NCBI RefSeq assembly: GCF_007753265.1
Contig: NZ_CP036349.1
Span: 3,009,363 to 3,073,362 of the forward strand
Source: Botrimarina mediterranea
GTDB lineage: Bacteria > Planctomycetota > Planctomycetia > Pirellulales > Lacipirellulaceae
Direction: 5' to 3'
DNA length: 64,000 bases
Shown: piece by piece, positions 1 to 64,000 of the stretch
How the letters are laid out: each line of letters opens with the position of its first letter
How positions within the stretch are numbered: position 1 is the first letter of the stretch
The notes under the pieces: model-generated
Seen by the model: the letters and a program-made list of their open reading frames with translations, nothing else
Told to the model about the DNA's origin: nothing
The model's database searches: none
Program-made: the position numbers and the translations under genes

Positions 1-357
1 ATCTTCGCCTTCGGCCTCCTGGTCCGCCGCGCGCCACGTATCTGCGGCGCCGCCGGCCTGATCACCAACGCGATCGTCTACGGCTCGCTCTGGTACCTGT
101 CGTCGAAGACAGACGTGTTCGCCGAGTACCCGTTCATGAACAACTTCTTGAACTGGATGGCGATCTCGTTCGTCGCGTGCCTCCTCGTGCTGTCGGCCCT
201 GACGGCGACGGCGCCGCTCAAGGAGCCCGTCACGTTCGAAGCCAACACCGACCTCGACCTGAAGAGCTCCAGCGGCGCCTGGATCGCTGGCCTCGTCGCC
301 ATCGCCCTGACGATCGTCTTCTACATCCTCTTCAGCCCGCTGGTGATCGCCCGCTGA
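1..357 (+). CDS. Sodium:solute symporter (SSS family), C-terminal fragment
   Basis: The reading frame is open from base 1 and stops at 357, so only the last 118 residues are in the window. It has three hydrophobic stretches: one at the start, one around residues 48-68 and one at the very end (around 97-118). Between the last two lies the APLKEP...TDLDLKSS loop, which I recognise from sugar-type Na+/solute symporters (SGLT-like SSS members). The likely role is inner-membrane uptake of a small solute driven by Na+. Substrate cannot be read from this fragment. A hairpin repeat begins directly after the stop. Confidence 0.8.
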   Translation: MFAFGLLVRRAPRICGAAGLITNAIVYGSLWYLSSKTDVFAEYPFMNNFLNWMAISFVACLLVLSALTATAPLKEPVTFEANTDLDLKSSSGAWIAGLVAIALTIVFYILFSPLVIAR

Positions 358-417
358 CGATTTTGACAGGATCGACAGGATGAACAGGATAAAGAATTGA
401 TCCTGTAAATCCTGTCT
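358..417. repeat. Palindromic spacer repeat, 'acaggat' family
   Basis: Short words of the form gacaggat/aacaggat are repeated three times (365-390) and then in inverted orientation (399-416), so the spacer between the symporter and the minus-strand oxidoreductase can fold into an imperfect hairpin. It occupies the whole spacer between the two convergent stops and may act as a bidirectional terminator. No T-run is visible, so that role is inferred. Confidence 0.7.
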
Positions 418-421
418 GGCT

Positions 422-1843
422 TCACTTGCCTTTCGTGATGGCGAGCACCTGCTCACGCTCGGGCCGTTCCTTGTAGAACGGGTCGAGCGGGTAGCAGCCC
501 GACACGATGCCGTTGCGCGGGGCGGTGGTGCATTCGCTGAACGTCCGGCAGACGCGCTTGCGGACGAGTGACTTGCCCGCGAACACGTCGGCCGGCAGGT
601 CGGGGTACGACAGGACCATCCGGCCCAGGCCGATGGAGTCCACCATCCCGCTACGGACTGCGGCTTGCCCGACGTTTGGCAGGCAGTCTTGGAGGTACGT
701 GTAGCCCGAGCCAACGATCACCAGATCGGGGTGCTCGCTCTTGAGCTTCGCCGTCGCGTCGATCTGCCGCGCGACGCCCGCCAGCGGGTCCTCGGGCGGC
801 TGGTAACCGTCCGAGGGCGGGAACGCCGCGGGGCGCTGGATGTGGGGGTTGTAGTAGGGGCTGCCGCAGGTCGTGCAGACGAGGCGGATGCCCAGTTCCT
901 TGAGCAGCGAGAGAAACTTGCTCGGCTCGGTGAGGTCGATTCCACCTTGGCCGTCGCCGCCGAAGGCGTAAGGGTAAGCGCCAGCGACCTCAGGGACGCC
1001 GTCGCCATCGGGCCCCGGCTTATACGGCGAGTAGTCGAAGACGCTCAGCCGTACGCCAATCGCCAGGCCCGGCGCCGCGGCGCGGACGCCAGCGACGACG
1101 TTCCGCAAGAAGCGTGTGCGGCCTTCAAAATCGCCGCCGTACTTGCCGGGGCGGTCGAAGCCCGACAGCAGCTCGTGCCCCAAGTAGCCGTGGCAGTGCT
1201 TCACGTCAATGAACGCGTAACCAATTTTCTGCGCGAGCACCGCCGCCGCGATGAAGTCATCCACCAGCCGATCAAGATCATCGTCCGACAGGATGGCGCC
1301 GTCGTCGGTGACGCCCGCCCGCGGGTCAAGCACCGGGTGGCGGTAGGCGATCCGCGGTTCGAGCCGCTTCTTGTCGTTCGGCCGCGCGTAGCGGCCCGAG
1401 TGCGTCAGTTGGAGGCCGACCACGAGGCCATCGTCGCTGCCGAACGCCTTCACATGTTCGCCGACGAGCTCTTCGCGAAGCGACTCGATCGACGAGGCCG
1501 TCGCGTCGTTGAGCATCAACTGGTTGGGATTGGCCCGCCCATCGTGCCGGACGGCGACCGCCTCGCCCCCCCAGATCAGTCCGGCGCCGCTGAGCCCAAA
1601 GTTCCGCCACCGCCTGCGCGTCAGGTCGGTCGGCGTGCCGTCGGCCTCGCCGTCCCAGCCCTCCATCGGCAGGATCGTCCATCGGTTGCCGATGACGCCC
1701 GCGCCCGAGTCGATCGGCTGCCACAGCGTCGAGCCCGCCCCCGCCTCGACCGTCTCATCGAACGGCATCGGGGCGCCGATCTCATTGAGCCGTGACTGGA
1801 AGGCGTCGGCGGTCTTGAGGCTGGCGATCTTGGGAAAGTTCAT
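422..1843 (-). CDS. Old Yellow Enzyme-like NADH:flavin oxidoreductase
   Basis: 473 residues, consistent with a single-domain FMN TIM-barrel ene-reductase of the NADH:flavin oxidoreductase/NADH oxidase family. Seen: [10 protein letters not shown] around residue 145, the active-site-like [13 protein letters not shown] segment with [12 protein letters not shown] after it, and a late [15 protein letters not shown] stretch that fits the FMN phosphate-binding end of the barrel. A Cys-rich segment (CRTFSEC, then SGC) follows at the position where dienoyl-CoA reductases have their Fe-S cysteines, but the spacing is different and the FAD/NADPH domain is absent. Substrate is unknown. It is divergent from the AraC-type gene at 2033, which makes that gene a candidate regulator. 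Confidence 0.85.
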
Positions 1844-1876
1844 GAGAGTGGCAAGAGAAGGCAGGGCTGTCGAGAA

Positions 1877-1947
1877 AACCGGGGGCTAAGGCCCCGCGGC
1901 TGATTTGTGGCGCCTATGAATCAGCCGCGGGGCCTTAGCCCCCGGTT
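1877..1947. repeat. Perfect 29-bp inverted repeat, 'ggggctaaggcccc' family
   Basis: Arms 1877-1905 and 1919-1947 are exact reverse complements around a 13-bp loop. Each arm contains a smaller palindrome (ggggctaaggcccc). The element sits in the divergent promoter region of the oxidoreductase and the AraC-type regulator. A single copy of the same arm, with one base changed, occurs at 53607-53635, so this is a dispersed family with at least three half-units in the window. Confidence 0.9.
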
Positions 1948-2032
1948 CATACGCACCGCCAAAGTAGTTGCATCGGCACGATCCGTCTTTGAGAATTGAG
2001 CCGAAACGATTTGCAAATCGGGCAATTCCGCG

Positions 2033-2866
2033 ATGCCGTCCCACAAAACCCGCCACGCCCTCCCCGAAACGCTCCCGCCGTGGGGCGTCGCGGTGCTGGA
2101 AAGCCACCACGCCCTCGACTGGACGATGGACTGGCGCCGGCACCCCTTCCTGAAGGTCATTTACGTGCTGGCGGGGGAGGGGACCGTCGAGGTCGCTAGC
2201 AGGGGGTTGCCGTTCACGGCCGGCGACCTCGTGGTGGTTCCGCCCGAACGCCGCAACCGGATCATCGACGCCCCGGGGCAGCCGTCGTCGCTCTACGTGC
2301 TCTGCGTTACGCCGGCAGTGCTGCGGTTCGACCGAGCCTTGATCGCCCGGCTGCCGGCCGGCTGCGCCGAGCGGTCGAGCTATCTGGCGAATCGGGCGGA
2401 AGCGATCTTCCGTCGGCTGTTGTTCCAACAGTCGCACGGCGGGGCGAGCGCGAGCATCGCGATGGTCGCCTCGGCCTTGGAGCTGCTGGCGCTGTTGTTG
2501 GAGCCCCCTCAGGAACAAGCCGAAGACACGAGCAAGGCCCGACGCGAGGTCCGCCGCTATGTCAGCCGGCTCGACACCCACTTCTTCGAGACCACAACGA
2601 TCGACGACGCGGCCCGCCGGCTCGGCCTCTCGCGCAGGCGCTTCACGCAGCTCTTCAAAGAAGAGACCGGCCAGGGCTGGCTCGCCTATGTCCACGAGCG
2701 TGCGGTGGATCACGCCGCGCGACTACTCGCCGAGACTGAGGCGCCGATCGCCGCGGTAGCGTTTGAGTGTGGGTTCAGCGACCTCTCGACGTTCTACCGC
2801 CGCTTCAAGTCGCTCCGCGGCGTTAGCCCCGGAGAGTGGCGGCGGCAGGCGCGCGGAGAGGGCTAG
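2033..2866 (+). CDS. AraC-family transcriptional regulator
   Basis: 277 residues. The N-terminal half reads as a cupin-like ligand-binding domain (VIYVLAGEGTVEV, then GDLVVVPPERRNRI at about residues 65-82). The C-terminal 100 residues hold the two AraC helix-turn-helix motifs: TIDDAARRLGLSRRRFTQLFKE and IAAVAFECGFSDLSTFYRRFK followed by GVSPGEWRR. It likely binds DNA next to its own promoter and controls the divergent oxidoreductase. Its stop interlocks with that of the convergent AI-2E gene in a shared CTAG, so the two coding regions overlap by four bases. The start is uncertain because no strong ribosome site is visible. Confidence 0.88.
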   Translation: MPSHKTRHALPETLPPWGVAVLESHHALDWTMDWRRHPFLKVIYVLAGEGTVEVASRGLPFTAGDLVVVPPERRNRIIDAPGQPSSLYVLCVTPAVLRFDRALIARLPAGCAERSSYLANRAEAIFRRLLFQQSHGGASASIAMVASALELLALLLEPPQEQAEDTSKARREVRRYVSRLDTHFFETTTIDDAARRLGLSRRRFTQLFKEETGQGWLAYVHERAVDHAARLLAETEAPIAAVAFECGFSDLSTFYRRFKSLRGVSPGEWRRQARGEG

Positions 2867-4233
2867 GCCGGCTTGGGCACGCTGTCGCCGTTCTCCTCAG
2901 CCTCCTCGGCGATCACGTCGAGTTCTTTGCGGAGCATCAGCAGCAAGGCCTGCATGAACGCCACCAGCATCGGGCCAACGAGGATCCCGATCGGCCCCAG
3001 CAACTGCAGACCGCCCAACACGCTCAGCAGCGCCAAGAGCGGGTGGAGGTTCGACTGCCCGTGCAGCACCCAGGGCTTGATCAAGTTGTCGATCGACGAC
3101 ACCACCGCGAATCCGTAGATCGTCATCCCGATCGCTGGCCACAGATCACCCTGCGCGAAGTAGACCCACAGCGCGACCGGGATCCACACCGCTGTCGCGC
3201 CGACGAACGGTACGATCGCCAGCAGCATCGTCAACACGGTTAGCAGGATAACCGGCGGATGGATCCGCAAGTTCTCCGGGACTTGGTCGATGTCGCCGCC
3301 GTACTGGGCCAGCGCGTTCGCCGGCGCCCAGTCGTCGATGACGAAGTAATAGCCAATGCCGCCAAGAATCCCTTGGACGAACGCCGACAAGAGCGTCGCC
3401 AGCACCACGGCTCGGCTAACCGTAGCGAATTGCACCAGCAATTCGCGTTCGTAGTCGTCGTCTAGCGGCGACAGGTGCATGAGCGTCTCGACGATCTTTG
3501 GGCCGTCGGCCAGGAAGAAGTAGAGCGCGAAAATCATGATCGCCATGCCGACCAAGAATCCGACCAATGCCTGAACCCCGACCCAACCAACCTTGACGAC
3601 CTGCTGGGCCGCGTTCTGCGCCAACTTGGCGGGTTCGAACTCTTCGTTCATGTTGACACGGTACCACTCGGCAAACGGCTGCATCCACGCCGTCAGGGCT
3701 TTCCCTACTCCTCCCGCCGCCTCGTCTTCGGCGGCGTCTTCTTGCTCTTCTTTGTGATCAACGCCGTCGGGAATGACGGAATCCTCCTCGCCTTCGGCCG
3801 CCGCCGGGGCCTCAGTGTCGGCGTTTGTCTGGACGACTCGCACAATCTGCGAGGTCTCCACAAACGCCATCCAGCCGAGCAGCGCTGTCGGCACGACAAC
3901 GCCGAGCGTGATGAGGGTCGTCGTCGCCAACGCGGCCAACTGATTGCGGCCGCCGACCTTATTGAGAATCCAAACATGCAGCGGCTTGAACACCACCGTC
4001 AGCACTGCCGCCAAGAAGAGCGGCACGAGGAATGTCGCCATCACCCGGAAGAACAGCACGCTGATCCCTAGCAACACCGCCACCAGCACGATCAGCGAGA
4101 TCACCCGCGGTACGCCGGGCATCGAGACCGACAGCGGCGGCGCGTCGTCGATCGCCTCGGCAATGCTGTGGATATCGCTCCCCTCCGACGGTTCAGGCTT
4201 CTCGGCGGGGGGCGTTGGCTTCGACTTCGACAC
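2863..4233 (-). CDS. AI-2E family transporter (PerM/TqsA-like)
   Basis: A multi-pass membrane protein with the AI-2E-family layout: two N-terminal helices (VISLIVLVAVLLGISVLFF...), then a helix-loop region, then helices near the end including LLTVLTMLLAIVPFVGATAVWIPVA and LLALLSVLGGLQLLGPIGILVGPML, the family's most conserved segment. An unusually long acidic insert (AAAEGEEDSVIPDG...EDAAEDEAAGG) lies after helix 3. I chose GTG at 4233 because AGGA stands seven bases upstream; an in-frame GTG at 4305 would add 24 residues with no family resemblance. Members export small molecules or ions; the substrate here is unknown. Confidence 0.85.
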   Translation of the reverse strand: MSKSKPTPPAEKPEPSEGSDIHSIAEAIDDAPPLSVSMPGVPRVISLIVLVAVLLGISVLFFRVMATFLVPLFLAAVLTVVFKPLHVWILNKVGGRNQLAALATTTLITLGVVVPTALLGWMAFVETSQIVRVVQTNADTEAPAAAEGEEDSVIPDGVDHKEEQEDAAEDEAAGGVGKALTAWMQPFAEWYRVNMNEEFEPAKLAQNAAQQVVKVGWVGVQALVGFLVGMAIMIFALYFFLADGPKIVETLMHLSPLDDDYERELLVQFATVSRAVVLATLLSAFVQGILGGIGYYFVIDDWAPANALAQYGGDIDQVPENLRIHPPVILLTVLTMLLAIVPFVGATAVWIPVALWVYFAQGDLWPAIGMTIYGFAVVSSIDNLIKPWVLHGQSNLHPLLALLSVLGGLQLLGPIGILVGPMLVAFMQALLLMLRKELDVIAEEAEENGDSVPKPA

Positions 4234-4319
4234 GGGTGGGGTTCCTGCAGGGGCTTGAGGCGGCGAGTATAACCGCCCCGGGATTCGCCGCGGAATGCGG
4301 GCCACTCAATCAGTGAAGC

Positions 4320-5354
4320 GTGAACGAACAGCCCCTAAGTGAGCGAACAACGACCAAGCCCCTCTGGCGGCGTTGGGTCGTCGCTGCCATCAAGTTCGCG
4401 TTCCTAGCCTTGGTCTTGGCTTTCGTCGCGCAAACCTTCCGCGATGGCCTCCGCGACCTCTATCAGCAGAAGCTGACGTTCTCCTGGTCGCACCTCGTCG
4501 CCGCCTGCGTGGCGTACGCGCTTGCCCAGCTGACGATGGGTGTCTTTTGGCGTCGCGTGCTGGCAGCCATCGGCCGACCGACAAAGCTCACCGAAGCCCT
4601 CTCGACTTACTACATTAGCCAGCCCGGCAAGTACGTCCCCGGTAAGGCGTCGGTCATCCTGATCCGCGCCACGCGGTTGCACTCGGCCGCAATGCGATCC
4701 GGCGAACACGCCGACTACAAGACCTCGCTAGTCGCCGCCGGGGCGTCCTCGTTCTACGAGACGCTCTGCTTCATGTCCGTTGGCGCGATCCTTGCGGCGG
4801 GACTGATCCCGTTGGTGGACGGAACCGACGAGCTACGGTGGCTAACGCCCGCGTCGCTTGCCTTGGCGCTAATCTGTCTCGCGCCGGCGGCGCCACCGGC
4901 TTTCCGCTGGCTGCTGGGGCGTTTTACGGCTTCATCAGGCAGGGCCGAGCTGCGTGACCGGCTTCGCCAAAGCCTCGGCTACGACCTGGCGGCTTACGGC
5001 GTCCTCTCCGCCCTTGGCGCCTGGTGCCTGCTGTCGGTCTTTCTGTGGCTAACGGCCGAGGCCATTGGGATGGCGGGCGGGCGAGGAGTTGCCGATCTAC
5101 CGTTCTGGACTTTGGCCGCCACGCTGCCGACGGCGGCGGGCTTCGTCTCGCTGCTTCCGGCTGGGATCGGGGTCCGTGAGGCCGTCTCCTTGGCCGTCTT
5201 GGCGCCCGTTTTAGGGGACGGTGGGGCGGTGGCGGTCACCGCGGCCTCCCGGCTGCTCGGGGTTGCGACGGAGGTCGCCGTCTGTGCTAGCCTGCTAGTA
5301 GGCGAGTTCCTCCGTCAACGCCGCCGCAACGCCCCTACCCGCGAAACGCCTTGA
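4320..5354 (+). CDS. Lysylphosphatidylglycerol synthase transmembrane-type protein (UPF0104)
   Basis: 344 residues with about eight hydrophobic segments. Seen: YYISQPGKYVPGKASVILIRA, which matches the conserved loop of the LPG-synthase TM/flippase-like family, and a late LPAGIGVREAVSLAVL segment, the second conserved block. Such proteins are usually linked to lipid or polyprenyl-glycan movement across the inner membrane. It starts with GTG and overlaps the downstream glycosyltransferase by four bases (TTGA), pointing to translational coupling and a shared pathway in glycolipid synthesis. Confidence 0.82.
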   Translation: MNEQPLSERTTTKPLWRRWVVAAIKFAFLALVLAFVAQTFRDGLRDLYQQKLTFSWSHLVAACVAYALAQLTMGVFWRRVLAAIGRPTKLTEALSTYYISQPGKYVPGKASVILIRATRLHSAAMRSGEHADYKTSLVAAGASSFYETLCFMSVGAILAAGLIPLVDGTDELRWLTPASLALALICLAPAAPPAFRWLLGRFTASSGRAELRDRLRQSLGYDLAAYGVLSALGAWCLLSVFLWLTAEAIGMAGGRGVADLPFWTLAATLPTAAGFVSLLPAGIGVREAVSLAVLAPVLGDGGAVAVTAASRLLGVATEVAVCASLLVGEFLRQRRRNAPTRETP

Positions 5355-6379
5355 GCGACTCTCCCGGACACAGCCGCCCCGCTGACACCCTCGCCGTTTC
5401 GGTGGTCGTTCCCCTGTTGGACGAGTCGGCCACGCTCGTCGAACTCCACCGCCAACTGCGCGCCGTCGCCGAGCGGGAAGGGTACGCGATGCAGGTCGTC
5501 TTCGTCGATGACGGCTCGAAGGACGACTCATGGCGGGTCATCCATGCGCTGGCCGACAAAGACCCACAGGTCCTCGGCGTCCGCTTCCGCCGCAACTTCG
5601 GCAAGGCCGACGCCCTGGACGCCGGTTTTAGGGCCGCCACGGCCCCGTACGTCGTCACGATCGACGCCGACCTCCAAGATGACCCCAACGAGATCCCGGC
5701 CCTCCTAGCCAAGCTCCAGCCCTCAGACGGGGGCTACGACGTGGTCAGCGGCTGGAAGATCGACCGCAAGGACCCCTGGCACAAACGCTGGCCGTCGCTC
5801 GGCTTCAACGCCCTGGCGAGCTGGCTCACCGGCGTCCGCCTCCACGACCACAACTGCGGCCTCAAGGCCTACCGCAGCGAAGCCCTCGCCGACGTCAACC
5901 TCTACGGCGAGCTGCACCGCTTCGTGCCGGTGCTCGCCGCGGCGCGGGGCTACCGCGTCACCGAGGTCGCCGTGCACCACCGGCCGCGGGAGTTCGGCGT
6001 CTCGAAGTACGGCGTCTCGCGGATCCTCAAGGGCCTGATGGACCTGATCACGATCAAGTTCCTCACCGGCTACGGCGACCGCCCCCAACATGTCCTCGGC
6101 GGCTTCGGCTTGGTGAGTTTCGGCCTCGGCAGCCTGGGACTCATCTACCTCGCGCTGCGTTGGATCGTCTCACGCCTCTTCGAGGACCTCGACCCCGTCC
6201 ACTTACACGAGACCGCCGCTCTCTACTACAGCCTCGCGCTATGCCTCGTAGGCGCCCAGTTCCTCGCCGTCGGCCTCCTCGGCGCGATGATCACCGCGTC
6301 CCTCTCCCGCCGCGAACCCGGCTACTCCGTCGCTGAGCGGATCGAAGCGAAGAATGGGACGCGGATTGACGCAGATTAA
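5351..6379 (+). CDS. Family 2 glycosyltransferase (DPM1/GtrB-like) with C-terminal membrane helices
   Basis: 342 residues. The GT-A nucleotide-sugar fold is clear: VSVVVPLLDES near the start, VVFVDDGSKDDS, then TIDADLQDDP with the catalytic-type DAD, and later HNCGLKAYRSEAL. Two hydrophobic segments follow (FGLVSFGLGSLGLIYLAL and LALCLVGAQFLAVGLLGAMI), the arrangement of enzymes that load a sugar on undecaprenyl or dolichyl phosphate. The start is TTG inside the upstream stop. The last ten or so codons (KNGTRIDAD) and the stop lie inside the palindromic repeat 6349-6453, so the original C-terminus may have been different. Confidence 0.9.
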   Translation: MSDSPGHSRPADTLAVSVVVPLLDESATLVELHRQLRAVAEREGYAMQVVFVDDGSKDDSWRVIHALADKDPQVLGVRFRRNFGKADALDAGFRAATAPYVVTIDADLQDDPNEIPALLAKLQPSDGGYDVVSGWKIDRKDPWHKRWPSLGFNALASWLTGVRLHDHNCGLKAYRSEALADVNLYGELHRFVPVLAAARGYRVTEVAVHHRPREFGVSKYGVSRILKGLMDLITIKFLTGYGDRPQHVLGGFGLVSFGLGSLGLIYLALRWIVSRLFEDLDPVHLHETAALYYSLALCLVGAQFLAVGLLGAMITASLSRREPGYSVAERIEAKNGTRIDAD

Positions 6380-6453
6380 AAGGATGAACGCAGATACATT
6401 TTTCTTCATCCGCGCCCATCCTTTGAATCCGTGTCATCCGCGTCCCATTCTTC
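6349..6453. repeat. Palindromic repeat 'gcggat' family overlapping a gene end
   Basis: An 18-bp arm at 6349-6366 is perfectly repeated inverted at 6436-6453, with imperfect pairing continuing inward. The left arm encodes the last residues and the stop of the glycosyltransferase, and the right arm ends eight bases before the next ATG. The element therefore fills the whole junction between two genes of the cluster. Confidence 0.85.
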
Positions 6454-6460
6454 AGAAGCA

Positions 6461-7999
6461 ATGAGCGAGTCCGCACAACCAACCGCCACATCGGGACTCG
6501 GCGCCCCCCAGCGCTGGATCCTCTACACGCTGCTGATCGCTACGGCCTTTGGCCAAGCGGCCGGTAAGATTCTTGCGGTCAACTCGACCGACCTGGCGCG
6601 ACTCGAGAAGTACCGCATCGACGCAGCTCTCAGTGGCGAGCGGACGAAGCTTGAGAAGCAGGGTCTCACCGCTCCAGAGATCGAAGCGGGTCTCGCCGAG
6701 CGCCGCGAAGAACTCGAAGGCAAGTTACGGCTCCAGCGTCCGTTCCTGAGCGCTAACGACCGCAGCCGCTGGATGGCGATCCGCGCGATCGCCGAGAATG
6801 GCAACCACGAGATTGATCCGTTTCTCCGAGAGCCGACCTGGGACACCATCGACATGGTGCAGCACGTCGGCCGCGATGGCGAGCCGCACCAGTACTCGAG
6901 CAAGCCGCCGCTGCTGATGGTGATGATCGCGGGGCCGTATTGGGTGCTGATGCAGCTCACCGGCACGACGCTCGGCGAGTCGCCCTACGAGCTCGGCCGC
7001 ACGCTGTTGCTGTTGCTCAATGGCGGGTCGCTGGTGGTGATGCTCGCCGCAATTGGCCGGATTATCGAACGCACAGGCACGGGGGACATCGACCGCCTGT
7101 TCGCGATGGCGACCGCTTGCTTCGGCGCCCAATTGCTGGCGTTTACGCCGGTGCTCAACAACCACCTCTTCGGCGCCGCCGCGGCCGCGGTGACGTGTGA
7201 CCTCTGGCAGATGCTGCTGCGCTCGGACAAGCCACGGCTCGGCCTGTCGCTGGCAACCGGATTGGTAGCCGCCTTTATGGTGACCTGCGAGTTGCCCGCG
7301 CTCGCGCTGGCGACGCTCGTCGCCATGTCGCTCCTCTACTCCCGCACGGGCGAGACTCTGAAGGGTTTCGCCATCGGCGCCGCGATTGTCACGGCGGCGT
7401 TCTTCGCCACCAACTACTGGGCCCACAACAGCCTGCGGCCGCCCTACGCTCACCGCAGCCAGACCGACCCCGCCGATAACTGGTACGACTACGAGTACAC
7501 CGTGAATGGCAAGACGCGCGAGAGCTACTGGCGCAACCGCCAGGGGATCGACCGCGGCGAACCCTCGAAAGGCGTCTACGCCTTCCACGCGCTGGTCGGG
7601 CACCACGGCATCTTTTCACTGACGCCGGTGTGGCTGTTGAGCTTCGCGGGCATGGGTCTGCTTATGGGCGCCGCTGACCCCCCCAACCGCAAGCTCGCCT
7701 GGGCCACGTTCCTTACGACCGGGGCGTGCCTCGTCTTCTTCATCCTGCTGCGGCCGCAAGACGACCGTAATTACGGCGGCATGACCAACGGTTTCCGCTG
7801 GGTCTTCTGGCTGGCGCCGCTGTGGATCGCGATGCTCCCCCGCGCCATCGAACCCCTCCGCCGCAGCCGTCTCGGCATGGGCCTCGCCGCCGCCCTGCTA
7901 GCGTGGTCCGCCATGTCCGCCAGCTACCCCACCTGGAACCCCTGGACGAGCCCCTGGATCCACCGCTGGATGGACCACCTGGGCTTCACCCTCTTGTAG
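6461..7999 (+). CDS. Multi-pass membrane protein, possibly glycosyltransferase-like (unknown)
   Basis: 512 residues from ATG 6461; an earlier in-frame GTG at 6431 lies inside the repeat and is less likely. After one N-terminal helix comes an extracytoplasmic segment of about 120 residues rich in charged helices (TKLEKQGLTAPEIEAGLAE), then about nine hydrophobic segments. The segment DPADNWYDYEYTVNGKTRESYW looks like a loop outside the membrane. I do not recognise a catalytic motif; the position next to a flippase-like protein and a GT2 suggests a role in the same glycan or glycolipid pathway. It could be a distant GT-C-fold enzyme. Confidence 0.7.
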   Translation: MSESAQPTATSGLGAPQRWILYTLLIATAFGQAAGKILAVNSTDLARLEKYRIDAALSGERTKLEKQGLTAPEIEAGLAERREELEGKLRLQRPFLSANDRSRWMAIRAIAENGNHEIDPFLREPTWDTIDMVQHVGRDGEPHQYSSKPPLLMVMIAGPYWVLMQLTGTTLGESPYELGRTLLLLLNGGSLVVMLAAIGRIIERTGTGDIDRLFAMATACFGAQLLAFTPVLNNHLFGAAAAAVTCDLWQMLLRSDKPRLGLSLATGLVAAFMVTCELPALALATLVAMSLLYSRTGETLKGFAIGAAIVTAAFFATNYWAHNSLRPPYAHRSQTDPADNWYDYEYTVNGKTRESYWRNRQGIDRGEPSKGVYAFHALVGHHGIFSLTPVWLLSFAGMGLLMGAADPPNRKLAWATFLTTGACLVFFILLRPQDDRNYGGMTNGFRWVFWLAPLWIAMLPRAIEPLRRSRLGMGLAAALLAWSAMSASYPTWNPWTSPWIHRWMDHLGFTLL

Positions 8000-8010
8000 G
8001 TTGATTACGG

Positions 8011-8263
8011 GAAGGAGATAGGGGGATGTTGGTGATAGAGGGGATCGCAAGCGGGTAGATGCTCGGACCCTGATGCAAACCGCCTTACATTGCGAGCCCA
8101 CTAGTGCGGCAATTGGGGATAGACGGGCAGTCGCTATGCGACTGCCCGTCTATCCCCAAAAGGAAGCACGAAAAGCCCACTAGGTCGAAGGACCCCCGAA
8201 GCGCACCCCCACAAACCACCCGCCTGCGATCCCCCCTATCACCAACATCCCCCCATCTCCTTC
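8011..8263. repeat. Nested palindromes with flanking 10-bp direct repeats
   Basis: Outer arms 8011-8055 and 8219-8263 pair at 42 of 45 bases. Inside lies a second, unrelated palindrome with perfect 22-bp arms (8113-8134 and 8138-8159, loop of three). The inner element is bordered by the 10-bp direct repeat agcccactag at 8095-8104 and 8174-8183, as expected for target duplication after insertion into the loop of the outer palindrome. This covers nearly the whole 315-bp spacer between 7999 and 8315. Confidence 0.88.
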
Positions 8264-8314
8264 AAAAAAAGCCGCCCTCCTCCCGCTGACGCGAGAGGGT
8301 AAACTAGCCGGACT

Positions 8315-9652
8315 ATGAGCAATCCGCAGAAGCCGGCTGAGCGCCGTGTTGTGATTACTGGCGTTGGCCTCGTTTCGCCCCTCGGGTCGTCGCCGGGCGA
8401 GTACGCCGCCGCCCTGGCCGAGGGCCGCAGCGGGGTGACGCTCCGTGAAGGGTCGGAGGTGGCGCCGCGCGTCGGTGGCTTCGCTACGGGCTTCACCGGT
8501 TCGATCGACAACTTCGGCGCCCTCGAAGGGGACGCCAAGAAGGCGATCCGCAAGGGCCTCAAGCTGATGTGCCGCGAGACTCAGATGGCCGTCGCCGCCG
8601 CCCAGCACGCGCTGGCAGACGCGGGCGGTATCGCCGACACGCACCCGGAGCGCTTTGGCGTCGTGCTCGGCAGCGACTACATGCTCACCCTCCCCGAGGA
8701 CTACGTTGACGCCATCGCCAAGTGCGCGGACGGGGGCGAGTTCGAGTACGGCCGCTGGGGCGCCGACGGGCTCGACCAGATGCAGCCGCTGTGGATGCTC
8801 AAGTACCTGCCGAACATGCCGGCGAGCCACATCGCGATCTACAACGACCTCCGCGGCCCCAACAACTCGCTGACGATGCGTGAGTCGGGCGGCCTCGTGG
8901 CGATCGGCGAGGCGTTCCGCATCATCGCCCGCGGCGACGCCGACCGGATGATCGCCGGCGCCACCGGCACGCGCGTGCTGCCGATGCAGGCGATCCATGC
9001 CCTCCAGGCCCACGACATCCCCGTCAGCGACGACGCCACTGCCGACCCCGCGACGCAGTCGAAGCCTTTCGACCGCACGCGCGTCGGCATGGTCTGCGGC
9101 GAAGGCGCCGGCATGGTGGCGCTCGAGTCGCTCGAATCGGCCCAGGCCCGCGGCGCGCGGATCTATGGCGAGATCGTTGGCTACGGTTCGAGCGTCGTCG
9201 CGGATATGACGCTGAAGGGGAAGAACGACATCGCGATGGCCAGCGCGCTGAAGGCCGCGATGGCCGACGCGGGCGTCACTCCCACCGAGGTGGGCCACAT
9301 CAACGCCGACGGCGTCGGCGCTCCGGACGACGACCGCGCCGAAGCCGCCGCGATCCGCACCGCTCTTGGTAATGCCGCGGACAAGGTCCCGGTCGTCGCC
9401 CTTAAGAGCTATTTCGGCGCCCTCGGCGGCGGCAGCGGCGTGGTGGAACTCATCGGCAGCCTCCTAGCGCTCGACGCCACCGGCCCCCTCGCCGGCAAGC
9501 TCCCCGCGACGCTCAACCACGCCGAGCCCGACCCCGAGTGCCCGATCCAAGTCGCCGCCCAACCCGGCACGTCCACCGGCGACGTGCTCCTCAAGGTGAA
9601 CACCACCCCGCAGGGGCAGGCAGCGGCGGTGTGCGTGCGTAGGTTGGCGTAA
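8315..9652 (+). CDS. Beta-ketoacyl synthase-like protein without the catalytic Cys-His-His triad
   Basis: 445 residues with a full thiolase-fold ketosynthase outline: VVITGVGLVSPLGS at the start, LRGPNNS around residue 184, GDADRMIAGA, VCGEGAGMVALE and a late LKSYFGALGGGSGVVE. Aligned by eye to FabF, the nucleophile Cys position is Glu190 (TMRESGG instead of TACTSG), the first His is Asp332 (NADGVG instead of NAHGTS) and the second His is Ala369; only the Lys near 364 is kept. It should therefore not condense acyl chains. It resembles chain-length factors or a decarboxylating partner, but no active ketosynthase or acyl-carrier gene is adjacent. Confidence 0.85.
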   Translation: MSNPQKPAERRVVITGVGLVSPLGSSPGEYAAALAEGRSGVTLREGSEVAPRVGGFATGFTGSIDNFGALEGDAKKAIRKGLKLMCRETQMAVAAAQHALADAGGIADTHPERFGVVLGSDYMLTLPEDYVDAIAKCADGGEFEYGRWGADGLDQMQPLWMLKYLPNMPASHIAIYNDLRGPNNSLTMRESGGLVAIGEAFRIIARGDADRMIAGATGTRVLPMQAIHALQAHDIPVSDDATADPATQSKPFDRTRVGMVCGEGAGMVALESLESAQARGARIYGEIVGYGSSVVADMTLKGKNDIAMASALKAAMADAGVTPTEVGHINADGVGAPDDDRAEAAAIRTALGNAADKVPVVALKSYFGALGGGSGVVELIGSLLALDATGPLAGKLPATLNHAEPDPECPIQVAAQPGTSTGDVLLKVNTTPQGQAAAVCVRRLA

Positions 9653-9718
9653 CAATGTAGGGCAGGCCTCGCCTGCCAGAATAAACGTATCGCCGGCAGG
9701 CGCCAGGAACCTACAGCC

Positions 9719-10306
9719 ATGTCAACAATCGTCGTGGTGCGCAATAAGAGATATGCGGCAATTGCCGCAGACTTTCAGTCAAGTCAAGGGGAGACAATCG
9801 TTCCGGGGTCGATGCGTGTTGGCCCAGGGAAAATCCACCGAATTGGAGACGCGTGTATGGGCATCGTCGGAAGCATCGCCCATCAAAACGCTATCCATTC
9901 ATTGTCGACAGCCCAACCCGAGTTGTTTCGACTCAATACACGCAGCGAGATTTTTGAAACTCTAAGAGATATACAACCGCGCCTCTGCACCGAGTACTTC
10001 TTGCGCACCGACGAATCCGCTGATCGTGAGCAGGAATATGATTCCATTCAGATGTCAGGGCTTATCTTAAGTAAGGGAGGGATTTTTTCCTTCTTCAGCC
10101 ATCGTGAGGTAACGGAGTACACTTCGTTTTGGGCTATTGGATCGGGTGCGGAATTTGCCCTCGGCGCTTTGCACGCGAGGTATGAGCAGCAAGCTTGTGT
10201 TAAGGCACTGGCTGTATCCGCAGTCGAAACCGCATGCATATTCGATTTCGGAACCGGTCCACCAGTAGAATGCCATGATATGCACTTGGCAGAATCGCAG
10301 GACTAA
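9719..10306 (+). CDS. Proteasome/HslV-like Ntn-hydrolase protein
   Basis: 195 residues. The N-terminus STIVVVRNKRYAAIAAD aligns with HslV TTIVSVRRNGHVVIAGD, with KIHRIGD and GIVGS following, and AIGSGAEFALGALHA later matches the AIGSGG block of HslV. If Met1 is removed, Ser2 would take the place of the catalytic Thr1. Function is unknown; a threonine/serine-type peptidase that could form rings is the simplest reading. No HslU/ClpY-like ATPase is nearby. Base composition is close to 50% GC by eye, well below the neighbours, which suggests transfer. Confidence 0.7.
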   Translation: MSTIVVVRNKRYAAIAADFQSSQGETIVPGSMRVGPGKIHRIGDACMGIVGSIAHQNAIHSLSTAQPELFRLNTRSEIFETLRDIQPRLCTEYFLRTDESADREQEYDSIQMSGLILSKGGIFSFFSHREVTEYTSFWAIGSGAEFALGALHARYEQQACVKALAVSAVETACIFDFGTGPPVECHDMHLAESQD

Positions 10307-10340
10307 AGGCTGCTGCGTCACTTCCAAGCCAATTATCAAG

Positions 10341-10380
10341 TAGGCCGTAACAACCGTCAGCGAAATTGCGGCATGGCACC
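10341..10380 (+). repeat. 'taggccgtaacaa' repeat, copy 1
   Basis: 40-bp unit that matches 10894-10933 in the same orientation at 33 of 40 positions. The core taggccgtaacaa is identical. Two further copies appear inverted at the ends of the 97-bp repeats (about 11041-11081 and 11827-11867). Confidence 0.8.
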
Positions 10381-10495
10381 ATTGGTCGCGATTCTGGCTT
10401 ACGGTCCGCGGACAGCGCGATATTTTCAAGAGGCCGTCTGGATATCGATCGCCGTAGAGTTTCGGTATGTATCGCATACGCACGGATTGAGGACG

Positions 10496-10903
10496 ATGCC
10501 TGAATCACGAAGGGAGAGTGGCGTTTTGTACTTCGTACTGCCGTCCGTCATTCTGTGGATTGCAATAAATGCATTGGCGTTTGCCATTGACTCAAGTCGT
10601 GGAAGAATCGCTGAAAAGGAAGCATCTAGAAGAATTGGCATGATCGCCAGGGGAGAGGAGGTCCCTGCTAAATCTGGCTCGGACGAATTGCAGCCTGAGG
10701 AGCTGAAGCTATTGCCGTCTGGTGCAAGAGCGTTAGTGCGTCTTCAGGAGAGCCTTGCTGATGGGCCTTCCAGTATTCTCGGCGGTATGCCTGTTCAAGG
10801 GATCTTATCGCTTGTTATTTCATTCGCTATCCAGTTAGTGTTCGTAGCGACATTGTCAGACGGTTTGGGCCGGCTTTTTTTACACAAGTCAATTAGGCCG
10901 TAA
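10496..10903 (+). CDS. Small two-helix membrane protein, unknown
   Basis: 135 residues from ATG 10496 (an in-frame ATG at 10373 would begin in a repeat and has no ribosome site). Two hydrophobic segments, VLYFVLPSVILWIAINALAF near the start and ILSLVISFAIQLVFVATL near the end, enclose a soluble segment of about 70 residues with a basic part (RIAEKEASRR) and an acidic part. No family recognised. GC is lower than the surroundings. The stop codon TAA comes from the repeat copy at 10894. Confidence 0.6.
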   Translation: MPESRRESGVLYFVLPSVILWIAINALAFAIDSSRGRIAEKEASRRIGMIARGEEVPAKSGSDELQPEELKLLPSGARALVRLQESLADGPSSILGGMPVQGILSLVISFAIQLVFVATLSDGLGRLFLHKSIRP

Positions 10904-10933
10904 CAAGCGTAAGCGAAGTTACGTCATGGCGTC
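10894..10933 (+). repeat. 'taggccgtaacaa' repeat, copy 2
   Basis: Same unit as 10341-10380. It overlaps the end of the small membrane-protein gene, whose last codons and TAA stop are read from the unit. With copy 1 it brackets that gene as a direct repeat. Confidence 0.8.
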
Positions 10934-10984
10934 ATCTGTCGCGTTGCCCGCCGGACCCGCACTATCGATTGTTCAGGCCTTCTT

Positions 10985-11081
10985 CTTCGTGTCCTTTGTG
11001 CCCTTTGTGGTTCAATCCTTAAAACCGCGGCGTCTGTCGCGCCGCCTGCCGTAACCGCGCTGGCGCTTGTTACGGCCTACG
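10985..11081. repeat. 97-bp direct repeat, left copy
   Basis: Aligns without gaps to 11771-11867 with about six mismatches in 97 bases. It combines the word family 'cctttgtgccctttgtggtt' with an inverted copy of the taggccgtaacaa unit. The pair encloses the AlkD-like gene. Confidence 0.88.
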
Positions 11082-11108
11082 AGCTAACAGAGGGGAGACC
11101 GACATAAA

Positions 11109-11750
11109 ATGGCTTTATCAACCAAAGCAAAGAAACTCGTCGCCGAGATCACCAAGGGCGACCTGAAGCTCGGCGACCTCAAGAAACGTGGCGCCGAGAT
11201 CAAGAAGGATCACGATCTGGCGATGGAGCTTTGGTCAACAGGGGAATACTACCCGCGTCTTCTGGCGTCGCTCATCTTCGACAAGAAGCTTCTCGCCGAA
11301 GAGGTCATCGACCAGTTGGCCGCGGACATGCTCGAGCATGACTTGAAAGAACGCAGTCAGCTGGCTGACTGGTTCATGGCGAACCAGCTCGCTAAAGACA
11401 AGAGGCTCGCCGCGCTGATGACGACGTGGGAGGAGAATCCTTCCCCGATTCTGCGTCGCTTGTTCTGGTATCACCAAGCCCGCCTACGCTGGGTCGGCCA
11501 AACTCCGCCCGGGAACAGCGCCGAGCTAATGGTTTCCCTGGAAAAGAACCTGGCGACGGCTGAGCCCGAAGTTCAATGGACCATGAACTTCTGCGCCGGC
11601 CAGATCGGCATCCACGAGCCGAAGTTCCGCGCCAGGTGCATCAAACTCGGCAAAGCCCTCGGGCTCTACAAGGACGAGCACGTGTCGAAGAACTGCACGC
11701 CATCGTACCTTCCAGAGTTTATCCGGATTGAAGTGGCGAAACGGGAGTGA
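11109..11750 (+). CDS. DNA alkylation repair-like protein (AlkD/HEAT-like family)
   Basis: 213 residues, mostly amphipathic helices as expected for the HEAT-like AlkD fold. Seen: KKDHDLAMELWSTGEYYPRLLASL in the first half, the middle FWYHQARLRWVGQ, and the terminal NCTPSYLPEFI that I associate with this family. Family members flip or trap alkylated bases and some are N-glycosylases; catalytic residues cannot be assigned by eye. The gene begins after a purine-rich site (GGGGAG) and lies between two nearly identical 97-bp repeats, so it looks like a cassette. Confidence 0.75.
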   Translation: MALSTKAKKLVAEITKGDLKLGDLKKRGAEIKKDHDLAMELWSTGEYYPRLLASLIFDKKLLAEEVIDQLAADMLEHDLKERSQLADWFMANQLAKDKRLAALMTTWEENPSPILRRLFWYHQARLRWVGQTPPGNSAELMVSLEKNLATAEPEVQWTMNFCAGQIGIHEPKFRARCIKLGKALGLYKDEHVSKNCTPSYLPEFIRIEVAKRE

Positions 11751-11770
11751 TGCCTCTCAGCCTACTTCTA

Positions 11771-11867
11771 CTTCATGTCCTTCGTGCCCTTTGTGGTTCA
11801 ATCCTTAAACCAGCGGCGTCTGTCTCGCCGCCTGCCGTAACCGCGCTGACGCTTGTTACGGCCTACG
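11771..11867. repeat. 97-bp direct repeat, right copy
   Basis: Right-hand partner of 10985-11081. Its end overlaps the stop codon (TAG on the minus strand, 11863-11865) of the DUF429-like gene, so the repeat forms that gene's terminus. Confidence 0.88.
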
Positions 11868-12594
11868 CTTTTGCTGCGGGCGTTGGGCGCCAGATCCAGC
11901 CCTCGGCGCGGGGCGCCTCGGGGGTCGGGTGCTCCATCGCGGTGGGCGTGTGGGCGTAGAGGTGAGCCACCGCGGCGCACACGAAGGCGTCGCGGATGTC
12001 TTCCTGTTCGATCACTTCGTGACGGGAAGTCAGCTCGCACACGAGCGGCGCCCGCCGGCAGACGGTCGGATACGTTTCGAACAACGTCAGCCCGCCGCCG
12101 TCTGACCAGACGCCCGTCACGCCGGTGGGCCGCGTGAACTTCGCCGCCGTGTGCATCGCCTTCGTCGCCTGGCTGCCAATCATGTCCTTGATCGGCGACA
12201 ACGGCGGGAACCCCTCCATCGCCAGCCGCCGCTCCGTATATCGGAACAGGTAACCGTTCTGCGAAGAGACTTTTGAGGGCTCAGCGGCGAGGCCTTTCGT
12301 CACAAGGTCGATGAACGCCACGGGAAACGCGAGCGCCGCATCGATCCCCAACGTCACCCGACAAGACCGCTCCGGCGGCGAGAAGCGGCACAGCGTAAAC
12401 AACGCCGCGACCCATTCCGACGCGCTCGCCGACTGAAGGATCACCTCCCGAAGATTCCCCCGCCACGGCGTCCCGACGATGGCGGCGGCGTCATCGAGGA
12501 TAACGATCGCGTCCCGGCTATTCGGGTTCTTGTCGCAGTTCCAACCGCCGACGTCCCAGCCGATGGCAAAGTGGTTGTTTGCAAGTTCACTCAT
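11863..12594 (-). CDS. DUF429-like protein (predicted RNase H-fold nuclease)
   Basis: 243 residues from ATG 12594. Seen: FAIGWDVGGWN at the N-terminus, a central GIDAALAFP, then YRYTERRL-like FRYTERRLA, LFETYPT, and DIRDAFVCAAVAHLY near the end. These acidic positions match the layout of the DUF429 family, predicted to have an RNase H-like fold. Molecular function is not established. It lies downstream of the SDR gene on the same strand but is separated from it by a perfect palindrome. Its final codons come from the repeat 11771-11867. Confidence 0.65.
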   Translation of the reverse strand: MSELANNHFAIGWDVGGWNCDKNPNSRDAIVILDDAAAIVGTPWRGNLREVILQSASASEWVAALFTLCRFSPPERSCRVTLGIDAALAFPVAFIDLVTKGLAAEPSKVSSQNGYLFRYTERRLAMEGFPPLSPIKDMIGSQATKAMHTAAKFTRPTGVTGVWSDGGGLTLFETYPTVCRRAPLVCELTSRHEVIEQEDIRDAFVCAAVAHLYAHTPTAMEHPTPEAPRAEGWIWRPTPAAKA

Positions 12595-12636
12595 AGCCAA
12601 CGGGCATTCCAGCGGCGCCAAACGACGTTGCTTGTG

Positions 12637-12715
12637 GGAGGCGTCTCCAGACGCCGATTGCGCGCACCATGCAAGTACGGCTACGATACCGTAATCGGCG
12701 TCTGGAGACGCCTCC
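12637..12715. repeat. Perfect 23-bp inverted repeat, 'ggcgtctggagacgcc' family
   Basis: Arms 12637-12659 and 12693-12715 are exact reverse complements around a 33-bp loop. Each arm itself contains the 16-base palindrome ggcgtctccagacgcc. It fills the spacer between two minus-strand genes. Confidence 0.9.
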
Positions 12716-12735
12716 GATAGAACAGCTATTGCCGT

Positions 12736-13485
12736 TCACAGGCCGCCGGTCACGTCGAGTAGCGTGCCTGTGACAAACGCGGCTTCTTCGGACGCGAGCC
12801 AAAGGATCGCCTTGGCGATCTCTTCGGGCTGGCCGCCACGCTGCAGCGGCGTTCGTTTGGCGACGCGATCGACCCGGTCGGGCTCGCCACCCGAGGCGTG
12901 GATCTCGGTGTAGATCGAACCGGGCCGCACGCCAACGACGCGAATGCCCTCGGCGGCGACCTCCTTCGCCAACCCGATCGTCAGCGTATCGATGGCGCCT
13001 TTTGACGCGGCGTAGTCGACATACTCACCTGGTGAACCAAGCCGCGCGGCGATCGACGAGACGTTGACGATCACGCCACCGCGGCCGCCAGACGACTTGG
13101 ACATGTGCCGCACCGCTTCGCGCGCACAGAGCATGGCGCCGATGACGTTGACGCGGAACACCCGCTCGAGCCGGGCGGCGTCGAAATCAATCAGCGGCGC
13201 CTGTCGTTCGAGGACGCCGGCGTTGTTCACCAGCATGTCGATCGAGGCGAACTTGCCGATGGCCTCTTCCCAGAGCCGGACGATGTCAGCCTCAACGGCC
13301 ATATCGGCCTGAACCGCCAGTGCCTTTCGCCCCGCCTCTTCGACTTCACGACAAACCGCTTCGGCGGCGTCGGCGCGCTCGCGATACGACAGGCAGACGT
13401 CGTAGCCTTGTCGGGCCGCGAAGCGGGCCGTCATGGCGCCAATGCCGCGGCTGCCGCCGGTGATGAGAACCGTGCGTTTATCCAT
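12736..13485 (-). CDS. Short-chain dehydrogenase/reductase
   Basis: 249 residues, classical SDR length. Seen: TGGSRGIG near residue 10 (NAD(P) binding), NNAG at about 90, the catalytic Ser in VNVSSIAA, and YAASK for the Tyr-Lys pair. The PGSIYTEIHASGGEPDR stretch is typical of a sub-group of SDRs annotated as glucose 1-dehydrogenase or YgfF-like. It most likely reduces or oxidises a small alcohol/ketone in the cytoplasm; substrate unknown. Confidence 0.9.
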   Translation of the reverse strand: MDKRTVLITGGSRGIGAMTARFAARQGYDVCLSYRERADAAEAVCREVEEAGRKALAVQADMAVEADIVRLWEEAIGKFASIDMLVNNAGVLERQAPLIDFDAARLERVFRVNVIGAMLCAREAVRHMSKSSGGRGGVIVNVSSIAARLGSPGEYVDYAASKGAIDTLTIGLAKEVAAEGIRVVGVRPGSIYTEIHASGGEPDRVDRVAKRTPLQRGGQPEEIAKAILWLASEEAAFVTGTLLDVTGGL

Positions 13486-13541
13486 AGCTGCCTACTTCGT
13501 TGATTCCGTCGCTCTCTTTTAGCGGCTCACGCTGGTTCAAC

Positions 13542-13576
13542 AAAAAAGCGGCCCGCTCCTTTCAGAACGGGCCGCT
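13542..13576 (-). terminator. Rho-independent terminator after the DUF4394 gene
   Basis: Stem agcggcccg/cgggccgct with a 12-base loop, followed on the minus strand by a run of six T. It stands about 30 bases beyond the stop of the gene at 13607-14515. Confidence 0.88.
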
Positions 13577-13606
13577 CGATTGCGAAACTTAAACCGTTAG
13601 CGATGA

Positions 13607-14515
13607 TCAGCCGCGGACGCGGCGACCGGCGAATCCGGCCAGGGCGAGGGCGGCCAGAACGACGGCAGTCGGCTCGGGGACGATCACGTCCGGGTCGTAA
13701 CCGGCCGGGGCGGCCGCCAGCGAGCTGATGATCGCACCGCCGTCGATCGCGCCGAGATCAGTCGCGGCGCCGGTGGCGAGGTTGATCGAGTAGAGGTTCG
13801 ACACCGAGGTGCTGGCGGGCAGCAGGGCCGCGTAAGCGACGGCGTTGGCGCCCGAGCCGGTGACGTCAAAGCCGCCGACAGCGCCGACGTTGACGCCCAG
13901 CGGGCCGACCGTACCGAGCGTGCCGGCCGAGTTGGCTTGCGTCACAAGGATGTCGAGGCCGGTGTCGATGCCGTAAAGCTGCGTCGAGGCCGGCGCGGGG
14001 ATCACGCTGTTGGTGTAACCCGAGAACTCGACGTTCGGGCTGACGCCGAAATTCGGATCGCCGGGGCCGAAGAACAGGTCCGTGACGCCGGTCGCGGCGC
14101 CATCGTTCGGATTCAGGACGTAGTTCTTCTTGGTGTTCGATACGACGCGGATTCGGTCAATCGCCGGATTGAAGTCGAAGCCGAAGTTCGAACCGTTGAG
14201 CGCCGGGGTGAATGGGCCCGCGCCAACTTCGGTCGCCGCGCCGGTCAACACGCTGAGCGTGTAAAGACGGTTGGTGCTGCCGAGGGCGTAGAGCTGGTGA
14301 GTCGCGGGGCGGAAATCGATGCCCTTGATCGTCTCGTTGTTTTGCAACCCCGAGATCGCGACGCCCGAGAGGAGCGTGCTGGGAGCCGAAGAATCGAAGC
14401 TGATGAGCGTCTGACCGCTCGAATCATCGATGCCGAAGAGCAGTGCTGCGTTGGAGACAGAAGACAGGCTAACAACGCCCGCAATTGCGAGCAGAGCCAG
14501 TGGGGAGAATTTCAT
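13607..14515 (-). CDS. Secreted DUF4394 protein with PEP-CTERM anchor
   Basis: 302 residues from ATG 14515, giving a clear signal peptide (MKFSPLALLAIAGVVSLSSVSNA). The body shows DUF4394 features: LYALGSTNRLYTL, FGFDFNPAIDRIRVVSNT, LYGIDTGLDILV, a beta-propeller-like pattern. The C-terminus is VPEPTAVVLAALALAGF then RR, the PEP-CTERM sorting signal cleaved by an exosortase. No exosortase is in the window. A good terminator follows. Role in the envelope or exopolysaccharide matrix is inferred. Confidence 0.88.
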   Translation of the reverse strand: MKFSPLALLAIAGVVSLSSVSNAALLFGIDDSSGQTLISFDSSAPSTLLSGVAISGLQNNETIKGIDFRPATHQLYALGSTNRLYTLSVLTGAATEVGAGPFTPALNGSNFGFDFNPAIDRIRVVSNTKKNYVLNPNDGAATGVTDLFFGPGDPNFGVSPNVEFSGYTNSVIPAPASTQLYGIDTGLDILVTQANSAGTLGTVGPLGVNVGAVGGFDVTGSGANAVAYAALLPASTSVSNLYSINLATGAATDLGAIDGGAIISSLAAAPAGYDPDVIVPEPTAVVLAALALAGFAGRRVRG

Positions 14516-14825
14516 CTCAGGAGCGTCCTTCAAGGTTGATGACTGACCGGGAGCACGAAAGTGAGCGTGCGTGTCGTGGGTGATAAGCGGCCACAATCCA
14601 TCTGCGGCGAAGCCCATCCATGCCGTGAGCCACGAGCAGAGTATATACGGGTTTCACGTAACTGTGGATGGAAAAAAGCCTGCGGTTTCTGCACATTCCG
14701 CAAAGTCAGGTGGCTGGTTGTTCACGAACCAATCGGCATCAGACATGCCGGCACGCCCACCACAGCGCGGCGCCGACCAGCTCCCAATACACCTATCTTT
14801 TTGGCTGAATTTGCCTCTCGTCGGC
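14516..14825. other. Spacer upstream of the DUF4394 gene; no gene seen
   Basis: About 310 bases that must contain the promoter for the minus-strand gene at 13607-14515 and the end of the transcript from 15358. GC falls in the middle part (around 14640-14700 and 14790-14820). I see no ORF of coding quality, and no motif I can name. Confidence 0.5.
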
Positions 14826-14862
14826 AAAAGAGGCGGCCTCCCACTGCGGGAAGCCGCCTCTT
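14826..14862 (-). terminator. Rho-independent terminator after the DUF2383 gene
   Basis: Nine-base stem agaggcggc paired with gccgcctct, followed on the minus strand by TTTT. It starts about 20 bases beyond the stop of the gene at 14882. Confidence 0.85.
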
Positions 14863-14881
14863 CAACGGTGCTGCACTACGA

Positions 14882-15358
14882 TCAAGCCTTTGCGGCATCG
14901 CGCAGGTCGCGAACTCGGTCGTGGGCGTCCTTGACCTGCAAATACTGGTCAGCAAGCAGCGAGTGGATCGGCGAACCAGTGGTTTCCTTGAGGGCGTCTT
15001 CGTAGGCCTCCTTGATGGCGTCTTCGCCCCGCTCGGCCTCGCTCAGGATGTAGGCGTCGTCGTGCTTGCCCGACATCGCGTCGCGGACTTTGATCCACGC
15101 ACGGTGCATTGCGGCGAGATAGCTGCCGTCTTCTTCCTCGTGCCCTTCATTCCACTCGATCTGGCGCTCGAGCTCGGCGTCCAGCCCGCGACGCTCATCG
15201 GCGATGGCGATGAACAGACTCTTGAGCCCGGCGCTGTCGGTCAACTCAGCACATTCTTCGAATCCTTTCGAGGAATCGACGCACAGACGGCGCAGTTCGC
15301 GCAATTTTGTGAGGGTGCCATCCGACAGGCCAACGATTGCGCTATTGTGAACGGACAT
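14882..15358 (-). CDS. PA2169-type four-helix-bundle protein (DUF2383)
   Basis: 158 residues with long charged helices and no signal peptide. Seen: LTKLRELRRLCVDSSKGFEEC at the start, LKSLFIAIADERRG, AIKEAYEDALKE and HSLLADQYLQVKDAHDRVRDL at the end, matching the ferritin-like four-helix-bundle family named after PA2169. These proteins are stress-associated in several bacteria; the ligand is not known. A terminator follows directly. Confidence 0.85.
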   Translation of the reverse strand: MSVHNSAIVGLSDGTLTKLRELRRLCVDSSKGFEECAELTDSAGLKSLFIAIADERRGLDAELERQIEWNEGHEEEDGSYLAAMHRAWIKVRDAMSGKHDDAYILSEAERGEDAIKEAYEDALKETTGSPIHSLLADQYLQVKDAHDRVRDLRDAAKA

Positions 15359-15456
15359 ATGTCTTTACTCCGTAATTTGGTGATGCCAGCCGATCGATCG
15401 GGCGCCGGCAGAATGGTGAAACACGCAAGTGGTGGAACGCCGCCGCCGAGCGTTCA

Positions 15457-15630
15457 CTAGGCCGAACGCTTGGCTTGGGACTTGAAGCCGCATAGTCGCT
15501 CCAGCTCTTCCCACTTTTCGAGCGCCGCTTGGCGACGCTGGTTGCGTTGCGAATCGTTCCAACAGTCGCGGACGGACTGCAAACGAGCGGCTTGCGACGG
15601 GGCGTAATGACGGACGGCGACGAGAGACAT
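15457..15630 (-). CDS. 57-residue basic small protein
   Basis: ATG at 15630 with an excellent ribosome site (AGGAG six bases upstream) and 57 codons to TAG. The product starts MSLVAVRHYAPSQAARLQ and continues with a Gln/Arg/Glu-rich helix (RRQAALEKWEELERL). Codon third positions are GC-rich as in neighbours. No family recognised. It precedes the DUF2383 gene on the same strand with a 98-base gap and could be co-transcribed. Confidence 0.65.
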   Translation of the reverse strand: MSLVAVRHYAPSQAARLQSVRDCWNDSQRNQRRQAALEKWEELERLCGFKSQAKRSA

Positions 15631-15972
15631 GATCGACTCCTGGCTATCGGGCGCGCCCCAGGGGAGCGGGGCGGTTTGTTGTCGCCACGCAGGTAGAGCA
15701 TCCGTCGTGCCAACCGCCGCCTAGCGCCGTGGGAACCGAATAATCGCGGGCGCCTCGCCACGGAAAGGCGCTTGCTGATGACAAATCTGGCCGGCGACAC
15801 GTCACGTTGATCGCGACACGCTCAGGATCTCACATCTCGCGACGGAGTGTTTGGTTAGCAACCACACCAACCCGAGGGGTGACCGATTTGCCCCGTAGGC
15901 GGCGAACCGCGTACGGTTGAGGCGATGCGAGCCCTCGACTCGCCCACTAGTTCCCCCCAAAGGATCTCCACG
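15631..15972. other. Divergent spacer; no gene seen
   Basis: About 340 bases between the 57-residue gene (minus) and the thioredoxin-like gene (plus), so it should hold two promoters. I see no convincing -35/-10 pair or operator and no dispersed repeat in it. A GGATCT stretch lies about ten bases before the ATG at 15973. Confidence 0.5.
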
Positions 15973-16563
15973 ATGAAGTCTTGGCAAATGGCGGTTGCGG
16001 CGTTGGTCATGGCGGCGACGCCCCTAAGCGACGCCCTCGCGGCTGGCGTTGCAGTAGGCGCCGAAGGCCCCGCTTGGGTCGATCTTGAGGGCGTCGATAG
16101 CGAACGGCACAGTTTGGCCGACCTGGAGAAGGCTAAAGCCGTGGTCGTCGTCTTCACCTGCAATCATTGCCCCGTCGCCAAGGCGTACGAGGACCGCCTT
16201 GTGCAGTTGCAGAAGGATTACGCCAAGAAGGGCGTCGAGATCGTCGCCATCAATGTGAACAACCTCGAGGCCGACAAGCTCCCCGCCATGAAGAAGCGGG
16301 CCAAGGAGAAGGGCTTCAAGTTCGCTTACCTCTACGACCCTTCGCAGGAGATCGCCCGTGAGTACGGCGCCACGGTTACGCCGCACGTCTTCCTGCTCGA
16401 CGGCGATCGCAACGTCGCCTACATCGGCGCGATCGATGACAACATGAAGGCCGACAAGGCCGAGCAGCACTACTTGCGCGACGCCCTCGACGCGGTCCTG
16501 GCGGGCAAGGCGCCCGAAACGGCGTCGACCCCGCCCGCCGGTTGTGGCATTCAGTACGAGTGA
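15973..16563 (+). CDS. Exported thioredoxin-like protein (redoxin family)
   Basis: 196 residues from ATG 15973 with a signal peptide (SWQMAVAALVMAATPLSDALA). The thioredoxin-fold core is visible: VVVVFTCNHCPVAK gives the CxxC site (Cys-Asn-His-Cys), followed by VEIVAINVNNLEADKLP and VTPHVFLLDGDRNVAYIGAIDD with the cis-Pro after Thr. The tail TPPAGCGIQYE carries one more Cys. It probably acts as a periplasmic disulfide or peroxide-handling redoxin. The next thioredoxin-like gene follows after four bases. Confidence 0.88.
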   Translation: MKSWQMAVAALVMAATPLSDALAAGVAVGAEGPAWVDLEGVDSERHSLADLEKAKAVVVVFTCNHCPVAKAYEDRLVQLQKDYAKKGVEIVAINVNNLEADKLPAMKKRAKEKGFKFAYLYDPSQEIAREYGATVTPHVFLLDGDRNVAYIGAIDDNMKADKAEQHYLRDALDAVLAGKAPETASTPPAGCGIQYE

Positions 16564-16567
16564 TCCG

Positions 16568-17146
16568 ATGAAGCCCTACGCATCTTGGTCAGCTGCGCTC
16601 ATGGCCGTTGTGTTGGCGGGATGCTCCGCCAACACAACGCCGAGCGATCGCCCCGCGACGAACTCAGAAGCGGAGGTCGCCACGTCCGCCGCGGTCGGGA
16701 CTGGCGAAATTGTGTTGACGGCGGTTGATCGCGCGGGCTACGACGCCGTTTTGCAGGAACACGCCGGCAAGGTCGTGCTGGTGGACTTCTGGGCCACGTG
16801 GTGCTCGCCGTGCATGAAGCAGCTCGGCCACACCGTCTCACTGACGACCCAGCACGAAGGCCTCGCTGTCGTCACCGTGGCGATGGAAGACCCCGACGAT
16901 TCGGAGGCGCTAAAGAAGGCTTTATCCGCTCGGAACGCTACGGCGACCACCAACCTCGTCAGCAAGGCGGGCGGCGGCTCGCCCGCAATGGCCGCGTTCG
17001 ACATCCCCGGCGGCTCCCTGCCGCACTACAAGGTCTACGGACGCGACGGCAAGCTCCGCCAAACGATCGCCCTCGACCCGACGGCCGAGAAGCAGTTCAC
17101 AACCGCTGACGTCGATGCGGCCGTGGAGAAGCTGCTGGCCGAGTGA
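16568..17146 (+). CDS. TlpA-like thioredoxin lipoprotein
   Basis: 192 residues from ATG 16568. A lipoprotein signal ends in MAVVLAGCSAN (lipobox LAGC). The domain shows VVLVDFWATWCSPCMKQL, i.e. the TlpA/ResA-type CxxC, and GSLPHYKVYGRDGKLRQ after it. It sits four bases after the redoxin gene in an apparent two-gene operon, suggesting that the two exported thiol proteins act together. Its stop faces that of the metal-ABC permease with a four-base gap. Confidence 0.88.
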   Translation: MKPYASWSAALMAVVLAGCSANTTPSDRPATNSEAEVATSAAVGTGEIVLTAVDRAGYDAVLQEHAGKVVLVDFWATWCSPCMKQLGHTVSLTTQHEGLAVVTVAMEDPDDSEALKKALSARNATATTNLVSKAGGGSPAMAAFDIPGGSLPHYKVYGRDGKLRQTIALDPTAEKQFTTADVDAAVEKLLAE

Positions 17147-17150
17147 TCGT

Positions 17151-18494
17151 TTAAGAAGGCGATTCGGGCTCGTCCGGGATTGCTTTGCCGTGCGGGTCGG
17201 TCGCCGAGATCGAGGTCTCTTGGTCGAGCAGGTCGCGCATGGCGCGGTCGGTGATGTGCTCGAGACGCTCGGCCTCGGGGTGGATGCGGTCGGGCGCGAG
17301 GCCGGCGCGTTCAACGAGGTAGTGCTCCCAGAGGCGGTGGGAACGGACGAGTTCGCGGGCCTGGACGGCGCCTGCCTCGGTGAGCCGAACGCCGTGATGA
17401 TCGCGATCGATCAGGCCGCGGCGGCGCAGCTTCCATAGCACCACTCGCAGCGGCAGCGTCTGGCAGAGAATGTGGGCGCGCAGGGCCGCCTCGGTCTGGG
17501 CGATCGGCTCGGCGGAGGCCGACTGCTCGTCGGCCCTGTAGAGGACGCCGAGCACGTCCTCACCGAGAATCCGCAACGATAGTCTGGCGCGGCGCACGGC
17601 CCGCACGACGACGCCTTCCTTCGGCGAGAAGAAAAGGGCGGCCGAGAAAAAGAGGCCGACGACAACCGCCATCATGCCGGCCGTCGTCGTGCTCCGCAGT
17701 CCAAACCAGGCCGGGACCTCGACCGCAGCGAGGTGCCCTAGCACGGCCGAGGCCGCCGCGATCAGCGCGCCGAGCCAGATCATCGTGCTCAGCCGGTCGG
17801 TGAGCAGCCGGGCCGTCGCCGGCGGCGTTACGAGCATCGCCACCACGAGGATGTTGCCGACGCTCTCAAAACTCGCCACCGCGGTGACGGCCACCAGTGT
17901 CGTTAGCGAGTAGTGCATCAGGCTCGCGCTGAAGCCCGAGGTGGTCGCCAAGCCCGGATCGAACGCCGCGATCTTTAGCTCCTTAAAGAACAGCGTGACG
18001 TACAGCAGGTTCACCAGCGCCACCGCCGCCAGCGTGACGACGACGCGCGGGACTTGCCACCCCAGCACCTCCCAGGTGTCGAGCGGCGTCAGCTCAATGG
18101 CGCCGTAAAGGACGCAGCCTGGGTCGAGGTCCACATGGTCGGCCGCCTGGACGATCATCACCAGCCCAATGGCGAACAGCGACGTGAACACCACACCGAG
18201 CGACGCCCCCTCGTCCACCTCGCCGTAGCGATGGACCCATTCGGTGAGGAACGCCGTCGCGAGCCCGACCGCCACCGCGCCGACGAACATCGGTAGGCTG
18301 GCGCGCTCGCCCGTCAAGAAGAACGCCGCCGCTAAGCCCGGCAACACGGCGTGGCTGATGGCGTCGCCCAGGAGGCTCATCCGCCGCAGCACGAGGAAGT
18401 TGCCCACCAGCGACGCGGCGACGGCGCACAGCACCCCGGCGGCGATGATCCAGCCGTCGAGCGCCCAACTCCAAGCTAGCGGCAACGCGATCAT
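17151..18494 (-). CDS. Metal ABC transporter permease fused to a DtxR/MntR-like domain (second permease)
   Basis: 447 residues. Residues 1-290 form an ABC-3 (ZnuB/MntB) permease with about eight helices and the FLVLRRMSLLGDAISHAVLPG motif. Residues 310-430 are a winged-helix plus metal-dependent repressor dimerisation domain: SHRLWEHYLVERAGL and HPEAERLEHITDRAM, which keeps the His and the Glu-x2-Glu-His set that binds Mn/Fe in MntR and IdeR. It is the last gene of the metal-uptake operon and overlaps the first permease by four bases. The fused domain may sense metal and gate transport; that is inference. Confidence 0.88.
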   Translation of the reverse strand: MIALPLAWSWALDGWIIAAGVLCAVAASLVGNFLVLRRMSLLGDAISHAVLPGLAAAFFLTGERASLPMFVGAVAVGLATAFLTEWVHRYGEVDEGASLGVVFTSLFAIGLVMIVQAADHVDLDPGCVLYGAIELTPLDTWEVLGWQVPRVVVTLAAVALVNLLYVTLFFKELKIAAFDPGLATTSGFSASLMHYSLTTLVAVTAVASFESVGNILVVAMLVTPPATARLLTDRLSTMIWLGALIAAASAVLGHLAAVEVPAWFGLRSTTTAGMMAVVVGLFFSAALFFSPKEGVVVRAVRRARLSLRILGEDVLGVLYRADEQSASAEPIAQTEAALRAHILCQTLPLRVVLWKLRRRGLIDRDHHGVRLTEAGAVQARELVRSHRLWEHYLVERAGLAPDRIHPEAERLEHITDRAMRDLLDQETSISATDPHGKAIPDEPESPS

Positions 18495-19837
18495 TCAGTC
18501 GTCCCCCGAATCACGTGCGGGCTTGCCGGCGGCGCGACCGCGGAGGAGTCGTGGAGCAGCAGCTCAAGTTCGTGGATCGTCTCGGGGTCGAGAACGTGCT
18601 CGATCGCGTCGGCGCCGCGATCGACCTTGCCCGGGGCGACCTCGGCGTGGGTGATCAAATAAAGCTCCCACAGCCGGTGTTGCCGCGTCAGCCGCTTCGC
18701 TTCGACGGCGCCGCGGGCCGTCAGCCGCACGGCGTCTTGCGAGTCGAGCCTCACCAAGCCTTGCCTAGCGGCGCGACCGATCACGTGGCGAAGCTGCGGC
18801 TGCGACCAACTCCGGAGGGCCAACAGCCGGTCTCGCGGCGCGGCGTCGTCTTCGCGGTGCTCGGCGACCTCGTAAACGCTGCGTAACAGGTGCTCCATCT
18901 CGATGCCACGGAGGAACCATCGTCGTCGCAACCAGCGCAGCACCACGCCCCGCTTCATGCCGAAGAGGGCGCTAAGGACGAATGCGGCCGCAGCCACGAG
19001 GACGATCGTCGCCCCGGAAGGGAGTTTGGGGTAGCTGGCGCTCAGGATGGCGCCGACAAAAGAACTCAAACCGCCCAGCAGCGCGGCGATACGGGTCATC
19101 GTGCGGAGGTCTTCGGTCCAGAACCGCGCCGCGGCAGGCGGGATCACGAGCAGGGCGATCATCAGGATCAGACCCACCGCTTGCAGGCCGACAATCGTGA
19201 TCACGACCACCATCGCCATCAACGCCGCATCGAGCCAGCCGACCGGGTAGCCCCGCGAAGCGGCGAAGCCGGCATCGAAGCACAAGAGAGCGAGCTCCTT
19301 GAACAGCAGCAAGCTAACCAGCACACAGGCCGCCGACGCGCCGGCGATCAGCCAGGCGTCGCTCGACAGCATCGAGGCGGTCTTCCCGTAGATGAACGAC
19401 TCCAGCCCCGCCGCGTTACCGCCGACCTGTTGCGTGACGCCCAGCAGCGCGACGCCGGCGCCGAAGAAGACGCTGAGCACGATGCCCAGCGCCGCGTCCT
19501 CGCTGAGCCGTGTAAAGCGGCGCACCATCAAGATGGCGCCAACGCCAAGGACGCCGCTGATGGCGCCGCCGAGCAGCAAGATCGGCAACGACTTGCCGTC
19601 GCCCCACAGCGAAGAGCCCACCAGGAACGCCGTGGCGATGCCCGGTAGCGTCGCGTGGCTGAGGGCGTCGCCGATCAGGGCCCGCTTGCGCAGCAACGTA
19701 AAACTACCGACCACGCCGGCTCCAACGCCGAGGAGCGTCGCCCCGAGTACGACAACGCGGGTGTTGTAATCGCGGAGCAAGAGCACGTCGGCCCAAGCCA
19801 GAAGCGTTGGCCAGAGAAGGGCGATCGCTCCGCTCAC
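18491..19837 (-). CDS. Metal ABC transporter permease fused to a DtxR/MntR-like domain (first permease)
   Basis: 448 residues from GTG 19837, which overlaps the ATPase stop (GTGA); a longer in-frame extension upstream is only antisense sequence of the ATPase gene. Residues 1-300 are the ABC-3 permease (FTLLRKRALIGDALSHATLPG). Residues 320-440 repeat the DtxR-like layout with QHRLWELYLITHAEVAP and GADAIEHVLD; here the first Glu of the metal set appears to be Asp. Two different permeases with the same fusion suggest a heterodimeric channel that carries two metal-sensing modules on its cytoplasmic side. Confidence 0.87.
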   Translation of the reverse strand: MSGAIALLWPTLLAWADVLLLRDYNTRVVVLGATLLGVGAGVVGSFTLLRKRALIGDALSHATLPGIATAFLVGSSLWGDGKSLPILLLGGAISGVLGVGAILMVRRFTRLSEDAALGIVLSVFFGAGVALLGVTQQVGGNAAGLESFIYGKTASMLSSDAWLIAGASAACVLVSLLLFKELALLCFDAGFAASRGYPVGWLDAALMAMVVVITIVGLQAVGLILMIALLVIPPAAARFWTEDLRTMTRIAALLGGLSSFVGAILSASYPKLPSGATIVLVAAAAFVLSALFGMKRGVVLRWLRRRWFLRGIEMEHLLRSVYEVAEHREDDAAPRDRLLALRSWSQPQLRHVIGRAARQGLVRLDSQDAVRLTARGAVEAKRLTRQHRLWELYLITHAEVAPGKVDRGADAIEHVLDPETIHELELLLHDSSAVAPPASPHVIRGTTE

Positions 19838-20652
19838 AGGGCGCGCTCCCGGCGCCGCATCGCCTCGGTCGCCTCGTCGAGGAGCGTCAGTCGGCCGCCG
19901 TAGGTTTTCTGGAGATTCGCCGGCGTGAAGACCTCCGCCACGGGACCGTAGGCGACGACGCGCATGTTGAGCAGCAGCACGCTGTCGAAGTAGTCGGGCG
20001 TCGTCTGCAAATCGTGGTGGACCACCAGCGCCGTCTTCCCTTGGGCGCGCATGTCGCGGAGCAACTCGACGATCGCCGCCTCGGTCGACGCGTCCACGGC
20101 CGCAAAGGGCTCGTCCATAAAGTAGAGGTCCGCGTCCTGCACCAGTGCGCGGGCGAGGAACGTCCGCTGCTGCTGGCCGCCGGAGAGCTGGCTGATCTGC
20201 CGGCCGGCGAGGTCCGCCATGCCGACGCGCTCGAGCGCCGCCATCGCCCGCTTGCGGTGCTCGGCGCCGGGACGCTTCATCCAACCGATCTCGTGGTAAA
20301 GGCCCATCGTCACCACGTCGAGAGCGTCGATCGGGAAATCCCAGTCCACGCTCTCACGCTGCGGCACGTAGCCGACGCGGCCGCGGTTCTCGTCGTAGGG
20401 CTTGCCGAAGACGTGGACCCGGCCCGAGGCCCGCGGCGTGAGGCCGAGGATTGCCTTGAGGAGCGTGCTCTTGCCGGCGCCATTGGGGCCGACCACGCCG
20501 ATCAGCTGCCCCGGCGCCGCGTCGAAGCCTACGTCCCAGATCACCGGCTTGCGGTGGTAAGCGACCGTCAGGTCGTGGACCGATAGCGGAACCGACGGGT
20601 CGTCAGCCGGAGCGATCGGTGCGTGGGTCGGCTCGTTGCTCATTCGTCGCAC
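19834..20652 (-). CDS. Metal ABC transporter ATP-binding protein
   Basis: 272 residues with all ABC ATPase motifs: GPNGAGKST (Walker A), LSGGQQQR (signature), DLYFMDEPF (Walker B) and the switch His in LVVHHD. The YVPQRESVDWDFPI stretch is typical of Mn/Zn (MntB/ZnuC) ATPases. It overlaps the binding-protein gene by 13 bases and the first permease by four, so the four genes are one translationally coupled operon. Confidence 0.93.
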   Translation of the reverse strand: MRRMSNEPTHAPIAPADDPSVPLSVHDLTVAYHRKPVIWDVGFDAAPGQLIGVVGPNGAGKSTLLKAILGLTPRASGRVHVFGKPYDENRGRVGYVPQRESVDWDFPIDALDVVTMGLYHEIGWMKRPGAEHRKRAMAALERVGMADLAGRQISQLSGGQQQRTFLARALVQDADLYFMDEPFAAVDASTEAAIVELLRDMRAQGKTALVVHHDLQTTPDYFDSVLLLNMRVVAYGPVAEVFTPANLQKTYGGRLTLLDEATEAMRRRERAL

Positions 20653-21620
20653 CCCGAGAGCTTGCCGGTAAAGCCGCAGGCGTCGGCCTCGCCGCCGAGC
20701 GATCGGACGACGGTCGTCACGTTGTGGTCGATCATGCCGACGTACGTCCCTTCGGTCGTGCCGGCGGCTCCCATCGCGTCAGAAAACAACTCGCCGCCGA
20801 TCACCACTTCATGGCCGCGCGACGCGGCGCCATCGATCAGCGCGCGGATGTTCTTCGGCGAGACGCTCGACTCGACGAACACGGCGGCGACCTTGCGATC
20901 CACCAGCAGCGACACCAGTTCGTTGACGCGTTGCAGGCCGGCTTCGGACTCGGTCGAGAGGCCCTGCACGCCGAGGACCTCGAGGTCGTAGGCGCGTCCG
21001 AAGTAGTTGAACGCGTCGTGGGAGGTCACGAGCACACGGGCCGACGTGGGGATCGTCGCGATCTTCGTCCGTGCATACGCGTGGAGCTCGGCGAGTTGCG
21101 TCTCATAGGCCGCCGAGTTTTCGGCGAACGTCTCCGACATCTCGGGAAGCAGTTCGACGAGCGCGTCGCGGACGACAGGGATGCCTCCGGCCCACGTCGC
21201 GACGTCCATCCAGACGTGCGGATCGGCGTGGCCCTCGGCGCCGTCGGGCGTCAAGAGCTTCGACTCGTCGATCAACTCGGTGACGGCGTAGACGGGACGG
21301 CTGCGGCCCACCTTCACGAAGGTGTCCGCCATCTTTCCTTCGAGCAACAGGCCCGAATAGAACACGGCGTCGGCATCGAGGATCGTCGCGACGTCGTCGC
21401 GGGTCGCCTTGTAAAGGTGCGGATCGACGCCGGCGCCCATGATCTGCGTCACCTCGACGGCGTCGCCGGCGATGCGGCGGACCATGTCGGCGACCATGCC
21501 GGTCGTCGCCACGACGCGGGGCTTACGCGTCGCGTCCGCCGTGTCGCTGGCGGCGCTACACCCCAGCAGGCTGATCGTTGCGACAACGGCGAGCAGGGCA
21601 GCGAGTGAAAAGAATCGCAT
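20640..21620 (-). CDS. Metal-binding ABC lipoprotein (SBP-9; MntA/TroA-like)
   Basis: 326 residues. Lipoprotein signal with lipobox LLGCSA. The cluster-9 fold shows VVATTGMVADMVRRIAGD, then the metal ligands in GVDPHLYK (first His), HADPHVWMD (second His), VFVESSVS (Glu) and MIDHN (Asp). The two-His-Glu-Asp set fits Mn/Fe/Zn binding, and there is no long His-rich Zn loop, so Mn is favoured together with the divergent mntR. It is the first gene of the operon. Confidence 0.9.
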   Translation of the reverse strand: MRFFSLAALLAVVATISLLGCSAASDTADATRKPRVVATTGMVADMVRRIAGDAVEVTQIMGAGVDPHLYKATRDDVATILDADAVFYSGLLLEGKMADTFVKVGRSRPVYAVTELIDESKLLTPDGAEGHADPHVWMDVATWAGGIPVVRDALVELLPEMSETFAENSAAYETQLAELHAYARTKIATIPTSARVLVTSHDAFNYFGRAYDLEVLGVQGLSTESEAGLQRVNELVSLLVDRKVAAVFVESSVSPKNIRALIDGAASRGHEVVIGGELFSDAMGAAGTTEGTYVGMIDHNVTTVVRSLGGEADACGFTGKLSGCDE

Positions 21621-21651
21621 GTCGGCGGTGTTTGCTCTCGGGGATGGTCGT

Positions 21652-21669
21652 GTTTATCCTAGGCTAAAC
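21652..21669. promoter_or_regulatory. Candidate MntR operator
   Basis: GTTTATCCTAGGCTAAAC is a palindrome with 16 of 18 symmetrical bases, placed 32 bases upstream of the binding-protein start and 84 bases upstream of mntR. Position and symmetry fit a DtxR/MntR-type operator controlling both divergent transcripts. Not verified by other copies in the window. Confidence 0.55.
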
Positions 21670-21752
21670 CTTGCCGATAGCAAGGCCCGCGGATTCCCGC
21701 CGCCCCCAACCGAACGCTGGCGGGAACCGCACGCCCTGAGCATGCTGGAAGG

Positions 21753-22244
21753 GTGACGCCGCAGCGTGCGGCGAGCCACTTCTCGACGGAACACGAAGCT
21801 GTGCCCTCACCTGTTACGCCACGCGCCGCCGCCCAGCAAGCCTCCAAGCCCTTCAAGCGGACGCGCAGCGACCACGCCAACGAGACCGCCGAGGACTACG
21901 TCGAGGCGATCGCCGAGACGATCGCCCGCAGCGGCGTCTGCCGCAACGCCGACCTGGCCCGGCTGTTCGCTGTCAGCCACGTGACCGTCAACAAGACGAT
22001 CGGTCGGCTGCAAAAGGAAGGCCTCGTCGCGACCGAGCCCTACGGCCCCGTCGCGCTGACCCCCGCGGGCGAGAAGCTCGCCGCCGAGGCGAGCCGGCGG
22101 CACGAGACCGTCCTCGCTTTCCTGCTGACGCTCGGCATTAGCCAAGCGGTCGCCGAGGTCGATTCCGAGGGGATCGAGCACCATGTCAGCGACGAGACGC
22201 TACGGGCCTTCCGCCGGCACATCGACGCCCAGACGGACCGCTAG
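21753..22244 (+). CDS. mntR: Manganese-responsive regulator MntR (DtxR family)
   Basis: 163 residues from GTG. After an N-terminal extension of about 45 residues comes the winged helix (NETAEDYVEAIAETIARSG, ADLARLFAVSHVTVNKTIGRLQKEGLV) and the dimerisation helix with RHETVLAFLLTLGI and EVDSEGIEHHVSDETL. The Asp/Glu in the first helix, the His of RRHE and the Glu-x2-Glu-His-like DSEGIEHH set match the metal ligands of MntR. It probably represses the divergent Mn transporter operon when manganese is sufficient. A nested palindrome starts 31 bases after the stop. Confidence 0.88.
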   Translation: MTPQRAASHFSTEHEAVPSPVTPRAAAQQASKPFKRTRSDHANETAEDYVEAIAETIARSGVCRNADLARLFAVSHVTVNKTIGRLQKEGLVATEPYGPVALTPAGEKLAAEASRRHETVLAFLLTLGISQAVAEVDSEGIEHHVSDETLRAFRRHIDAQTDR

Positions 22245-22275
22245 AGCGGGGCGTAACGGCTCCCATCCGTGCACA

Positions 22276-22592
22276 TCTGAGCCGTGGGCGGTAGCCCTCG
22301 GAGTGGAGGACGAGTTGCGCTGCCCTCCGAGGGCTACCCAGGATTATGCAAGAGCTAGCAGTTCAAAGTTGGGCGGATTAAAGAAGCGTTAGCGCGATGT
22401 GTCCCCCTCCTTCTTCAGAGGGAGGGGCTAGGGGAGGGTGCTGAAGCGGGTACTAGGGTTCTACCCCCTCCCCTAGCCCCTCCCCCGAAAGCGGTGGAGG
22501 GGGACACAACGCGCTAACGCTTCTTGGATTAGGCCACCTAGCCGACTCGCGCTGCTAGCCCTTGCATAATCCTGTACCGCCCACGGCTCAGA
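22276..22592. repeat. Concentric set of at least four palindromes (317 bp)
   Basis: Layers from outside in: 22276-22293 with 22575-22592 (18 of 18), 22340-22361 with 22552-22573 (21 of 22), 22381-22410 with 22496-22525 (29 of 30), and 22420-22438 with 22466-22484 (19 of 19). A separate side hairpin pairs 22290-22303 with 22325-22338. The third layer (22381-22525) is bordered exactly by the direct repeat ggatta (22375-22380 and 22526-22531). The layers share no sequence, so it looks like successive insertion of different palindromic elements into each other's loops. No gene lies between 22244 and 22761. Confidence 0.92.
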
Positions 22593-22760
22593 CGCTACGG
22601 TATGGCGAAGCGTGCTCTAGTTCTCGATCACCGCGGCGGGTGTGACACACCTTTGTCGCTCGCGCGATCCCGTCTTTCCCAGGGTTTTCTTGATCGGGCG
22701 GCGCCCGCAATTAGCCTCCGACTCGCTGATCGTTTCGATCCCGAGTCCGGAGAGTTGGTT

Positions 22761-24467
22761 ATGCGATTCTGCGTCGTTGCCGCTGCCGTGGCGTCGCTGC
22801 TGGCTCCAACCGCTAGCCAGTCGCAACTCCTCGTCACCGAGGTGATGTACGACCCGGCTTCGGACGAAAGCCGCTGGGAGTGGATCGAGGTCCACAACAC
22901 GGGAGCCGTTGCGATCGATCTCGATGGCTACGTCATCGACCGCGTTGGCGACCGCGCACGCACCACGGTGACGGCGAACATCCTCAGCAACCCGCTGCTC
23001 GGTTCCGCCGTCGTCAATAACCCGACGGTGCTGCCCGCAGGCGGGATCGCCGTGCTCTACAATGGCCCCGGGCTGAGCTACGACCGCGGCCGATTCCGCG
23101 CCGCATGGCCGCAGATGCCGGCAGGGGCGACGCTGATTGGCGTCGAGGGTTGGTCGTCGAACGCCCTCACCAACGCGCCCAAGGGGTCGGATTACGCTCC
23201 TTCGCTCCCCGCCATGACCATTGGCTTGTGGGCGGACGTGGAGTCGTATCGGCTCGACGCCGCCGACTTCGGCACGCCGAGCAGCGCTGATCGCCGAGTG
23301 TTCCGTGTCGCCAACGCTGCCGCCGCGTTTGGGTACGACGACGACGCCCCGTGGCGCGACCCGCAGGGAAAATCGGCAATCCATTACATCAGTGGGCCGG
23401 TCTTTTCCCCGACGAGTTGGGGCCGCAGCAATGCGGGTTACGGCGGAGCGACGGCGAGCTCCAAGACCTTCGTCCCCGAGCCCATCAACGCCGGCGACTA
23501 CGGCAGTCCCGGGATGGTCCCGTCCGGCACGCCCGCGCGTCCCGGACTCATGATTACCGAGATCCTGTACGACTCGGCGTCGAACACGGGCGCCGGCAAC
23601 GAATGGGAGTGGGTCGAGGTGTTCAACTCGGGCCCGTCGATCGACTTCGCGGCGACGCCCTACTGGTTCGATGACGACGACCAAGCGGCGCTCACCGCGG
23701 CGAACCTGACGACCGGCTCGATCGCGTCGGGGGGCGTCGCCGTATTGTTCAACGCCTCCGCCGCCAGCATCGATCGGATACGGGACGCCTGGGATCAACC
23801 CGGCGAGGCGCCGATCAACTGGATCGCCGTCAGCGAGTGGCCGGCGCTCGCCAACGGCGGCGACGCGGTCGGTCTCTGGAACAGCGGCGCCCCCTACGCG
23901 GCGGACAAAGCGGGGGAGGAACCGACCTTCGCCAACGCCGTGGCAAGCATCGCCTACGACGACTCGTCGCCCTGGCCGACCGGCGTCAATGGCGACGCGA
24001 TCCGCCTGTCCAACCTCGGCAGCGATCCCGCCGACCCGGGGGCCTGGGCCCGCGCCCGTGGGGCCTACGCCGACCCGCAGGCCTACCGCTCGGCGGACGT
24101 GCTCGCGCCCGGCGGCGTGGTCGATAACGCGGGCGGTGACCACGGCAGCCCCGGCTACCACTGGCCGGACATCTACCCGCCGCTGCCCGGCGACTACAAC
24201 AACGACGGCCGCGTCGACGCCGCCGACTACACGGTTTGGCGGGACAACAAGCCGCTGCCGACCGAGACCGCCAGCGTGGGCGTCAACGACGCCGCCGACT
24301 ACGCCGTCTGGCGGGCCAACTACCGCGGCGCGGGGCTGGGCGGGGCGCGGGCCGTTCCCGAGCCCACGGCAGCCCTCTCCGTCGCCATCGGTCTGATGGC
24401 TTTCGGCCGGCGGGGACGCCGCCTCGGATCGGGCCCAATCGCAGCGACCAGACCGCCGCGGTCATGA
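22761..24467 (+). CDS. Secreted lamin-tail-domain protein with dockerin and PEP-CTERM tail
   Basis: 568 residues from ATG 22761 (GGAG eight bases upstream; signal peptide MRFCVVAAAVASLLAPTASQS). Two lamin tail domains are visible, each opening with LLVTEVMYDPAS or LMITEILYDSAS and followed by WEWIEVHNTG or WEWVEVFNSG. Near residue 490 is a dockerin-type calcium loop DYNNDGRVDAADYTVWRDN; the second loop (VNDAADYAVWRANY) has lost its calcium residues. The end is AVPEPTAALSVAIGL then an Arg-rich stop, the PEP-CTERM signal. Likely a surface or matrix protein; partners are unknown. Confidence 0.87.
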   Translation: MRFCVVAAAVASLLAPTASQSQLLVTEVMYDPASDESRWEWIEVHNTGAVAIDLDGYVIDRVGDRARTTVTANILSNPLLGSAVVNNPTVLPAGGIAVLYNGPGLSYDRGRFRAAWPQMPAGATLIGVEGWSSNALTNAPKGSDYAPSLPAMTIGLWADVESYRLDAADFGTPSSADRRVFRVANAAAAFGYDDDAPWRDPQGKSAIHYISGPVFSPTSWGRSNAGYGGATASSKTFVPEPINAGDYGSPGMVPSGTPARPGLMITEILYDSASNTGAGNEWEWVEVFNSGPSIDFAATPYWFDDDDQAALTAANLTTGSIASGGVAVLFNASAASIDRIRDAWDQPGEAPINWIAVSEWPALANGGDAVGLWNSGAPYAADKAGEEPTFANAVASIAYDDSSPWPTGVNGDAIRLSNLGSDPADPGAWARARGAYADPQAYRSADVLAPGGVVDNAGGDHGSPGYHWPDIYPPLPGDYNNDGRVDAADYTVWRDNKPLPTETASVGVNDAADYAVWRANYRGAGLGGARAVPEPTAALSVAIGLMAFGRRGRRLGSGPIAATRPPRS

Positions 24468-24726
24468 ACATGCGTTTAGAGGCCCATTGAGGGCCCTTGC
24501 AGCCATCCTTGCGCTGCCTCCCGACACTTTGTCCACCTAGCACGAAGAGTGCGGCAGAATGGCTCCTAGAGCCTCACGGAGGGTGTTCTCAAAAAACCCG
24601 TGTTTTGTAGGCCCCGCGGAGGCTCGTGGCCGCCGGGCGCCATTCCCTACCGTCGCGACGCCGGATGCGCAGAATGGCGGGCTGATTGACGTTCAACCTT
24701 GGCCCCGCCCCCTCAGGAACTCCCCC

Positions 24727-25746
24727 ATGCCGCGACCGGCCGAGGAGCGGGTTCTGGAGGTCGCTGCCGAGACCGCCGGGCGTCGGGTTCTGGGCGTGAC
24801 CCTCGGGCGGGCGGCGGCCCTCGTGGGGCTGGCGCAGCGGCGGCCCGACGCGACCGTCGCCTGCTGGGTGCGGGATCAGTTCCGCGCGTCGCTGATCGAG
24901 GGAGCGCCCGAAAACCTGTCGGTCGTCTGCGCCGCCGACCCGCCGGCCGACGCGATCGATCTCGCCCTCGTGCCCACGACGATGCACGGCGAGGCGGAGC
25001 TGACGCGGGAGACGTTGCAAGCGGCGGCCGACCGGCTCGAACCCGGCGGCGTGTTGATCGCCGCGACGGACAACCCGCGCGACTCGTGGTTGCGGCAGCA
25101 GATGGACGCGCTCTTCAAGGGCGTGCGGCTGCATCGGTTCGCTGACGCCGTCGTCTACTCGGCGACGAAGGCCGAGCCGCTCCGCAAGCTCCGCGACTTC
25201 TCGTGCGAGTTCGTTTACCGCGACGGCGCGCGACTCTTGAAAGCGGTGACGCGGCCGGGCGTCTTCTCGCATCGGCACGTCGACCCCGGCGCGCGACAGC
25301 TGCTGGCGGCGGCGACGATGGAGCCCGGCGCGCGGGTGCTCGATATCGGCTGCGGCGCCGGGACGGTCGCGATGGGGCTGGCGGCGCGCGAATCGTCCGC
25401 GACGGTTCACGCCGTCGACAGCGACGCCCGCGCCATCGAATGCACCCTGCGCGGCGCCGAACTCAACGGCCTGACCAACCTAACGGCCGAGCTCAACGCG
25501 TTCGGCGACTATGTCGGCGCCGGCGATTACGACTTGGTCGTCACCAACCCGCCCTACTACGCCGACAACCAAATCGCGGCCCGGATGATCGATGCGGCTG
25601 GGGAGAGCCTTCGCGCGGGAGGGCGGATGCTCGTCGTGACGAAGACGCCGGCGTGGTACGAGGAGTACCTAGCAACGCGACGCTGGCGCGGCGTCGAGAT
25701 CGCGCCGAGCAAACGCTACAGCATTGTCACGGCGACGAGGGTTTGA
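24727..25746 (+). CDS. Class I SAM methyltransferase (RsmC/RlmG-like)
   Basis: 339 residues from ATG 24727 (AGGA eight bases upstream). The N-terminal half is a degenerate methyltransferase-like domain; the C-terminal half holds the active one with VLDIGCGAGTVAMGLA (SAM site) and DLVVTNPPYYADN, the NPPY motif of N-methyltransferases acting on guanine or adenine. This two-domain order is that of RsmC and RlmG, which methylate guanines of ribosomal RNA. Exact target cannot be decided by eye. Confidence 0.82.
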   Translation: MPRPAEERVLEVAAETAGRRVLGVTLGRAAALVGLAQRRPDATVACWVRDQFRASLIEGAPENLSVVCAADPPADAIDLALVPTTMHGEAELTRETLQAAADRLEPGGVLIAATDNPRDSWLRQQMDALFKGVRLHRFADAVVYSATKAEPLRKLRDFSCEFVYRDGARLLKAVTRPGVFSHRHVDPGARQLLAAATMEPGARVLDIGCGAGTVAMGLAARESSATVHAVDSDARAIECTLRGAELNGLTNLTAELNAFGDYVGAGDYDLVVTNPPYYADNQIAARMIDAAGESLRAGGRMLVVTKTPAWYEEYLATRRWRGVEIAPSKRYSIVTATRV

Positions 25747-26171
25747 AATCCGTTGGAACGCTGCCGCGGACAGCGCTGCGACACTTGCGAGAGACCGACG
25801 TGGGGAGGCAGCAAGGGGATTCGTTAGCGGCTAGCTTAGACGCCCACCGAAGAGTTTATGACCCAAGTAGGTTTTGGTACGGCCGCCACGACCATCAGTG
25901 ACTTAGTCGGGACAGCGACTCTGCGAGCGGCGCCGAAAGCAGTCGGATCGACCGCAAGGCCTCGGAGGTCTTTGCCACCGACCGTAGCTACGCGGAAGCG
26001 CAACTCAAGTCGGGTGGTCCAACTTCAGCGAATTCAACCGAGCTCAATTCGAGCTAGAACATGTCCACCCACGGCAATCTGAGCCGATTGGGCACCACTG
26101 ACTGGCTAGTCCAGCAGCGGCACTTGTCATGTCATCATAGGCGTGGTGCTCGGTTCGAAGAGTGTCGAACG
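25747..26171. other. Spacer without recognisable gene
   Basis: 425 bases. A short open frame (25858-26082, plus) exists, but its product is low in complexity and resembles nothing I know. No repeat, terminator or operator seen. The composition is intermediate between the high-GC neighbours and the lower-GC gene that follows. Confidence 0.45.
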
Positions 26172-27104
26172 CTAACGTCTTTGGAACGCAAATCCAAAGA
26201 CTAGCAGGGACGAAAGGATGGCTGATGAGGGTTCTGGTACAGCAATGAATCGCATCGTACCACCTATACGCCGAAACGGAATCGTCTGTGTATCCCCGTC
26301 AAGGAACGTCAGTCTCAGCAAACCGTCGCTATGAGAGATATCGCCGGGATTAATCCGATGCCCATCGACCGACGCCTCACGAGCATGCCATTCAACAAGC
26401 CCCGTATTTTGAAACAATCCCAGTGGTGATTCGAATTCTCCCCCATGGATTTCCAGAAGCCCGCCGATCTGTGCGACCGTCAAGGCATACCGCGAGCTTC
26501 GGAAGACGCCACCGTTGATCCGAACATCGCCACCCCCGCGGTGCTCGAGCGCGCCAGAATCGTCTGCGATAAAATTGCCACCGTTGACAGTGATGCTACC
26601 GTTGAACCATGTACGCAGAGTGGCGTCGTTGGTGGCGGTAAACGATCCGTCGTTAATTGTAGCGTGGGCGTTGTTGCTCACTCGGAGCAGATCGCCTGAT
26701 GAGCTGCTATCGAAGAATATACCCCCGTTGACTGTCAATCGACTGTTGTCTTCGAGGTGAAAAACATGAGAAGTACTCCGTTGCGCAACGTCTCGCAAGA
26801 CACCACCATTGACGACCGCTGTCGCATTGTCGAGCAACCGAATCGGTGATCTCGCAAGGCCGGTTGGCTTCTCTATCCGGCCTCCGTTCACTACGATCTC
26901 GCTCGACTCCGTGCCGTACAGCCAGAGGTAGCTATCGCCATCCTCAACATAGAAGGGATCAGGCGCCGACGCTCCGAAGATGTTGTCAGAATTCGGAAAG
27001 ACACCAGCGTGAGATACTCCTCTCGTAAAAAGGAGGAAAGCGATGACGACAAGAACGGTACTGGCAGCCATTCCGGGGGATAGCGATGATCGATGCAGAT
27101 GCAT
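26172..27104 (-). CDS. Secreted beta-helix-like protein with PEP-CTERM tail
   Basis: 310 residues if ATG 27104 is used (alternative ATG 27071; both keep the hydrophobic signal STVLVVIAFLLFTRGVSHA). The body is built of about eight short repeats with the words VVNGG, TVNGG, TINDG, RINGG and EIHGG, each 20-25 residues apart, as in a right-handed parallel beta-helix. The end is VPEPSSAILSSLLVFGF then QRR. GC is clearly lower than in the neighbours, so acquisition by transfer is possible. Function is unknown. Confidence 0.72.
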   Translation of the reverse strand: MHLHRSSLSPGMAASTVLVVIAFLLFTRGVSHAGVFPNSDNIFGASAPDPFYVEDGDSYLWLYGTESSEIVVNGGRIEKPTGLARSPIRLLDNATAVVNGGVLRDVAQRSTSHVFHLEDNSRLTVNGGIFFDSSSSGDLLRVSNNAHATINDGSFTATNDATLRTWFNGSITVNGGNFIADDSGALEHRGGGDVRINGGVFRSSRYALTVAQIGGLLEIHGGEFESPLGLFQNTGLVEWHAREASVDGHRINPGDISHSDGLLRLTFLDGDTQTIPFRRIGGTMRFIAVPEPSSAILSSLLVFGFAFQRR

Positions 27105-27629
27105 TAGTCGGTGGCTCGTGAACAATGTTGGAAACAGAGTAGCAGCAGCCATCCACATTAGATCGGGGCCCGTAGGATTTGTAGAGTGGCGATGCCAGGA
27201 AAGAATGGGGGCCGCACATCGTTGATGGACGCATCCGCCTCGCTAAGGGGAGTCACGGTCTCGTGACGATGTCAAGCCCCGTTCAGTCCAATGCAAATAG
27301 GCCGGTCCCTATTGTTCTGGTGTTGGCCCCTCTGACCGCAGCTTCGCCCCCTCAAGCGCGAAGTGGTGAGGCTCACCTCTGCGGCTTCGACGACGTGCGA
27401 ACTGCGGCCAGCTGCATCGACCTCGCGAACTTCGGACTCCGGCTAACTCGCTGAGGTCGTTCGTCAGCGACGCCACCTCGGTCAGCCCAGTTTGCGGTCG
27501 ATATGACTGCCCGAGCCGATGGTGGCCGGCCCAGAAGCTACCGTTTCCTTCGATCTCGGCAGTCGATTGAACCTGCCCAGGACCGACCCATCCGGGCTGT
27601 ATTCAAATCCGCACAATCGGCGGCCACGG
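27105..27629. other. Long spacer without recognisable gene
   Basis: 525 bases between two minus-strand genes. Short open frames are present on the plus strand (for example 27263-27454 and 27503-27751) but none has a ribosome site or a family resemblance. A small hairpin (gtcacg/cgtgac) is near 27255. It must hold the promoter of the beta-helix gene. Confidence 0.45.
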
Positions 27630-29771
27630 CTAACCGCCCGACGGCGCCTTCGTGCGCTTCAACTCGTACCGCCGGATCTTGCGGTCGAGCGTTGAGCGTT
27701 CGATGCCGAGGATGCTGGCCGAGCGGCTCTTGTTCCAGCCCGTGCTCTTGAGCGTCGCCAGGATGTGGCGGCGTTCGATTTCCTCCAGCGGCAGCGGCTC
27801 GTAGTGGCCGACCTTGCCCGGCGGCGTCTCGGCCTCGGTGTCGCCGCTGGTCTTGAGCGTCGAGAGCACGAGGTCGTCGACGTCGATCACGTCGCCGCGC
27901 GAGAGGACGACGGCCCGCTCGATGACGTTCTTCATCTCACGCACGTTGCCGGGCCAGCGGTAGCTGAGCATCGCGTCGACCGCGCGGCTGGAGAAGCCGG
28001 TGAGTCGCCGGCCGGTCTCGGTGTTGAAGCGGTCGAGGAAGAACTGCGCGAGCACGGGGATGTCATCTGGCCGCTTGCGGAGCGGCGGCACAACGATCTC
28101 CAGCACATGCAGCCGGAAGTAGAGGTCGCGGCGGAAGAGGCCCTCGGCGACCTGCTGTTCGAGGTCGCGGTTGGTGGCGGCGATGACGCGGACGTCGACC
28201 GTGATCGCCTTGTTGCCGCCGACACGCTCGAAGGCGTGGCCCTCGAGGACACGCAGGAACTTGGCCTGGATCGACGGGCTCATCTCGCCGATCTCGTCGA
28301 GCATCAGCGTGCCGGAGTGCGCGGCCTCGAACTTGCCGACCTTGCGATCGGTGGCGCCGGTGAACGCGCCCTTCTCGTGGCCGAACAGCTCGCTCTCGAG
28401 CAGCGACTCGCTGAGCGCCGCGCAATTGAGGCACACGAACGGCCCTTTGCGCCGCGGGCTGCTGAAGTGGACGGCGCGGGCGACGAGCTCTTTGCCGACG
28501 CCGCTCTCGCCACGGATCAGCACGGTGGCCCGGCTCGGCGCGGCCCGGGCGATCTCTTGCGTGACGCGATCGATCGCCTCGCTGCGGCCGACGATCTCGC
28601 TCTCAACGCCGAGGCGTTCGCGGAGCTGTGAGTTCTCGTACTTGACCTTGTCGAGGTTCTCGGCGAGCGCGTCGCGTCGCGCGAGGTTCCGCAACGCGAC
28701 GGCGACGGTGTCGGCGACGGCGAGCGTGACCTCGAGGTCGTCCGGGTCGAGGCCGTGGGCGTTGTCCGTCGAGTAGAGGTGGATCATCCCCAGCGGGCCG
28801 GCGTCGCCCCGCAGCGGCGCGCAGAGGACGCTCGTCGCCAGGATGTCGCCGCTGGAGTCGCGGGCGCCGAGCTGGCTGTCGTCCATGATGTTGCGGGCGA
28901 GGACGCCTTGCCCTTCGCGCAACACCGTTCCCGCCAAGAAGTCGGAGACGCGGTGGTAGCGGTGGAGCGAATCACTCCGCGATGAAATCTGCCGCAAGTC
29001 ACCGGCCGACGCCGCGCCGTCGGTCTTCTTGCTATCGAGCAGCAAGACAGCGCCGGCGTCGGCTTGCGTGCCGTCGATGAGCCCATCGAGCGCGCGCTTC
29101 GCTAGCGATTCGACGTCCGGCTCTTTCGCGAGCTCGAACGCCAATCGGCAGAGCATGGTCGCCGCGCGGCCGACCTTCGGCGTCGAACCCACCGGCTCGA
29201 TCGCGGGGTCGCTGAGACCGGGATCGAAACCCGGCTCGAGATAGCGGCTCTGGTTGCGGCGGTGGGTGATGTGGGTCGGCTCGTTGGGCAGCGGCTCGAA
29301 AACGCTTTCGGCGTCTTCGTCGAGCACGTCGCCGTCGAGAACCGCTTGTTCGAGCTCGGCCGCGATTCGACCGAGCCCCTCGGCGCCGAGGTCGGTCGAG
29401 CCGCCGATCGGCTGCGCGGCCCGCAGCACGCTGTTGGAGTCGGGGAAAGCCAGCGACAGATTGTCAACGAACGCCATGCAGGCGCTGCCGACGCGGATGA
29501 TGTCGCCCGGCTGGAGTGGGTGGTCCGCCGTGACGCGGCCGCCGTTGACCGTCGTGCCGTTGCGACTCTCGAGGTCGCGGAGCACCCAACGCCCGCCGGA
29601 GGGGAAGACCTCGGCGTGGCAGCGGCTGCAGCGCTCGTCCTTGACGACGATGCGGTTGGTGGGCGCCCGGCCGATGGTGACCGTCTCGCCCGGTTGGAGC
29701 CGAAAAACGTCGGTCCACTTCGCCCCTTCGCGGATCACCAGATAGTCGGTGGTTTCGCTTTCCGAGGACAT
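27630..29771 (-). CDS. Sigma-54-dependent activator with FHA and GAF domains
   Basis: 713 residues from ATG 29771. Domain order: FHA ([31 protein letters not shown]; about residues 25-105), a linker, GAF (about 180-370), AAA+ sigma-54 interaction domain with GESGVGKE (Walker A), GAFTGA and LMLDEIGE (Walker B), then a Fis-type helix-turn-helix at the C-terminus ([19 protein letters not shown]). It should remodel RNA polymerase-sigma-54 in response to phosphothreonine binding and a small-molecule signal. No kinase or sigma-54 gene is adjacent, so its target regulon cannot be inferred. Confidence 0.92.
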
Positions 29772-30134
29772 GGAGCGGGGGCCAAAGCGTTGCAGAATTG
29801 AACAACCGGCGGCTATCTCTTCTAGCGTAGTTGCCAAGGCCGCCGTTCGGCAAGGCAAACCGCCACGGAAGTTGAAGCGATCAAAGAAGTTACGGCCAAG
29901 GGGGTCACGCCGGATGGGAGAATTCTCCGAGGCGTGCAAATGACCGAAGAACCCGAACGATCGGGCGGGCGAAGCTGAGCCGCAGTGACCGAAACCATTT
30001 GATACGGCACGACTTACCAACTATTCTCGGATCACTGGGGCGGTCGTTCTCGCGCCCGCCCGACCCCACTTGAGGCAATTGCCGCCCGCGCCCCGTGGCC
30101 GATGGGCGATCACCAGCGGAGTAGAGAGACAACG
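29772..30134. other. Divergent promoter region
   Basis: 363 bases between the sigma-54 activator (minus) and the DUF1598 gene (plus). I see a purine-rich ribosome site (GAGTAGAGAGA) before ATG 30135 but no clear promoter boxes, no dispersed palindrome and no gene. Confidence 0.5.
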
Positions 30135-31505
30135 ATGCAACGTCGGTTCGCTAATCGTCTGGCCGGCTGGACGGCTGTTTTCGCGGTGCTTGCGGTGAGC
30201 AGCTGGACCGCTCCGGAGCTACAGGCCGGCGGCCTGATTCGCGCGCCGGCGGTCGGTGGCGTTTACATCGACGCCGAGGGCGTCGTCACCGCTCCGCCGA
30301 TCGATGGCGCCGAAGCGCTCCGCGCCACGTGGCAGCAAGGCCTCGAGCCGACGCCTGCCGAGATGGAGCCGCTGACCGATCTGCGTTTTGTGTCTTTGCG
30401 GAAGCTCGACGAGCAGATCGCCGCCGCGAAGCAGGCGGGCGAACCGCTGCCAGACGCCGTGCGTTACTTGGCCGGCCTGTTGCGTGTGAAGCACGTGCTG
30501 GTCTACCCACCGAAGGACGGCCAGCCCGGCGATATCGTCCTCGCCGGACCCGCTGAGGGTTGGAAGGTCGATGCGTTGGGCAACACCGTTGGCATGACGA
30601 CGGGCCGCCCGGTCCTGATGCTCGACGACCTCGTCGTCGCGCTCCGCACCGCCGAGACCTCCAACGGTCCCGGCGTAAGCTGCTCGATCGATCCGACCAA
30701 GGAAGGCTTGGCCCGCGCTCAGAAGGTGTCACGCACGCTGACGGCGGACCAAGGCCCGATGACGGCCGCCCGCCGGCTGGAGCAGGCCTTCGGTCGCCAA
30801 GTGGTGACCGTGAACGGCGTCCCCGCTTCGAGCCACTTCGCTCGTTCGCTCGTGGCCGCCGACTTCCGCATGAAGCGCCTCGCCATGGGCATGGAGCCTT
30901 CGCAAGTCGCGGGCCTGCCGAGCTATCTCGAAACGCTCAACACCCGCGCCGTGAAGGCGAACCTGCTGCCGCGTTGGTGGCTGGCCGCCGACTACGAGCC
31001 GCTGGCGCGCGACGCCGAGGGCCTCGCCTGGGAGATCCGCGGCCAGGGCGTGAAGTGCCAGGCCGAAGAGGACTTCGTCAACGACGCCGGCGAAGTGAAG
31101 CGGGGCGGCGGGCGCGGTGACACCGACGCTGGTAAGTGGGCCGCGACGATGACCGAGAAGTTCGACGAGCTCGCCGACCACGACTCGGCCTTCGGCCACG
31201 TCCGCAACGCGTTCGACCTGTCGGTCGCGGCAGCGATCATCGCGATGCACGAGCTGACCGACGTCGCCAAGCTCGACACGCCGCATCTCTCGGCCGAGTA
31301 CCAGCCCGAGGAGTACAACGTGCCGAAGTACGTCGCGACACAGGCGACGTTCCTCAAGCGTGGCGGCAAGTGGGTCGTCACCGCCTCGGGCGGCGTGCAG
31401 CTCTTCCCGTGGCAGATCGCCGACGACCAAGAAGAAGTCGCCAACCTCGGCAAGCTCCGCACCGAGACCGCGTCGAAAGCGAACAAGGCGTGGTGGTGGC
31501 AGTGA
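30135..31505 (+). CDS. Exported DUF1598 protein
   Basis: 456 residues from ATG 30135 with a signal peptide (WTAVFAVLAVSSWTAPELQA). Seen: AGGLIRAPAVGGVYIDAEGVV right after the cleavage region, LRFVSLRKLDEQI, VLYPP-like VLVYPPKDG, GRPVLMLDDLVVALRT, and a late VAKLDTPHLSAEYQPEEYNVPKYVA. I recognise this as the DUF1598 family, known to me only from planctomycetes; no biochemical role is established. It ends in a strong terminator. GC and codon use are as in the surroundings. Confidence 0.78.
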   Translation: MQRRFANRLAGWTAVFAVLAVSSWTAPELQAGGLIRAPAVGGVYIDAEGVVTAPPIDGAEALRATWQQGLEPTPAEMEPLTDLRFVSLRKLDEQIAAAKQAGEPLPDAVRYLAGLLRVKHVLVYPPKDGQPGDIVLAGPAEGWKVDALGNTVGMTTGRPVLMLDDLVVALRTAETSNGPGVSCSIDPTKEGLARAQKVSRTLTADQGPMTAARRLEQAFGRQVVTVNGVPASSHFARSLVAADFRMKRLAMGMEPSQVAGLPSYLETLNTRAVKANLLPRWWLAADYEPLARDAEGLAWEIRGQGVKCQAEEDFVNDAGEVKRGGGRGDTDAGKWAATMTEKFDELADHDSAFGHVRNAFDLSVAAAIIAMHELTDVAKLDTPHLSAEYQPEEYNVPKYVATQATFLKRGGKWVVTASGGVQLFPWQIADDQEEVANLGKLRTETASKANKAWWWQ

Positions 31506-31578
31506 GCCGTCACTGGTGAGTCTTCGGCCCTAGCCGCGGGTGGCGCAAACGTAAGTGATTGCCGCCCGATTCAAGAAC

Positions 31579-31612
31579 AAAGCCCTGAAGGGGTGACCCT
31601 TCAGGGCTTTTT
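31579..31612. terminator. Strong bidirectional terminator
   Basis: Perfect 14-base stem (aaagccctgaaggg paired with cccttcagggcttt), loop gtga, followed by TT on the plus strand, so the T-run is five. On the minus strand the A-rich left side gives TTT and then TG, so it could also serve the oxygenase gene whose stop is at 31652. Confidence 0.9.
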
Positions 31613-31651
31613 GCTTCTTGCCACGCTTTGCCCATTCAGGGCAATTGAAAG

Positions 31652-32284
31652 CTACGCCGCCTTGGCGAACGGGTTGAGCCGCTTCATCAGCGCCGAAAAA
31701 CCGTGGCGGCGCTCGGAGCGGCGCACGGCGGCTTCGTCGACGACGTAGTTGAGTTGCAGCGCGCGGCGCACGCCCTCGAACGGCGCGTGGCCGTGCCAGG
31801 CGGTCGGGCCGTTCTTGAAGGCCACCAGCGTGCCGAACTGCGGCGACACCTCGGCGAACGCGCTGTCGAGCGACTCGCCGTTGCGGAGCAGCTTGAGGCG
31901 GCCGCCGTCGGCGTTCCACGGCTCGTTGAGGTACAGCAGGACGGTGATCAGCTTCGTCTTGCTGTCGGTGTGGATCTGTCCGTCCTTCATCCGGCAACGG
32001 CCGCGGACGGTGAGTGTCGTGGGCCGCTCGTTGAGGTCCATACGGAACCGCTCGGCGAAGACCTTGCGAACCTCTTCACCCTGCAACTCAGCGCAGAGCT
32101 GATTGAACAGCGGTCCGCCGTGCGTGGCGCTGAGCGGGAAGCTGCCGCCCTTCTTGACCTTCGGATAGTCGCCGAGCACCGCGTCGATCCGCGCGGGGTT
32201 TACCACGTCCGAGGCGATGAAGTGCTCGAACGGCTCGGTCTCGATAGGGGCGTTGCGCAGCGCAGTGAGATTGAGGAGCGACAT
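31652..32284 (-). CDS. 2-oxoglutarate/Fe(II) oxygenase
   Basis: 210 residues. The double-stranded beta-helix motifs are visible: QIHTDSK gives the HxD iron pair, FKNGPTAWHGHAPFEG gives the distal His, and VRRALQLNYV supplies the Arg that holds 2-oxoglutarate. Resembles small PKHD-type prolyl hydroxylase-like proteins. It is followed 33 bases upstream by the GT9 gene on the same strand, so the pair may belong to a cell-envelope glycan pathway. Substrate unknown. Confidence 0.82.
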   Translation of the reverse strand: MSLLNLTALRNAPIETEPFEHFIASDVVNPARIDAVLGDYPKVKKGGSFPLSATHGGPLFNQLCAELQGEEVRKVFAERFRMDLNERPTTLTVRGRCRMKDGQIHTDSKTKLITVLLYLNEPWNADGGRLKLLRNGESLDSAFAEVSPQFGTLVAFKNGPTAWHGHAPFEGVRRALQLNYVVDEAAVRRSERRHGFSALMKRLNPFAKAA

Positions 32285-32317
32285 GGTAGGGGTCCTTGAA
32301 TCGAAACGGCGTTGGCG

Positions 32318-33436
32318 CTACGAAGCCATCGCGGCAGGGGCGTGAGGGAAAGCGTTCGCGGTGCGGTCGAGGACGCGCTGGCAGGCGGCCCAGGCGTCAT
32401 CGACGGTGATCTCACGCATCGCCGAGTTGTCAGCGTTGCGTCGATCACGACGACCGCCGTCGTGGAATCGCTTGAGCACCGCCTCGTGGGGCAAGCCATA
32501 GGGCCCGCAGGCGTCGGGGTGCGTGGCGCCGAAGAGCCCCACCGTGGGCGTGCCGACGGCGACCGCCAGGTGCATCGGCCCCGTGTCACTGCTCAGCAGC
32601 AGCCGCGACTGGCGGAGCAGGGCGGCGAGTTCCGGCAACGTTGTCGGGGGCGCGAGCGTCGCCCAGCCGCCGCTCGTCGCGACGATCGTCTCGGCCCAAG
32701 TGCGTTCGTGCTGGCCGCCCCAGACCACGATTGACGGCAGGCCGCGGCGCTGGCCGAGCCGCTGGGCGATCGCGCCGAAGCGTTCCATCTCCCAGAGCTT
32801 CGAGTCCCAGGTCGCGCCGCAGTTGATGACGGCGAACGCTTCGGTCGGCGCCCACTTGGCCACCGACTGTTCCGCGCCGGGCGTACGCGGCAGGTCCCAA
32901 CGCACCGGCTCGTACGCATTCGTGGCCGCCTCCATGCCAAGCGGCGCGAGTAACTCCAGGGTGCGATCGGTAAGGTGCGGGCGACGCGGCTCGACCAAGC
33001 GGTTGTTGAGCCAGGGGCTCAGCTCGCAGCCGTACTGCCCGCTGCAACCGATCCGCAGCGGCGCGCCGGAGAGCCAGCAGGCAAGCGCCGACTTGGTGAT
33101 GCTCTGGCAATCGATCGCCACGTCGAAGCGCATCGGCTTCAGACGGCGACGTAGGGCGTGAACCGACTTGGGCGAGACGAACCAGCCCCGCGGCAAGACG
33201 ATCGTCTCATCGATCGCGGGGTGTCCCTGGATGAAGCGAGCCGACTTCTGCTCGACGGCCCAGACGATGTACGCGCCGGGGAAGCGGTCGCGCAGTCGGC
33301 AGACGACGGGCGTGGTGAGGATCGTGTCGCCGATCGCGCTCATGCGGGCGATCAGCACGCGCGGCCGCGACGGGTCGCGCGCCCAGGTGGCAGCGGGCGA
33401 GTTGGCCGCCGTCTGTGGGGCAGAAGTCCGCGTCAT
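32318..33436 (-). CDS. Glycosyltransferase family 9 (heptosyltransferase-like)
   Basis: 372 residues. Seen: RVLIARMSAIGDTILTTPVV at the start (GT9 opening), RRRLKPMRFDVAIDCQS, FAVINCGATWDSKLWEMERF (nucleotide-sugar side), and LLLSSDTGPMHLAVAVGTPTVGLFGATHPDACGPYG near the end, the GT9 signature. These enzymes add heptose or a related sugar to lipopolysaccharide core. It precedes the oxygenase on the same strand. Confidence 0.92.
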   Translation of the reverse strand: MTRTSAPQTAANSPAATWARDPSRPRVLIARMSAIGDTILTTPVVCRLRDRFPGAYIVWAVEQKSARFIQGHPAIDETIVLPRGWFVSPKSVHALRRRLKPMRFDVAIDCQSITKSALACWLSGAPLRIGCSGQYGCELSPWLNNRLVEPRRPHLTDRTLELLAPLGMEAATNAYEPVRWDLPRTPGAEQSVAKWAPTEAFAVINCGATWDSKLWEMERFGAIAQRLGQRRGLPSIVVWGGQHERTWAETIVATSGGWATLAPPTTLPELAALLRQSRLLLSSDTGPMHLAVAVGTPTVGLFGATHPDACGPYGLPHEAVLKRFHDGGRRDRRNADNSAMREITVDDAWAACQRVLDRTANAFPHAPAAMAS

Positions 33437-33533
33437 CCGTGACGCTCCGGGGTGCTAGCGGCGGGCGAGTCCTTCGCCCACGGAGCCGCATGCTACCGCC
33501 GATCACCTGTTCGAGACAACAACAGTTGCGGCG

Positions 33534-33905
33534 CTAGCGTCGCTCGGGTCGGCGGAGCAATCCTTCGGCCCATGCCTCGAGTTGCTGGCGCCGGGTCGGC
33601 TCGTCTTCGGTAAGCAGAACCTTGGTTCCCGTTTTTCGTCCGTCGTTGAGCGAGACGCCGTACAGCAACACGGGCTCTCGGGCGTTGGGCACCTGGGCGT
33701 TGGGAGCGGCGCTCATGCGGTGTGTCTCGACGCGGAAGGTCCAGACCTGGACCCACCCGGGCCGCTCGACGGCCGCCAAATGCACGTCGCGGGTCTGCGA
33801 GGCATGGACGGCATAACCCGAACGCCGCAACTGCGCGCGGATGGCGTCAGAGAGGCTTTTGTCGCCAGTCCAGTCGCGCCAACGCTGCAAAAAGCCGTCG
33901 AACAC
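33534..33905 (-). CDS. 123-residue protein of unknown function
   Basis: Start chosen at GTG 33905 because GAGG stands eight bases upstream and the frame is otherwise only antisense of the divergent DinB gene. The product begins VFDGFLQRWRDWTGDKSLSD, has an amphipathic helix, then beta-type segments (VQVWTFRVETHRM, VLLYGVSLNDGR) and ends in a basic tail. No family recognised. It is divergent from the DinB gene at 34011. Confidence 0.6.
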   Translation of the reverse strand: MFDGFLQRWRDWTGDKSLSDAIRAQLRRSGYAVHASQTRDVHLAAVERPGWVQVWTFRVETHRMSAAPNAQVPNAREPVLLYGVSLNDGRKTGTKVLLTEDEPTRRQQLEAWAEGLLRRPERR

Positions 33906-34010
33906 TTGATCTACCTCGGTTTCGCGGCGTGGTGGCGGTCCTGCACGGTCGAGGGCATAATCTCCCTTCCCAACTCTACCCCGCACACGCCGCCGATCCT
34001 TCACCGCCGC

Positions 34011-34496
34011 ATGCTCACCGCCAACGACCTGCTGTTTTCGTACCGCTGGGGCGTCGATACGTTCGCCAAGCTCGTTAGCGACGTGGCCGACAAGGACATG
34101 GCCCGCCAGCCGGTCGAGGGGATCAACCACCCGGCGTGGCTGTTGGGGCATGTCGGCACGTACCACGAGGTGATCGCGTCGCTGCTGCGGGGCGAGGCGT
34201 TCGACAACCCGTGGGACTCGCCGTGCGGCAAGAATTCGACGCCGTCGGCGGACCGGTCGCGGTACCCGTCGAAGGAGCAGCTGCTGAAACATCACGAGGC
34301 CGCGGCGGCGCTGGCCTGTCGGACCATCGAATCGGTGAAGCCGGAAGCGTGGACGCGGCCGATGGACCACCCAACGTGGGGCAAACAGTTCGCGACCGTG
34401 GCGCCGGCGGTGGTGTTCTTGGCGACGTCCCACCAGTCGCTGCACCTGGGGCAGCTCAGCGGTTGGCGCCGGGCGATGGGGCTGCCGCGTATCTGA
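34011..34496 (+). CDS. DinB family protein (first copy)
   Basis: 161 residues. The four-helix DinB/YfiT pattern with three metal-binding His is visible: NHPAWLLGHVGTYHEV (first His pair) and ATSHQSLHLGQLSGWRRAMGLP (second). These proteins are metal-dependent and some act as thiol transferases or detoxification enzymes. A second DinB gene lies at 42372-42878. The next gene, hscC, is 59 bases downstream. Confidence 0.85.
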   Translation: MLTANDLLFSYRWGVDTFAKLVSDVADKDMARQPVEGINHPAWLLGHVGTYHEVIASLLRGEAFDNPWDSPCGKNSTPSADRSRYPSKEQLLKHHEAAAALACRTIESVKPEAWTRPMDHPTWGKQFATVAPAVVFLATSHQSLHLGQLSGWRRAMGLPRI

Positions 34497-34555
34497 CGAC
34501 CCCCACCTGAGATAAGTAGCCACCGGCCGTTTGCCTCCAGCACCCTGCGGATGCT

Positions 34556-36277
34556 ATGTCGTTGATCGTTGGCATCGACCTGGGGACGACGAACTCGCTG
34601 TGCGCGTCCTTCCGCGACGGCAAGCCCCAACTCGTCAGCAACCCGCACGGCGACTTGCTGACGCCGTCCGTCGTCGGCGTGTTGCCGAGCGGCGAAGTCA
34701 TCGTCGGCGCCGCGGCGAAAGAACTCTCGGTCCGCTACCCTGACCGCGCCGTCTCCTGCTTCAAGCGCTGGATGGGCGGCACGCACGAGGCGACGCTCGC
34801 CGGGCACAAGTTTTCGGCGGTCGAGCTGTCGAGCCTCGTGCTCAAGTCGCTGCGTGACGACGCCTCGCAGCATCTCGGCGAAGAAGTCGAGGAGGCCGTC
34901 ATCACGGTGCCCGCCTACTTCAACGACCTCCAGCGGAAGGCGACCAAGGCGGCGGGCGAGCTCGCCGGCCTGCGGGTGCGACGGATCCTCAACGAGCCGA
35001 CCGCGGCTGCGCTGGCGTATGGGTTCCACGATCGTGAAGCGGAGAAGCGGCTCTTGGTGGTGGACCTCGGCGGCGGCACGTTCGACGTGACGCTGATGGA
35101 GGTCTTCGAGGGGACGCTCGAGATCATCGCCACCGCCGGAGCGAGCCAGCTCGGCGGTGAGGACTTTACGTCGCGGCTGGTGGCCGAAGTCCTCAAGACC
35201 CAAGGCAAGCAGCTCGAGCTCGCCGAATTGCAATCGCCGCTGTACGTCGCCCGGTTGCGGGTCGAGTGCGAACGCGCCAAGCGCGGGCTCGGCGAGAGCG
35301 GCGACGCGTCGATCCGGTTGCCGAACGAGGACGGCACGATCGACGACGGCGCCAAAAGGGTGAGCATCGGTGGCGAAGCGTTCGAGAAATCAACCGCGGC
35401 GTTGCTCGAACGGATCGCGGGGCCGATCGACCGTGTGCTGCGTGACGGCAGGTCGAAAGCCGACGATGTGGACGACGTGATCCTTGTCGGCGGCGCCACG
35501 CGGATGCCCGTGCTGCAAAAGCTCGTCGAAGAACGATTTGGTCGGCCGCCGCAGGCGCGTTTCGACCCCGATCAAGTGGTCGCCCTGGGCGCCGCGGTGC
35601 AGGCGGCGTTGATCGCTGATGACCGTGCGGTCGAAGACATGGTGATGACGGACGTCTGCCCGTTCACCTTGGGCGTCGATACGGCGAAGCACTTCGGCGC
35701 CGAGCACAGGTCCGGTTACTTCACGCCGATCATCGACCGCAACACGACGGTGCCCGTATCAAGAGAACAAGCCTTCTACACCCTGCGACACAACCAGCGG
35801 CAAGTGCGCTTCGCCGTGTACCAGGGGGAGCACCGACGTGTCGAGAAGAACCTGAAGCTGGGAGAACTGGTTGTCACCGAGGTTCCTCCCGGACCGCCCG
35901 GACAAGCGGTCTTTGTCCGCTTTACTTACGACATCAACGGCATTCTGGAAGTCGAGGGATACGCCGCGGGCCGCGAGGAGCACAAAGTCGCAGTCGTCCT
36001 CACGCAGCACGCATCCGCCATGGACGCCGAAGAAATCGCCGCAGCGGTCGCGCGGATGAAAGAGCTCAAGTACTACCCGCGCGACGACCAAGAGAGCCAG
36101 CGATTGCTGCGTGCGGCCGAGCGGTTCGTCGCCGAGGTCAGCCCGCTGCAGCGCGAGCAGCTGGAAAGCGCGATCGATGCGTTTGAGGCGGCGCTCGCCG
36201 AGGCGGATCGCGACTTGGTCCAGTCGGCGCGGATGACGCTCGAGCACGTGCTGTCGGCCCTTGGTTACGAGGCGTAA
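34556..36277 (+). CDS. hscC: HscC-type Hsp70 chaperone
   Basis: 573 residues, shorter than DnaK (about 640). The nucleotide-binding domain is complete: VGIDLGTTNSLC at the start, VITVPAYFNDLQRKATKAAG, ILNEPTAAALAYG, LVVDLGGGTFDVTLMEV and ILVGGATRMP. The substrate-binding part (VYQGEHRRVEKNLKLGEL...FTYDINGILEVEG) is followed by a short lid without the acidic EEVD-type tail. Length and the neighbouring J-like gene match the HscC group rather than DnaK. The ribosome site of the next gene starts right after its stop, so three genes form an operon. Confidence 0.88.
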   Translation: MSLIVGIDLGTTNSLCASFRDGKPQLVSNPHGDLLTPSVVGVLPSGEVIVGAAAKELSVRYPDRAVSCFKRWMGGTHEATLAGHKFSAVELSSLVLKSLRDDASQHLGEEVEEAVITVPAYFNDLQRKATKAAGELAGLRVRRILNEPTAAALAYGFHDREAEKRLLVVDLGGGTFDVTLMEVFEGTLEIIATAGASQLGGEDFTSRLVAEVLKTQGKQLELAELQSPLYVARLRVECERAKRGLGESGDASIRLPNEDGTIDDGAKRVSIGGEAFEKSTAALLERIAGPIDRVLRDGRSKADDVDDVILVGGATRMPVLQKLVEERFGRPPQARFDPDQVVALGAAVQAALIADDRAVEDMVMTDVCPFTLGVDTAKHFGAEHRSGYFTPIIDRNTTVPVSREQAFYTLRHNQRQVRFAVYQGEHRRVEKNLKLGELVVTEVPPGPPGQAVFVRFTYDINGILEVEGYAAGREEHKVAVVLTQHASAMDAEEIAAAVARMKELKYYPRDDQESQRLLRAAERFVAEVSPLQREQLESAIDAFEAALAEADRDLVQSARMTLEHVLSALGYEA

Positions 36278-36287
36278 GGAGCGTCGA

Positions 36288-37031
36288 GTGAGCACCACGC
36301 CGCCAAAAGACGCCGCCGTCGCCCACGTCGCGCGCTGCCTCCGACTCAACCCGATGTGGCAGGCCGACGGGGTGCTGGCGTCGCGGGCCGAACTCCACGG
36401 CGTCGACGCCGCGAAGCTGAATCCCTACCAAGCCGCCCTCGACGAGAGCGCCCGCAAGCAGGCTTTGCGCAACAAGGTCTACGCCCTGCGTGACGAAGTC
36501 TGGGAGGCGCCGATCGAAGAAATCCGCAAGAAGCTTAATCGCTTGCGGCTGGAGGGCGAACCGGAACTCGCCAAGCTTGCGGTTCGCTTGAGAGTGATTG
36601 TCGATGCGCGCGAGGAACTGCCGCGATTGACTCAGCACCGCGATTTCAATGACGACTTCTTCGAGTGCTTCAAGCAGGTGCTCACCGGGAGCGTGCGGCA
36701 GAGCGCGGAGATGCGGGAGCGTGTGGCGGCGTCGTTTCAAGATCGGAGGCTGAAGAAACGCGGCGTTAGGATGGTCACGCTCTTGCAGCGGGAGCATCCA
36801 GAGCTAGCAGCTCTAGAATACGAATGGCTTGATTACATTATCCGCCACCATGCCGGCTATTGGAATGAAGCACACTATGTGATGACTAAGAATGTCGATA
36901 TCGGTGAATATTACTGGCAGCCGCACTGGGCGATCGTCCTTCTGATTTGGTTCACCTCTCCCGTCGGCGGTACAGTGTGGATTGCCGTCTCGGCTGTCAT
37001 TTGCGTTAAACGACTAGTGAAGGCAAAGTAA
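36288..37031 (+). CDS. Membrane-anchored protein in the hscC operon, unknown
   Basis: 247 residues from GTG 36288 (AAGGAG six bases upstream). The first 200 residues are charged helices (EIRKKLNRLRLEGEPELAKLAVRLRVI, DFNDDFFECFKQVLTGSVRQ); the end has one or two hydrophobic segments (WAIVLLIWFTSPVGGTVWIAVSAVI) that would place it in the membrane with the helical part in the cytoplasm. No family recognised. It lies between hscC and the J-like gene with gaps of 10 and 3 bases, so it may present clients or anchor the chaperone. Confidence 0.72.
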   Translation: MSTTPPKDAAVAHVARCLRLNPMWQADGVLASRAELHGVDAAKLNPYQAALDESARKQALRNKVYALRDEVWEAPIEEIRKKLNRLRLEGEPELAKLAVRLRVIVDAREELPRLTQHRDFNDDFFECFKQVLTGSVRQSAEMRERVAASFQDRRLKKRGVRMVTLLQREHPELAALEYEWLDYIIRHHAGYWNEAHYVMTKNVDIGEYYWQPHWAIVLLIWFTSPVGGTVWIAVSAVICVKRLVKAK

Positions 37032-37034
37032 GAT

Positions 37035-38756
37035 TTGGCCTCTCCAAGCCCAGGCGATTCAACGATTCCCGACTGGTCGCGATTACCGCACGACCCCGTG
37101 GGCTTTTTTGAACTTGCGGCGGGGTTTGATCGCAAGGACCTCAAACGCAGCTACAACCTGTTGCTGAGGGTCTACAAGCCCGAGAAGCACCCGGCCGAGT
37201 TCCAACAGATCCGGGCGGCGTACGAGGACCTTGAAAGGCGTCTTCGCTACGGCGACGCTCGCGAGGCGGCCGGCGAAGCCAATTGGAATGCTGGTGACAA
37301 GTCGCCCTCCCTCCCGCAAGGGGAAGCCGCGGAAGCGAAGGAGCCATCGGCGCCCGATGCGATTGATTTAGAGTCGCTGGCGAATCGCTTGGAGTCGGGC
37401 GACGAAACTTTGCGGTCTGCCTACGACGAACTCGCTAAGAAGCGACGGAAAACGCCGCCCGACTACTACGCGCTCGCGCTGATTGGCGACGCGGTTGGAC
37501 CTCCCGAAGAGCAGCTCTTTCTGCGATGGACGCTTGACGGACTGACTTCGTGGCCGGGCGACTCGGCGTTGTCGCAGCTGGTTTATGGTTACCTGCGCGG
37601 GCAGGCGCCGATCGATTCGATCCCGGCGCTGTTGTTGATGATCAGCAAGGCGGTCTCGAACGATGGCTACTATCGGCTGACCGAAGGGGCGTGGGAACGA
37701 TTATTGCGTGAGCGACCGTATTCTGTCTTCGTTCAAACCTTGGAGACATGCGAAGCCAATGTGGCGGAGGGCGCCGGCAGCGACCCAACGATTGGTGGGC
37801 GTGTCGCCTTCTACCTGTTCGCGCTGCGGCACGCGCTATGGAAGGACGCCGGCGACTGGAAGGACCGGGCGCTGGAGTTCGTCGAAGAGCACTTCGACCA
37901 GATGCCCGAGCACCTCGTCAACGACCTCGACGGCCTGATGATCCTGCGCGAGTACCTGGCGCACCGGGCCGAGTTCGTCGCCGCCCACCCGCTGCGGGCG
38001 CGGCTCGACGCGGTGCTCGAGGCGGCCTACACGCACGATCAGATCGAGGTCGATCGGATGATGGCGGAATGCCAGCGCGAGGTGTTGGCGTCGCCCGAAA
38101 CGGTCGCCGAGGCGTTCCCCGTCATGGAATCACCGGCCTGCCAAGCGTTCTATCCGTTGTGGGCTTGGGTCTCGCACGAAATTGCTGCCCGAGTATCGCC
38201 GCCACATGAGGAGGCAATTGACTTGGCGTTATGGAAGGGGCGCGTCATTGACCTGCTTTCCAAGAGCAAAGCGAAGATGGGATGGCACTCGGCCGTGCTT
38301 CCCTGCGCGCAGTTTTGTCGCGGCGTCGCGATGGTGGCTGGCGTTATCGTTGTGGCGGTGCTTGTGTTCGCACTCTGTTTCATACCGGTGCTCTATCTCT
38401 CGATGAACGAGTACGGCGAAGTTCCGCCAGAGACTTTCATGTATGGGCCTCTGCTTTCGATCATACCGACCCTTATCGCCTGTATCGGCTATTGGAAGCG
38501 ATTCCCGCGACTCTTCGATCGCCGAGTGTTACAACCCCTTGGCGTCCGGGTGGCGGAACATTGTTATCGCCGTGTTTGGCGACCCCTGACGTTCGATTTC
38601 ATGCGGCGGTCGGTGCTCGATTTCTTCACCTTCCGCGAGTTCGTAACTCAAGCCGCGGCCGAAGCTCCTCCTGATGAGCGTGGCTGGATATGTCACTACG
38701 TCCAGCAGGATTTTGGGTTGGCCGTGTACTCAATCGCACAGCGGTATCGAGAGTAG
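37035..38756 (+). CDS. J-domain-like membrane protein (DjlB/DjlC type)
   Basis: 573 residues from TTG. Residues 20-75 form a J-like domain: DPVGFFELAAGFDRKDLKRSYNLLL then YKPEKHPAEFQQIRAAYEDL. The usual HPD is replaced by KPE with HP after it, as in the atypical J-proteins paired with HscC in Enterobacteria. A long helical middle follows, then two hydrophobic segments near 430-490 (VAMVAGVIVVAVLVFALCFIPV and LLSIIPTLIACIGYW) and a short tail. With hscC and the middle gene it should form a membrane-localised Hsp70 system; whether it stimulates ATPase without HPD is open. Confidence 0.78.
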   Translation: MASPSPGDSTIPDWSRLPHDPVGFFELAAGFDRKDLKRSYNLLLRVYKPEKHPAEFQQIRAAYEDLERRLRYGDAREAAGEANWNAGDKSPSLPQGEAAEAKEPSAPDAIDLESLANRLESGDETLRSAYDELAKKRRKTPPDYYALALIGDAVGPPEEQLFLRWTLDGLTSWPGDSALSQLVYGYLRGQAPIDSIPALLLMISKAVSNDGYYRLTEGAWERLLRERPYSVFVQTLETCEANVAEGAGSDPTIGGRVAFYLFALRHALWKDAGDWKDRALEFVEEHFDQMPEHLVNDLDGLMILREYLAHRAEFVAAHPLRARLDAVLEAAYTHDQIEVDRMMAECQREVLASPETVAEAFPVMESPACQAFYPLWAWVSHEIAARVSPPHEEAIDLALWKGRVIDLLSKSKAKMGWHSAVLPCAQFCRGVAMVAGVIVVAVLVFALCFIPVLYLSMNEYGEVPPETFMYGPLLSIIPTLIACIGYWKRFPRLFDRRVLQPLGVRVAEHCYRRVWRPLTFDFMRRSVLDFFTFREFVTQAAAEAPPDERGWICHYVQQDFGLAVYSIAQRYRE

Positions 38757-38778
38757 TTGATAGAACCGTACCGTGAGA

Positions 38779-38850
38779 AACCAGGGAGGACACGGATAGC
38801 ACGGATGACAGGTGCGACCCAATCCATGCTATCCGTGTTATCCGTGGTTA
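38779..38850. repeat. Palindromic repeat 'cacggatagcacgg' family
   Basis: Words cacggatagcacggat (left) and atccatgctatccgtgttatccgtgg (in two pieces, right) are near reverse complements, with arms 38779-38807 and 38821-38850. It is the only structure I see in the 309-base spacer 38757-39065 between the J-like gene and the symporter, apart from a GC-rich leader before ATG 39066. Confidence 0.75.
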
Positions 38851-39065
38851 GCCAAAGTGGCGAAAGGTGGGTATCGCCTTCCCCGCTGAGCCAAGCACAA
38901 CGGTGGCGGCCCAGGAGGCGGCCGGGGGGTGGCTAAAAGTGGAGGCGACTTCGGTGCGCCGATAAGTTAAAATACGCCCGTTGTCCGCGGCCTGCGGACC
39001 GAGCGGACCTGCCACGTTTCTCACCACGCCCGTACGGCGCACGAAGCCCCTCCGGACCCCTAGGC

Positions 39066-40517
39066 ATGCTGCCCGCGTTTGTCGCCATTTACCTCTTGGT
39101 GTCGATCGGCATCGGTTTCATCGCCGCTCGCAAAGTCAACAACACCTCCGACTTCGCCCTGGCGGGCAAGTCGCTGCCGCTGGCCGTGGTGATCGCCACG
39201 ACGTTCGCCACGTGGTTCGGCTCGGAGACCGTGCTGGGCGTCCCCGCCAAGTTCATCGAGGGGGGCCTCGGCGCCACGCTCGAGGACCCCTGGTGCACGT
39301 CGATGGCGCTGGTGATCGTCGGTGCGTTCTTGGCCCGCAAGCTGTATCCGATGCCGCTGCTGACGATCGGCGACTTCTACCGCCAGCGGTTCAGCCGGGC
39401 GATCGAGCTGCTCGCGTCGATCACGATCTGCATCTCGTACATCGGCTGGGTGGCGGCCCAGGTGACGGCGCTCGGCCTGGTGTTCTCCGAACTGATGGGG
39501 GACACGATGAACCAGACCCAGGGGATGATCGTCGGCACGGTCGTCGTGCTGATTTACACGGTGCTGGGCGGCATGTGGTCGGTCGCGCTGACCGACTTTG
39601 TGCAGATGGGGCTGATTGTCATCGGCCTGCTCGCGATCGCCTGGAACGCCGCGTGGCTCGCCGGCGGCGTGCAGCCGGTGGTGCAGATGGCGAGCGAGAA
39701 GGGGATGTTCACGCTCACGCCGCACGACAATTGGCACGACTTCTTTTTCTTCCTGGCGCCGTGCGTCTCGCTGCTGATCGGTTCGATCCCGCAGCAAGAC
39801 GTCTTCCAACGCGTCATGGCCGCCAAGGACGTGAAAACCGCCACGCGCGGCCCGATCATCGGCGGCCTGTCGTACCTGGCGTTCGCGGCGGTGCCGGTGT
39901 TCATCGTGCTGGCCGCCTCGATCGTGATGAAGGAGGAGGGCGCCGCGATTGTCGCCGACGACACGCAGAAGCTGCTGCCGCGGTTCGTCATGGCGCACAT
40001 GCCGCAGGCGATCCAGGTGCTGTTCTTCGGGGCGCTGTTGTCAGCGATCATGTCGACCGCGTCGGCAACGGTACTCGCGCCAGCGACGGTGCTGGTGCAG
40101 AACATCGTGAAGGGGCTTGTCCCGGCGATGAAGGACCGCACCGAGCTGATCCTGATGCGGGTCGCGGTGTTCGGCGTGGCGACGACGGTGCTGGGGTACG
40201 CCCTAGCGATGGAGGGGACGTCGATCTACGAGTTGGTGGCCAGCAGCTACGAAGCGACGGTCGTCGGCGCCTTCGTGCCGCTGATTGCCGGGACCTTCTG
40301 GAAGCGGGCGACGAACGTCGGCGCGCTCTGCTCGGTCATCGGCGGGTTGGCGACTTGGCTCTTCTTCTTGCTGTCATCGACGTTCATGGACGACCCGATC
40401 GGCGACAAGTTCCCCGGCGTGATCGCGGGGCTGATTGTCGCCGTCGTGGGGATGATCGCAGGGTCGCTGCTCGGCCCGGCGCCGGACCCGGAGAAGGTCG
40501 CGATCATTCCGGCTTGA
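39066..40517 (+). CDS. Sodium:solute symporter (SSS family)
   Basis: 483 residues with about thirteen hydrophobic segments. Seen: SDFALAGKSLPLAVVIATTFATWFGSETVLG near residue 30-60, GTVVVLIYTVLGGMWSVALTDFVQM (the SSS signature with the Na+-site segment) and LFFGALLSAIMSTASATVLAPATVL. A proline/pantothenate-like or carboxylate-like SSS member; substrate unknown. It would use the Na+ gradient made by the NQR complex further down. Confidence 0.88.
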   Translation: MLPAFVAIYLLVSIGIGFIAARKVNNTSDFALAGKSLPLAVVIATTFATWFGSETVLGVPAKFIEGGLGATLEDPWCTSMALVIVGAFLARKLYPMPLLTIGDFYRQRFSRAIELLASITICISYIGWVAAQVTALGLVFSELMGDTMNQTQGMIVGTVVVLIYTVLGGMWSVALTDFVQMGLIVIGLLAIAWNAAWLAGGVQPVVQMASEKGMFTLTPHDNWHDFFFFLAPCVSLLIGSIPQQDVFQRVMAAKDVKTATRGPIIGGLSYLAFAAVPVFIVLAASIVMKEEGAAIVADDTQKLLPRFVMAHMPQAIQVLFFGALLSAIMSTASATVLAPATVLVQNIVKGLVPAMKDRTELILMRVAVFGVATTVLGYALAMEGTSIYELVASSYEATVVGAFVPLIAGTFWKRATNVGALCSVIGGLATWLFFLLSSTFMDDPIGDKFPGVIAGLIVAVVGMIAGSLLGPAPDPEKVAIIPA

Positions 40518-40530
40518 GCAAGTTGGATGC

Positions 40531-40622
40531 ACCACGACGGGCACGAAGAACACGACGGCCGGCCACGAGAATTGACGGCGCCTCGCCTCGCGAGTCGTTT
40601 TGCTCTTTGTTTCCGTCGTGGT
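40531..40622. repeat. Palindromic repeat 'accacgacgg' family
   Basis: Ten-base arms accacgacgg (40531-40540) and ccgtcgtggt (40613-40622) enclose a stretch with further cacgaag/cacgacgg words. Lies between two convergent stops. Confidence 0.65.
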
Positions 40623-40679
40623 TCTCACAGCTGTAATCTGAGCACGCAGCGAAGTGGGTCGGAATCCTGTCTTAGATAA

Positions 40680-41336
40680 TCACTCCTCGGTGGCAATCGT
40701 GGACGGCGTGAGCGGCTGGGCAATCGGGTCGGCGGCGACGCGTTCGACGGTTTCGGCGCGGGTCTCGTTGTCGGAGTCGGTGAGTCGGACCGCCAGGTAA
40801 GAGCCGGCGCCGATCACCAGCAGGGCGCCGAGCCCCCAGAGAGCGTACGGCATCCAGCCGGCGGCGCGCTCGAACTGCTCCGCTTGGGCGGCGATCTGCG
40901 CCGCGGCGAGGCGGCTACGGCCCTCGGCTTCGCGGCCGTCGATCTGGGCCTCGCGCCGGTCACGGGGCGGGCCGTCCAGCGGTAGCGGATGCGAGGCGGG
41001 CTTCGCCGCTATCGCCGCCGGCCTTGCCGTCGTTGCCCCGGGCTTGGGCGCCTTGTCGATGGCCTTCCAGGCCTTGGCGTCCTTCACGAACGGGAGCTTC
41101 TCGACGACCTCGCCGCCCCGGGCACGCCAGTGCGTCAGTAGGTCCTCGAACGCCGGCTCGAGCCCCCGCAGCCGATCGAACGGCTCGGCCTCGAACGCAA
41201 TCGCAAGCCCCCCGTCGCGGCGATGCCCCAGCGCGATGTGGTTGTTGAAGTGCTCCGCGTACCGACGCAGCGCCGCGACTTCGTCGGCGCTGGGGGTGTG
41301 GCCGATGGGGAAGACGATGTAGCGATAGGCGGACAT
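40680..41336 (-). CDS. Single-pass membrane protein, unknown
   Basis: 218 residues. The N-terminal 75 residues look like a small alpha/beta domain (YRYIVFPIGHTPSADEVAALRRY, GGLAIAFEAEPFDRL). A Pro/Ala/Lys-rich linker follows (APKPGATTARPAAIAAKP), then a charged helix and one transmembrane segment (MPYALWGLGALLVIGAGSYL) with a short acidic tail. No family recognised. Confidence 0.65.
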   Translation of the reverse strand: MSAYRYIVFPIGHTPSADEVAALRRYAEHFNNHIALGHRRDGGLAIAFEAEPFDRLRGLEPAFEDLLTHWRARGGEVVEKLPFVKDAKAWKAIDKAPKPGATTARPAAIAAKPASHPLPLDGPPRDRREAQIDGREAEGRSRLAAAQIAAQAEQFERAAGWMPYALWGLGALLVIGAGSYLAVRLTDSDNETRAETVERVAADPIAQPLTPSTIATEE

Positions 41337-41368
41337 GACGCGGCTCCCGGAAAGAGTCGCGGCTGATT

Positions 41369-42277
41369 CTAACGACGCAACTCCGAATCTTCGCCTGATT
41401 TCTTCGTCTTCTCACTGGGAGTTGTCACACGGCAGACGACCACCTGCCGTTTGGGCCGGTCGATGCCGTAGACGACGTTGGGGTTGGAGGGGTCCCAGCA
41501 GAAGGCTTGCCCAGTGATCGGTAGGCGAACCGTATCCACAAGCCGCAGCGTCGAACCGGCTTGTGGAAGCTTAAGCAAATAGAGTTCGGGACGGTCGTGT
41601 CCCGTTACTCCAAGCAAGGCGTCGGGGCCCCAGCCGCCGCCGGACGTGCTGTGAGGTGAGAAGCGGTCGAGAACTTCTGCCGGGAAGACCCAGCCCCCCA
41701 GCCTGCGCCAATTGCTGTCGAACTTGACGAGAGAAGTGTAGGCGTGAGACAAAGCGTGGGGATTGTCATTGACGCGTTCTGTGTAGTGCGCGAAGCCTGC
41801 CCACCACGCGCCGCCATCGGGGCTCTGCACGTCCTCTCGCCAATCGATCCAAGTCAACGAGCCTTCATAGATGCCGAAGCTATGCGACGCGACGTGCGTC
41901 ATCGATCTTGTGTCGAATACCTCTACGGAACTGATTTCGGGCCAGGCCGGGAAGTTTGACTGGGCGCAGTAGAGCCGGCCGTCGCGCACGATTCCGGCGT
42001 TGAGGTGGCGGAGCGGGAGTTCTTCCGTCGCTTTCCACTCGCCAATTCGCTTGCCGCTGTGCTTCTCGTACTTCCCGATGGAGCTGTTGGCGATGGCGTA
42101 GAACGCGGCTTCCTCATCGGAGTCGGGAGCAACCGCTACGCCTTGCACGGCTTCGGGCGCGTCAAAGCGACGTAGCACTTCGGCGTCGCTTGCTAGTGCA
42201 GCAGTCGATCCGAGCGCGATGATTGCAAAGCACGCGACAATTCTCGGAGACGCTAGTAGGAGTGGATGACGTGTCAT
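41369..42277 (-). CDS. Exported protein, possibly beta-propeller
   Basis: 302 residues from ATG 42277 with a signal peptide (SPRIVACFAIIALGSTAALAS). The body has repeated beta-type units (SVEVFDTRSMTHVASHSFG, TSLVKFDSNWRRLGGWVFP, STLRLVDTVRLPITGQAFCWDPSNPNVVYGID) that resemble a WD/YVTN-like propeller. Aromatic-rich WIDWREDVQ and GGAWWAGFAHYTERVNDNP could be a ligand surface. No catalytic motif recognised; GC is slightly below the neighbours. Confidence 0.65.
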   Translation of the reverse strand: MTRHPLLLASPRIVACFAIIALGSTAALASDAEVLRRFDAPEAVQGVAVAPDSDEEAAFYAIANSSIGKYEKHSGKRIGEWKATEELPLRHLNAGIVRDGRLYCAQSNFPAWPEISSVEVFDTRSMTHVASHSFGIYEGSLTWIDWREDVQSPDGGAWWAGFAHYTERVNDNPHALSHAYTSLVKFDSNWRRLGGWVFPAEVLDRFSPHSTSGGGWGPDALLGVTGHDRPELYLLKLPQAGSTLRLVDTVRLPITGQAFCWDPSNPNVVYGIDRPKRQVVVCRVTTPSEKTKKSGEDSELRR

Positions 42278-42371
42278 GACTCCGGCGAGTCTCACCGCAA
42301 CGGCGCAGCACGTCCAGCAACTACATCAATTCTTCACGCACGGGGAATACCGACCATAGCGGCACGAGCAT

Positions 42372-42878
42372 CTACTCGTCGCCGGAGGGGCCGTAGAGAC
42401 CCGGGACGGGGATGTCGTTCAGACGCAGGTAGACCGTCATGATGCCGCGGTGGTGGATCGAGTGGTTGATCACCCAGGTGCGGACCACGCCGACCTTGGT
42501 GGAGGTGATCATCGGCTCGCCTTGGACCAGTAGCGACCAAGGCTTGGCGAAGGTCTCGTCGTCGGTCGCGGCGAGCAGCGGCTTGGCCAGCGCGACGTTG
42601 GCGTCGAACATCTCGAGGATGGCGTCGATGTCCTCGTGGGCGGGCGACGGGACGGGCTCGCCGCCGACAGGGTGGATGTCCCACTCGTCGGCCTGGATGG
42701 TTCCTTCGACCCAACTAGGGATGTTCGCCAGATGGTTGGCGACCCAGCCGATCGTGTTCGACTTCTCGTGCGCCTTCCAGGTGAGCTTGTCGGTGGGGAT
42801 GCGCTCCAAGACTCGGCGGACGCCGCCCATCTCTTGTTCGAACTCGGGCAGCAGCAGCGTGGCGATCGATGTGGACAT
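42372..42878 (-). CDS. DinB family protein (second copy)
   Basis: 168 residues from ATG 42878; an upstream in-frame extension looks non-coding. Metal-binding His positions: NTIGWVANHLANIPSW and TWVINHSIHHRGIMTVYLRLNDIPVPG. Same family as the gene at 34011 but diverged (different helix lengths), so not a recent duplicate. Metal-dependent hydrolase or thiol-transfer role is a family-level guess. Confidence 0.85.
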   Translation of the reverse strand: MSTSIATLLLPEFEQEMGGVRRVLERIPTDKLTWKAHEKSNTIGWVANHLANIPSWVEGTIQADEWDIHPVGGEPVPSPAHEDIDAILEMFDANVALAKPLLAATDDETFAKPWSLLVQGEPMITSTKVGVVRTWVINHSIHHRGIMTVYLRLNDIPVPGLYGPSGDE

Positions 42879-42987
42879 AGCGGGGCTCCGTGAGGCAGGC
42901 GACTCTGGCAACGCCGCAAGTGTACAGGCGCACCCATCTCGTGCAAGCAACTTCTCAAAGCTCAAACGCCCGACTTTGACAATCACC

Positions 42988-43028
42988 AAAAGAAAACCCG
43001 CCGCGTGGCGCTGGCCAAGCGGCGGGTT
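42988..43028 (-). terminator. Terminator after the 37-residue gene
   Basis: Ten-base perfect stem aacccgccgc/gcggcgggtt, followed on the minus strand by TTTTCTTTT. It lies 35 bases beyond the stop at 43063. Confidence 0.82.
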
Positions 43029-43062
43029 CGTGGTTCGGCACTGAGGCAAGAGAGAGCAGCGA

Positions 43063-43176
43063 CTACTCGGTGCGGCTCTTCTTCTCCCGCTTCTCGATGC
43101 GCTTTTCTTTGGCCGTTTTCAGCGGCTTCTTCTGTACTTCCTTCTTAGCGCGGTCGCTACGTCCTTTGTCGCCCAT
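43063..43176 (-). CDS. 37-residue Lys/Arg-rich small protein
   Basis: ATG at 43176 with AAGGA five bases upstream and a terminator after the stop: a well-framed mini-gene. The product begins MGDKGRSDRAKKEVQKKP and ends KREKKSRTE; about half the residues are Lys, Arg or Glu. I recall small basic proteins of this type in several phyla, without a known function; nucleic-acid or ribosome contact is plausible. Too short for routine gene finding. Confidence 0.7.
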   Translation of the reverse strand: MGDKGRSDRAKKEVQKKPLKTAKEKRIEKREKKSRTE

Positions 43177-43331
43177 GGCATTCCTTCCGGTTGATTGCTC
43201 GGCGGCCGACGCGGCTGTTCGCTGCGGACGCCGACGACATTCTACTCGTTCGGCAGTTGGGGCGAAGGGCAGGGGGCGAAATGAATCGAGCCGCTTTCTG
43301 ACGGGCGAGGATCGATTCTGTGGTTGCGTGG

Positions 43332-44219
43332 CTACTTCCCCATCGCCCTTTTCAGCGCCGCGCCCATGTCGGCGGGGCTTTCGGCGATCTCGATTCCGGC
43401 GTCTTTCAGGGCGGCGATCTTATCGTCGGCCGTGCCTTTGCCGCCGCTGATGATCGCGCCGGCGTGGCCCATCCGCTTGCCCGGGGGGGCGGTGCGACCG
43501 GCGATGAATGCGGCGACGGGCTTGGTGACGTTCGCCTTGATGTAGGCGGCGGCTTCTTCTTCGGCTGTGCCGCCGATCTCGCCCATCATGAGGATGGCTT
43601 CGGTGGCGCCGTCGGCTTGGAACAGCGCGAGGCAATCAATGAAGTTGGTGCCGTTGACCGGGTCACCGCCGATGCCGACGCAGGTCGATTGGCCGAGGCC
43701 GAGATTCGTGAGCTGCCAGACGCCTTCGTAGGTGAGCGTGCCGGAGCGGCTGATGAGACCGACGGGGCCCTTCTTGTGGATGTAGCCCGGCATGATGCCG
43801 ATCTTGCACTCTTCGGGCGTGATGACGCCGGGGCAGTTGGGGCCGATGAGACGCACCTTCTGACCGGCGGCGACGCGGGCGTCGAGTTCGCGCTTGACCC
43901 GCACCATGTCGAGGACGGGGACGCCCTCGGTGATGGCGCAGATCACTTCGATGCCGGCGTCGGCTGCTTCGAGGATCGCGTCGGCTGTGAACGGCGGCGG
44001 GACGAAGATCATCGTCGCGTTAGCGTCTTCCTTCTCGACCGCCTCGGCGACGGTGTCGAAGATCGGCTTACCGAGAATCGACTGCCCGCCCTTACCGGGC
44101 GTGACGCCGCCGACAAGCTTGGTGCCGTACTCGAGGCAGTTCTTGGAGTGGAACTCGCCGGCTTTGCCGGTGATGCCCTGGCAGATGAGGCGGGTGGACT
44201 TGTCAACTAGGATCGACAT
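43332..44219 (-). CDS. sucD: Succinyl-CoA synthetase alpha subunit
   Basis: 295 residues. Seen: [21 protein letters not shown] (CoA-binding start), [20 protein letters not shown], and [17 protein letters not shown], which contains the phosphorylated active-site His. It couples succinyl-CoA to nucleotide phosphorylation in the citric acid cycle. Lies downstream of sucC on the minus strand; the 164-base gap between them holds a palindromic repeat. Confidence 0.96.
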
Positions 44220-44269
44220 AGCGTGTGTTGGATTAACCGCGGAGTGTGCGGAGGACGCGGTGAGTTGGT

Positions 44270-44344
44270 AATGACGAAGCCCGAATGACGAATGACGAAC
44301 TTTTGCAAAGCACTTTCGTCATTCGTGCTTCGTCATTCGTCATT
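44270..44344. repeat. Repeat 'aatgacga' family between sucC and sucD
   Basis: The word aatgacgaa/cgaatgacg occurs three times on the left (44270-44299) and in inverted orientation three times on the right (44315-44344), with the blocks in a shuffled order. It can form a long hairpin in the sucCD transcript. Confidence 0.85.
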
Positions 44345-44383
44345 CCGACGCGAGCATAGTTGGCTTGTAAGGTTCCGAATCAG

Positions 44384-45571
44384 TCACGCGGCAGTGGCGG
44401 CGGCGACCACCTTTTTCGCCGCGTCGGTGAGGCCTTCGGCGTTAATAATGTCGACGCCGCTCTCCGCCAGGATCTTGCGGCCCTCTTCGACTTCGGTGCC
44501 TTCGAGACGGACGACGAGCGGCACGTTGAAGCCGACTTCCTTGTAGGCCGCCAAGATCGCGTTGGCGATCGTCGTGCACTGCATGATGCCGCCGAAGATG
44601 TTGACCAGCACGGCCTTCACGTCGGGGTCGCCCAGCAGGATGCGGAACGCCTCGGTGACTTGGTCCTTGTTGGCGCCGCCGCCGACGTCGAGGAAGTTCG
44701 AGGGCTGGCCGCCGTGGAGCTTGACGATGTCCATCGTGCTCATGGCGAGGCCGGCGCCGTTAACGAGGCAGCCGATGTTGCCTTCGAGCTGCACGTAGCT
44801 GAGGCCCGCGGCTCCGGCACGGAGTTCGTTGGGGTCTTCCTCGGCCGTGTCGCGGAGCTCGGCGAGCTTGGCGTGGCGGAACATCGCGTTGTCGTCGAAG
44901 GTGATCTTGGCGTCGAGCGCCATGAGGTCGCCTGAGCCAGTTACCACCAACGGATTCACTTCGGCCAGCGAACAGTCGTTCTCGACGAAGACCTTGCAGA
45001 CCGCCCGCATCAGCTTCTCGGCGGCGCGGACCGACGTGCCGCTGAGGCCGAGCTTCCAGGCCAGTTTGCGGGCTTGGTAGGACTGGAGGCCGAAGTCGGG
45101 GTCGAACTCCGCGGTGTGGATCAGGTGCGGCGTCTCGTGAGCCACCTTCTCGATGTCCATGCCGCCCTCGGTGCTGACCATCAGCACCGGCTTGCCGCAG
45201 CCGCGGTCGACGACGATGCCCAGGTAAAGCTCGCGGGCGATGTCGCAGCCGGCTTCGACGAGGACCTGCTTGACGGTCTGGCCTTCGGCGCCGGTCTGGA
45301 TGGTGACGAGGTCGCCGCCGAGTAGGGCCTTGGCGACGCGGGCGGCGTCCTCGGCCGTTTTGACGAGCTCGACGCCACGCTGCTCAGTCCCCTTGATGGT
45401 CCCCTTGCCGCGGCCACCGGCGTGAACCTGGGCTTTGACGACGGCGATCGGCCCGCCGAGCTGCTTGAAGGCGGCAGCGGCTTCCTCGGGGGTCTTGGCG
45501 ACGATCCCCTCGGGGACAGCAATGCCGGCTTCGCGGAAGAGCTGCTTGCCCTGGAACTCGTGGATTTTCAT
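44384..45571 (-). CDS. sucC: Succinyl-CoA synthetase beta subunit
   Basis: 395 residues from ATG 45571 ([22 protein letters not shown]). The ATP-grasp part is visible: [43 protein letters not shown] and [19 protein letters not shown] at the end. It forms the alpha2beta2 or alpha-beta enzyme with SucD. A long in-frame extension upstream of this ATG is not coding. Its promoter shares the 400-base spacer with that of nqrA, which holds a Rex-like site. Confidence 0.96.
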
Positions 45572-45810
45572 GACGTAACGTGTTATTTCGACAAGGGTTA
45601 CAGCACTTCCGGCGAGCGAATCGCCTGCCGGCCCGACGCGGGGCGAGTATAGGGCGGGTCGAAAAGGCCAACAACGGGCCTCTGCGCAAGAGAGGGCCGC
45701 TTTCTGCCGGCTTGCGGTAAGAGATTGATGTCGGGACGGTTGCGAGTCGAAGACGGTTGCACGTTTGTAACGTGCCTGCCTTGCAAGCTGGACTTGACGC
45801 GGGCCCGATA

Positions 45811-45828
45811 TCGTGAAAGATTTCACAA
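45811..45828. promoter_or_regulatory. Candidate Rex operator upstream of nqrABCDEF
   Basis: TCGTGAAAGATTTCACAA matches the Rex consensus TTGTGAAATATTTCACAA at 16 of 18 positions. A possible -35 box TTGACG lies at 45794-45799, so the site would overlap the -10 region of a promoter reading toward nqrA, 144 bases upstream of its ATG. A CRP/FNR-type regulator (TGTGA-N6-TCACA) could also bind it. It lies in the 400-base spacer 45572-45971, which has no gene. Confidence 0.55.
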
Positions 45829-45971
45829 ACCCTCCGTCGGCGACCCTTTGCCGCACCAGTCCGCGCACCGCGAGCACGGCTGGGCGCAAGGTCCGCTGAC
45901 TCTGGCCCACCCCATTATCGGCCGCGGCGGCGACGCCCGGCTGCCACTCACGCGGCAGGATAGCGCGTCTT

Positions 45972-47351
45972 ATGGCGACCACCGCAGCAATCGCCAAGAA
46001 ATTTTCCCTCCAGAAGGGCCTCGACCTGCCGATCGCTGGCGCCCCGCCGCAGACGATCCTGGCCGGGCCCACGATCCGCACCGTGGGCCTCATCGCCGAT
46101 GATTATCACGGCATGAAGCCGACCATGCAGGTCACCGAGGGGGACACGGTCCGCCTTGGGCAGTGGCTGTTCGAGGACAAGAAGACACCTGGCGTGAAGT
46201 ACACGTCCCCCGGCGCGGGGCGCGTCGTCGCCGTCAACCGTGGCGCGAAGCGCAAGTTTGAGTCGATCGTCATTGAGTTGGAGGGCGACGAACGGCAATC
46301 GTTCGAGGCGTACCGCGACCAGAACCTGACGATGCTCGGCCGCGACGCGGTGCAGCAGAACCTGATCGAATCGGGCCTGTGGACCGCGCTGCGTAGCCGG
46401 CCGTTCGACAAAGTCCCGGTCCCCGGCACAGCGCCCTATGCGCTTTTTGTGACGGCGATCGACACGAACCCCCTAGCGGCCGATCCGCAGGTCGTCATTG
46501 CCGAGAAGCCCGCCGAGTTCACCGCCGGTCTGGAAGTGCTCAGCACGCTTACCGACGGCAACCTCTGGCTTTGCAAGAAGTCGGGCGTCTCGCTGCCGGG
46601 CGAAGACCTCGGCTTCGTCGAGGCCGCGAGCTTCGATGGCCCGCACCCCGCGGGCCTGCCCGGCACGCACATGCACTTCTTGGCGCCCGTCAACGCTGAA
46701 CGGCACTGCTGGGATATCGGCTACCAAGACGTGATCGCCATCGGGCACTTGTTCCTGACGGGCGAGCTGCTGGTGGACCGCGTCGTTTCGGTGGCGGGCC
46801 CCGCGGTCGCCCGGCCGGGCTTGTACCGTACACGGTTGGGCGCGAGCCTCGCCGACCTGACGGCTGACAGCGGCGCCGCTCGTGACGGCGTGCGGACCAT
46901 CAGCGGCTCGGTCTTCAATGGCCGCACGATGACCGACATGAAGGCCCACCTCGGCCGTCGTGACGTGCAGGTAACGCAGCTTGTGGAAGGCCACGAGCGC
47001 GTCTTCCTCGGCTGGATGGGCCCGGGCTTCGGCAAGTGGTCGGTGACCAATGTTTTCATGCAGAAGTTGCTCGGCCCGCCGGAAGGGGGCTTTCGCTTCA
47101 CGACCAGCACCGAGGGGAGCCACCGGGCGATCGTCCCGATCGGCAGTTACGAGAAGGTGATGCCGCTGGACATCGAGCCGACGGCGATGATGAAGGCACT
47201 CTGCATGCAAGACACCGAGCTGTTGCAGTCGCTAGGCGTGCTGGAACTGGCCGAAGAGGACCTCGGCTTGTGCAGCTACGTCTGCTCCAGCAAGAACGAC
47301 TACGGCCCGATGCTGCGGAAGGCGCTGACGACGATCGAACGTGAAGGGTGA
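45972..47351 (+). CDS. nqrA: Na+-translocating NADH:quinone reductase subunit A
   Basis: 459 residues. Seen: [15 protein letters not shown] at the start, [21 protein letters not shown] (biotinyl/lipoyl-like hammerhead), [18 protein letters not shown] and the tail [26 protein letters not shown], all typical of NqrA, the peripheral subunit near the quinone site. First gene of the nqr operon. Start ATG 45972 gives the expected family N-terminus with a short extra segment. Confidence 0.96.
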
Positions 47352-47356
47352 TGCAG

Positions 47357-47452
47357 GAGTCCGGTAAGGGATTAGTCCGGTAGTCCGTTAGGGACGCGGA
47401 CGATCAGCCCAACCCTACCGGTCTATCGGACTACCCACCTAACTACCTAACA
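47357..47452. repeat. Repeat 'agtccggta' family between nqrA and nqrB
   Basis: Words agtccggtaagggattagtccggtag (in parts) on the left are matched on the right by ctaccggtctatcggactaccc in inverted sense, followed by cctaactacctaaca. It occupies the whole spacer and could fold in the nqr mRNA. Confidence 0.72.
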
Positions 47453-47454
47453 GA

Positions 47455-48735
47455 ATGAAATTCCTCCGAGACCAACTCGACGCGGTCGCCCCGCTCTTCA
47501 AGAAGGGCGGCAAGCTCGAGAAGCTGTACCCGCTGTACGAAGCGAACGACACGTTCCTCTACACGCCGGGAGAGGTGACCAAGGGCGTCTCGCACGTCCG
47601 CGATGCGATCGATATGAAGCGGATGATGTCGACGGTGATCGTCGCGCTCATCCCGTGCATCTTCATGGCCCTCTACAACACGGGTTACCAAGCCAACTTG
47701 GCGATCGGCACGCAGGGCGCGGTCCCGCTGGACAACACGTTCACGGGGATCGACCCGTTTACCCGTGACGACGTAATGCACGCCATCGGGCTGCCTTACG
47801 ACCACACCAACCACGTGTCGAACCTCGTCCACGGCCTCTTGTGGTTCTTGCCGGTCTACATTGCAACGATGGTGGTGGGCGGCGTCTGCGAGGTGATCTT
47901 CTCGATCATCCGCGGACATGAAATCAACGAGGGCTTTTTGGTTACCGGCATGCTGCTGCCGCTGACGCTGCCGCCGGCGATACCGTTGTGGCAGGTCGGA
48001 TTGGGCATCGCGTTCGGCGTGGTGATTGGGAAGGAGATCTTCGGCGGCACGGGCAAGAATTTCTTGAATCCCGCGCTGACAGCTCGGGCGTTCCTGTACT
48101 TCGCCTATGCCCAAGAGATGTCCGGCGACAAGGTCTGGACCGCGGCTGGCGTTGCGGCCGGCGAGGGCGTCGATGGTTACACCAACGCCACCGTGCTCAC
48201 CGGCATGGCGGCTCAAGCCGTAGGGACGACGCCCGAAGCCTCTTCCACCATGTCGCTCGGCTTTTGGGATTGCTTCTGGGGATTGATCCCCGGATCGATG
48301 GGCGAGACCTCGACCTTCGCTTGCCTGATCGGCGCCGCGATCTTGATCGCGACCGGCATCGGCTCGTGGCGGATCATGGCGGCTTGCACGATGGGCGCGC
48401 TCGTCACCGCGATGATGTTGTTCGCCTTCCGCGACAGCGTTCCGTACCCGCTGGCCTACATGAACCCTCTCTGGCACTTGGTGGCCGGTGGGTTCGCGTT
48501 CGGCGTGGTGTTCATGGCGACCGACCCGGTCTCGGCGGCCATGACCAACACCGGCAAGTGGTGGTACGGGGGTTTGGTCGGATTTGTGACTGTCCTCATC
48601 CGCGTGATCAATCCGGCGTATGCCGAAGGGATCATGCTGGCGATCCTCTTTGGCAACGTGATGGCTCCGCTCATCGACTACTACGTGATCCAAGCGAACG
48701 TGAAACGGAGGGCCGCCCGCTATGCCGCAACCTGA
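47455..48735 (+). CDS. nqrB: Na+-translocating NADH:quinone reductase subunit B
   Basis: 426 residues with about ten hydrophobic segments. The FMN attachment motif is visible at about residue 241: DGYTNATVL, matching D-x-x-(S/T)-x-A-T, so the Thr near 247 should carry FMN. Other family blocks: [26 protein letters not shown] and [28 protein letters not shown]. NqrB is a core membrane subunit that moves Na+. It overlaps nqrC by 14 bases. Confidence 0.96.
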
Positions 48736-49534
48736 TCGAGATTGGTACACGTTCCTCCGTGAAACGACGCTGGGCGCCTTCATGGTGGCGGCGGTGCTGT
48801 GCGTCGTCTGTTCGGTGCTCGTCGCGAGCGCTGCGGTAGCGCTCAAGCCGATGCAGGACAGCAACAAGCTCATCTTCAAGCAGAAGAACGCGTTGATGGC
48901 CGCCGGCTTGGCGAAGGGCGACGCCTCACCCGAGCAAGTCAAGAAGGTCTTTGATGAGTCGATCAAGCGCGAGCTGATCGACATCTCCACGGGAGAGTTC
49001 GTCAGCGAAGGCTCGGTTGAGTTCGATATCGACGATTACGACCCCGCCCTCGCGGCGAAGGACAGCAAGCAGAACGTCGACGTCGAGCCGCCGACGGCCT
49101 TGATGGGAGTCCAGAAACGCGAGCCCTACACGTTCGTCTACCAGATCATGAAGGAAGGAAGGCCTGACGGCTTTATCCTTCCCATCTACGGCAAGGGGCT
49201 GTGGTCCACGCTGCAAGGCTTCCTGGCCCTCGAGGCCGACGGCCAGACGGTCCGTGGCATCACTTACTACGATCACAAAGAGACCCCGGGTCTCGGCGGT
49301 GAAGTCGACAACCCCGCTTGGAAGGCGACCTGGGAGGGCAAGAAGGTCTACGACGAGGAGGGCGACGTCGAACTCGGCGTCGTCAAGGGCAACGCCACGG
49401 ACGAGTACAGTGTTGACGGCCTCTCCGGCGCCACGATCACCAGCCGCGGCGTGGACAACATGATCAAGTACTGGCTCGGGCCAGAAGGCTTCGGCAAGTT
49501 CCTCGAAAAGCACCGCGTCAAGTCGGAGAGCTGA
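48722..49534 (+). CDS. nqrC: Na+-translocating NADH:quinone reductase subunit C
   Basis: 270 residues. One N-terminal transmembrane helix ([24 protein letters not shown]), then the FMN-binding periplasmic domain with [14 protein letters not shown] and DGLSGATIT near residue 235; the Thr of SGAT is the FMN attachment site used by ApbE. Length and order match NqrC. Confidence 0.96.
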
Positions 49535-49587
49535 AAAGAACCGCTCAACGGTTCGCCAGCCACCACCTATAGCCAAACTGCGAAGGC

Positions 49588-50214
49588 ATGGCCAAGCAAT
49601 CGATCAAAGACGTCCTCATCGATCCGGTTTTTAACAACAACCCGATCGCGCTGCAGGTGCTCGGCATCTGCTCGGCGCTAGCGGTGACGACGCAGCTCAA
49701 GACATCGATCATCATGAGCTTGGCGGTCATCGCGGTGACAGCTTGCTCGAACGCAGCGGTCAGCCTTGTCCGCAAGTTCATCCCCAGCAGCATCCGCATC
49801 ATCGCGCAGATGACGATCATCGCGTCGCTGGTGATCGTGGTCGATCAACTGCTGCAAGCGGTCGCCTACGAGGAGACCAAGAGCATCAGCGTCTTCGTCG
49901 GCCTGATCATCACCAACTGCATCGTGATGGGACGGGCCGAGGCGTTCGCGATGAAGAACCCGCCGCTGATTTCGTTCTTTGACGGCGTCGGCAACGCCGT
50001 TGGCTACTCGGTGATCCTGATCGCTGTGGGGTTCGTCCGCGAGCTCTTTGGCTCTGGGAAGTTGCTCGGATTCACCGTCCTGCCTCTGGCTACCGAGGGC
50101 GGCTGGTACGTCCCCAACGGCCTGATGCTGCTATCTCCCAGCGCGTTCTTCCTGATCGGCTTGCTGATCTGGCTGCTGCGTACCTGGAAGCCCGAGCAAG
50201 TCGAGCACGAGTAA
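49588..50214 (+). CDS. nqrD: Na+-translocating NADH:quinone reductase subunit D
   Basis: 208 residues, six hydrophobic segments. Seen: [23 protein letters not shown] at the start, [24 protein letters not shown] in the middle (contains the Cys that binds the intramembrane iron centre with NqrE) and [14 protein letters not shown]. Typical NqrD. A small hairpin (gaaccg/cggttc) lies in the 53-base gap after nqrC. Confidence 0.95.
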
Positions 50215-50216
50215 AG

Positions 50217-50285
50217 GATGAGCTGTCAGCGATCAGCTTGCTGACGCAGAACATGAAAGCTGACCGCTGAAAGCCGACCGCTAAT
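50217..50285. repeat. Repeat 'gctgtcagc' family between nqrD and nqrE
   Basis: Left agcgatcagctt and right aagctgaccgct pair at 11 of 12 bases, with more agctgtcagc-like words around. Same word family as 50913-51000. Fills the spacer except for the last 15 bases before nqrE. Confidence 0.75.
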
Positions 50286-50300
50286 CCCCACGGGATAACC

Positions 50301-50909
50301 ATGGATCACTTCTTACAACTGTTTCTCCGATCGGTCTTCGTCGAGAACCTGGCGCTCGCCTACTTCCTCGGCATGTGCACGTTCATCGCGATCTCGAAGA
50401 ACGTGAAGACCGCCGTGAGTCTTGGGATCGCTGTGATTGTGATCATGGGGCTGACGATCCCCGCCAATAATGTCATCTGGCAGTTCCTGGTGAAGCCCGG
50501 AGCTCTCAAGTGGCTGGGCTCGGAGTACTCCAGCATCGACCTCAGCTTCCTGGGCTTGATCTCCTACATCGGGATGATCGCGGCGATGGTGCAGATCCTC
50601 GAGATGACGCTCGACAAGTTCTTCCCCGCGCTCTACCAGACGCTGGGCATCTTCCTGCCGTTGATCACGGTGAACTGCGCGATCCTCGGCGGTTCGCTGT
50701 TCATGGTCGAACGCGATTACACCTTCGCCGAGAGCTGCGTGTACGGCGTCGGCGCCGGCTTCGGCTGGGCGCTGGCGATCGCGGCGTTAGCGGGCATCCG
50801 TGAAAAACTCCGCTACAGCGATGTCCCCGAAGGCCTGCGTGGCCTGGGAATCACGTTCATGACCGTCGGCCTGATGGCATTGGCGTTCATGTCGTTCGGG
50901 GGAATGTGA
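50301..50909 (+). CDS. nqrE: Na+-translocating NADH:quinone reductase subunit E
   Basis: 202 residues, six hydrophobic segments. Seen: [24 protein letters not shown] at the start (with the iron-ligand Cys) and [23 protein letters not shown] in the middle (second ligand Cys), then [20 protein letters not shown]. These are the NqrE hallmarks, homologous to NqrD. Confidence 0.96.
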
Positions 50910-50912
50910 GAA

Positions 50913-51000
50913 AAGCTGTCGGCTCTCGGCCATCGGCTGTCGGCTGACATTTTTAAGCGTTAACTGGGCTGACAGCCGATAGCTGGCAGCCAATAGCCAA
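50913..51000. repeat. Repeat 'atcggctgtc' family between nqrE and nqrF
   Basis: Left catcggctgtcggc (about 50932-50945) and right gctgacagccgat (50968-50980) are inverted copies, with agctgtcggctctcggc and gctggcagccaatagcc words around them. It starts just after the nqrE stop and ends 20 bases before nqrF. Confidence 0.78.
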
Positions 51001-51020
51001 CTAAGCCGAAGGCTTGCGTC

Positions 51021-52253
51021 ATGTCACCCCTCCTAACTGTCGTTCTCGGCGTCTTCTTCTTCACCCTCGTAGTGCTCGCGCTAGTGGCCCTGATCATGGC
51101 TGCCCGCAGCCAGTTGGTTGCTACGGGACCGGTGGAGATCACTGTCAACGAAGACAAGAAGATCAAAGTCGCCGCGGGCGGCAAGCTGCTCAACGCGCTT
51201 TCCGACGCGGGGATCTTCGTCTCCAGCGCCTGTGGCGGCGGCGGCACCTGCGCCCAGTGCGAGGTGAAGGTCTTCTCGGGCGGCGGCGACATCCTGCCGA
51301 CCGAACGGACCCACATCTCCAAGAAAGAGGCCAAAGAGGGTTGCCGGCTCTCTTGCCAGGTCGCCGTCAAGCAGGACATGAAGATCGAGGTGCCCCACGA
51401 GGCCCTCGAGACGAAGAAGTGGGAGTGCACGGTCCGCTCAAACAACAACGTCGCGACCTTCATCAAGGAGCTTGTCCTCGAACTCCCCGAGGGTGAGGAC
51501 GTCAACTTTAAGGCGGGCGGTTACATCCAGATCGAGGCCCCGCCGCACGTCGTCAATTACAAAGACTTCGAGATTGAAGAGCGGTTCCGCGAAGATTGGG
51601 ACAAGTACAACGTCTGGAAGTACGTGTCGAAGGTCGAAGAGCCGGTGATCCGCGCCTACTCGATGGCCAACTGGCCGGGTGAGAAGGGCATCATCATGCT
51701 CAACGTCCGCGTCGCCAGCCCGCCACCCCGCGCCCCCGAGGGGACACCCCCGGGCAAGATGTCAAGCTACATCTTCAACCTCAAGCCGGGCGACAAGGTC
51801 ACGATCAGCGGCCCCTACGGTGAGTTCTTCATCAAAGAGACCGACTCCGAGATGATCTACATCGGCGGCGGCGCCGGCATGGCCCCGCTCCGTAGCCACA
51901 TCTTCGAGCTGTTCAAGAACCTCCGCACCGGCCGCAAGGTCAGCTACTGGTACGGCGGCCGCAGCAAGCGCGAGCTGTTCTACGTCGAGCATTTCCGCGA
52001 GATCGAGCGCGAGTTCCCGAACTTCAAGTTCAACATCGCCCTTTCCGAGCCGCTGCCCGAAGACAACTGGGACGGCTACGTCGGCTTCATCCACCAGGTG
52101 CTCTACGATAACTATCTGAAGGACCACCCGGCGCCCGAGGACATCGAGTACTACATCTGCGGGCCGCCGATGATGAATGCCGCGGTCTTCAAGCTCCTCG
52201 ACGACCTCGGCGTCGAGAAGGAGAACGTCGCTTACGACGACTTCGGCGGTTAA
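51021..52253 (+). CDS. nqrF: Na+-translocating NADH:quinone reductase subunit F
   Basis: 410 residues. One N-terminal membrane helix ([20 protein letters not shown]); a 2Fe-2S ferredoxin domain with [10 protein letters not shown] and GCRLSCQ; an FAD domain with RAYSMAN; an NADH domain with [12 protein letters not shown]; and the C-terminal DDFGG. This is the NADH-oxidising entry subunit of the complex. Confidence 0.97.
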
Positions 52254-52285
52254 GCCACAAGAGTCTTAGCCGCAGACGCGTGCAG

Positions 52286-53395
52286 ATGATCGCAGATAGG
52301 TTCCTAGGTCGGCTTGCAGGCGGGTCCTGGCGGCTGTTGTTGCTGTGTCTGGTCGTCGGGTGCGCGAAGGGCGTTGCCGTTGAGGAGGCGCCGGTCTGGT
52401 CTTTCTCTGGGCCGACGATGGGGACGCGCTACAACGTCTCGATCGTTGGCGGGACGGAAGAGAACGCGGCGCGACTGCAGAAGCTCGTCGACGAGCGTTT
52501 GGCGGAGGTGAACCGCCAGATGTCGACTTACGACTCGAAGTCGGAGCTGTCGCGGTTCAACGCGAAGGAGACGCCCGAGTGGTTCCCGGTTTCATCCGAG
52601 ACAGCGTCGGTGGTGGCGTCCGCGCTGAAGTTGGCCGCACAGTCGGATGGCGCCTACGACCCAACCGTGGGGCCGCTGGTGAACCTCTGGGGATTCGGCC
52701 CCGACAAGCGGCGCGACGAACCGCCGAGTGATGAAGAGATCGCCGCCGCTAAGCAGCGGGTGGGATACAAATCGGTGGAGACACGCCTCGACCCGCCCGC
52801 GCTCCGTAAGTCGAAAGCGAGTGTCTACCTCGACCTCTCTTCGATCGCCAAAGGTCACGGCGTCGACGCCGTGGGTGAGTTGCTCCATCGCGAAGGGGTT
52901 GATTCTTACATGGTCGAGATCGGCGGCGAGGTCCGGGCCCGGGGCGTCAAACCCGCCGGCAAGCCGTGGCGGATCGGCGTGCAACGCGCCTCGACCAACC
53001 CTAAGCAAACGCTGCAAGAAGTGATCGAACTGCGTGACCAGTCGCTCGCCACCTCGGGCGACTACTACAACTTCTTCGAAGTTGACGGGGTCCGCTACTC
53101 GCACACCATCGATCCCAAGACGGGGCGTCCCGTGAATCACGATCTGGCGACGGCTACGGTCCTCGCCGAGACGTGTCGCGACGCCGACGGGCAAGCGACG
53201 GCGTTGCTCGCCCTCGGCCCTGTGGCGGGGTACGATTGGGCGGTTGAGCACGGCGTCGCCGCCCTGATGGTGTCGCGCGACGCCGACGACCAACTCGTCG
53301 AGCGCACCACCCCGGCGTGGGACGCCGCCTTCAAGAACTCGCCATCGGCCTCCGCCGCTGCGGAAGCTGGTGAAGCCGCAGGAGAGTCGTCATGA
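52286..53395 (+). CDS. apbE: FAD:protein FMN transferase ApbE
   Basis: 369 residues from ATG 52286 (a GTG lies six bases earlier). Lipoprotein signal with lipobox VVGC. Seen: SGPTMGTRYNV, GPLVNLWGFGP, LDLSSIAKGHGVD, GGEVRARG, and HTIDPKTGRPV with the Mg2+-binding Asp later (TCRDADGQATALL). It attaches FMN to Thr in NqrB and NqrC. It overlaps nqrM by four bases (ATGA). Confidence 0.94.
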   Translation: MIADRFLGRLAGGSWRLLLLCLVVGCAKGVAVEEAPVWSFSGPTMGTRYNVSIVGGTEENAARLQKLVDERLAEVNRQMSTYDSKSELSRFNAKETPEWFPVSSETASVVASALKLAAQSDGAYDPTVGPLVNLWGFGPDKRRDEPPSDEEIAAAKQRVGYKSVETRLDPPALRKSKASVYLDLSSIAKGHGVDAVGELLHREGVDSYMVEIGGEVRARGVKPAGKPWRIGVQRASTNPKQTLQEVIELRDQSLATSGDYYNFFEVDGVRYSHTIDPKTGRPVNHDLATATVLAETCRDADGQATALLALGPVAGYDWAVEHGVAALMVSRDADDQLVERTTPAWDAAFKNSPSASAAAEAGEAAGESS

Positions 53396-53619
53396 ATACC
53401 TTCCTGGTAACACTCGCCGTGTTCGCCGTCGCGCTAGCGGGGATGGCGATCGGCGTGATGCTCTCCGGCCGACGGATCAAGGGCTCGTGCGGCGGCTTGT
53501 CGTCGTTCAAAGACCATGAAGGCAACTCGGTCTGCGAGGCATGCACGAATCCCTCGACCGATTGCACGCAGCGCCGCGAACGCGAAGCGGCAACCGGTGG
53601 CGCGGCAACCGGGGGCTAA
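53392..53619 (+). CDS. nqrM: NQR maturation protein NqrM
   Basis: 75 residues. N-terminal membrane helix (FLVTLAVFAVALAGMAIGVML) followed by the Cys-rich segment SCGGLSSF, then VCEACTNPSTDC, i.e. four conserved Cys. NqrM is needed for insertion of the iron centre between NqrD and NqrE. The end is formed by a tandem acc-gg(t/g)-ggc stretch, and its TAA stop lies inside the dispersed repeat 53607-53635. Confidence 0.9.
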   Translation: MNTFLVTLAVFAVALAGMAIGVMLSGRRIKGSCGGLSSFKDHEGNSVCEACTNPSTDCTQRREREAATGGAATGG

Positions 53620-53635
53620 GGCCCCGCGGCAGATT
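53607..53635. repeat. Single copy of the 'ggggctaaggcccc' repeat at a convergent gene junction
   Basis: Identical to the left arm of the repeat at 1877-1905 except for one base (cagatt versus ctgatt). Its ctaagg core supplies TAA to nqrM on the plus strand and TAG to the GT39 gene on the minus strand, so both stops come from one element and the coding regions overlap by four bases. Confidence 0.9.
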
Positions 53636-55148
53636 GATCGATCGCAAAGCGATAGACCATCACGGTTGAAGAGACCCGCTCGACAAGGTTGGCGTTGAGC
53701 CGTTCGACGAGCCTGTCGCACACCGCTCGCTGCGGGTGCCCGATTGGGAACCATTGGGTCACGAGCCACGCGGTCTCGCGCGGCGCCGCTTCGCGAGCGA
53801 AGTCGGGGAGCTTCGCGTCCCAATCTTGCTCGGCTTCGGGGTGGGCTGACACGGTTAGCTTGAGCCAGTCGTCCGGCAAGCCGTAGAGCGCGCCCTCACC
53901 GTAGTGCAGCGGCGCGCCGAGCACGGCCGGCGGCTTGTTCTCTAGGTCGAGACGCTCGATCAACGCGGCGACGGCGTGGAAGTCGTTCTCGCAGTAGTAC
54001 GGGTCGAGGTGACGGTTGAGAGTGGCGCCGACGCCGAACGCAATTAGCGCGGTCGTCGACGCCATGACTATCGGCCGGCCGCGCATCGTCGTGGCGCCGA
54101 CGCCCATCGCCGCGGTCAGCGGGACGAGGACCCACACGTAGTAGCGGTAAGTGAAGCCCGTGCTGACCACCGACGAGGCGGCGAGCACCACCAGGGGCGG
54201 CGCCAGCACCAGCGCGGCGATCCAGACACGGTCGCCAGATTTCAACCGTCCCCAAGCGGCGAGCAGAAGCACCGCGACCGGCGCGATGGCCGCCAGTGCC
54301 CACGGCGCCATCGCGACTATCGCTTCGCGCTTTTGGCCAAGTGACGTCATCTCACGCAGGTCGCTGACTGAAGGTCCCAGCGTGTTTCCGGTGACGAGCC
54401 ACAGGTAGCCCATCGCGTAGGCCTCGGAGTCGAAGCCGACGTGGTGGAAGAACTCGCCGGAGTCAGCGAGGTCAGCGCGGAGGCTGCCGACCAGCGGTAG
54501 GCCGGCGATCGCCAGAATCACAGCGGCGGCGATCGCCCTGCCAAGAGCCTTGCCGCGTTTCTCAGCGAGGAGTAGCCCACCGAGGATGATCAGCAGAACG
54601 CCGCCGAAGTAATGCGTCGCGACCAAAGTCCAAGCGGCGATAAGGAACGCGGCCCAGTCACCCCAAGAGTCGCGCTCACGCAGCCGCCAAGCGAGCAGCA
54701 TCGTCACCGCAGCTAACAAGATGAGCGGCGCGTAGGCGCGCCCGAGTTGACTCATGAGAACGTGATTGGCGGAAACGGCGATCAGCCCCGCCGCCGCGAC
54801 GCCCGCCGCAGCGCCGCCGAGTCGCCTGCCGAGCATGCCAACGAGGGGGATCGTCGCCACGCCGCACAATAGCGAGAACCAACGCGCCGCTTGGTCGGTC
54901 TTCGCCGCGGCAAAGAAGAGGCTCACGACCCAGTGATACAGCGGCGGGAAGTTGTCGTGGCGATACCACTGCTTCGTGAGGTCGGTCTCACAATGGACGA
55001 TCTGCCAGACCTCGTCGTTGTCGAACGACGGCGTCTCGATCCGCCACGCACGCCAGCCCGCGGCCAACGCCGTGATGATGACGATCGCCATCCAGAAGAC
55101 GCGACCGCAGGAACGGTCACGTGATTGCGGAGAGGTGTCCGAACTCAT
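53616..55148 (-). CDS. Family 39-like membrane glycosyltransferase
   Basis: 510 residues with about eleven hydrophobic segments. Near the N-terminus is ETPSFDNDEVWQIV, the GT-C-type first-loop acidic motif, followed by HDNFPPLYHWVVSLFF and LLCGVATIPLVGMLGRRLGG, typical of ArnT/PMT-like GT39. Donor should be a polyprenyl-phosphate sugar. Transcribed in the direction of, and 38 bases after, the 62-residue gene of the pilus locus, so it may glycosylate a pilus or secretion component; that is inference. Last residues (QSAAGP) come from a dispersed repeat. Confidence 0.85.
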   Translation of the reverse strand: MSSDTSPQSRDRSCGRVFWMAIVIITALAAGWRAWRIETPSFDNDEVWQIVHCETDLTKQWYRHDNFPPLYHWVVSLFFAAAKTDQAARWFSLLCGVATIPLVGMLGRRLGGAAAGVAAAGLIAVSANHVLMSQLGRAYAPLILLAAVTMLLAWRLRERDSWGDWAAFLIAAWTLVATHYFGGVLLIILGGLLLAEKRGKALGRAIAAAVILAIAGLPLVGSLRADLADSGEFFHHVGFDSEAYAMGYLWLVTGNTLGPSVSDLREMTSLGQKREAIVAMAPWALAAIAPVAVLLLAAWGRLKSGDRVWIAALVLAPPLVVLAASSVVSTGFTYRYYVWVLVPLTAAMGVGATTMRGRPIVMASTTALIAFGVGATLNRHLDPYYCENDFHAVAALIERLDLENKPPAVLGAPLHYGEGALYGLPDDWLKLTVSAHPEAEQDWDAKLPDFAREAAPRETAWLVTQWFPIGHPQRAVCDRLVERLNANLVERVSSTVMVYRFAIDQSAAGP

Positions 55149-55186
55149 GCGGCGTCGTCAACTCGATCGCGCCTACGCCGCAGTGA

Positions 55187-55375
55187 TCAACGGACGCTGT
55201 CCGTCTCAGTTCCGGTAGGCGGGGCAGGGGGAAGGTCGGCGTCACGACGATCGACGCCGCTGCGGCGTTCGCCGATCGCGCTCGGCGGGCCGGCGGCCGC
55301 CTGGCGGCGGTCGTCTTGTTCGCGTTTCTCTATCAGACTAGCCAGGTCGTCGGGCAACTCAAGTCGATTCGACAC
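55187..55375 (-). CDS. 62-residue protein between secretin and GT39
   Basis: Short charged product starting MSNRLELPDDLASLIEKREQ, with a Pro-rich end. The GERRSGVDRR segment resembles the basic RR-S-G-x-D-RR motif found near c-di-GMP-binding or receiver-type proteins, but no domain is complete. Gap of 27 bases from the secretin stop and 38 to GT39, in operon-like arrangement. Real but function unknown. Confidence 0.6.
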   Translation of the reverse strand: MSNRLELPDDLASLIEKREQDDRRQAAAGPPSAIGERRSGVDRRDADLPPAPPTGTETDSVR

Positions 55376-55402
55376 GGCAGGGCCTCTTCGGCGGAAAGTG
55401 GA

Positions 55403-57199
55403 CTAGCGGAACCACGAACGTTTGGGTCGCTCGACGACTTCTGGCTCCGCGGGGACGACTTCGACGGGATCGCGATGGACGGCGGGCTCGATCAGTTCGG
55501 GCTGAAGAATGTCGGGCAGCCGGCGCGGCCCCGTCGATCCTTCTGGCGGCTCACAGACCGCGGTCGTGCAGACTTCTGTCTCGGTCTTCGGTCCCCAAGG
55601 CCAGGGGCGGTAGCCCTTGAGGTCTTCGTGCGGGTCGGGGAGCCGCGGCTCGTAGGGACGCGGGTTACGAACGAGCGGTCCGGTGAGCAATGGATCCGTC
55701 GCCCGCATGACTTCTTCTTGGTTGCGGCACTCGATCTCGGGAGCGTAAGGAAGAATGTGAGGCACGAGTGCAATGATCAGCTCGCGTCGCTCTTTCACAA
55801 GAGCCCGTCGCTGGAACAACCCGCTAACGTAGGGGATGGTGCTCAGCACAGGCACACGGTTGATCTGGATTGAGTCGGTCTCTTGGATCAGCCCACCGAT
55901 GATCATTCCCTGGCCGCTGTGGAGCAAGGCATTGGTTTGCGTCTTGATGAGTTCCTTGTTGGGGATCCCATCGATCAACTCACCGTCAGAGACTTCTGGA
56001 GCCACACGCAGCAGCACGCGCCCGTCGCGGGTTATCCGCGGCGTTACGCTAAGGATAGTGCCCGTTTCTAGGAACTGAATGTTCTCGGCTGTGGTCGTAT
56101 TGACCGTCGTCGTTGTTGCGTAACCGATGTCCCTACCTACCTGAAGACGAGACTCCTGGCCGTTAACGCAAAGCAGTCGCGGGTTGGCGAGGCTCTTGGC
56201 GTCGGTAGTGGAGATGAGTGCTTCAATCACCAAGTCCAAGTCGCCTCCGCTGGTCTGCACGAAAAAGCCGGATGAACCCGATGACCAAGCTGACCCGGAC
56301 GGCAACGAGGCGGCCCCGTTAATTGCCGTGCCAGGAAGCACGGAGGTTAGACCCTGCGATCCGACAGTAAGAGGCGTCCCCGCGATCCGGCCTAGCGCCT
56401 CAAAGTTCACGCCGCAACGCTGGTCATCTTCCAGGGTCACCTGCAAGAGGTTCACTTCGATCAACACCTGCCGCGGCGGTTGGTCGGCCTCGGCGATGTA
56501 GCGCTCGATGCGTTGCAGGTAGGGCTCGAGGTCCTCGACGACCAGCAACTCTTTCGTGCGGCGGTTGTCTTCGGGGTTGGTCTCGACGTAGTGCGACTGG
56601 CCGACAGCCGAGAGCAGGCCTTCGACGGCTGGTTGCAGGTCGGCGGCCGAAGCGAAGTCGAGTTCGATCACCGCGACACGCCGTCCCTGCGCGACAGGCG
56701 AGAGCGTTCCGCCGGTCGCATTGCTCGTGACAATGACGACGCCGTCGCTCTCGGTCCAGGTGTGGCCCGTCGAGTTCATCAACGTCGTGAAGACGTCATC
56801 AATGGACATCCGCTTGAACTCGGCCGTCACTTGCGTGTCGGCCGGCGCAGCGATGACGAGGTTGAAGCCTTGGGTCTCTGCGAGGGCGGCGAGGACTTGG
56901 CGGAGTGTCGCGTCGCGCACCGAGAGTGAGATCAGCCCCTCATCGTCTTGGACGACGACCGGGAGAACCGGATCTTTGACGAGCGGCGCCACGAACTGGC
57001 CTTCGGCGGCCTTCTCGGGCGCGGGAAGCTGCTCGGCTGAGAGGATTTCAGGGCCGTTGACTACTCGCTCGAGTGTGCTGGCAAACTCTTGCAACGTCGG
57101 CAGCGAAGGCGTCTGCGCGCGCGACGATGCGGCGCCCGCGGCGAGACACGCCACAAGCACCCACCGGCAAGCGGCGAAGGACCACCCGCTATGCGCCAT
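55403..57199 (-). CDS. Secretin (PilQ/GspD-like outer-membrane channel)
   Basis: 598 residues from ATG 57199, preceded by GGAGGGGGTGG, and with a signal peptide (CRWVLVACLAAGAASSRAQ). An STN-like domain lies at about residues 85-145 (LSVRDATLRQVLAALAETQGF, MSIDDVFTTLMNS), followed by a secretin N-domain (VAVIELDFASAADLQPAVEGLL) and the secretin channel with QVLIEVNLLQVTLEDD and the conserved VPVLSTIPYVSGLFQRR. A Pro-rich C-terminal tail follows. It overlaps the PilP-like gene by 11 bases. Confidence 0.92.
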   Translation of the reverse strand: MAHSGWSFAACRWVLVACLAAGAASSRAQTPSLPTLQEFASTLERVVNGPEILSAEQLPAPEKAAEGQFVAPLVKDPVLPVVVQDDEGLISLSVRDATLRQVLAALAETQGFNLVIAAPADTQVTAEFKRMSIDDVFTTLMNSTGHTWTESDGVVIVTSNATGGTLSPVAQGRRVAVIELDFASAADLQPAVEGLLSAVGQSHYVETNPEDNRRTKELLVVEDLEPYLQRIERYIAEADQPPRQVLIEVNLLQVTLEDDQRCGVNFEALGRIAGTPLTVGSQGLTSVLPGTAINGAASLPSGSAWSSGSSGFFVQTSGGDLDLVIEALISTTDAKSLANPRLLCVNGQESRLQVGRDIGYATTTTVNTTTAENIQFLETGTILSVTPRITRDGRVLLRVAPEVSDGELIDGIPNKELIKTQTNALLHSGQGMIIGGLIQETDSIQINRVPVLSTIPYVSGLFQRRALVKERRELIIALVPHILPYAPEIECRNQEEVMRATDPLLTGPLVRNPRPYEPRLPDPHEDLKGYRPWPWGPKTETEVCTTAVCEPPEGSTGPRRLPDILQPELIEPAVHRDPVEVVPAEPEVVERPKRSWFR

Positions 57200-57779
57200 C
57201 CACCCCCTCCACTGGCCTCTTAGCGGCCGGCATGAAGACGACGCCGGTCGGCGTGATGTCGATGACTTCGAAGCCATCGATCTGGTCGCCGACGCGGACC
57301 GTGCGGTCCCCGAGCTGCGCCGCTCTCCCTTCGGGCGATACGAGGATCATCGCGACCCCCTGCGAGCGGATCGCTTCAAAACGCTGCGTCGCATTAGCGG
57401 AAGCATCCCCCTCTGCCGTACGGGCCATGAGGCTGACCGCGGCCGGCGACCAGGCGGGCGCGGCGAACGGGTCGTGCTCGCTCGCCTCACTGGCGGTGAA
57501 CTTCGGCAGCGCGCGCTTCTCTAGCGACGCAGGGGCGAGTGTCGACGAGACCGCCTCGGCATTCGCGGTCTGATTCGCTCTCGTTGGCTGAACTTTTACG
57601 GCCTGAGCCTTAACCACAGCGGGCTTCGGCTTTGTCGGAGTGATCGCAGCTAGGGCGGGCTCTTCGTCACTTGAAGAAAACAACTGCGGTCCCCAGACGG
57701 CGACAAGCGCAATCGCGAGCACAGCCACGATGGCGGCCCGGCCCGGCGTCATCCCATGTTGTCGGAGCCACAGCGTCAT
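57189..57779 (-). CDS. PilP/GspC-like inner-membrane protein
   Basis: 196 residues. One membrane helix (AAIVAVLAIALVAVWGPQLF), a Lys/Ala/Pro-rich periplasmic linker, and a small C-terminal beta domain: ILVSPEGRAAQLGDRTVRVGDQIDGFEVIDITPTGVVF. This is the HR/PDZ-like pattern of PilP and GspC, the link between the inner-membrane complex and the secretin. It overlaps pilO by four bases and the secretin gene by eleven. Confidence 0.72.
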   Translation of the reverse strand: MTLWLRQHGMTPGRAAIVAVLAIALVAVWGPQLFSSSDEEPALAAITPTKPKPAVVKAQAVKVQPTRANQTANAEAVSSTLAPASLEKRALPKFTASEASEHDPFAAPAWSPAAVSLMARTAEGDASANATQRFEAIRSQGVAMILVSPEGRAAQLGDRTVRVGDQIDGFEVIDITPTGVVFMPAAKRPVEGVDGA

Positions 57780-58366
57780 GGCGTCCCCTCGGGCGGCGCG
57801 TTCCCGGCCGTGGTCAGTCCGTAGTACAGCGCGTAAGTCACATCCACCGAACGATCGTCCGAGTCGGGCTGTCGTCGGATCACCATCTCGGTCAGTTCGG
57901 CAACTCGTGGCAGCTTGGTGATCTCTTCAATCAACTGGCAAATCCCTCGATAACTCCCTCGCAAACTCACCGAGACCGTCACCGCTGAGTAGCCCTCTGT
58001 CTGCAAAGCGGCTCCACGCTGAAAGTCCTCGATCGCCACGCTCTGTTGCTCAGCCAAGCGTGTCAGGTCGGCAAGAAACTCTCCTTCCCTCGGTTGGTCG
58101 GGGATTCGGCGGGTGACTTCAGCGACTCGGGCGGCAAGCTCTTCGAGCTCTCGGGTCTGCGTGGCGTGCTCGAGACGCAAGGCGGGGCCTTGCGTCAGCT
58201 TTTCGCGGACGAGTTCCGCCCGACGGTCGAGGTCGATCCTCCATGTCTTCAGCGGTTCGTTCAGAGCAGCACAAGCAAGCGACGCTATCGCGACAGCGCT
58301 CGCTGCTGCCGCGATGTACAACACCCTTACGGGTAATCTCGGTACTCCCGATTGTCTGGGTTGCAT
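57776..58366 (-). CDS. pilO: PilO-like pilus assembly protein
   Basis: 196 residues. One N-terminal membrane helix (LYIAAAASAVAIASLACAAL), a coiled-coil-rich segment (LRLEHATQTRELEELAARVAEVTRRIP) and the alpha/beta domain LADLTRLAEQQSVAIEDF, VSLRGSYRGICQLIEEITKLPRV typical of PilO. With PilN it forms a heterodimer in the inner-membrane ring. Confidence 0.85.
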   Translation of the reverse strand: MQPRQSGVPRLPVRVLYIAAAASAVAIASLACAALNEPLKTWRIDLDRRAELVREKLTQGPALRLEHATQTRELEELAARVAEVTRRIPDQPREGEFLADLTRLAEQQSVAIEDFQRGAALQTEGYSAVTVSVSLRGSYRGICQLIEEITKLPRVAELTEMVIRRQPDSDDRSVDVTYALYYGLTTAGNAPPEGTP

Positions 58367-58399
58367 GAAAACACCCGCCTGCCGGGGAATGCGTGAAAG

Positions 58400-58969
58400 T
58401 TAGAGGTTTCCGCCAATCGAAAACTGCCGCAAGCTAGCGACGCCACCATCGACGGGTTGGGTGTTTTGCACGGTGAGATCGGTGAAGACGCCGGATTCCC
58501 GAAGCTTCGCGGCGAACTCCGCTACCGAGATGCCGTCGATTCCGACGCCGCTCAGTTGCACGGAATTGGCCGAGCCGACGCCCTGCTGGGGGCTGGAACG
58601 CCGGTAAGCCAGGCTGTCGAGGTAAACATCGCCGCCCGACTTCGCCGCCGCTTCGGACATCACTCCCAAAAGCGTCATGCCGTACTCGTCATGCGAGACT
58701 TGCAGTGCGTTCTGTTCGCGAGTGCGTAGCTGAGCGATGCGGGTGTTGAGGACTTCACGTTCTTCGGCGAGTCTCAGGAAAGGGGCGTACCGTGCGTCGA
58801 GGTCCATGAGCTCACGAAGCGCCGCGACACCCCGAAGCCACTCGACTCCAAGGAAGAGGCCGGCGCAGGCGCCAGACGCCGCCAGCCAGAGCAACCAGAC
58901 TCGCGACACGCGTCGCAGCGCGTAGCGTCTCTGGGTTGCGAGAGGGATCAGGTTAAGGCTCTCGCTCAT
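58400..58969 (-). CDS. pilN: PilN-like pilus assembly protein
   Basis: 189 residues from ATG 58969. The N-terminus SLNLIPLATQRRYALRR resembles the cytoplasmic INLLP-type motif by which PilN binds PilM. Then one membrane helix (VWLLWLAASGACAGLFLG), a coiled coil (LRLAEEREVLNTRIAQLRTRE) and a ferredoxin-like domain (VQLSGVGIDGISVAEFAAKLRESGVF). It overlaps pilM by four bases. Confidence 0.83.
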   Translation of the reverse strand: MSESLNLIPLATQRRYALRRVSRVWLLWLAASGACAGLFLGVEWLRGVAALRELMDLDARYAPFLRLAEEREVLNTRIAQLRTREQNALQVSHDEYGMTLLGVMSEAAAKSGGDVYLDSLAYRRSSPQQGVGSANSVQLSGVGIDGISVAEFAAKLRESGVFTDLTVQNTQPVDGGVASLRQFSIGGNL

Positions 58970-59952
58970 AGGACGCCCTCCCGTGACGAATCCCACGCTA
59001 GCGCCGACAAGGCAATCGCCTGACCGAGAAGACAGTCGGGTACGACTGCGACCCCCGTGTCGCGATCCAATGCCGGCGCGCTCCAGGGCTCGACGGTCAA
59101 TCCCAAGGCTTCGCCAACCAACGTCGACAAACCGGGAACGGCGCCTCCCTCACCAAAGACGAAAATCCGCTTTGGCCCAGGCGTTCGGAGTTTGCCGCCG
59201 AGGTGTTCTAGGGTCCGCTTGAGCTCTTGTGTGAGAGGGTAAACGGCGTCCTTGACCGCGTCGCGTATTGCACGCGTCACTCCGGCGCCGTTGGCCGACG
59301 TGTTATCTCCGCCGCCACGTAAGAGCCTGCCCACATCCTTCGCTGGCAGCGACAGCGACTGAGCAACGCTCTGACAAACATCCGCCATGCCGCCGCCGTG
59401 GAGGCGCCGGACATACCTCGCCAGGCCATTAGTCGAAGCGATGAAAGTCGCACTGGCGGCGCCGAAGTCTAGTGCTCCGAGGAGCTCTTCGCGATGGTAG
59501 TCTGGTGAGAGCCGCAGCGCTCTGGCGATCGCCAGGGGCTGGCCGTCGATCGCTTCGCATTGCCATCCCGCAACGGAGAGGCTCTCGACAGCGTCCTCAA
59601 CCCGCCGCGTATCGACGCTTAACGTGTAATCCGCGCCCGACCCGGCGACCCATCGGCCCGCACAACGATCGGCAGAAACAGCATCATCAGCCATCGAAGG
59701 CTCGACCCGACAATCGTTCATCGACAGCGTCGCCGCGGCGTGCGAACCGCACAGACGCTCGGCGAGCACGCGAGCCGCGATGATCTGATCCGCCAACTCA
59801 CGTGGCGATATGCCCTCGGCTTCGCTTGCTCGGACGCTCACCGAGGCCGCGGATAGTCTTAGGCGGTTGTGGTCGGAGGTCAGCTGCGCAACCTTGATTG
59901 CACGCGCCCCGATATCGACGCCAATCCAGCCGCGTGTTGATTTCCAGATCAT
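58966..59952 (-). CDS. pilM: PilM-like actin-fold ATPase
   Basis: 328 residues from ATG 59952 (MIWKSTRGWIGVDIGARAIK). Actin/FtsA-type segments: GWIGVDIGARAIKVAQL (phosphate-1), LGALDFGAASATFIAS (phosphate-2) and RIFVFGEGGAVPGLSTLVGEALGL (adenosine). PilM binds the PilN tail on the cytoplasmic side. The C-terminus continues to the pilN start with a four-base overlap. Confidence 0.84.
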   Translation of the reverse strand: MIWKSTRGWIGVDIGARAIKVAQLTSDHNRLRLSAASVSVRASEAEGISPRELADQIIAARVLAERLCGSHAAATLSMNDCRVEPSMADDAVSADRCAGRWVAGSGADYTLSVDTRRVEDAVESLSVAGWQCEAIDGQPLAIARALRLSPDYHREELLGALDFGAASATFIASTNGLARYVRRLHGGGMADVCQSVAQSLSLPAKDVGRLLRGGGDNTSANGAGVTRAIRDAVKDAVYPLTQELKRTLEHLGGKLRTPGPKRIFVFGEGGAVPGLSTLVGEALGLTVEPWSAPALDRDTGVAVVPDCLLGQAIALSALAWDSSREGVL

Positions 59953-59981
59953 CGTTCTGCCCCGAGGCGTTCGCCAGCGCA

Positions 59982-61118
59982 CTATCCCTGTGACAACGTT
60001 GCGATGTCGAAGACCGGAAGCATCACCGCCAGCACAACAAGGGCGACAAACCCGCCCATCACAATCGTCACGATTGGTTCAAGCATCGAGACCAGTTGGC
60101 GGGCGAGTGTCTGCCCCTCCTCTTCGTAGTGGGCGCCCATCATCTGACTGACTTCGCCGAGGCGACCGGTCTTCTCCGCGGTGGCGATCAGCTCGACGGC
60201 GGAGGGCGGCAGAGCTTCGTTACCTTCGAGAGCGTCGCTGAGGCTCCGGCCATTGCTCACCGCGTCTTCCAGGTCGACCATGAGCCGGCGAAAGACGCAA
60301 TTGCTGATCGCCAATCGGAGCAGTCGCAAGGCTTCCACCAGCGGGACGCCGCTCAAGACCAGCATGCCAAGCAATCGGCAAGCCCTCGCGCCGATCAGCG
60401 ATTGCGTAACGCGTTTGAGGCCGGGCATCCGCAGCAACGCCGTATCAAAAAGCACTCGGCCCTTCTCGGAAGCGACCGCCGCCGCCGCGCCTCCGACGCC
60501 TCCGGCAAGCAGCGGAACCCACAACCACCAGCGCGATCGGGCTTCGTCCGCGATGCCCATCAGCACCCGTGTCACCAACGGCAGCGTCAGCTCGTACTGC
60601 TCAAAAATCGTCGCGAATCGAGGCAAGACGAAGATGACGAGCGTCGTGACGACCGCGAGAGACACCAACGTCAGCAGCACGGGGTATACCAGCATGCCGC
60701 GGATGGTGCGGCGGAGTCGGAGGTCAGCGCGCTGCAGCTCGGCGAGCTGCGTCAGCACTTGCTGCATGCGGCCCGACGCTTCGCCGGCGGCGATCGTCGC
60801 GATGTAGGCGGGGTCGAAGAGCTTCGGGTGCTTGCGGAGCGATGTCGAGAGACTCGAGCCGCCGAGCACGTCGTCCTGGATGTCCTGTAAGGCCTCCCGC
60901 ATCGTCGGGCTTTGGCACTGCCTCGTCAGCGACTTCAAGGCCGAAGACAGCGAGACTCCCGCGCCGACCATCATCGACATCTGCGACGTGAAGTTGACGC
61001 GCTCTTGCAGCGGGATCGACTTGGTGCGACGCCATATAGGCCGCGGCACCGCGGGTTGCTGCGTGCTTCCCAGCAAGAGAGCGGTCGGGTCGGCGAAGCG
61101 GGCGTCCACGGCTTGCAT
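59982..61118 (-). CDS. GspF/PilC-like inner-membrane platform protein
   Basis: 378 residues. Two T2SF repeats: residues 35-165 with ERVNFTSQMSMMVGAGVSLSSAL and IAAGEASGRMQQVLTQLAEL, and residues 240-365 with CRLLGMLVLSGVPLVEALRLL and IATAEKTGRLGEVSQMM, separated by two membrane helices. A third helix ends the protein. It is the platform that works with the GspE ATPase encoded 17 bases upstream. Confidence 0.92.
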   Translation of the reverse strand: MQAVDARFADPTALLLGSTQQPAVPRPIWRRTKSIPLQERVNFTSQMSMMVGAGVSLSSALKSLTRQCQSPTMREALQDIQDDVLGGSSLSTSLRKHPKLFDPAYIATIAAGEASGRMQQVLTQLAELQRADLRLRRTIRGMLVYPVLLTLVSLAVVTTLVIFVLPRFATIFEQYELTLPLVTRVLMGIADEARSRWWLWVPLLAGGVGGAAAAVASEKGRVLFDTALLRMPGLKRVTQSLIGARACRLLGMLVLSGVPLVEALRLLRLAISNCVFRRLMVDLEDAVSNGRSLSDALEGNEALPPSAVELIATAEKTGRLGEVSQMMGAHYEEEGQTLARQLVSMLEPIVTIVMGGFVALVVLAVMLPVFDIATLSQG

Positions 61119-61135
61119 CCGGTCGAATGAGACGA

Positions 61136-62953
61136 TCAGTCAAAAAGCGTCACGCGGGCGACTTCATCCAGGCTCGTCACTTCTCGTGACGCGAGATCAA
61201 GACCGCCGTCGAGAAGCGTCGGCAGGCCCGCCTCGCGGATCCAGTCACGGAGCGTATCAGCCATCGCGTCGCGGGCGACCATCCGCCGCAACTCGGCGTC
61301 GGCGAGGAGCACCTCGTAGACGCCGATCCGGCCGCGGAAGCCTGTGTCGTAGCACGAACGGCAACCTTCCCCACGAGAGAACTTGCGGTTGAAGTCGCCC
61401 TTGTAGTGCAGCGTCTCGAGCAGTTCGGCCGGGGCGTAGTGCTGCGTGCGGCAATGCGGGCAGATCATCCGGACAAGCCGCTGCGCGACGACACCCACCA
61501 GAGCTGCGGCGAGCTTGTAAGGCTCGACGCCCATATCCACCATCCGTGTGACCGCTCCCGCGGAGTCGTTGGTGTGCAACGTGCTCAGTACCAGGTGCCC
61601 GGTAAGGGCCGCCTGCACGGCGACTTTGGCGGTCTCCGCGTCGCGGATCTCACCGATCATGATCACGTCCGGGTCCTGACGCAGAATCGATCGCAAAGCC
61701 GAGGCGAACGTCAAATCGCGGAAGCTATCGACCTGTACTTGATTGACCAGTTCGATCTGGTACTCGACGGGGTCTTCGACGGTGACCAAGTTTGTATGGA
61801 TCGACTTGATGAGCTCCAGCGCCGAGTAGAGGGTTGTCGTCTTTCCGCAGCCGGTCGGGCCCGTGACGAGCACCAAACCATACGGCCGGGCGAGCATCTG
61901 CTTGATATCGCCAAGCTGCCGTGGCGGAATGCCGAGTTCGTCGAGGTTGAACGTGAGGCGTTGCTTGTCGAGCACACGCATGACGACCTTCTCACCGATC
62001 ACGGTGGGCAGAGTCGAGACACGGAGGTCGACCTCTTTCCCATCGACAACCACCTGACAGCGGCCATCCTGGGGCTTGCGTTGCTCGGCGATGTCGAGCT
62101 TCGCCATAACTTTGATGCGCGAAACGACGGCTGGGTAGATGTCGCGACGCGGTCGGATCATCTCCACGAGTTGGCCATCGATGCGGAATCGCACGATGCC
62201 GTGTTTGCGGCTCGGCTCGATATGGATATCGCTCGCAGAGCGCCGGATCGCCTGGAGGATTAGGTAGTTGACCAAGTTGACGACCGGGCTGCCCCCCACC
62301 ATGTCCTGCACGGCGGTGAGATCGACGTCCGTGATGTCGGCCTGCAGTTCGACCGCCGACTCGTCCATGTCAGCGGTGACCGAATCGACCTGGAAGTCGT
62401 CTTCGTAGGCCCGCGCGATCATCCGCTCGATCGATGTGCGGAAGGCGAAGATCGGCGCGACTCGCAGACCGGTTGTTCGCTCGACAAGGTCGAGGCGGTC
62501 GAGATCGTTCGGGTCGTCGAGGGCGATGGTCAAGACGCCACGGACATTGAACAGAGCGAGAACGCCATGCCGTTCGCAGAAGACGCGGTCGAGCGTCCGC
62601 ACAACGATCGGGTCGATCAAACCTTCGCGCAGTTTTAGCGCGGGGACGCCGAGCTGAGCCGCGATGTGGGGCAGCAGATCGTCTTCGGTCGCGACGCCCA
62701 TCTCGAGCAGCGTCTCGCCGAGTTTCATGCCGCGTTTTGCCTGAATCTCCAGCGCCCGCGACAAGTCTTCGGCAGAGACGAGGTTGTCACCGAGCAATCG
62801 CTGCCCGAGTCGCATGGGCGCCTTGGGCGGAGGCGCTGGCGTGGGGCTCTCGACCTCCGCTTGCACCGCCGACTCTAGGGCGTCGAGCGCAGCATCAATG
62901 CTCTGCTCGATGGCGTCTGTGCTTGTCGGCGTTGTCAACGGATGGCTGGTCAT
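61136..62953 (-). CDS. GspE/PilB-type secretion/pilus ATPase
   Basis: 605 residues. N-terminal T2SSE-N domain (LGETLLEMGVATEDDLLPHIAAQLGVP; about 60-160). ATPase domain: GPTGCGKTTT (Walker A, near residue 365), the Asp box and PDVIMIGEIRDAETA (Walker B, near 432), the His box, and a tetra-Cys zinc motif with CPHC and later CRSC (about 494-533). It powers pilus extension or type II secretion. The gene is upstream of GspF and downstream of the STAS gene. Confidence 0.95.
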   Translation of the reverse strand: MTSHPLTTPTSTDAIEQSIDAALDALESAVQAEVESPTPAPPPKAPMRLGQRLLGDNLVSAEDLSRALEIQAKRGMKLGETLLEMGVATEDDLLPHIAAQLGVPALKLREGLIDPIVVRTLDRVFCERHGVLALFNVRGVLTIALDDPNDLDRLDLVERTTGLRVAPIFAFRTSIERMIARAYEDDFQVDSVTADMDESAVELQADITDVDLTAVQDMVGGSPVVNLVNYLILQAIRRSASDIHIEPSRKHGIVRFRIDGQLVEMIRPRRDIYPAVVSRIKVMAKLDIAEQRKPQDGRCQVVVDGKEVDLRVSTLPTVIGEKVVMRVLDKQRLTFNLDELGIPPRQLGDIKQMLARPYGLVLVTGPTGCGKTTTLYSALELIKSIHTNLVTVEDPVEYQIELVNQVQVDSFRDLTFASALRSILRQDPDVIMIGEIRDAETAKVAVQAALTGHLVLSTLHTNDSAGAVTRMVDMGVEPYKLAAALVGVVAQRLVRMICPHCRTQHYAPAELLETLHYKGDFNRKFSRGEGCRSCYDTGFRGRIGVYEVLLADAELRRMVARDAMADTLRDWIREAGLPTLLDGGLDLASREVTSLDEVARVTLFD

Positions 62954-62983
62954 TGATCTAGCAAGGTCGCCACGCAGTGGCTT

Positions 62984-63319
62984 CTATCGCGAGTATTGGC
63001 CGACGGCTTCCTTAACGCCCTCGAAGACTTGGAAGTAGCGGATGACGCCGGTGACGGTAAGGATGTCGCGGCAGAGGGGCGATAATGCCGCCAGGTGAAC
63101 GCCTCCGCCGACGGCGACCGCAGCGTCGCGCGCGTCAAGCAGTGACTCGCAACCCGCGCTGTCGATCAAGGGGGTTTCGGCGAGGTCGACAACCCATTGC
63201 GGGCGGCCGGCGCGGGGCGCGGCGGCGACCGCTTCGTTCAACCTCCCTGCTTCTTCGACATTGAGAGGTCCCTCGACGGCGAACACCTGAACGGCGCCTT
63301 GAGCCGATGTCTTGATCAC
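62984..63319 (-). CDS. STAS-domain protein (anti-sigma factor antagonist-like)
   Basis: 111 residues, just a STAS fold: VQVFAVEGPLNVEEAGRLNEAV, WVVDLAETPLIDSAGCESLLDAR (the phosphorylatable Ser follows LID) and LAALSPLCRDILTVTGV. Such proteins act in partner-switching with an HPK-type kinase. It is 12 bases after the histidine kinase and 30 before gspE, so it may tie control of the pilus operon to that kinase. Confidence 0.85.
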   Translation of the reverse strand: MIKTSAQGAVQVFAVEGPLNVEEAGRLNEAVAAAPRAGRPQWVVDLAETPLIDSAGCESLLDARDAAVAVGGGVHLAALSPLCRDILTVTGVIRYFQVFEGVKEAVGQYSR

Positions 63320-63331
63320 TGCGACGCCTCC

Positions 63332-64000
63332 TTATTGGACCGGCAGTAGGGCGGTGAACGTGCTTCCTTCGCCGAGCTTGCTGGCGAGCGTGATGTCACC
63401 GCGATGTAGCCGCGCAATCTCCCGAGCCAATGGCAAGCCAAGCCCGGTGCCAACGTTGTCACGGACCGCGGGGTTGGCGCTGCGGAAGAACTTCTCGAAG
63501 ACCCGATCGGCCTCTTCTTCGGCGATTCCGACCCCCGTGTCGCGGACTTCGATCTTCAGCTCTTCGCCCTGGCGGATAGCGGCGAGAGTGACGGTTCCGC
63601 CTTCGGGCGTGTACTTCGCCGCGTTGCCGAGCAGGTTCACCACCATGCCCGACACCTTGTCCTTGTCGATGCGGGCCTCGCCGAGCTTCTCGGAGAGGGT
63701 GACCTCGAACGTCATCGAGCGTTGCTTCATCAACGGCCTGATTTTCTCGGCTGCCTCTTCGAGCAAGCGGCGGACATCGACGTTGGTGCGCTGGATGCCG
63801 ATTGATCCGACTTCCAGGCTGCTGATCGACAGCAGGTCATCGACGAAGCGCGCGAGACGCGTGGCTTCGGCGTTGATGGTGTTGCAGAACTCCTTCTGCT
63901 CTTCGACGTCGATCATGTCGCCCATCGCCAGCGTTTCGGCGTAGGCTTTGATGTTCGCAAGCGGTGTTCGCAGTTCGTGGGTCGCGGTGTCGATGAACTG
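63332..64000 (-). CDS. Sensor histidine kinase, C-terminal part
   Basis: The frame is open to the window edge, so the N-terminus is missing; 222 codons are visible. Seen: HELRTPLANIKAYAETLA (H-box with the phosphorylated His, within the last 25 codons), NLLGNAAKYTPEGG (N-box), DTGVGIAEEEADRVFEKFFR (G1) and GTGLGLPLAREIARLHRG (G2). A membrane-bound or soluble sensor of a two-component pathway. No response regulator is in the window. Confidence 0.92.
   Translation of the reverse strand, partial: QFIDTATHELRTPLANIKAYAETLAMGDMIDVEEQKEFCNTINAEATRLARFVDDLLSISSLEVGSIGIQRTNVDVRRLLEEAAEKIRPLMKQRSMTFEVTLSEKLGEARIDKDKVSGMVVNLLGNAAKYTPEGGTVTLAAIRQGEELKIEVRDTGVGIAEEEADRVFEKFFRSANPAVRDNVGTGLGLPLAREIARLHRGDITLASKLGEGSTFTALLPVQ

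Follow-up and report, generated by a model that had tools for sequence, protein, structure and literature searches.

The question raised by this locus is how four palindromic layers came to lie one inside the other within a single intergenic block of 317 bp in Botrimarina mediterranea. The block occupies 22276-22592 of the window, by which we mean the whole stretch of 64,000 nucleotides analysed (positions 3009363-3073362 of the 5.87-Mb single-contig genome). It lies directly downstream of an iron-dependent repressor gene (21753-22244, with its stop at 22244) and ahead of a lamin-tail-domain gene (ORF 22602-24467). An earlier note on this DNA described arm pairs and a GGATTA repeat (22375-22380 and 22526-22531), which are found at their reported places, and folding bears out the structure, both as RNA (-230.2 kcal/mol, z -17.0) and as DNA (-129, z -18.7), with 0 of 100 shuffles as good in either case. 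A known structured RNA was considered as the identity of the nest and rejected, since no Rfam family reached its gathering score; the Rfam scan gave 56 matches to E = 1, mostly to microRNA models.

A search of the genome with the whole block gave at least 89 matches, with 40 of 170 first-look candidates scored. One covers 317/317 bases at 100%, a second spans bases 1-316 at 70% and corresponds to the composite of L005 on the opposite strand, and many others span single layers. At full length and high identity the block is hence found at one place only in its own genome. Searching the layers separately, as the earlier note had proposed, showed that A and D (defined below) occur alone and that B occurs in other hairpins.

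We regard it as very probable, from sequence comparison, that a MITE-like element (B) was inserted into a REP-like hairpin (A), most likely through the DDE transposase of a 968-bp IS acting in trans, with two inner palindromes (C and D) as cargo. The process would have started from hairpin A standing between the repressor and lamin-tail-domain genes; the non-autonomous B (236 bp) would have entered the right arm of A and duplicated 4 bp, TACC, and C and D would have arrived inside B. The features are as follows, in window coordinates and with no strand assigned.

22276-22303: left arm of the REP-like hairpin A, comprising layer 1 together with an arm of the side hairpin, 28 bp long in the rejoined empty site, seen in insert-free copies L026-L028 and fitting GAGCCGNNNGCGNYAGCNNNCGG at 22279
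22304-22324: loop of hairpin A, 21 nt, from folding of the rejoined site
22325-22338: upper part of the right arm of hairpin A, ending with the first TACC, from the rejoined-site hairpin
22335-22338: target duplication TACC, copy 1, a direct repeat at the ends of B
22339-22574: MITE-like element B, 236 bp, with ends CAGGATTATGCAA...TTGCATAATCCTG common to the 968-bp IS and the 133-bp elements, carrying layers 3 and 4
22375-22380: left copy of GGATTA, inside B and not a general target duplication, from the comparison of nine composites
22381-22395: left arm of layer C, AAGAAGCGTTAGCGC, with 16 of 17 genome matches (0-1 mismatch) in B composites
22402-22504: layer D, a C-rich/G-rich palindrome that occurs also without B in other stems
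22511-22525: right arm of layer C, from arm pairing and the C-arm pattern search
22526-22531: right copy of GGATTA, from the comparison of nine composites
22575-22578: target duplication TACC, copy 2, a direct repeat at the ends of B
22579-22592: base of the right arm of hairpin A, from the rejoined-site hairpin

Removal of 22339-22574 together with one TACC leaves a single hairpin with 28-bp arms and a 21-nt loop, in which 22276-22303 pairs with 22325-22338 plus 22579-22592. The outer layer and the side hairpin, formerly taken as separate, are therefore one hairpin, which stands intact and free of any insert at L026, L027 and L028. The first ~60 bases of the block match 13 places in the genome, with the next layer absent from the match, and we read four of them (L026-L028 and L030), all lacking the insert. 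We call this layer REP-like because its arm pattern is present in high copy number, because a second subtype exists and because hairpins of the pattern flank a Y1 transposase gene (at L034). The common arm pattern, with at most one mismatch, has 397 matches in the genome against 12 in the control, and in the congeners G001 and G003 the counts are 225 against 13 and 81 against 12, respectively, while G002 is at control level (6 against 6). The second subtype, A' (GGCGAGCCGGNAGCGTYAGCG), has 212 arm matches against 16 in the reversed control.

The second layer is bounded by ends that are shared with a family of elements. Allowing up to 3 mismatches, the end sequence CAGGATTATGCAANNGCTAGCA has 53 matches in the genome and 0 in the reversed control, and paired ends bound 26 elements. 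Five of these are IS copies, four with a length of 968 bp and the fifth, which contains a run of N, with 946 bp; nine are elements of 133 bp, ten are composites of 236-267 bp, the window's own included, one is a composite of 1127 bp (L036) and one a remnant of 78 bp (L070). Not counted among the 26 are L011, a degenerate composite whose ends are altered and whose flanks look complementary, and a partial IS copy (5206856-5207262). The 133-bp elements have the same ends as B around a different palindromic core, indicating that cores were exchanged at some time. At L066 a second, partial IS copy (1113-1563) lies beside the full one with one N at the junction, and the sequence that follows the full copy is identical to the right flank of L063, an arrangement that may reflect either recombination or an assembly effect.

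The 968-bp IS encodes a 287-aa protein, identical in four copies, which matches Pfam DDE_Tnp_1 (2.1e-13; 50.9 bits against a cut-off of 23). An alignment of seven sequences has D103, D175 and E236 among its invariant columns, and these residues probably represent the catalytic triad. The protein scored below the cut-off of every NCBIfam family listed (IS1182, 40.1 bits against 270; IS982, 34.5 against 130; IS5_3, 30.3 against 110), and as no IS5, IS982 or IS1182 cut-off was passed we do not file the element under IS5. A search of solved structures with the transposase profile returned a single match that is not credible (E = 0.83). With its 236 bp, B itself has no room for a transposase gene, and no ORF of at least 80 aa is listed as overlapping 22339-22574. 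The DDE transposase of the 968-bp IS, encoded in the same genome, most likely moves B in trans.

The earlier note had suggested looking for REP-associated Y1 transposases. Y1_Tnp scores above its cut-off at five places in the genome, one of them with an internal stop. The gene at L034 (1245-1866; an ORF of 151 aa with an HVHV motif) has A-pattern hairpins of another subtype on both sides, and a weaker arm is seen at L033. The L034 gene is a candidate for moving the REP-like layer and may thereby account for the spread of hairpin A. That a Y1 transposase also moved the block is extremely unlikely: despite these A-like flanks, and despite a Y1 place (L035) ~2.4 kb from the composite L004, B carries inverted repeats at its termini, is flanked by a 4-bp target duplication and has ends in common with a DDE IS, and no arm of B, C or D turned up within ~1.5 kb on each side of the five Y1 loci. 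The IS with the DDE transposase fits best as the mover of B.

The members of the family sit mainly in REP-like palindromes. Reading the flanks by eye, we placed 24 of the 26 elements in A or A' arms, that is, in REP-like stems, in agreement with the proposal of a mobile element family that prefers hairpins. The score of the rejoined-site hairpin reaches 12 or more for 20/26 elements, compared with 26 of 2977 positions drawn at random from the window (2% in a smaller control of 300). Target duplications of 4 bp are exact in 17 elements and agree in 3/4 bases in four (L008, L041, L055 and L070). Five elements have none, three of them with the hairpin tip missing (L004, L036 and L068) and two otherwise (L019 and L059). 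The window's B lies in the right arm of A, at the core GC|TACC|GC, and the elements of L005 and L006 lie in the left arm. The palindromic element within another with target duplication that the first reading proposed is thus confirmed for layer 2 in layer 1, with TACC as the duplicated sequence, but the site is the stem of A and not its loop.

Some elements depart from this pattern or count for less. The element at L059 (1501-1633) is the only one of the 133-bp form that seems to lie within a coding region and not in a hairpin (score 5), and L019 has a REP-like arm on one side only (score 7). L040 and L014 have REP-like arms by eye, yet score just 5 and 9. L063 and L066 have a common right flank, so the two are not fully independent. 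The local 8-mer GCGNYAGC was also tried as the whole target and rejected; it occurs in 74 copies in the window alone and is therefore insufficient to explain 24/26 elements in REP-like stems.

The third and fourth layers, C and D, are present in all ten aligned composites and are most diverged in L014. With 0-1 mismatch the C-arm pattern has 17 matches in the genome, one of which is outside the B composites, and within the C arm is GCGTTAGC, a fit to the core of the REP-like arm. Aligned composite arms fall into two types whose middle section is swapped between copies. The composite arms of L006 and L004 are mosaics, and the two arms of L006 differ in the middle section of the palindrome; such mosaics suggest recombination between copies. 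The repeat GGATTA, formerly read as a target duplication around the third layer, matches at 6/6 bases only in the window's copy among nine composites compared, the other eight agreeing in 1 to 4/6 (L014 and L036, in which the right-hand match is absent, were excluded). This duplication looks coincidental, and the real one is TACC (22335-22338 and 22575-22578), which had been missed.

These observations bear on the possibility that the nest was built from four separate palindromic elements, inserted successively, each into the loop of the last. Layer 2 is indeed an insertion with duplication, D occurs in other stems without B, the 133-bp elements combine the same ends with another palindromic core, a sister IS (IS', below) enters loops and also layer D of the composite L036, and at L074 a C-like arm adjoins a D-like palindrome with B absent. 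Against this stand the presence of C inside B composites at 16/17 places, the restriction of the GGATTA duplication to the window's copy and the position of B in the stem of A, and we judge such serial insertion improbable. Insertion of B into hairpin A, with layers 3 and 4 travelling inside the MITE-like element, would replace the four stacked insertions of the first reading. D-like palindromes (CCCCTCCCCTAGCCCCTCCC type) are also seen without B in several contexts (L020, L021, L023, L025, L071-L075 and L078), and no target duplication is visible at those loci.

The sister IS' has a length of 951 bp, is present in four copies and encodes a transposase 48-49% identical to that of the 968-bp IS. 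Three copies lie in hairpin loops with exact 5-bp duplications (L088, L090 and L091; scores 11, 14 and 11), and the fourth lies inside layer D of L036 with no duplication (score 9). The preference for loops formerly proposed therefore does not hold for the window's insertion, which is in a stem, but it does hold for three of the four IS' copies and for all six copies of an IS in G122 (below). L036 equals L014 over 88 nt on each side, with IS' replacing the 65 nt between. The locus (L036:1501-2627; 644137-645263 of the genome) forms a nest three deep, of hairpin A', a composite MITE-like element and the 951-bp IS', the last occupying the exact place of the inner palindrome's tip.

Certain copies have lost the hairpin tip and lack a target duplication, their flanks being complementary instead of repeated. 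They include L004 (GGTA/TACC), L068 (GTGA/TTAC), the outer level of L036 and the IS' within L036, and in other genomes L230 of Lacipirellula limnantheis (TCCG/CGGA) and L212 of another planctomycete. Such copies fit either an insertion into each arm with later recombination of the two copies, or a single insertion across the folded hairpin. Among the flanks of the 26 elements (~45 nt each side) we saw no locus with both arms occupied. If the transposases of this planctomycete IS family recognised the folded hairpin (cruciform or single strand) instead of sequence, and some cut across the stem and replaced the tip, concentric nests would arise in one step. The complementary flanks of these copies point in this direction, as does the exact substitution of IS' for the middle 65 nt of L014 between 88 + 88 identical nucleotides. 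We nevertheless find it rather unlikely, because one-arm insertion with duplication predominates (17/26 exact here and 15/18 in L. limnantheis) and because two insertions with subsequent recombination would leave the same ends. Insertion of B into one arm of hairpin A, the preferred reading, has these tip-lost copies as a concrete signature to explain.

Related elements were found beyond this genome. Transposase matches (E up to 1e-20) occur in 11 of 246 genomes of the order, its own included, and in 0/3 congeners. With at most 2 mismatches, B ends have any match in 8 of 97 genomes searched, again including its own, and none in the congeners G001-G003. L. limnantheis (G028) has 18 related IS copies, mainly in stems, of which 15 have an exact 4-bp duplication; the score is at least 12 in 17/18 and at least 10 in 18/18, compared with 20 and 29, respectively, of 1080 random flank positions. 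In G122 all 6 IS copies lie in short hairpins of the CCCTCTCCC...GGGAGAGGG type with a 5-bp duplication across the loop. Their scores are 6-14, with at least 10 in 5/6 (L204 scores 6), the control being 64 of 2977 positions taken at random in the window; as the flanks of L202 and L206 are similar, these two are not fully independent. The use of stems by the 968-bp IS and the L. limnantheis IS, and of loops by IS' and the G122 IS, would account for a palindrome within a palindrome. As family members use hairpins of different sequence, in stem or loop, the choice between sequence and structure recognition by DDE transposases is directly testable.

For the remaining relatives the picture is more scattered. 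Ends were sought in nine single relatives and none were found for five (L189, L193, L196, L198 and L201). Three single-copy relatives lack an exact duplication (L190, which equals L211, with score 6; L191, which equals L212, with 15; and L197 with 9), and in L192 (equal to L213) ends were found with a flank too short to score. By eye, an element end pair in G038 is spread over two contigs with an A'-type target TGAC, and the element of G031 (L157) occupies the loop of a CCCCTCCC hairpin. A contig search with a single transposase protein confirmed nothing, and one with the transposase alignment gave 37 loci. We tried 32 of them, excluding the short matches L243-L247, and found ends in 21; the 11 without ends were left out. 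Transposase relatives are thus present in several planctomycete groups, with hairpin use checked in a few genomes.

MITEs of IS elements are short, possess the terminal repeats of a resident IS, are flanked by a target duplication and occur in several copies. B resembles them in being short, in its resident-IS ends, target duplication and several copies, and in having no transposase gene, but inside it lie other palindromes in a stack (C and D; the 133-bp form has a different core) instead of an IS with an internal deletion. REP elements have REP-associated Y1 transposases (RAYT). Hairpin A is similar in its many copies and in the related hairpins that flank the Y1 gene of L034. REPs are described as 20-40 bp long in the available text of PMC3733652, which also lists REP superfamilies with members in Planctomycetes; hairpin A differs from that size with its 28-bp arms and 21-nt loop. 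The same paper gives REPs a conserved tetranucleotide tag, GTAG/CGTC. Nearly all copies of REP-targeting IS (IS1397, ISKpn1, IS621, ISPsy8, ISPpu9/10 and ISRm22) lie in repeated extragenic palindromes, and REP targeting is reported for elements of the IS3, IS110, IS4, IS256 and IS5 families, according to the available text of Tobes and Pareja 2006 (PMC1525189). The 968-bp IS family is comparable in that nearly all of its copies are in REP-like palindromes (24/26 by flanks). It differs in its occurrence in planctomycetes, in a transposase with DDE_Tnp_1 that passes no listed NCBIfam cut-off, and in ends that are carried also by short elements, themselves strong fold-backs; such fold-back elements together with hairpin targeting would produce concentric nests. 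The family is not described in the available parts of either PMC1525189 or PMC3733652. Titles and abstract openings in the open-access collection searched likewise revealed no paper on it or on such nests in planctomycetes.

IS1111-attC elements target the attC hairpins of integrons and represent an IS group specialised on structured sites. The present family likewise uses structured sites, but its transposase class is different. A planctomycete family is added to the IS elements that target REP-like hairpins, and a puzzling nest becomes a readable record of one insertion with its target, donor family and empty sites.

The locus itself is empty in two congeners, as the orthologous intergene of G001 and G003 contains neither A nor B; in G002 the orthologous gene adjoins other genes and is uninformative on the locus. 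By eye, G001 has a different, shorter hairpin at this place. Together with the position directly downstream of the repressor gene and the very strong fold, this hairpin would be in keeping with a structure kept for a role such as transcript termination or mRNA stabilisation for that gene. The absence of A and B from the same intergene in G001 and G003 and of any Rfam family above its gathering score makes a retained function very unlikely. Under insertion of B into hairpin A, intergenic hairpins would probably serve as harmless targets. Near the separate iron-dependent repressor gene, at 17151-20284 of the window, are two permease-like ORFs of a probable metal ABC transporter, which by eye seem to have C-terminal repressor-like extensions.
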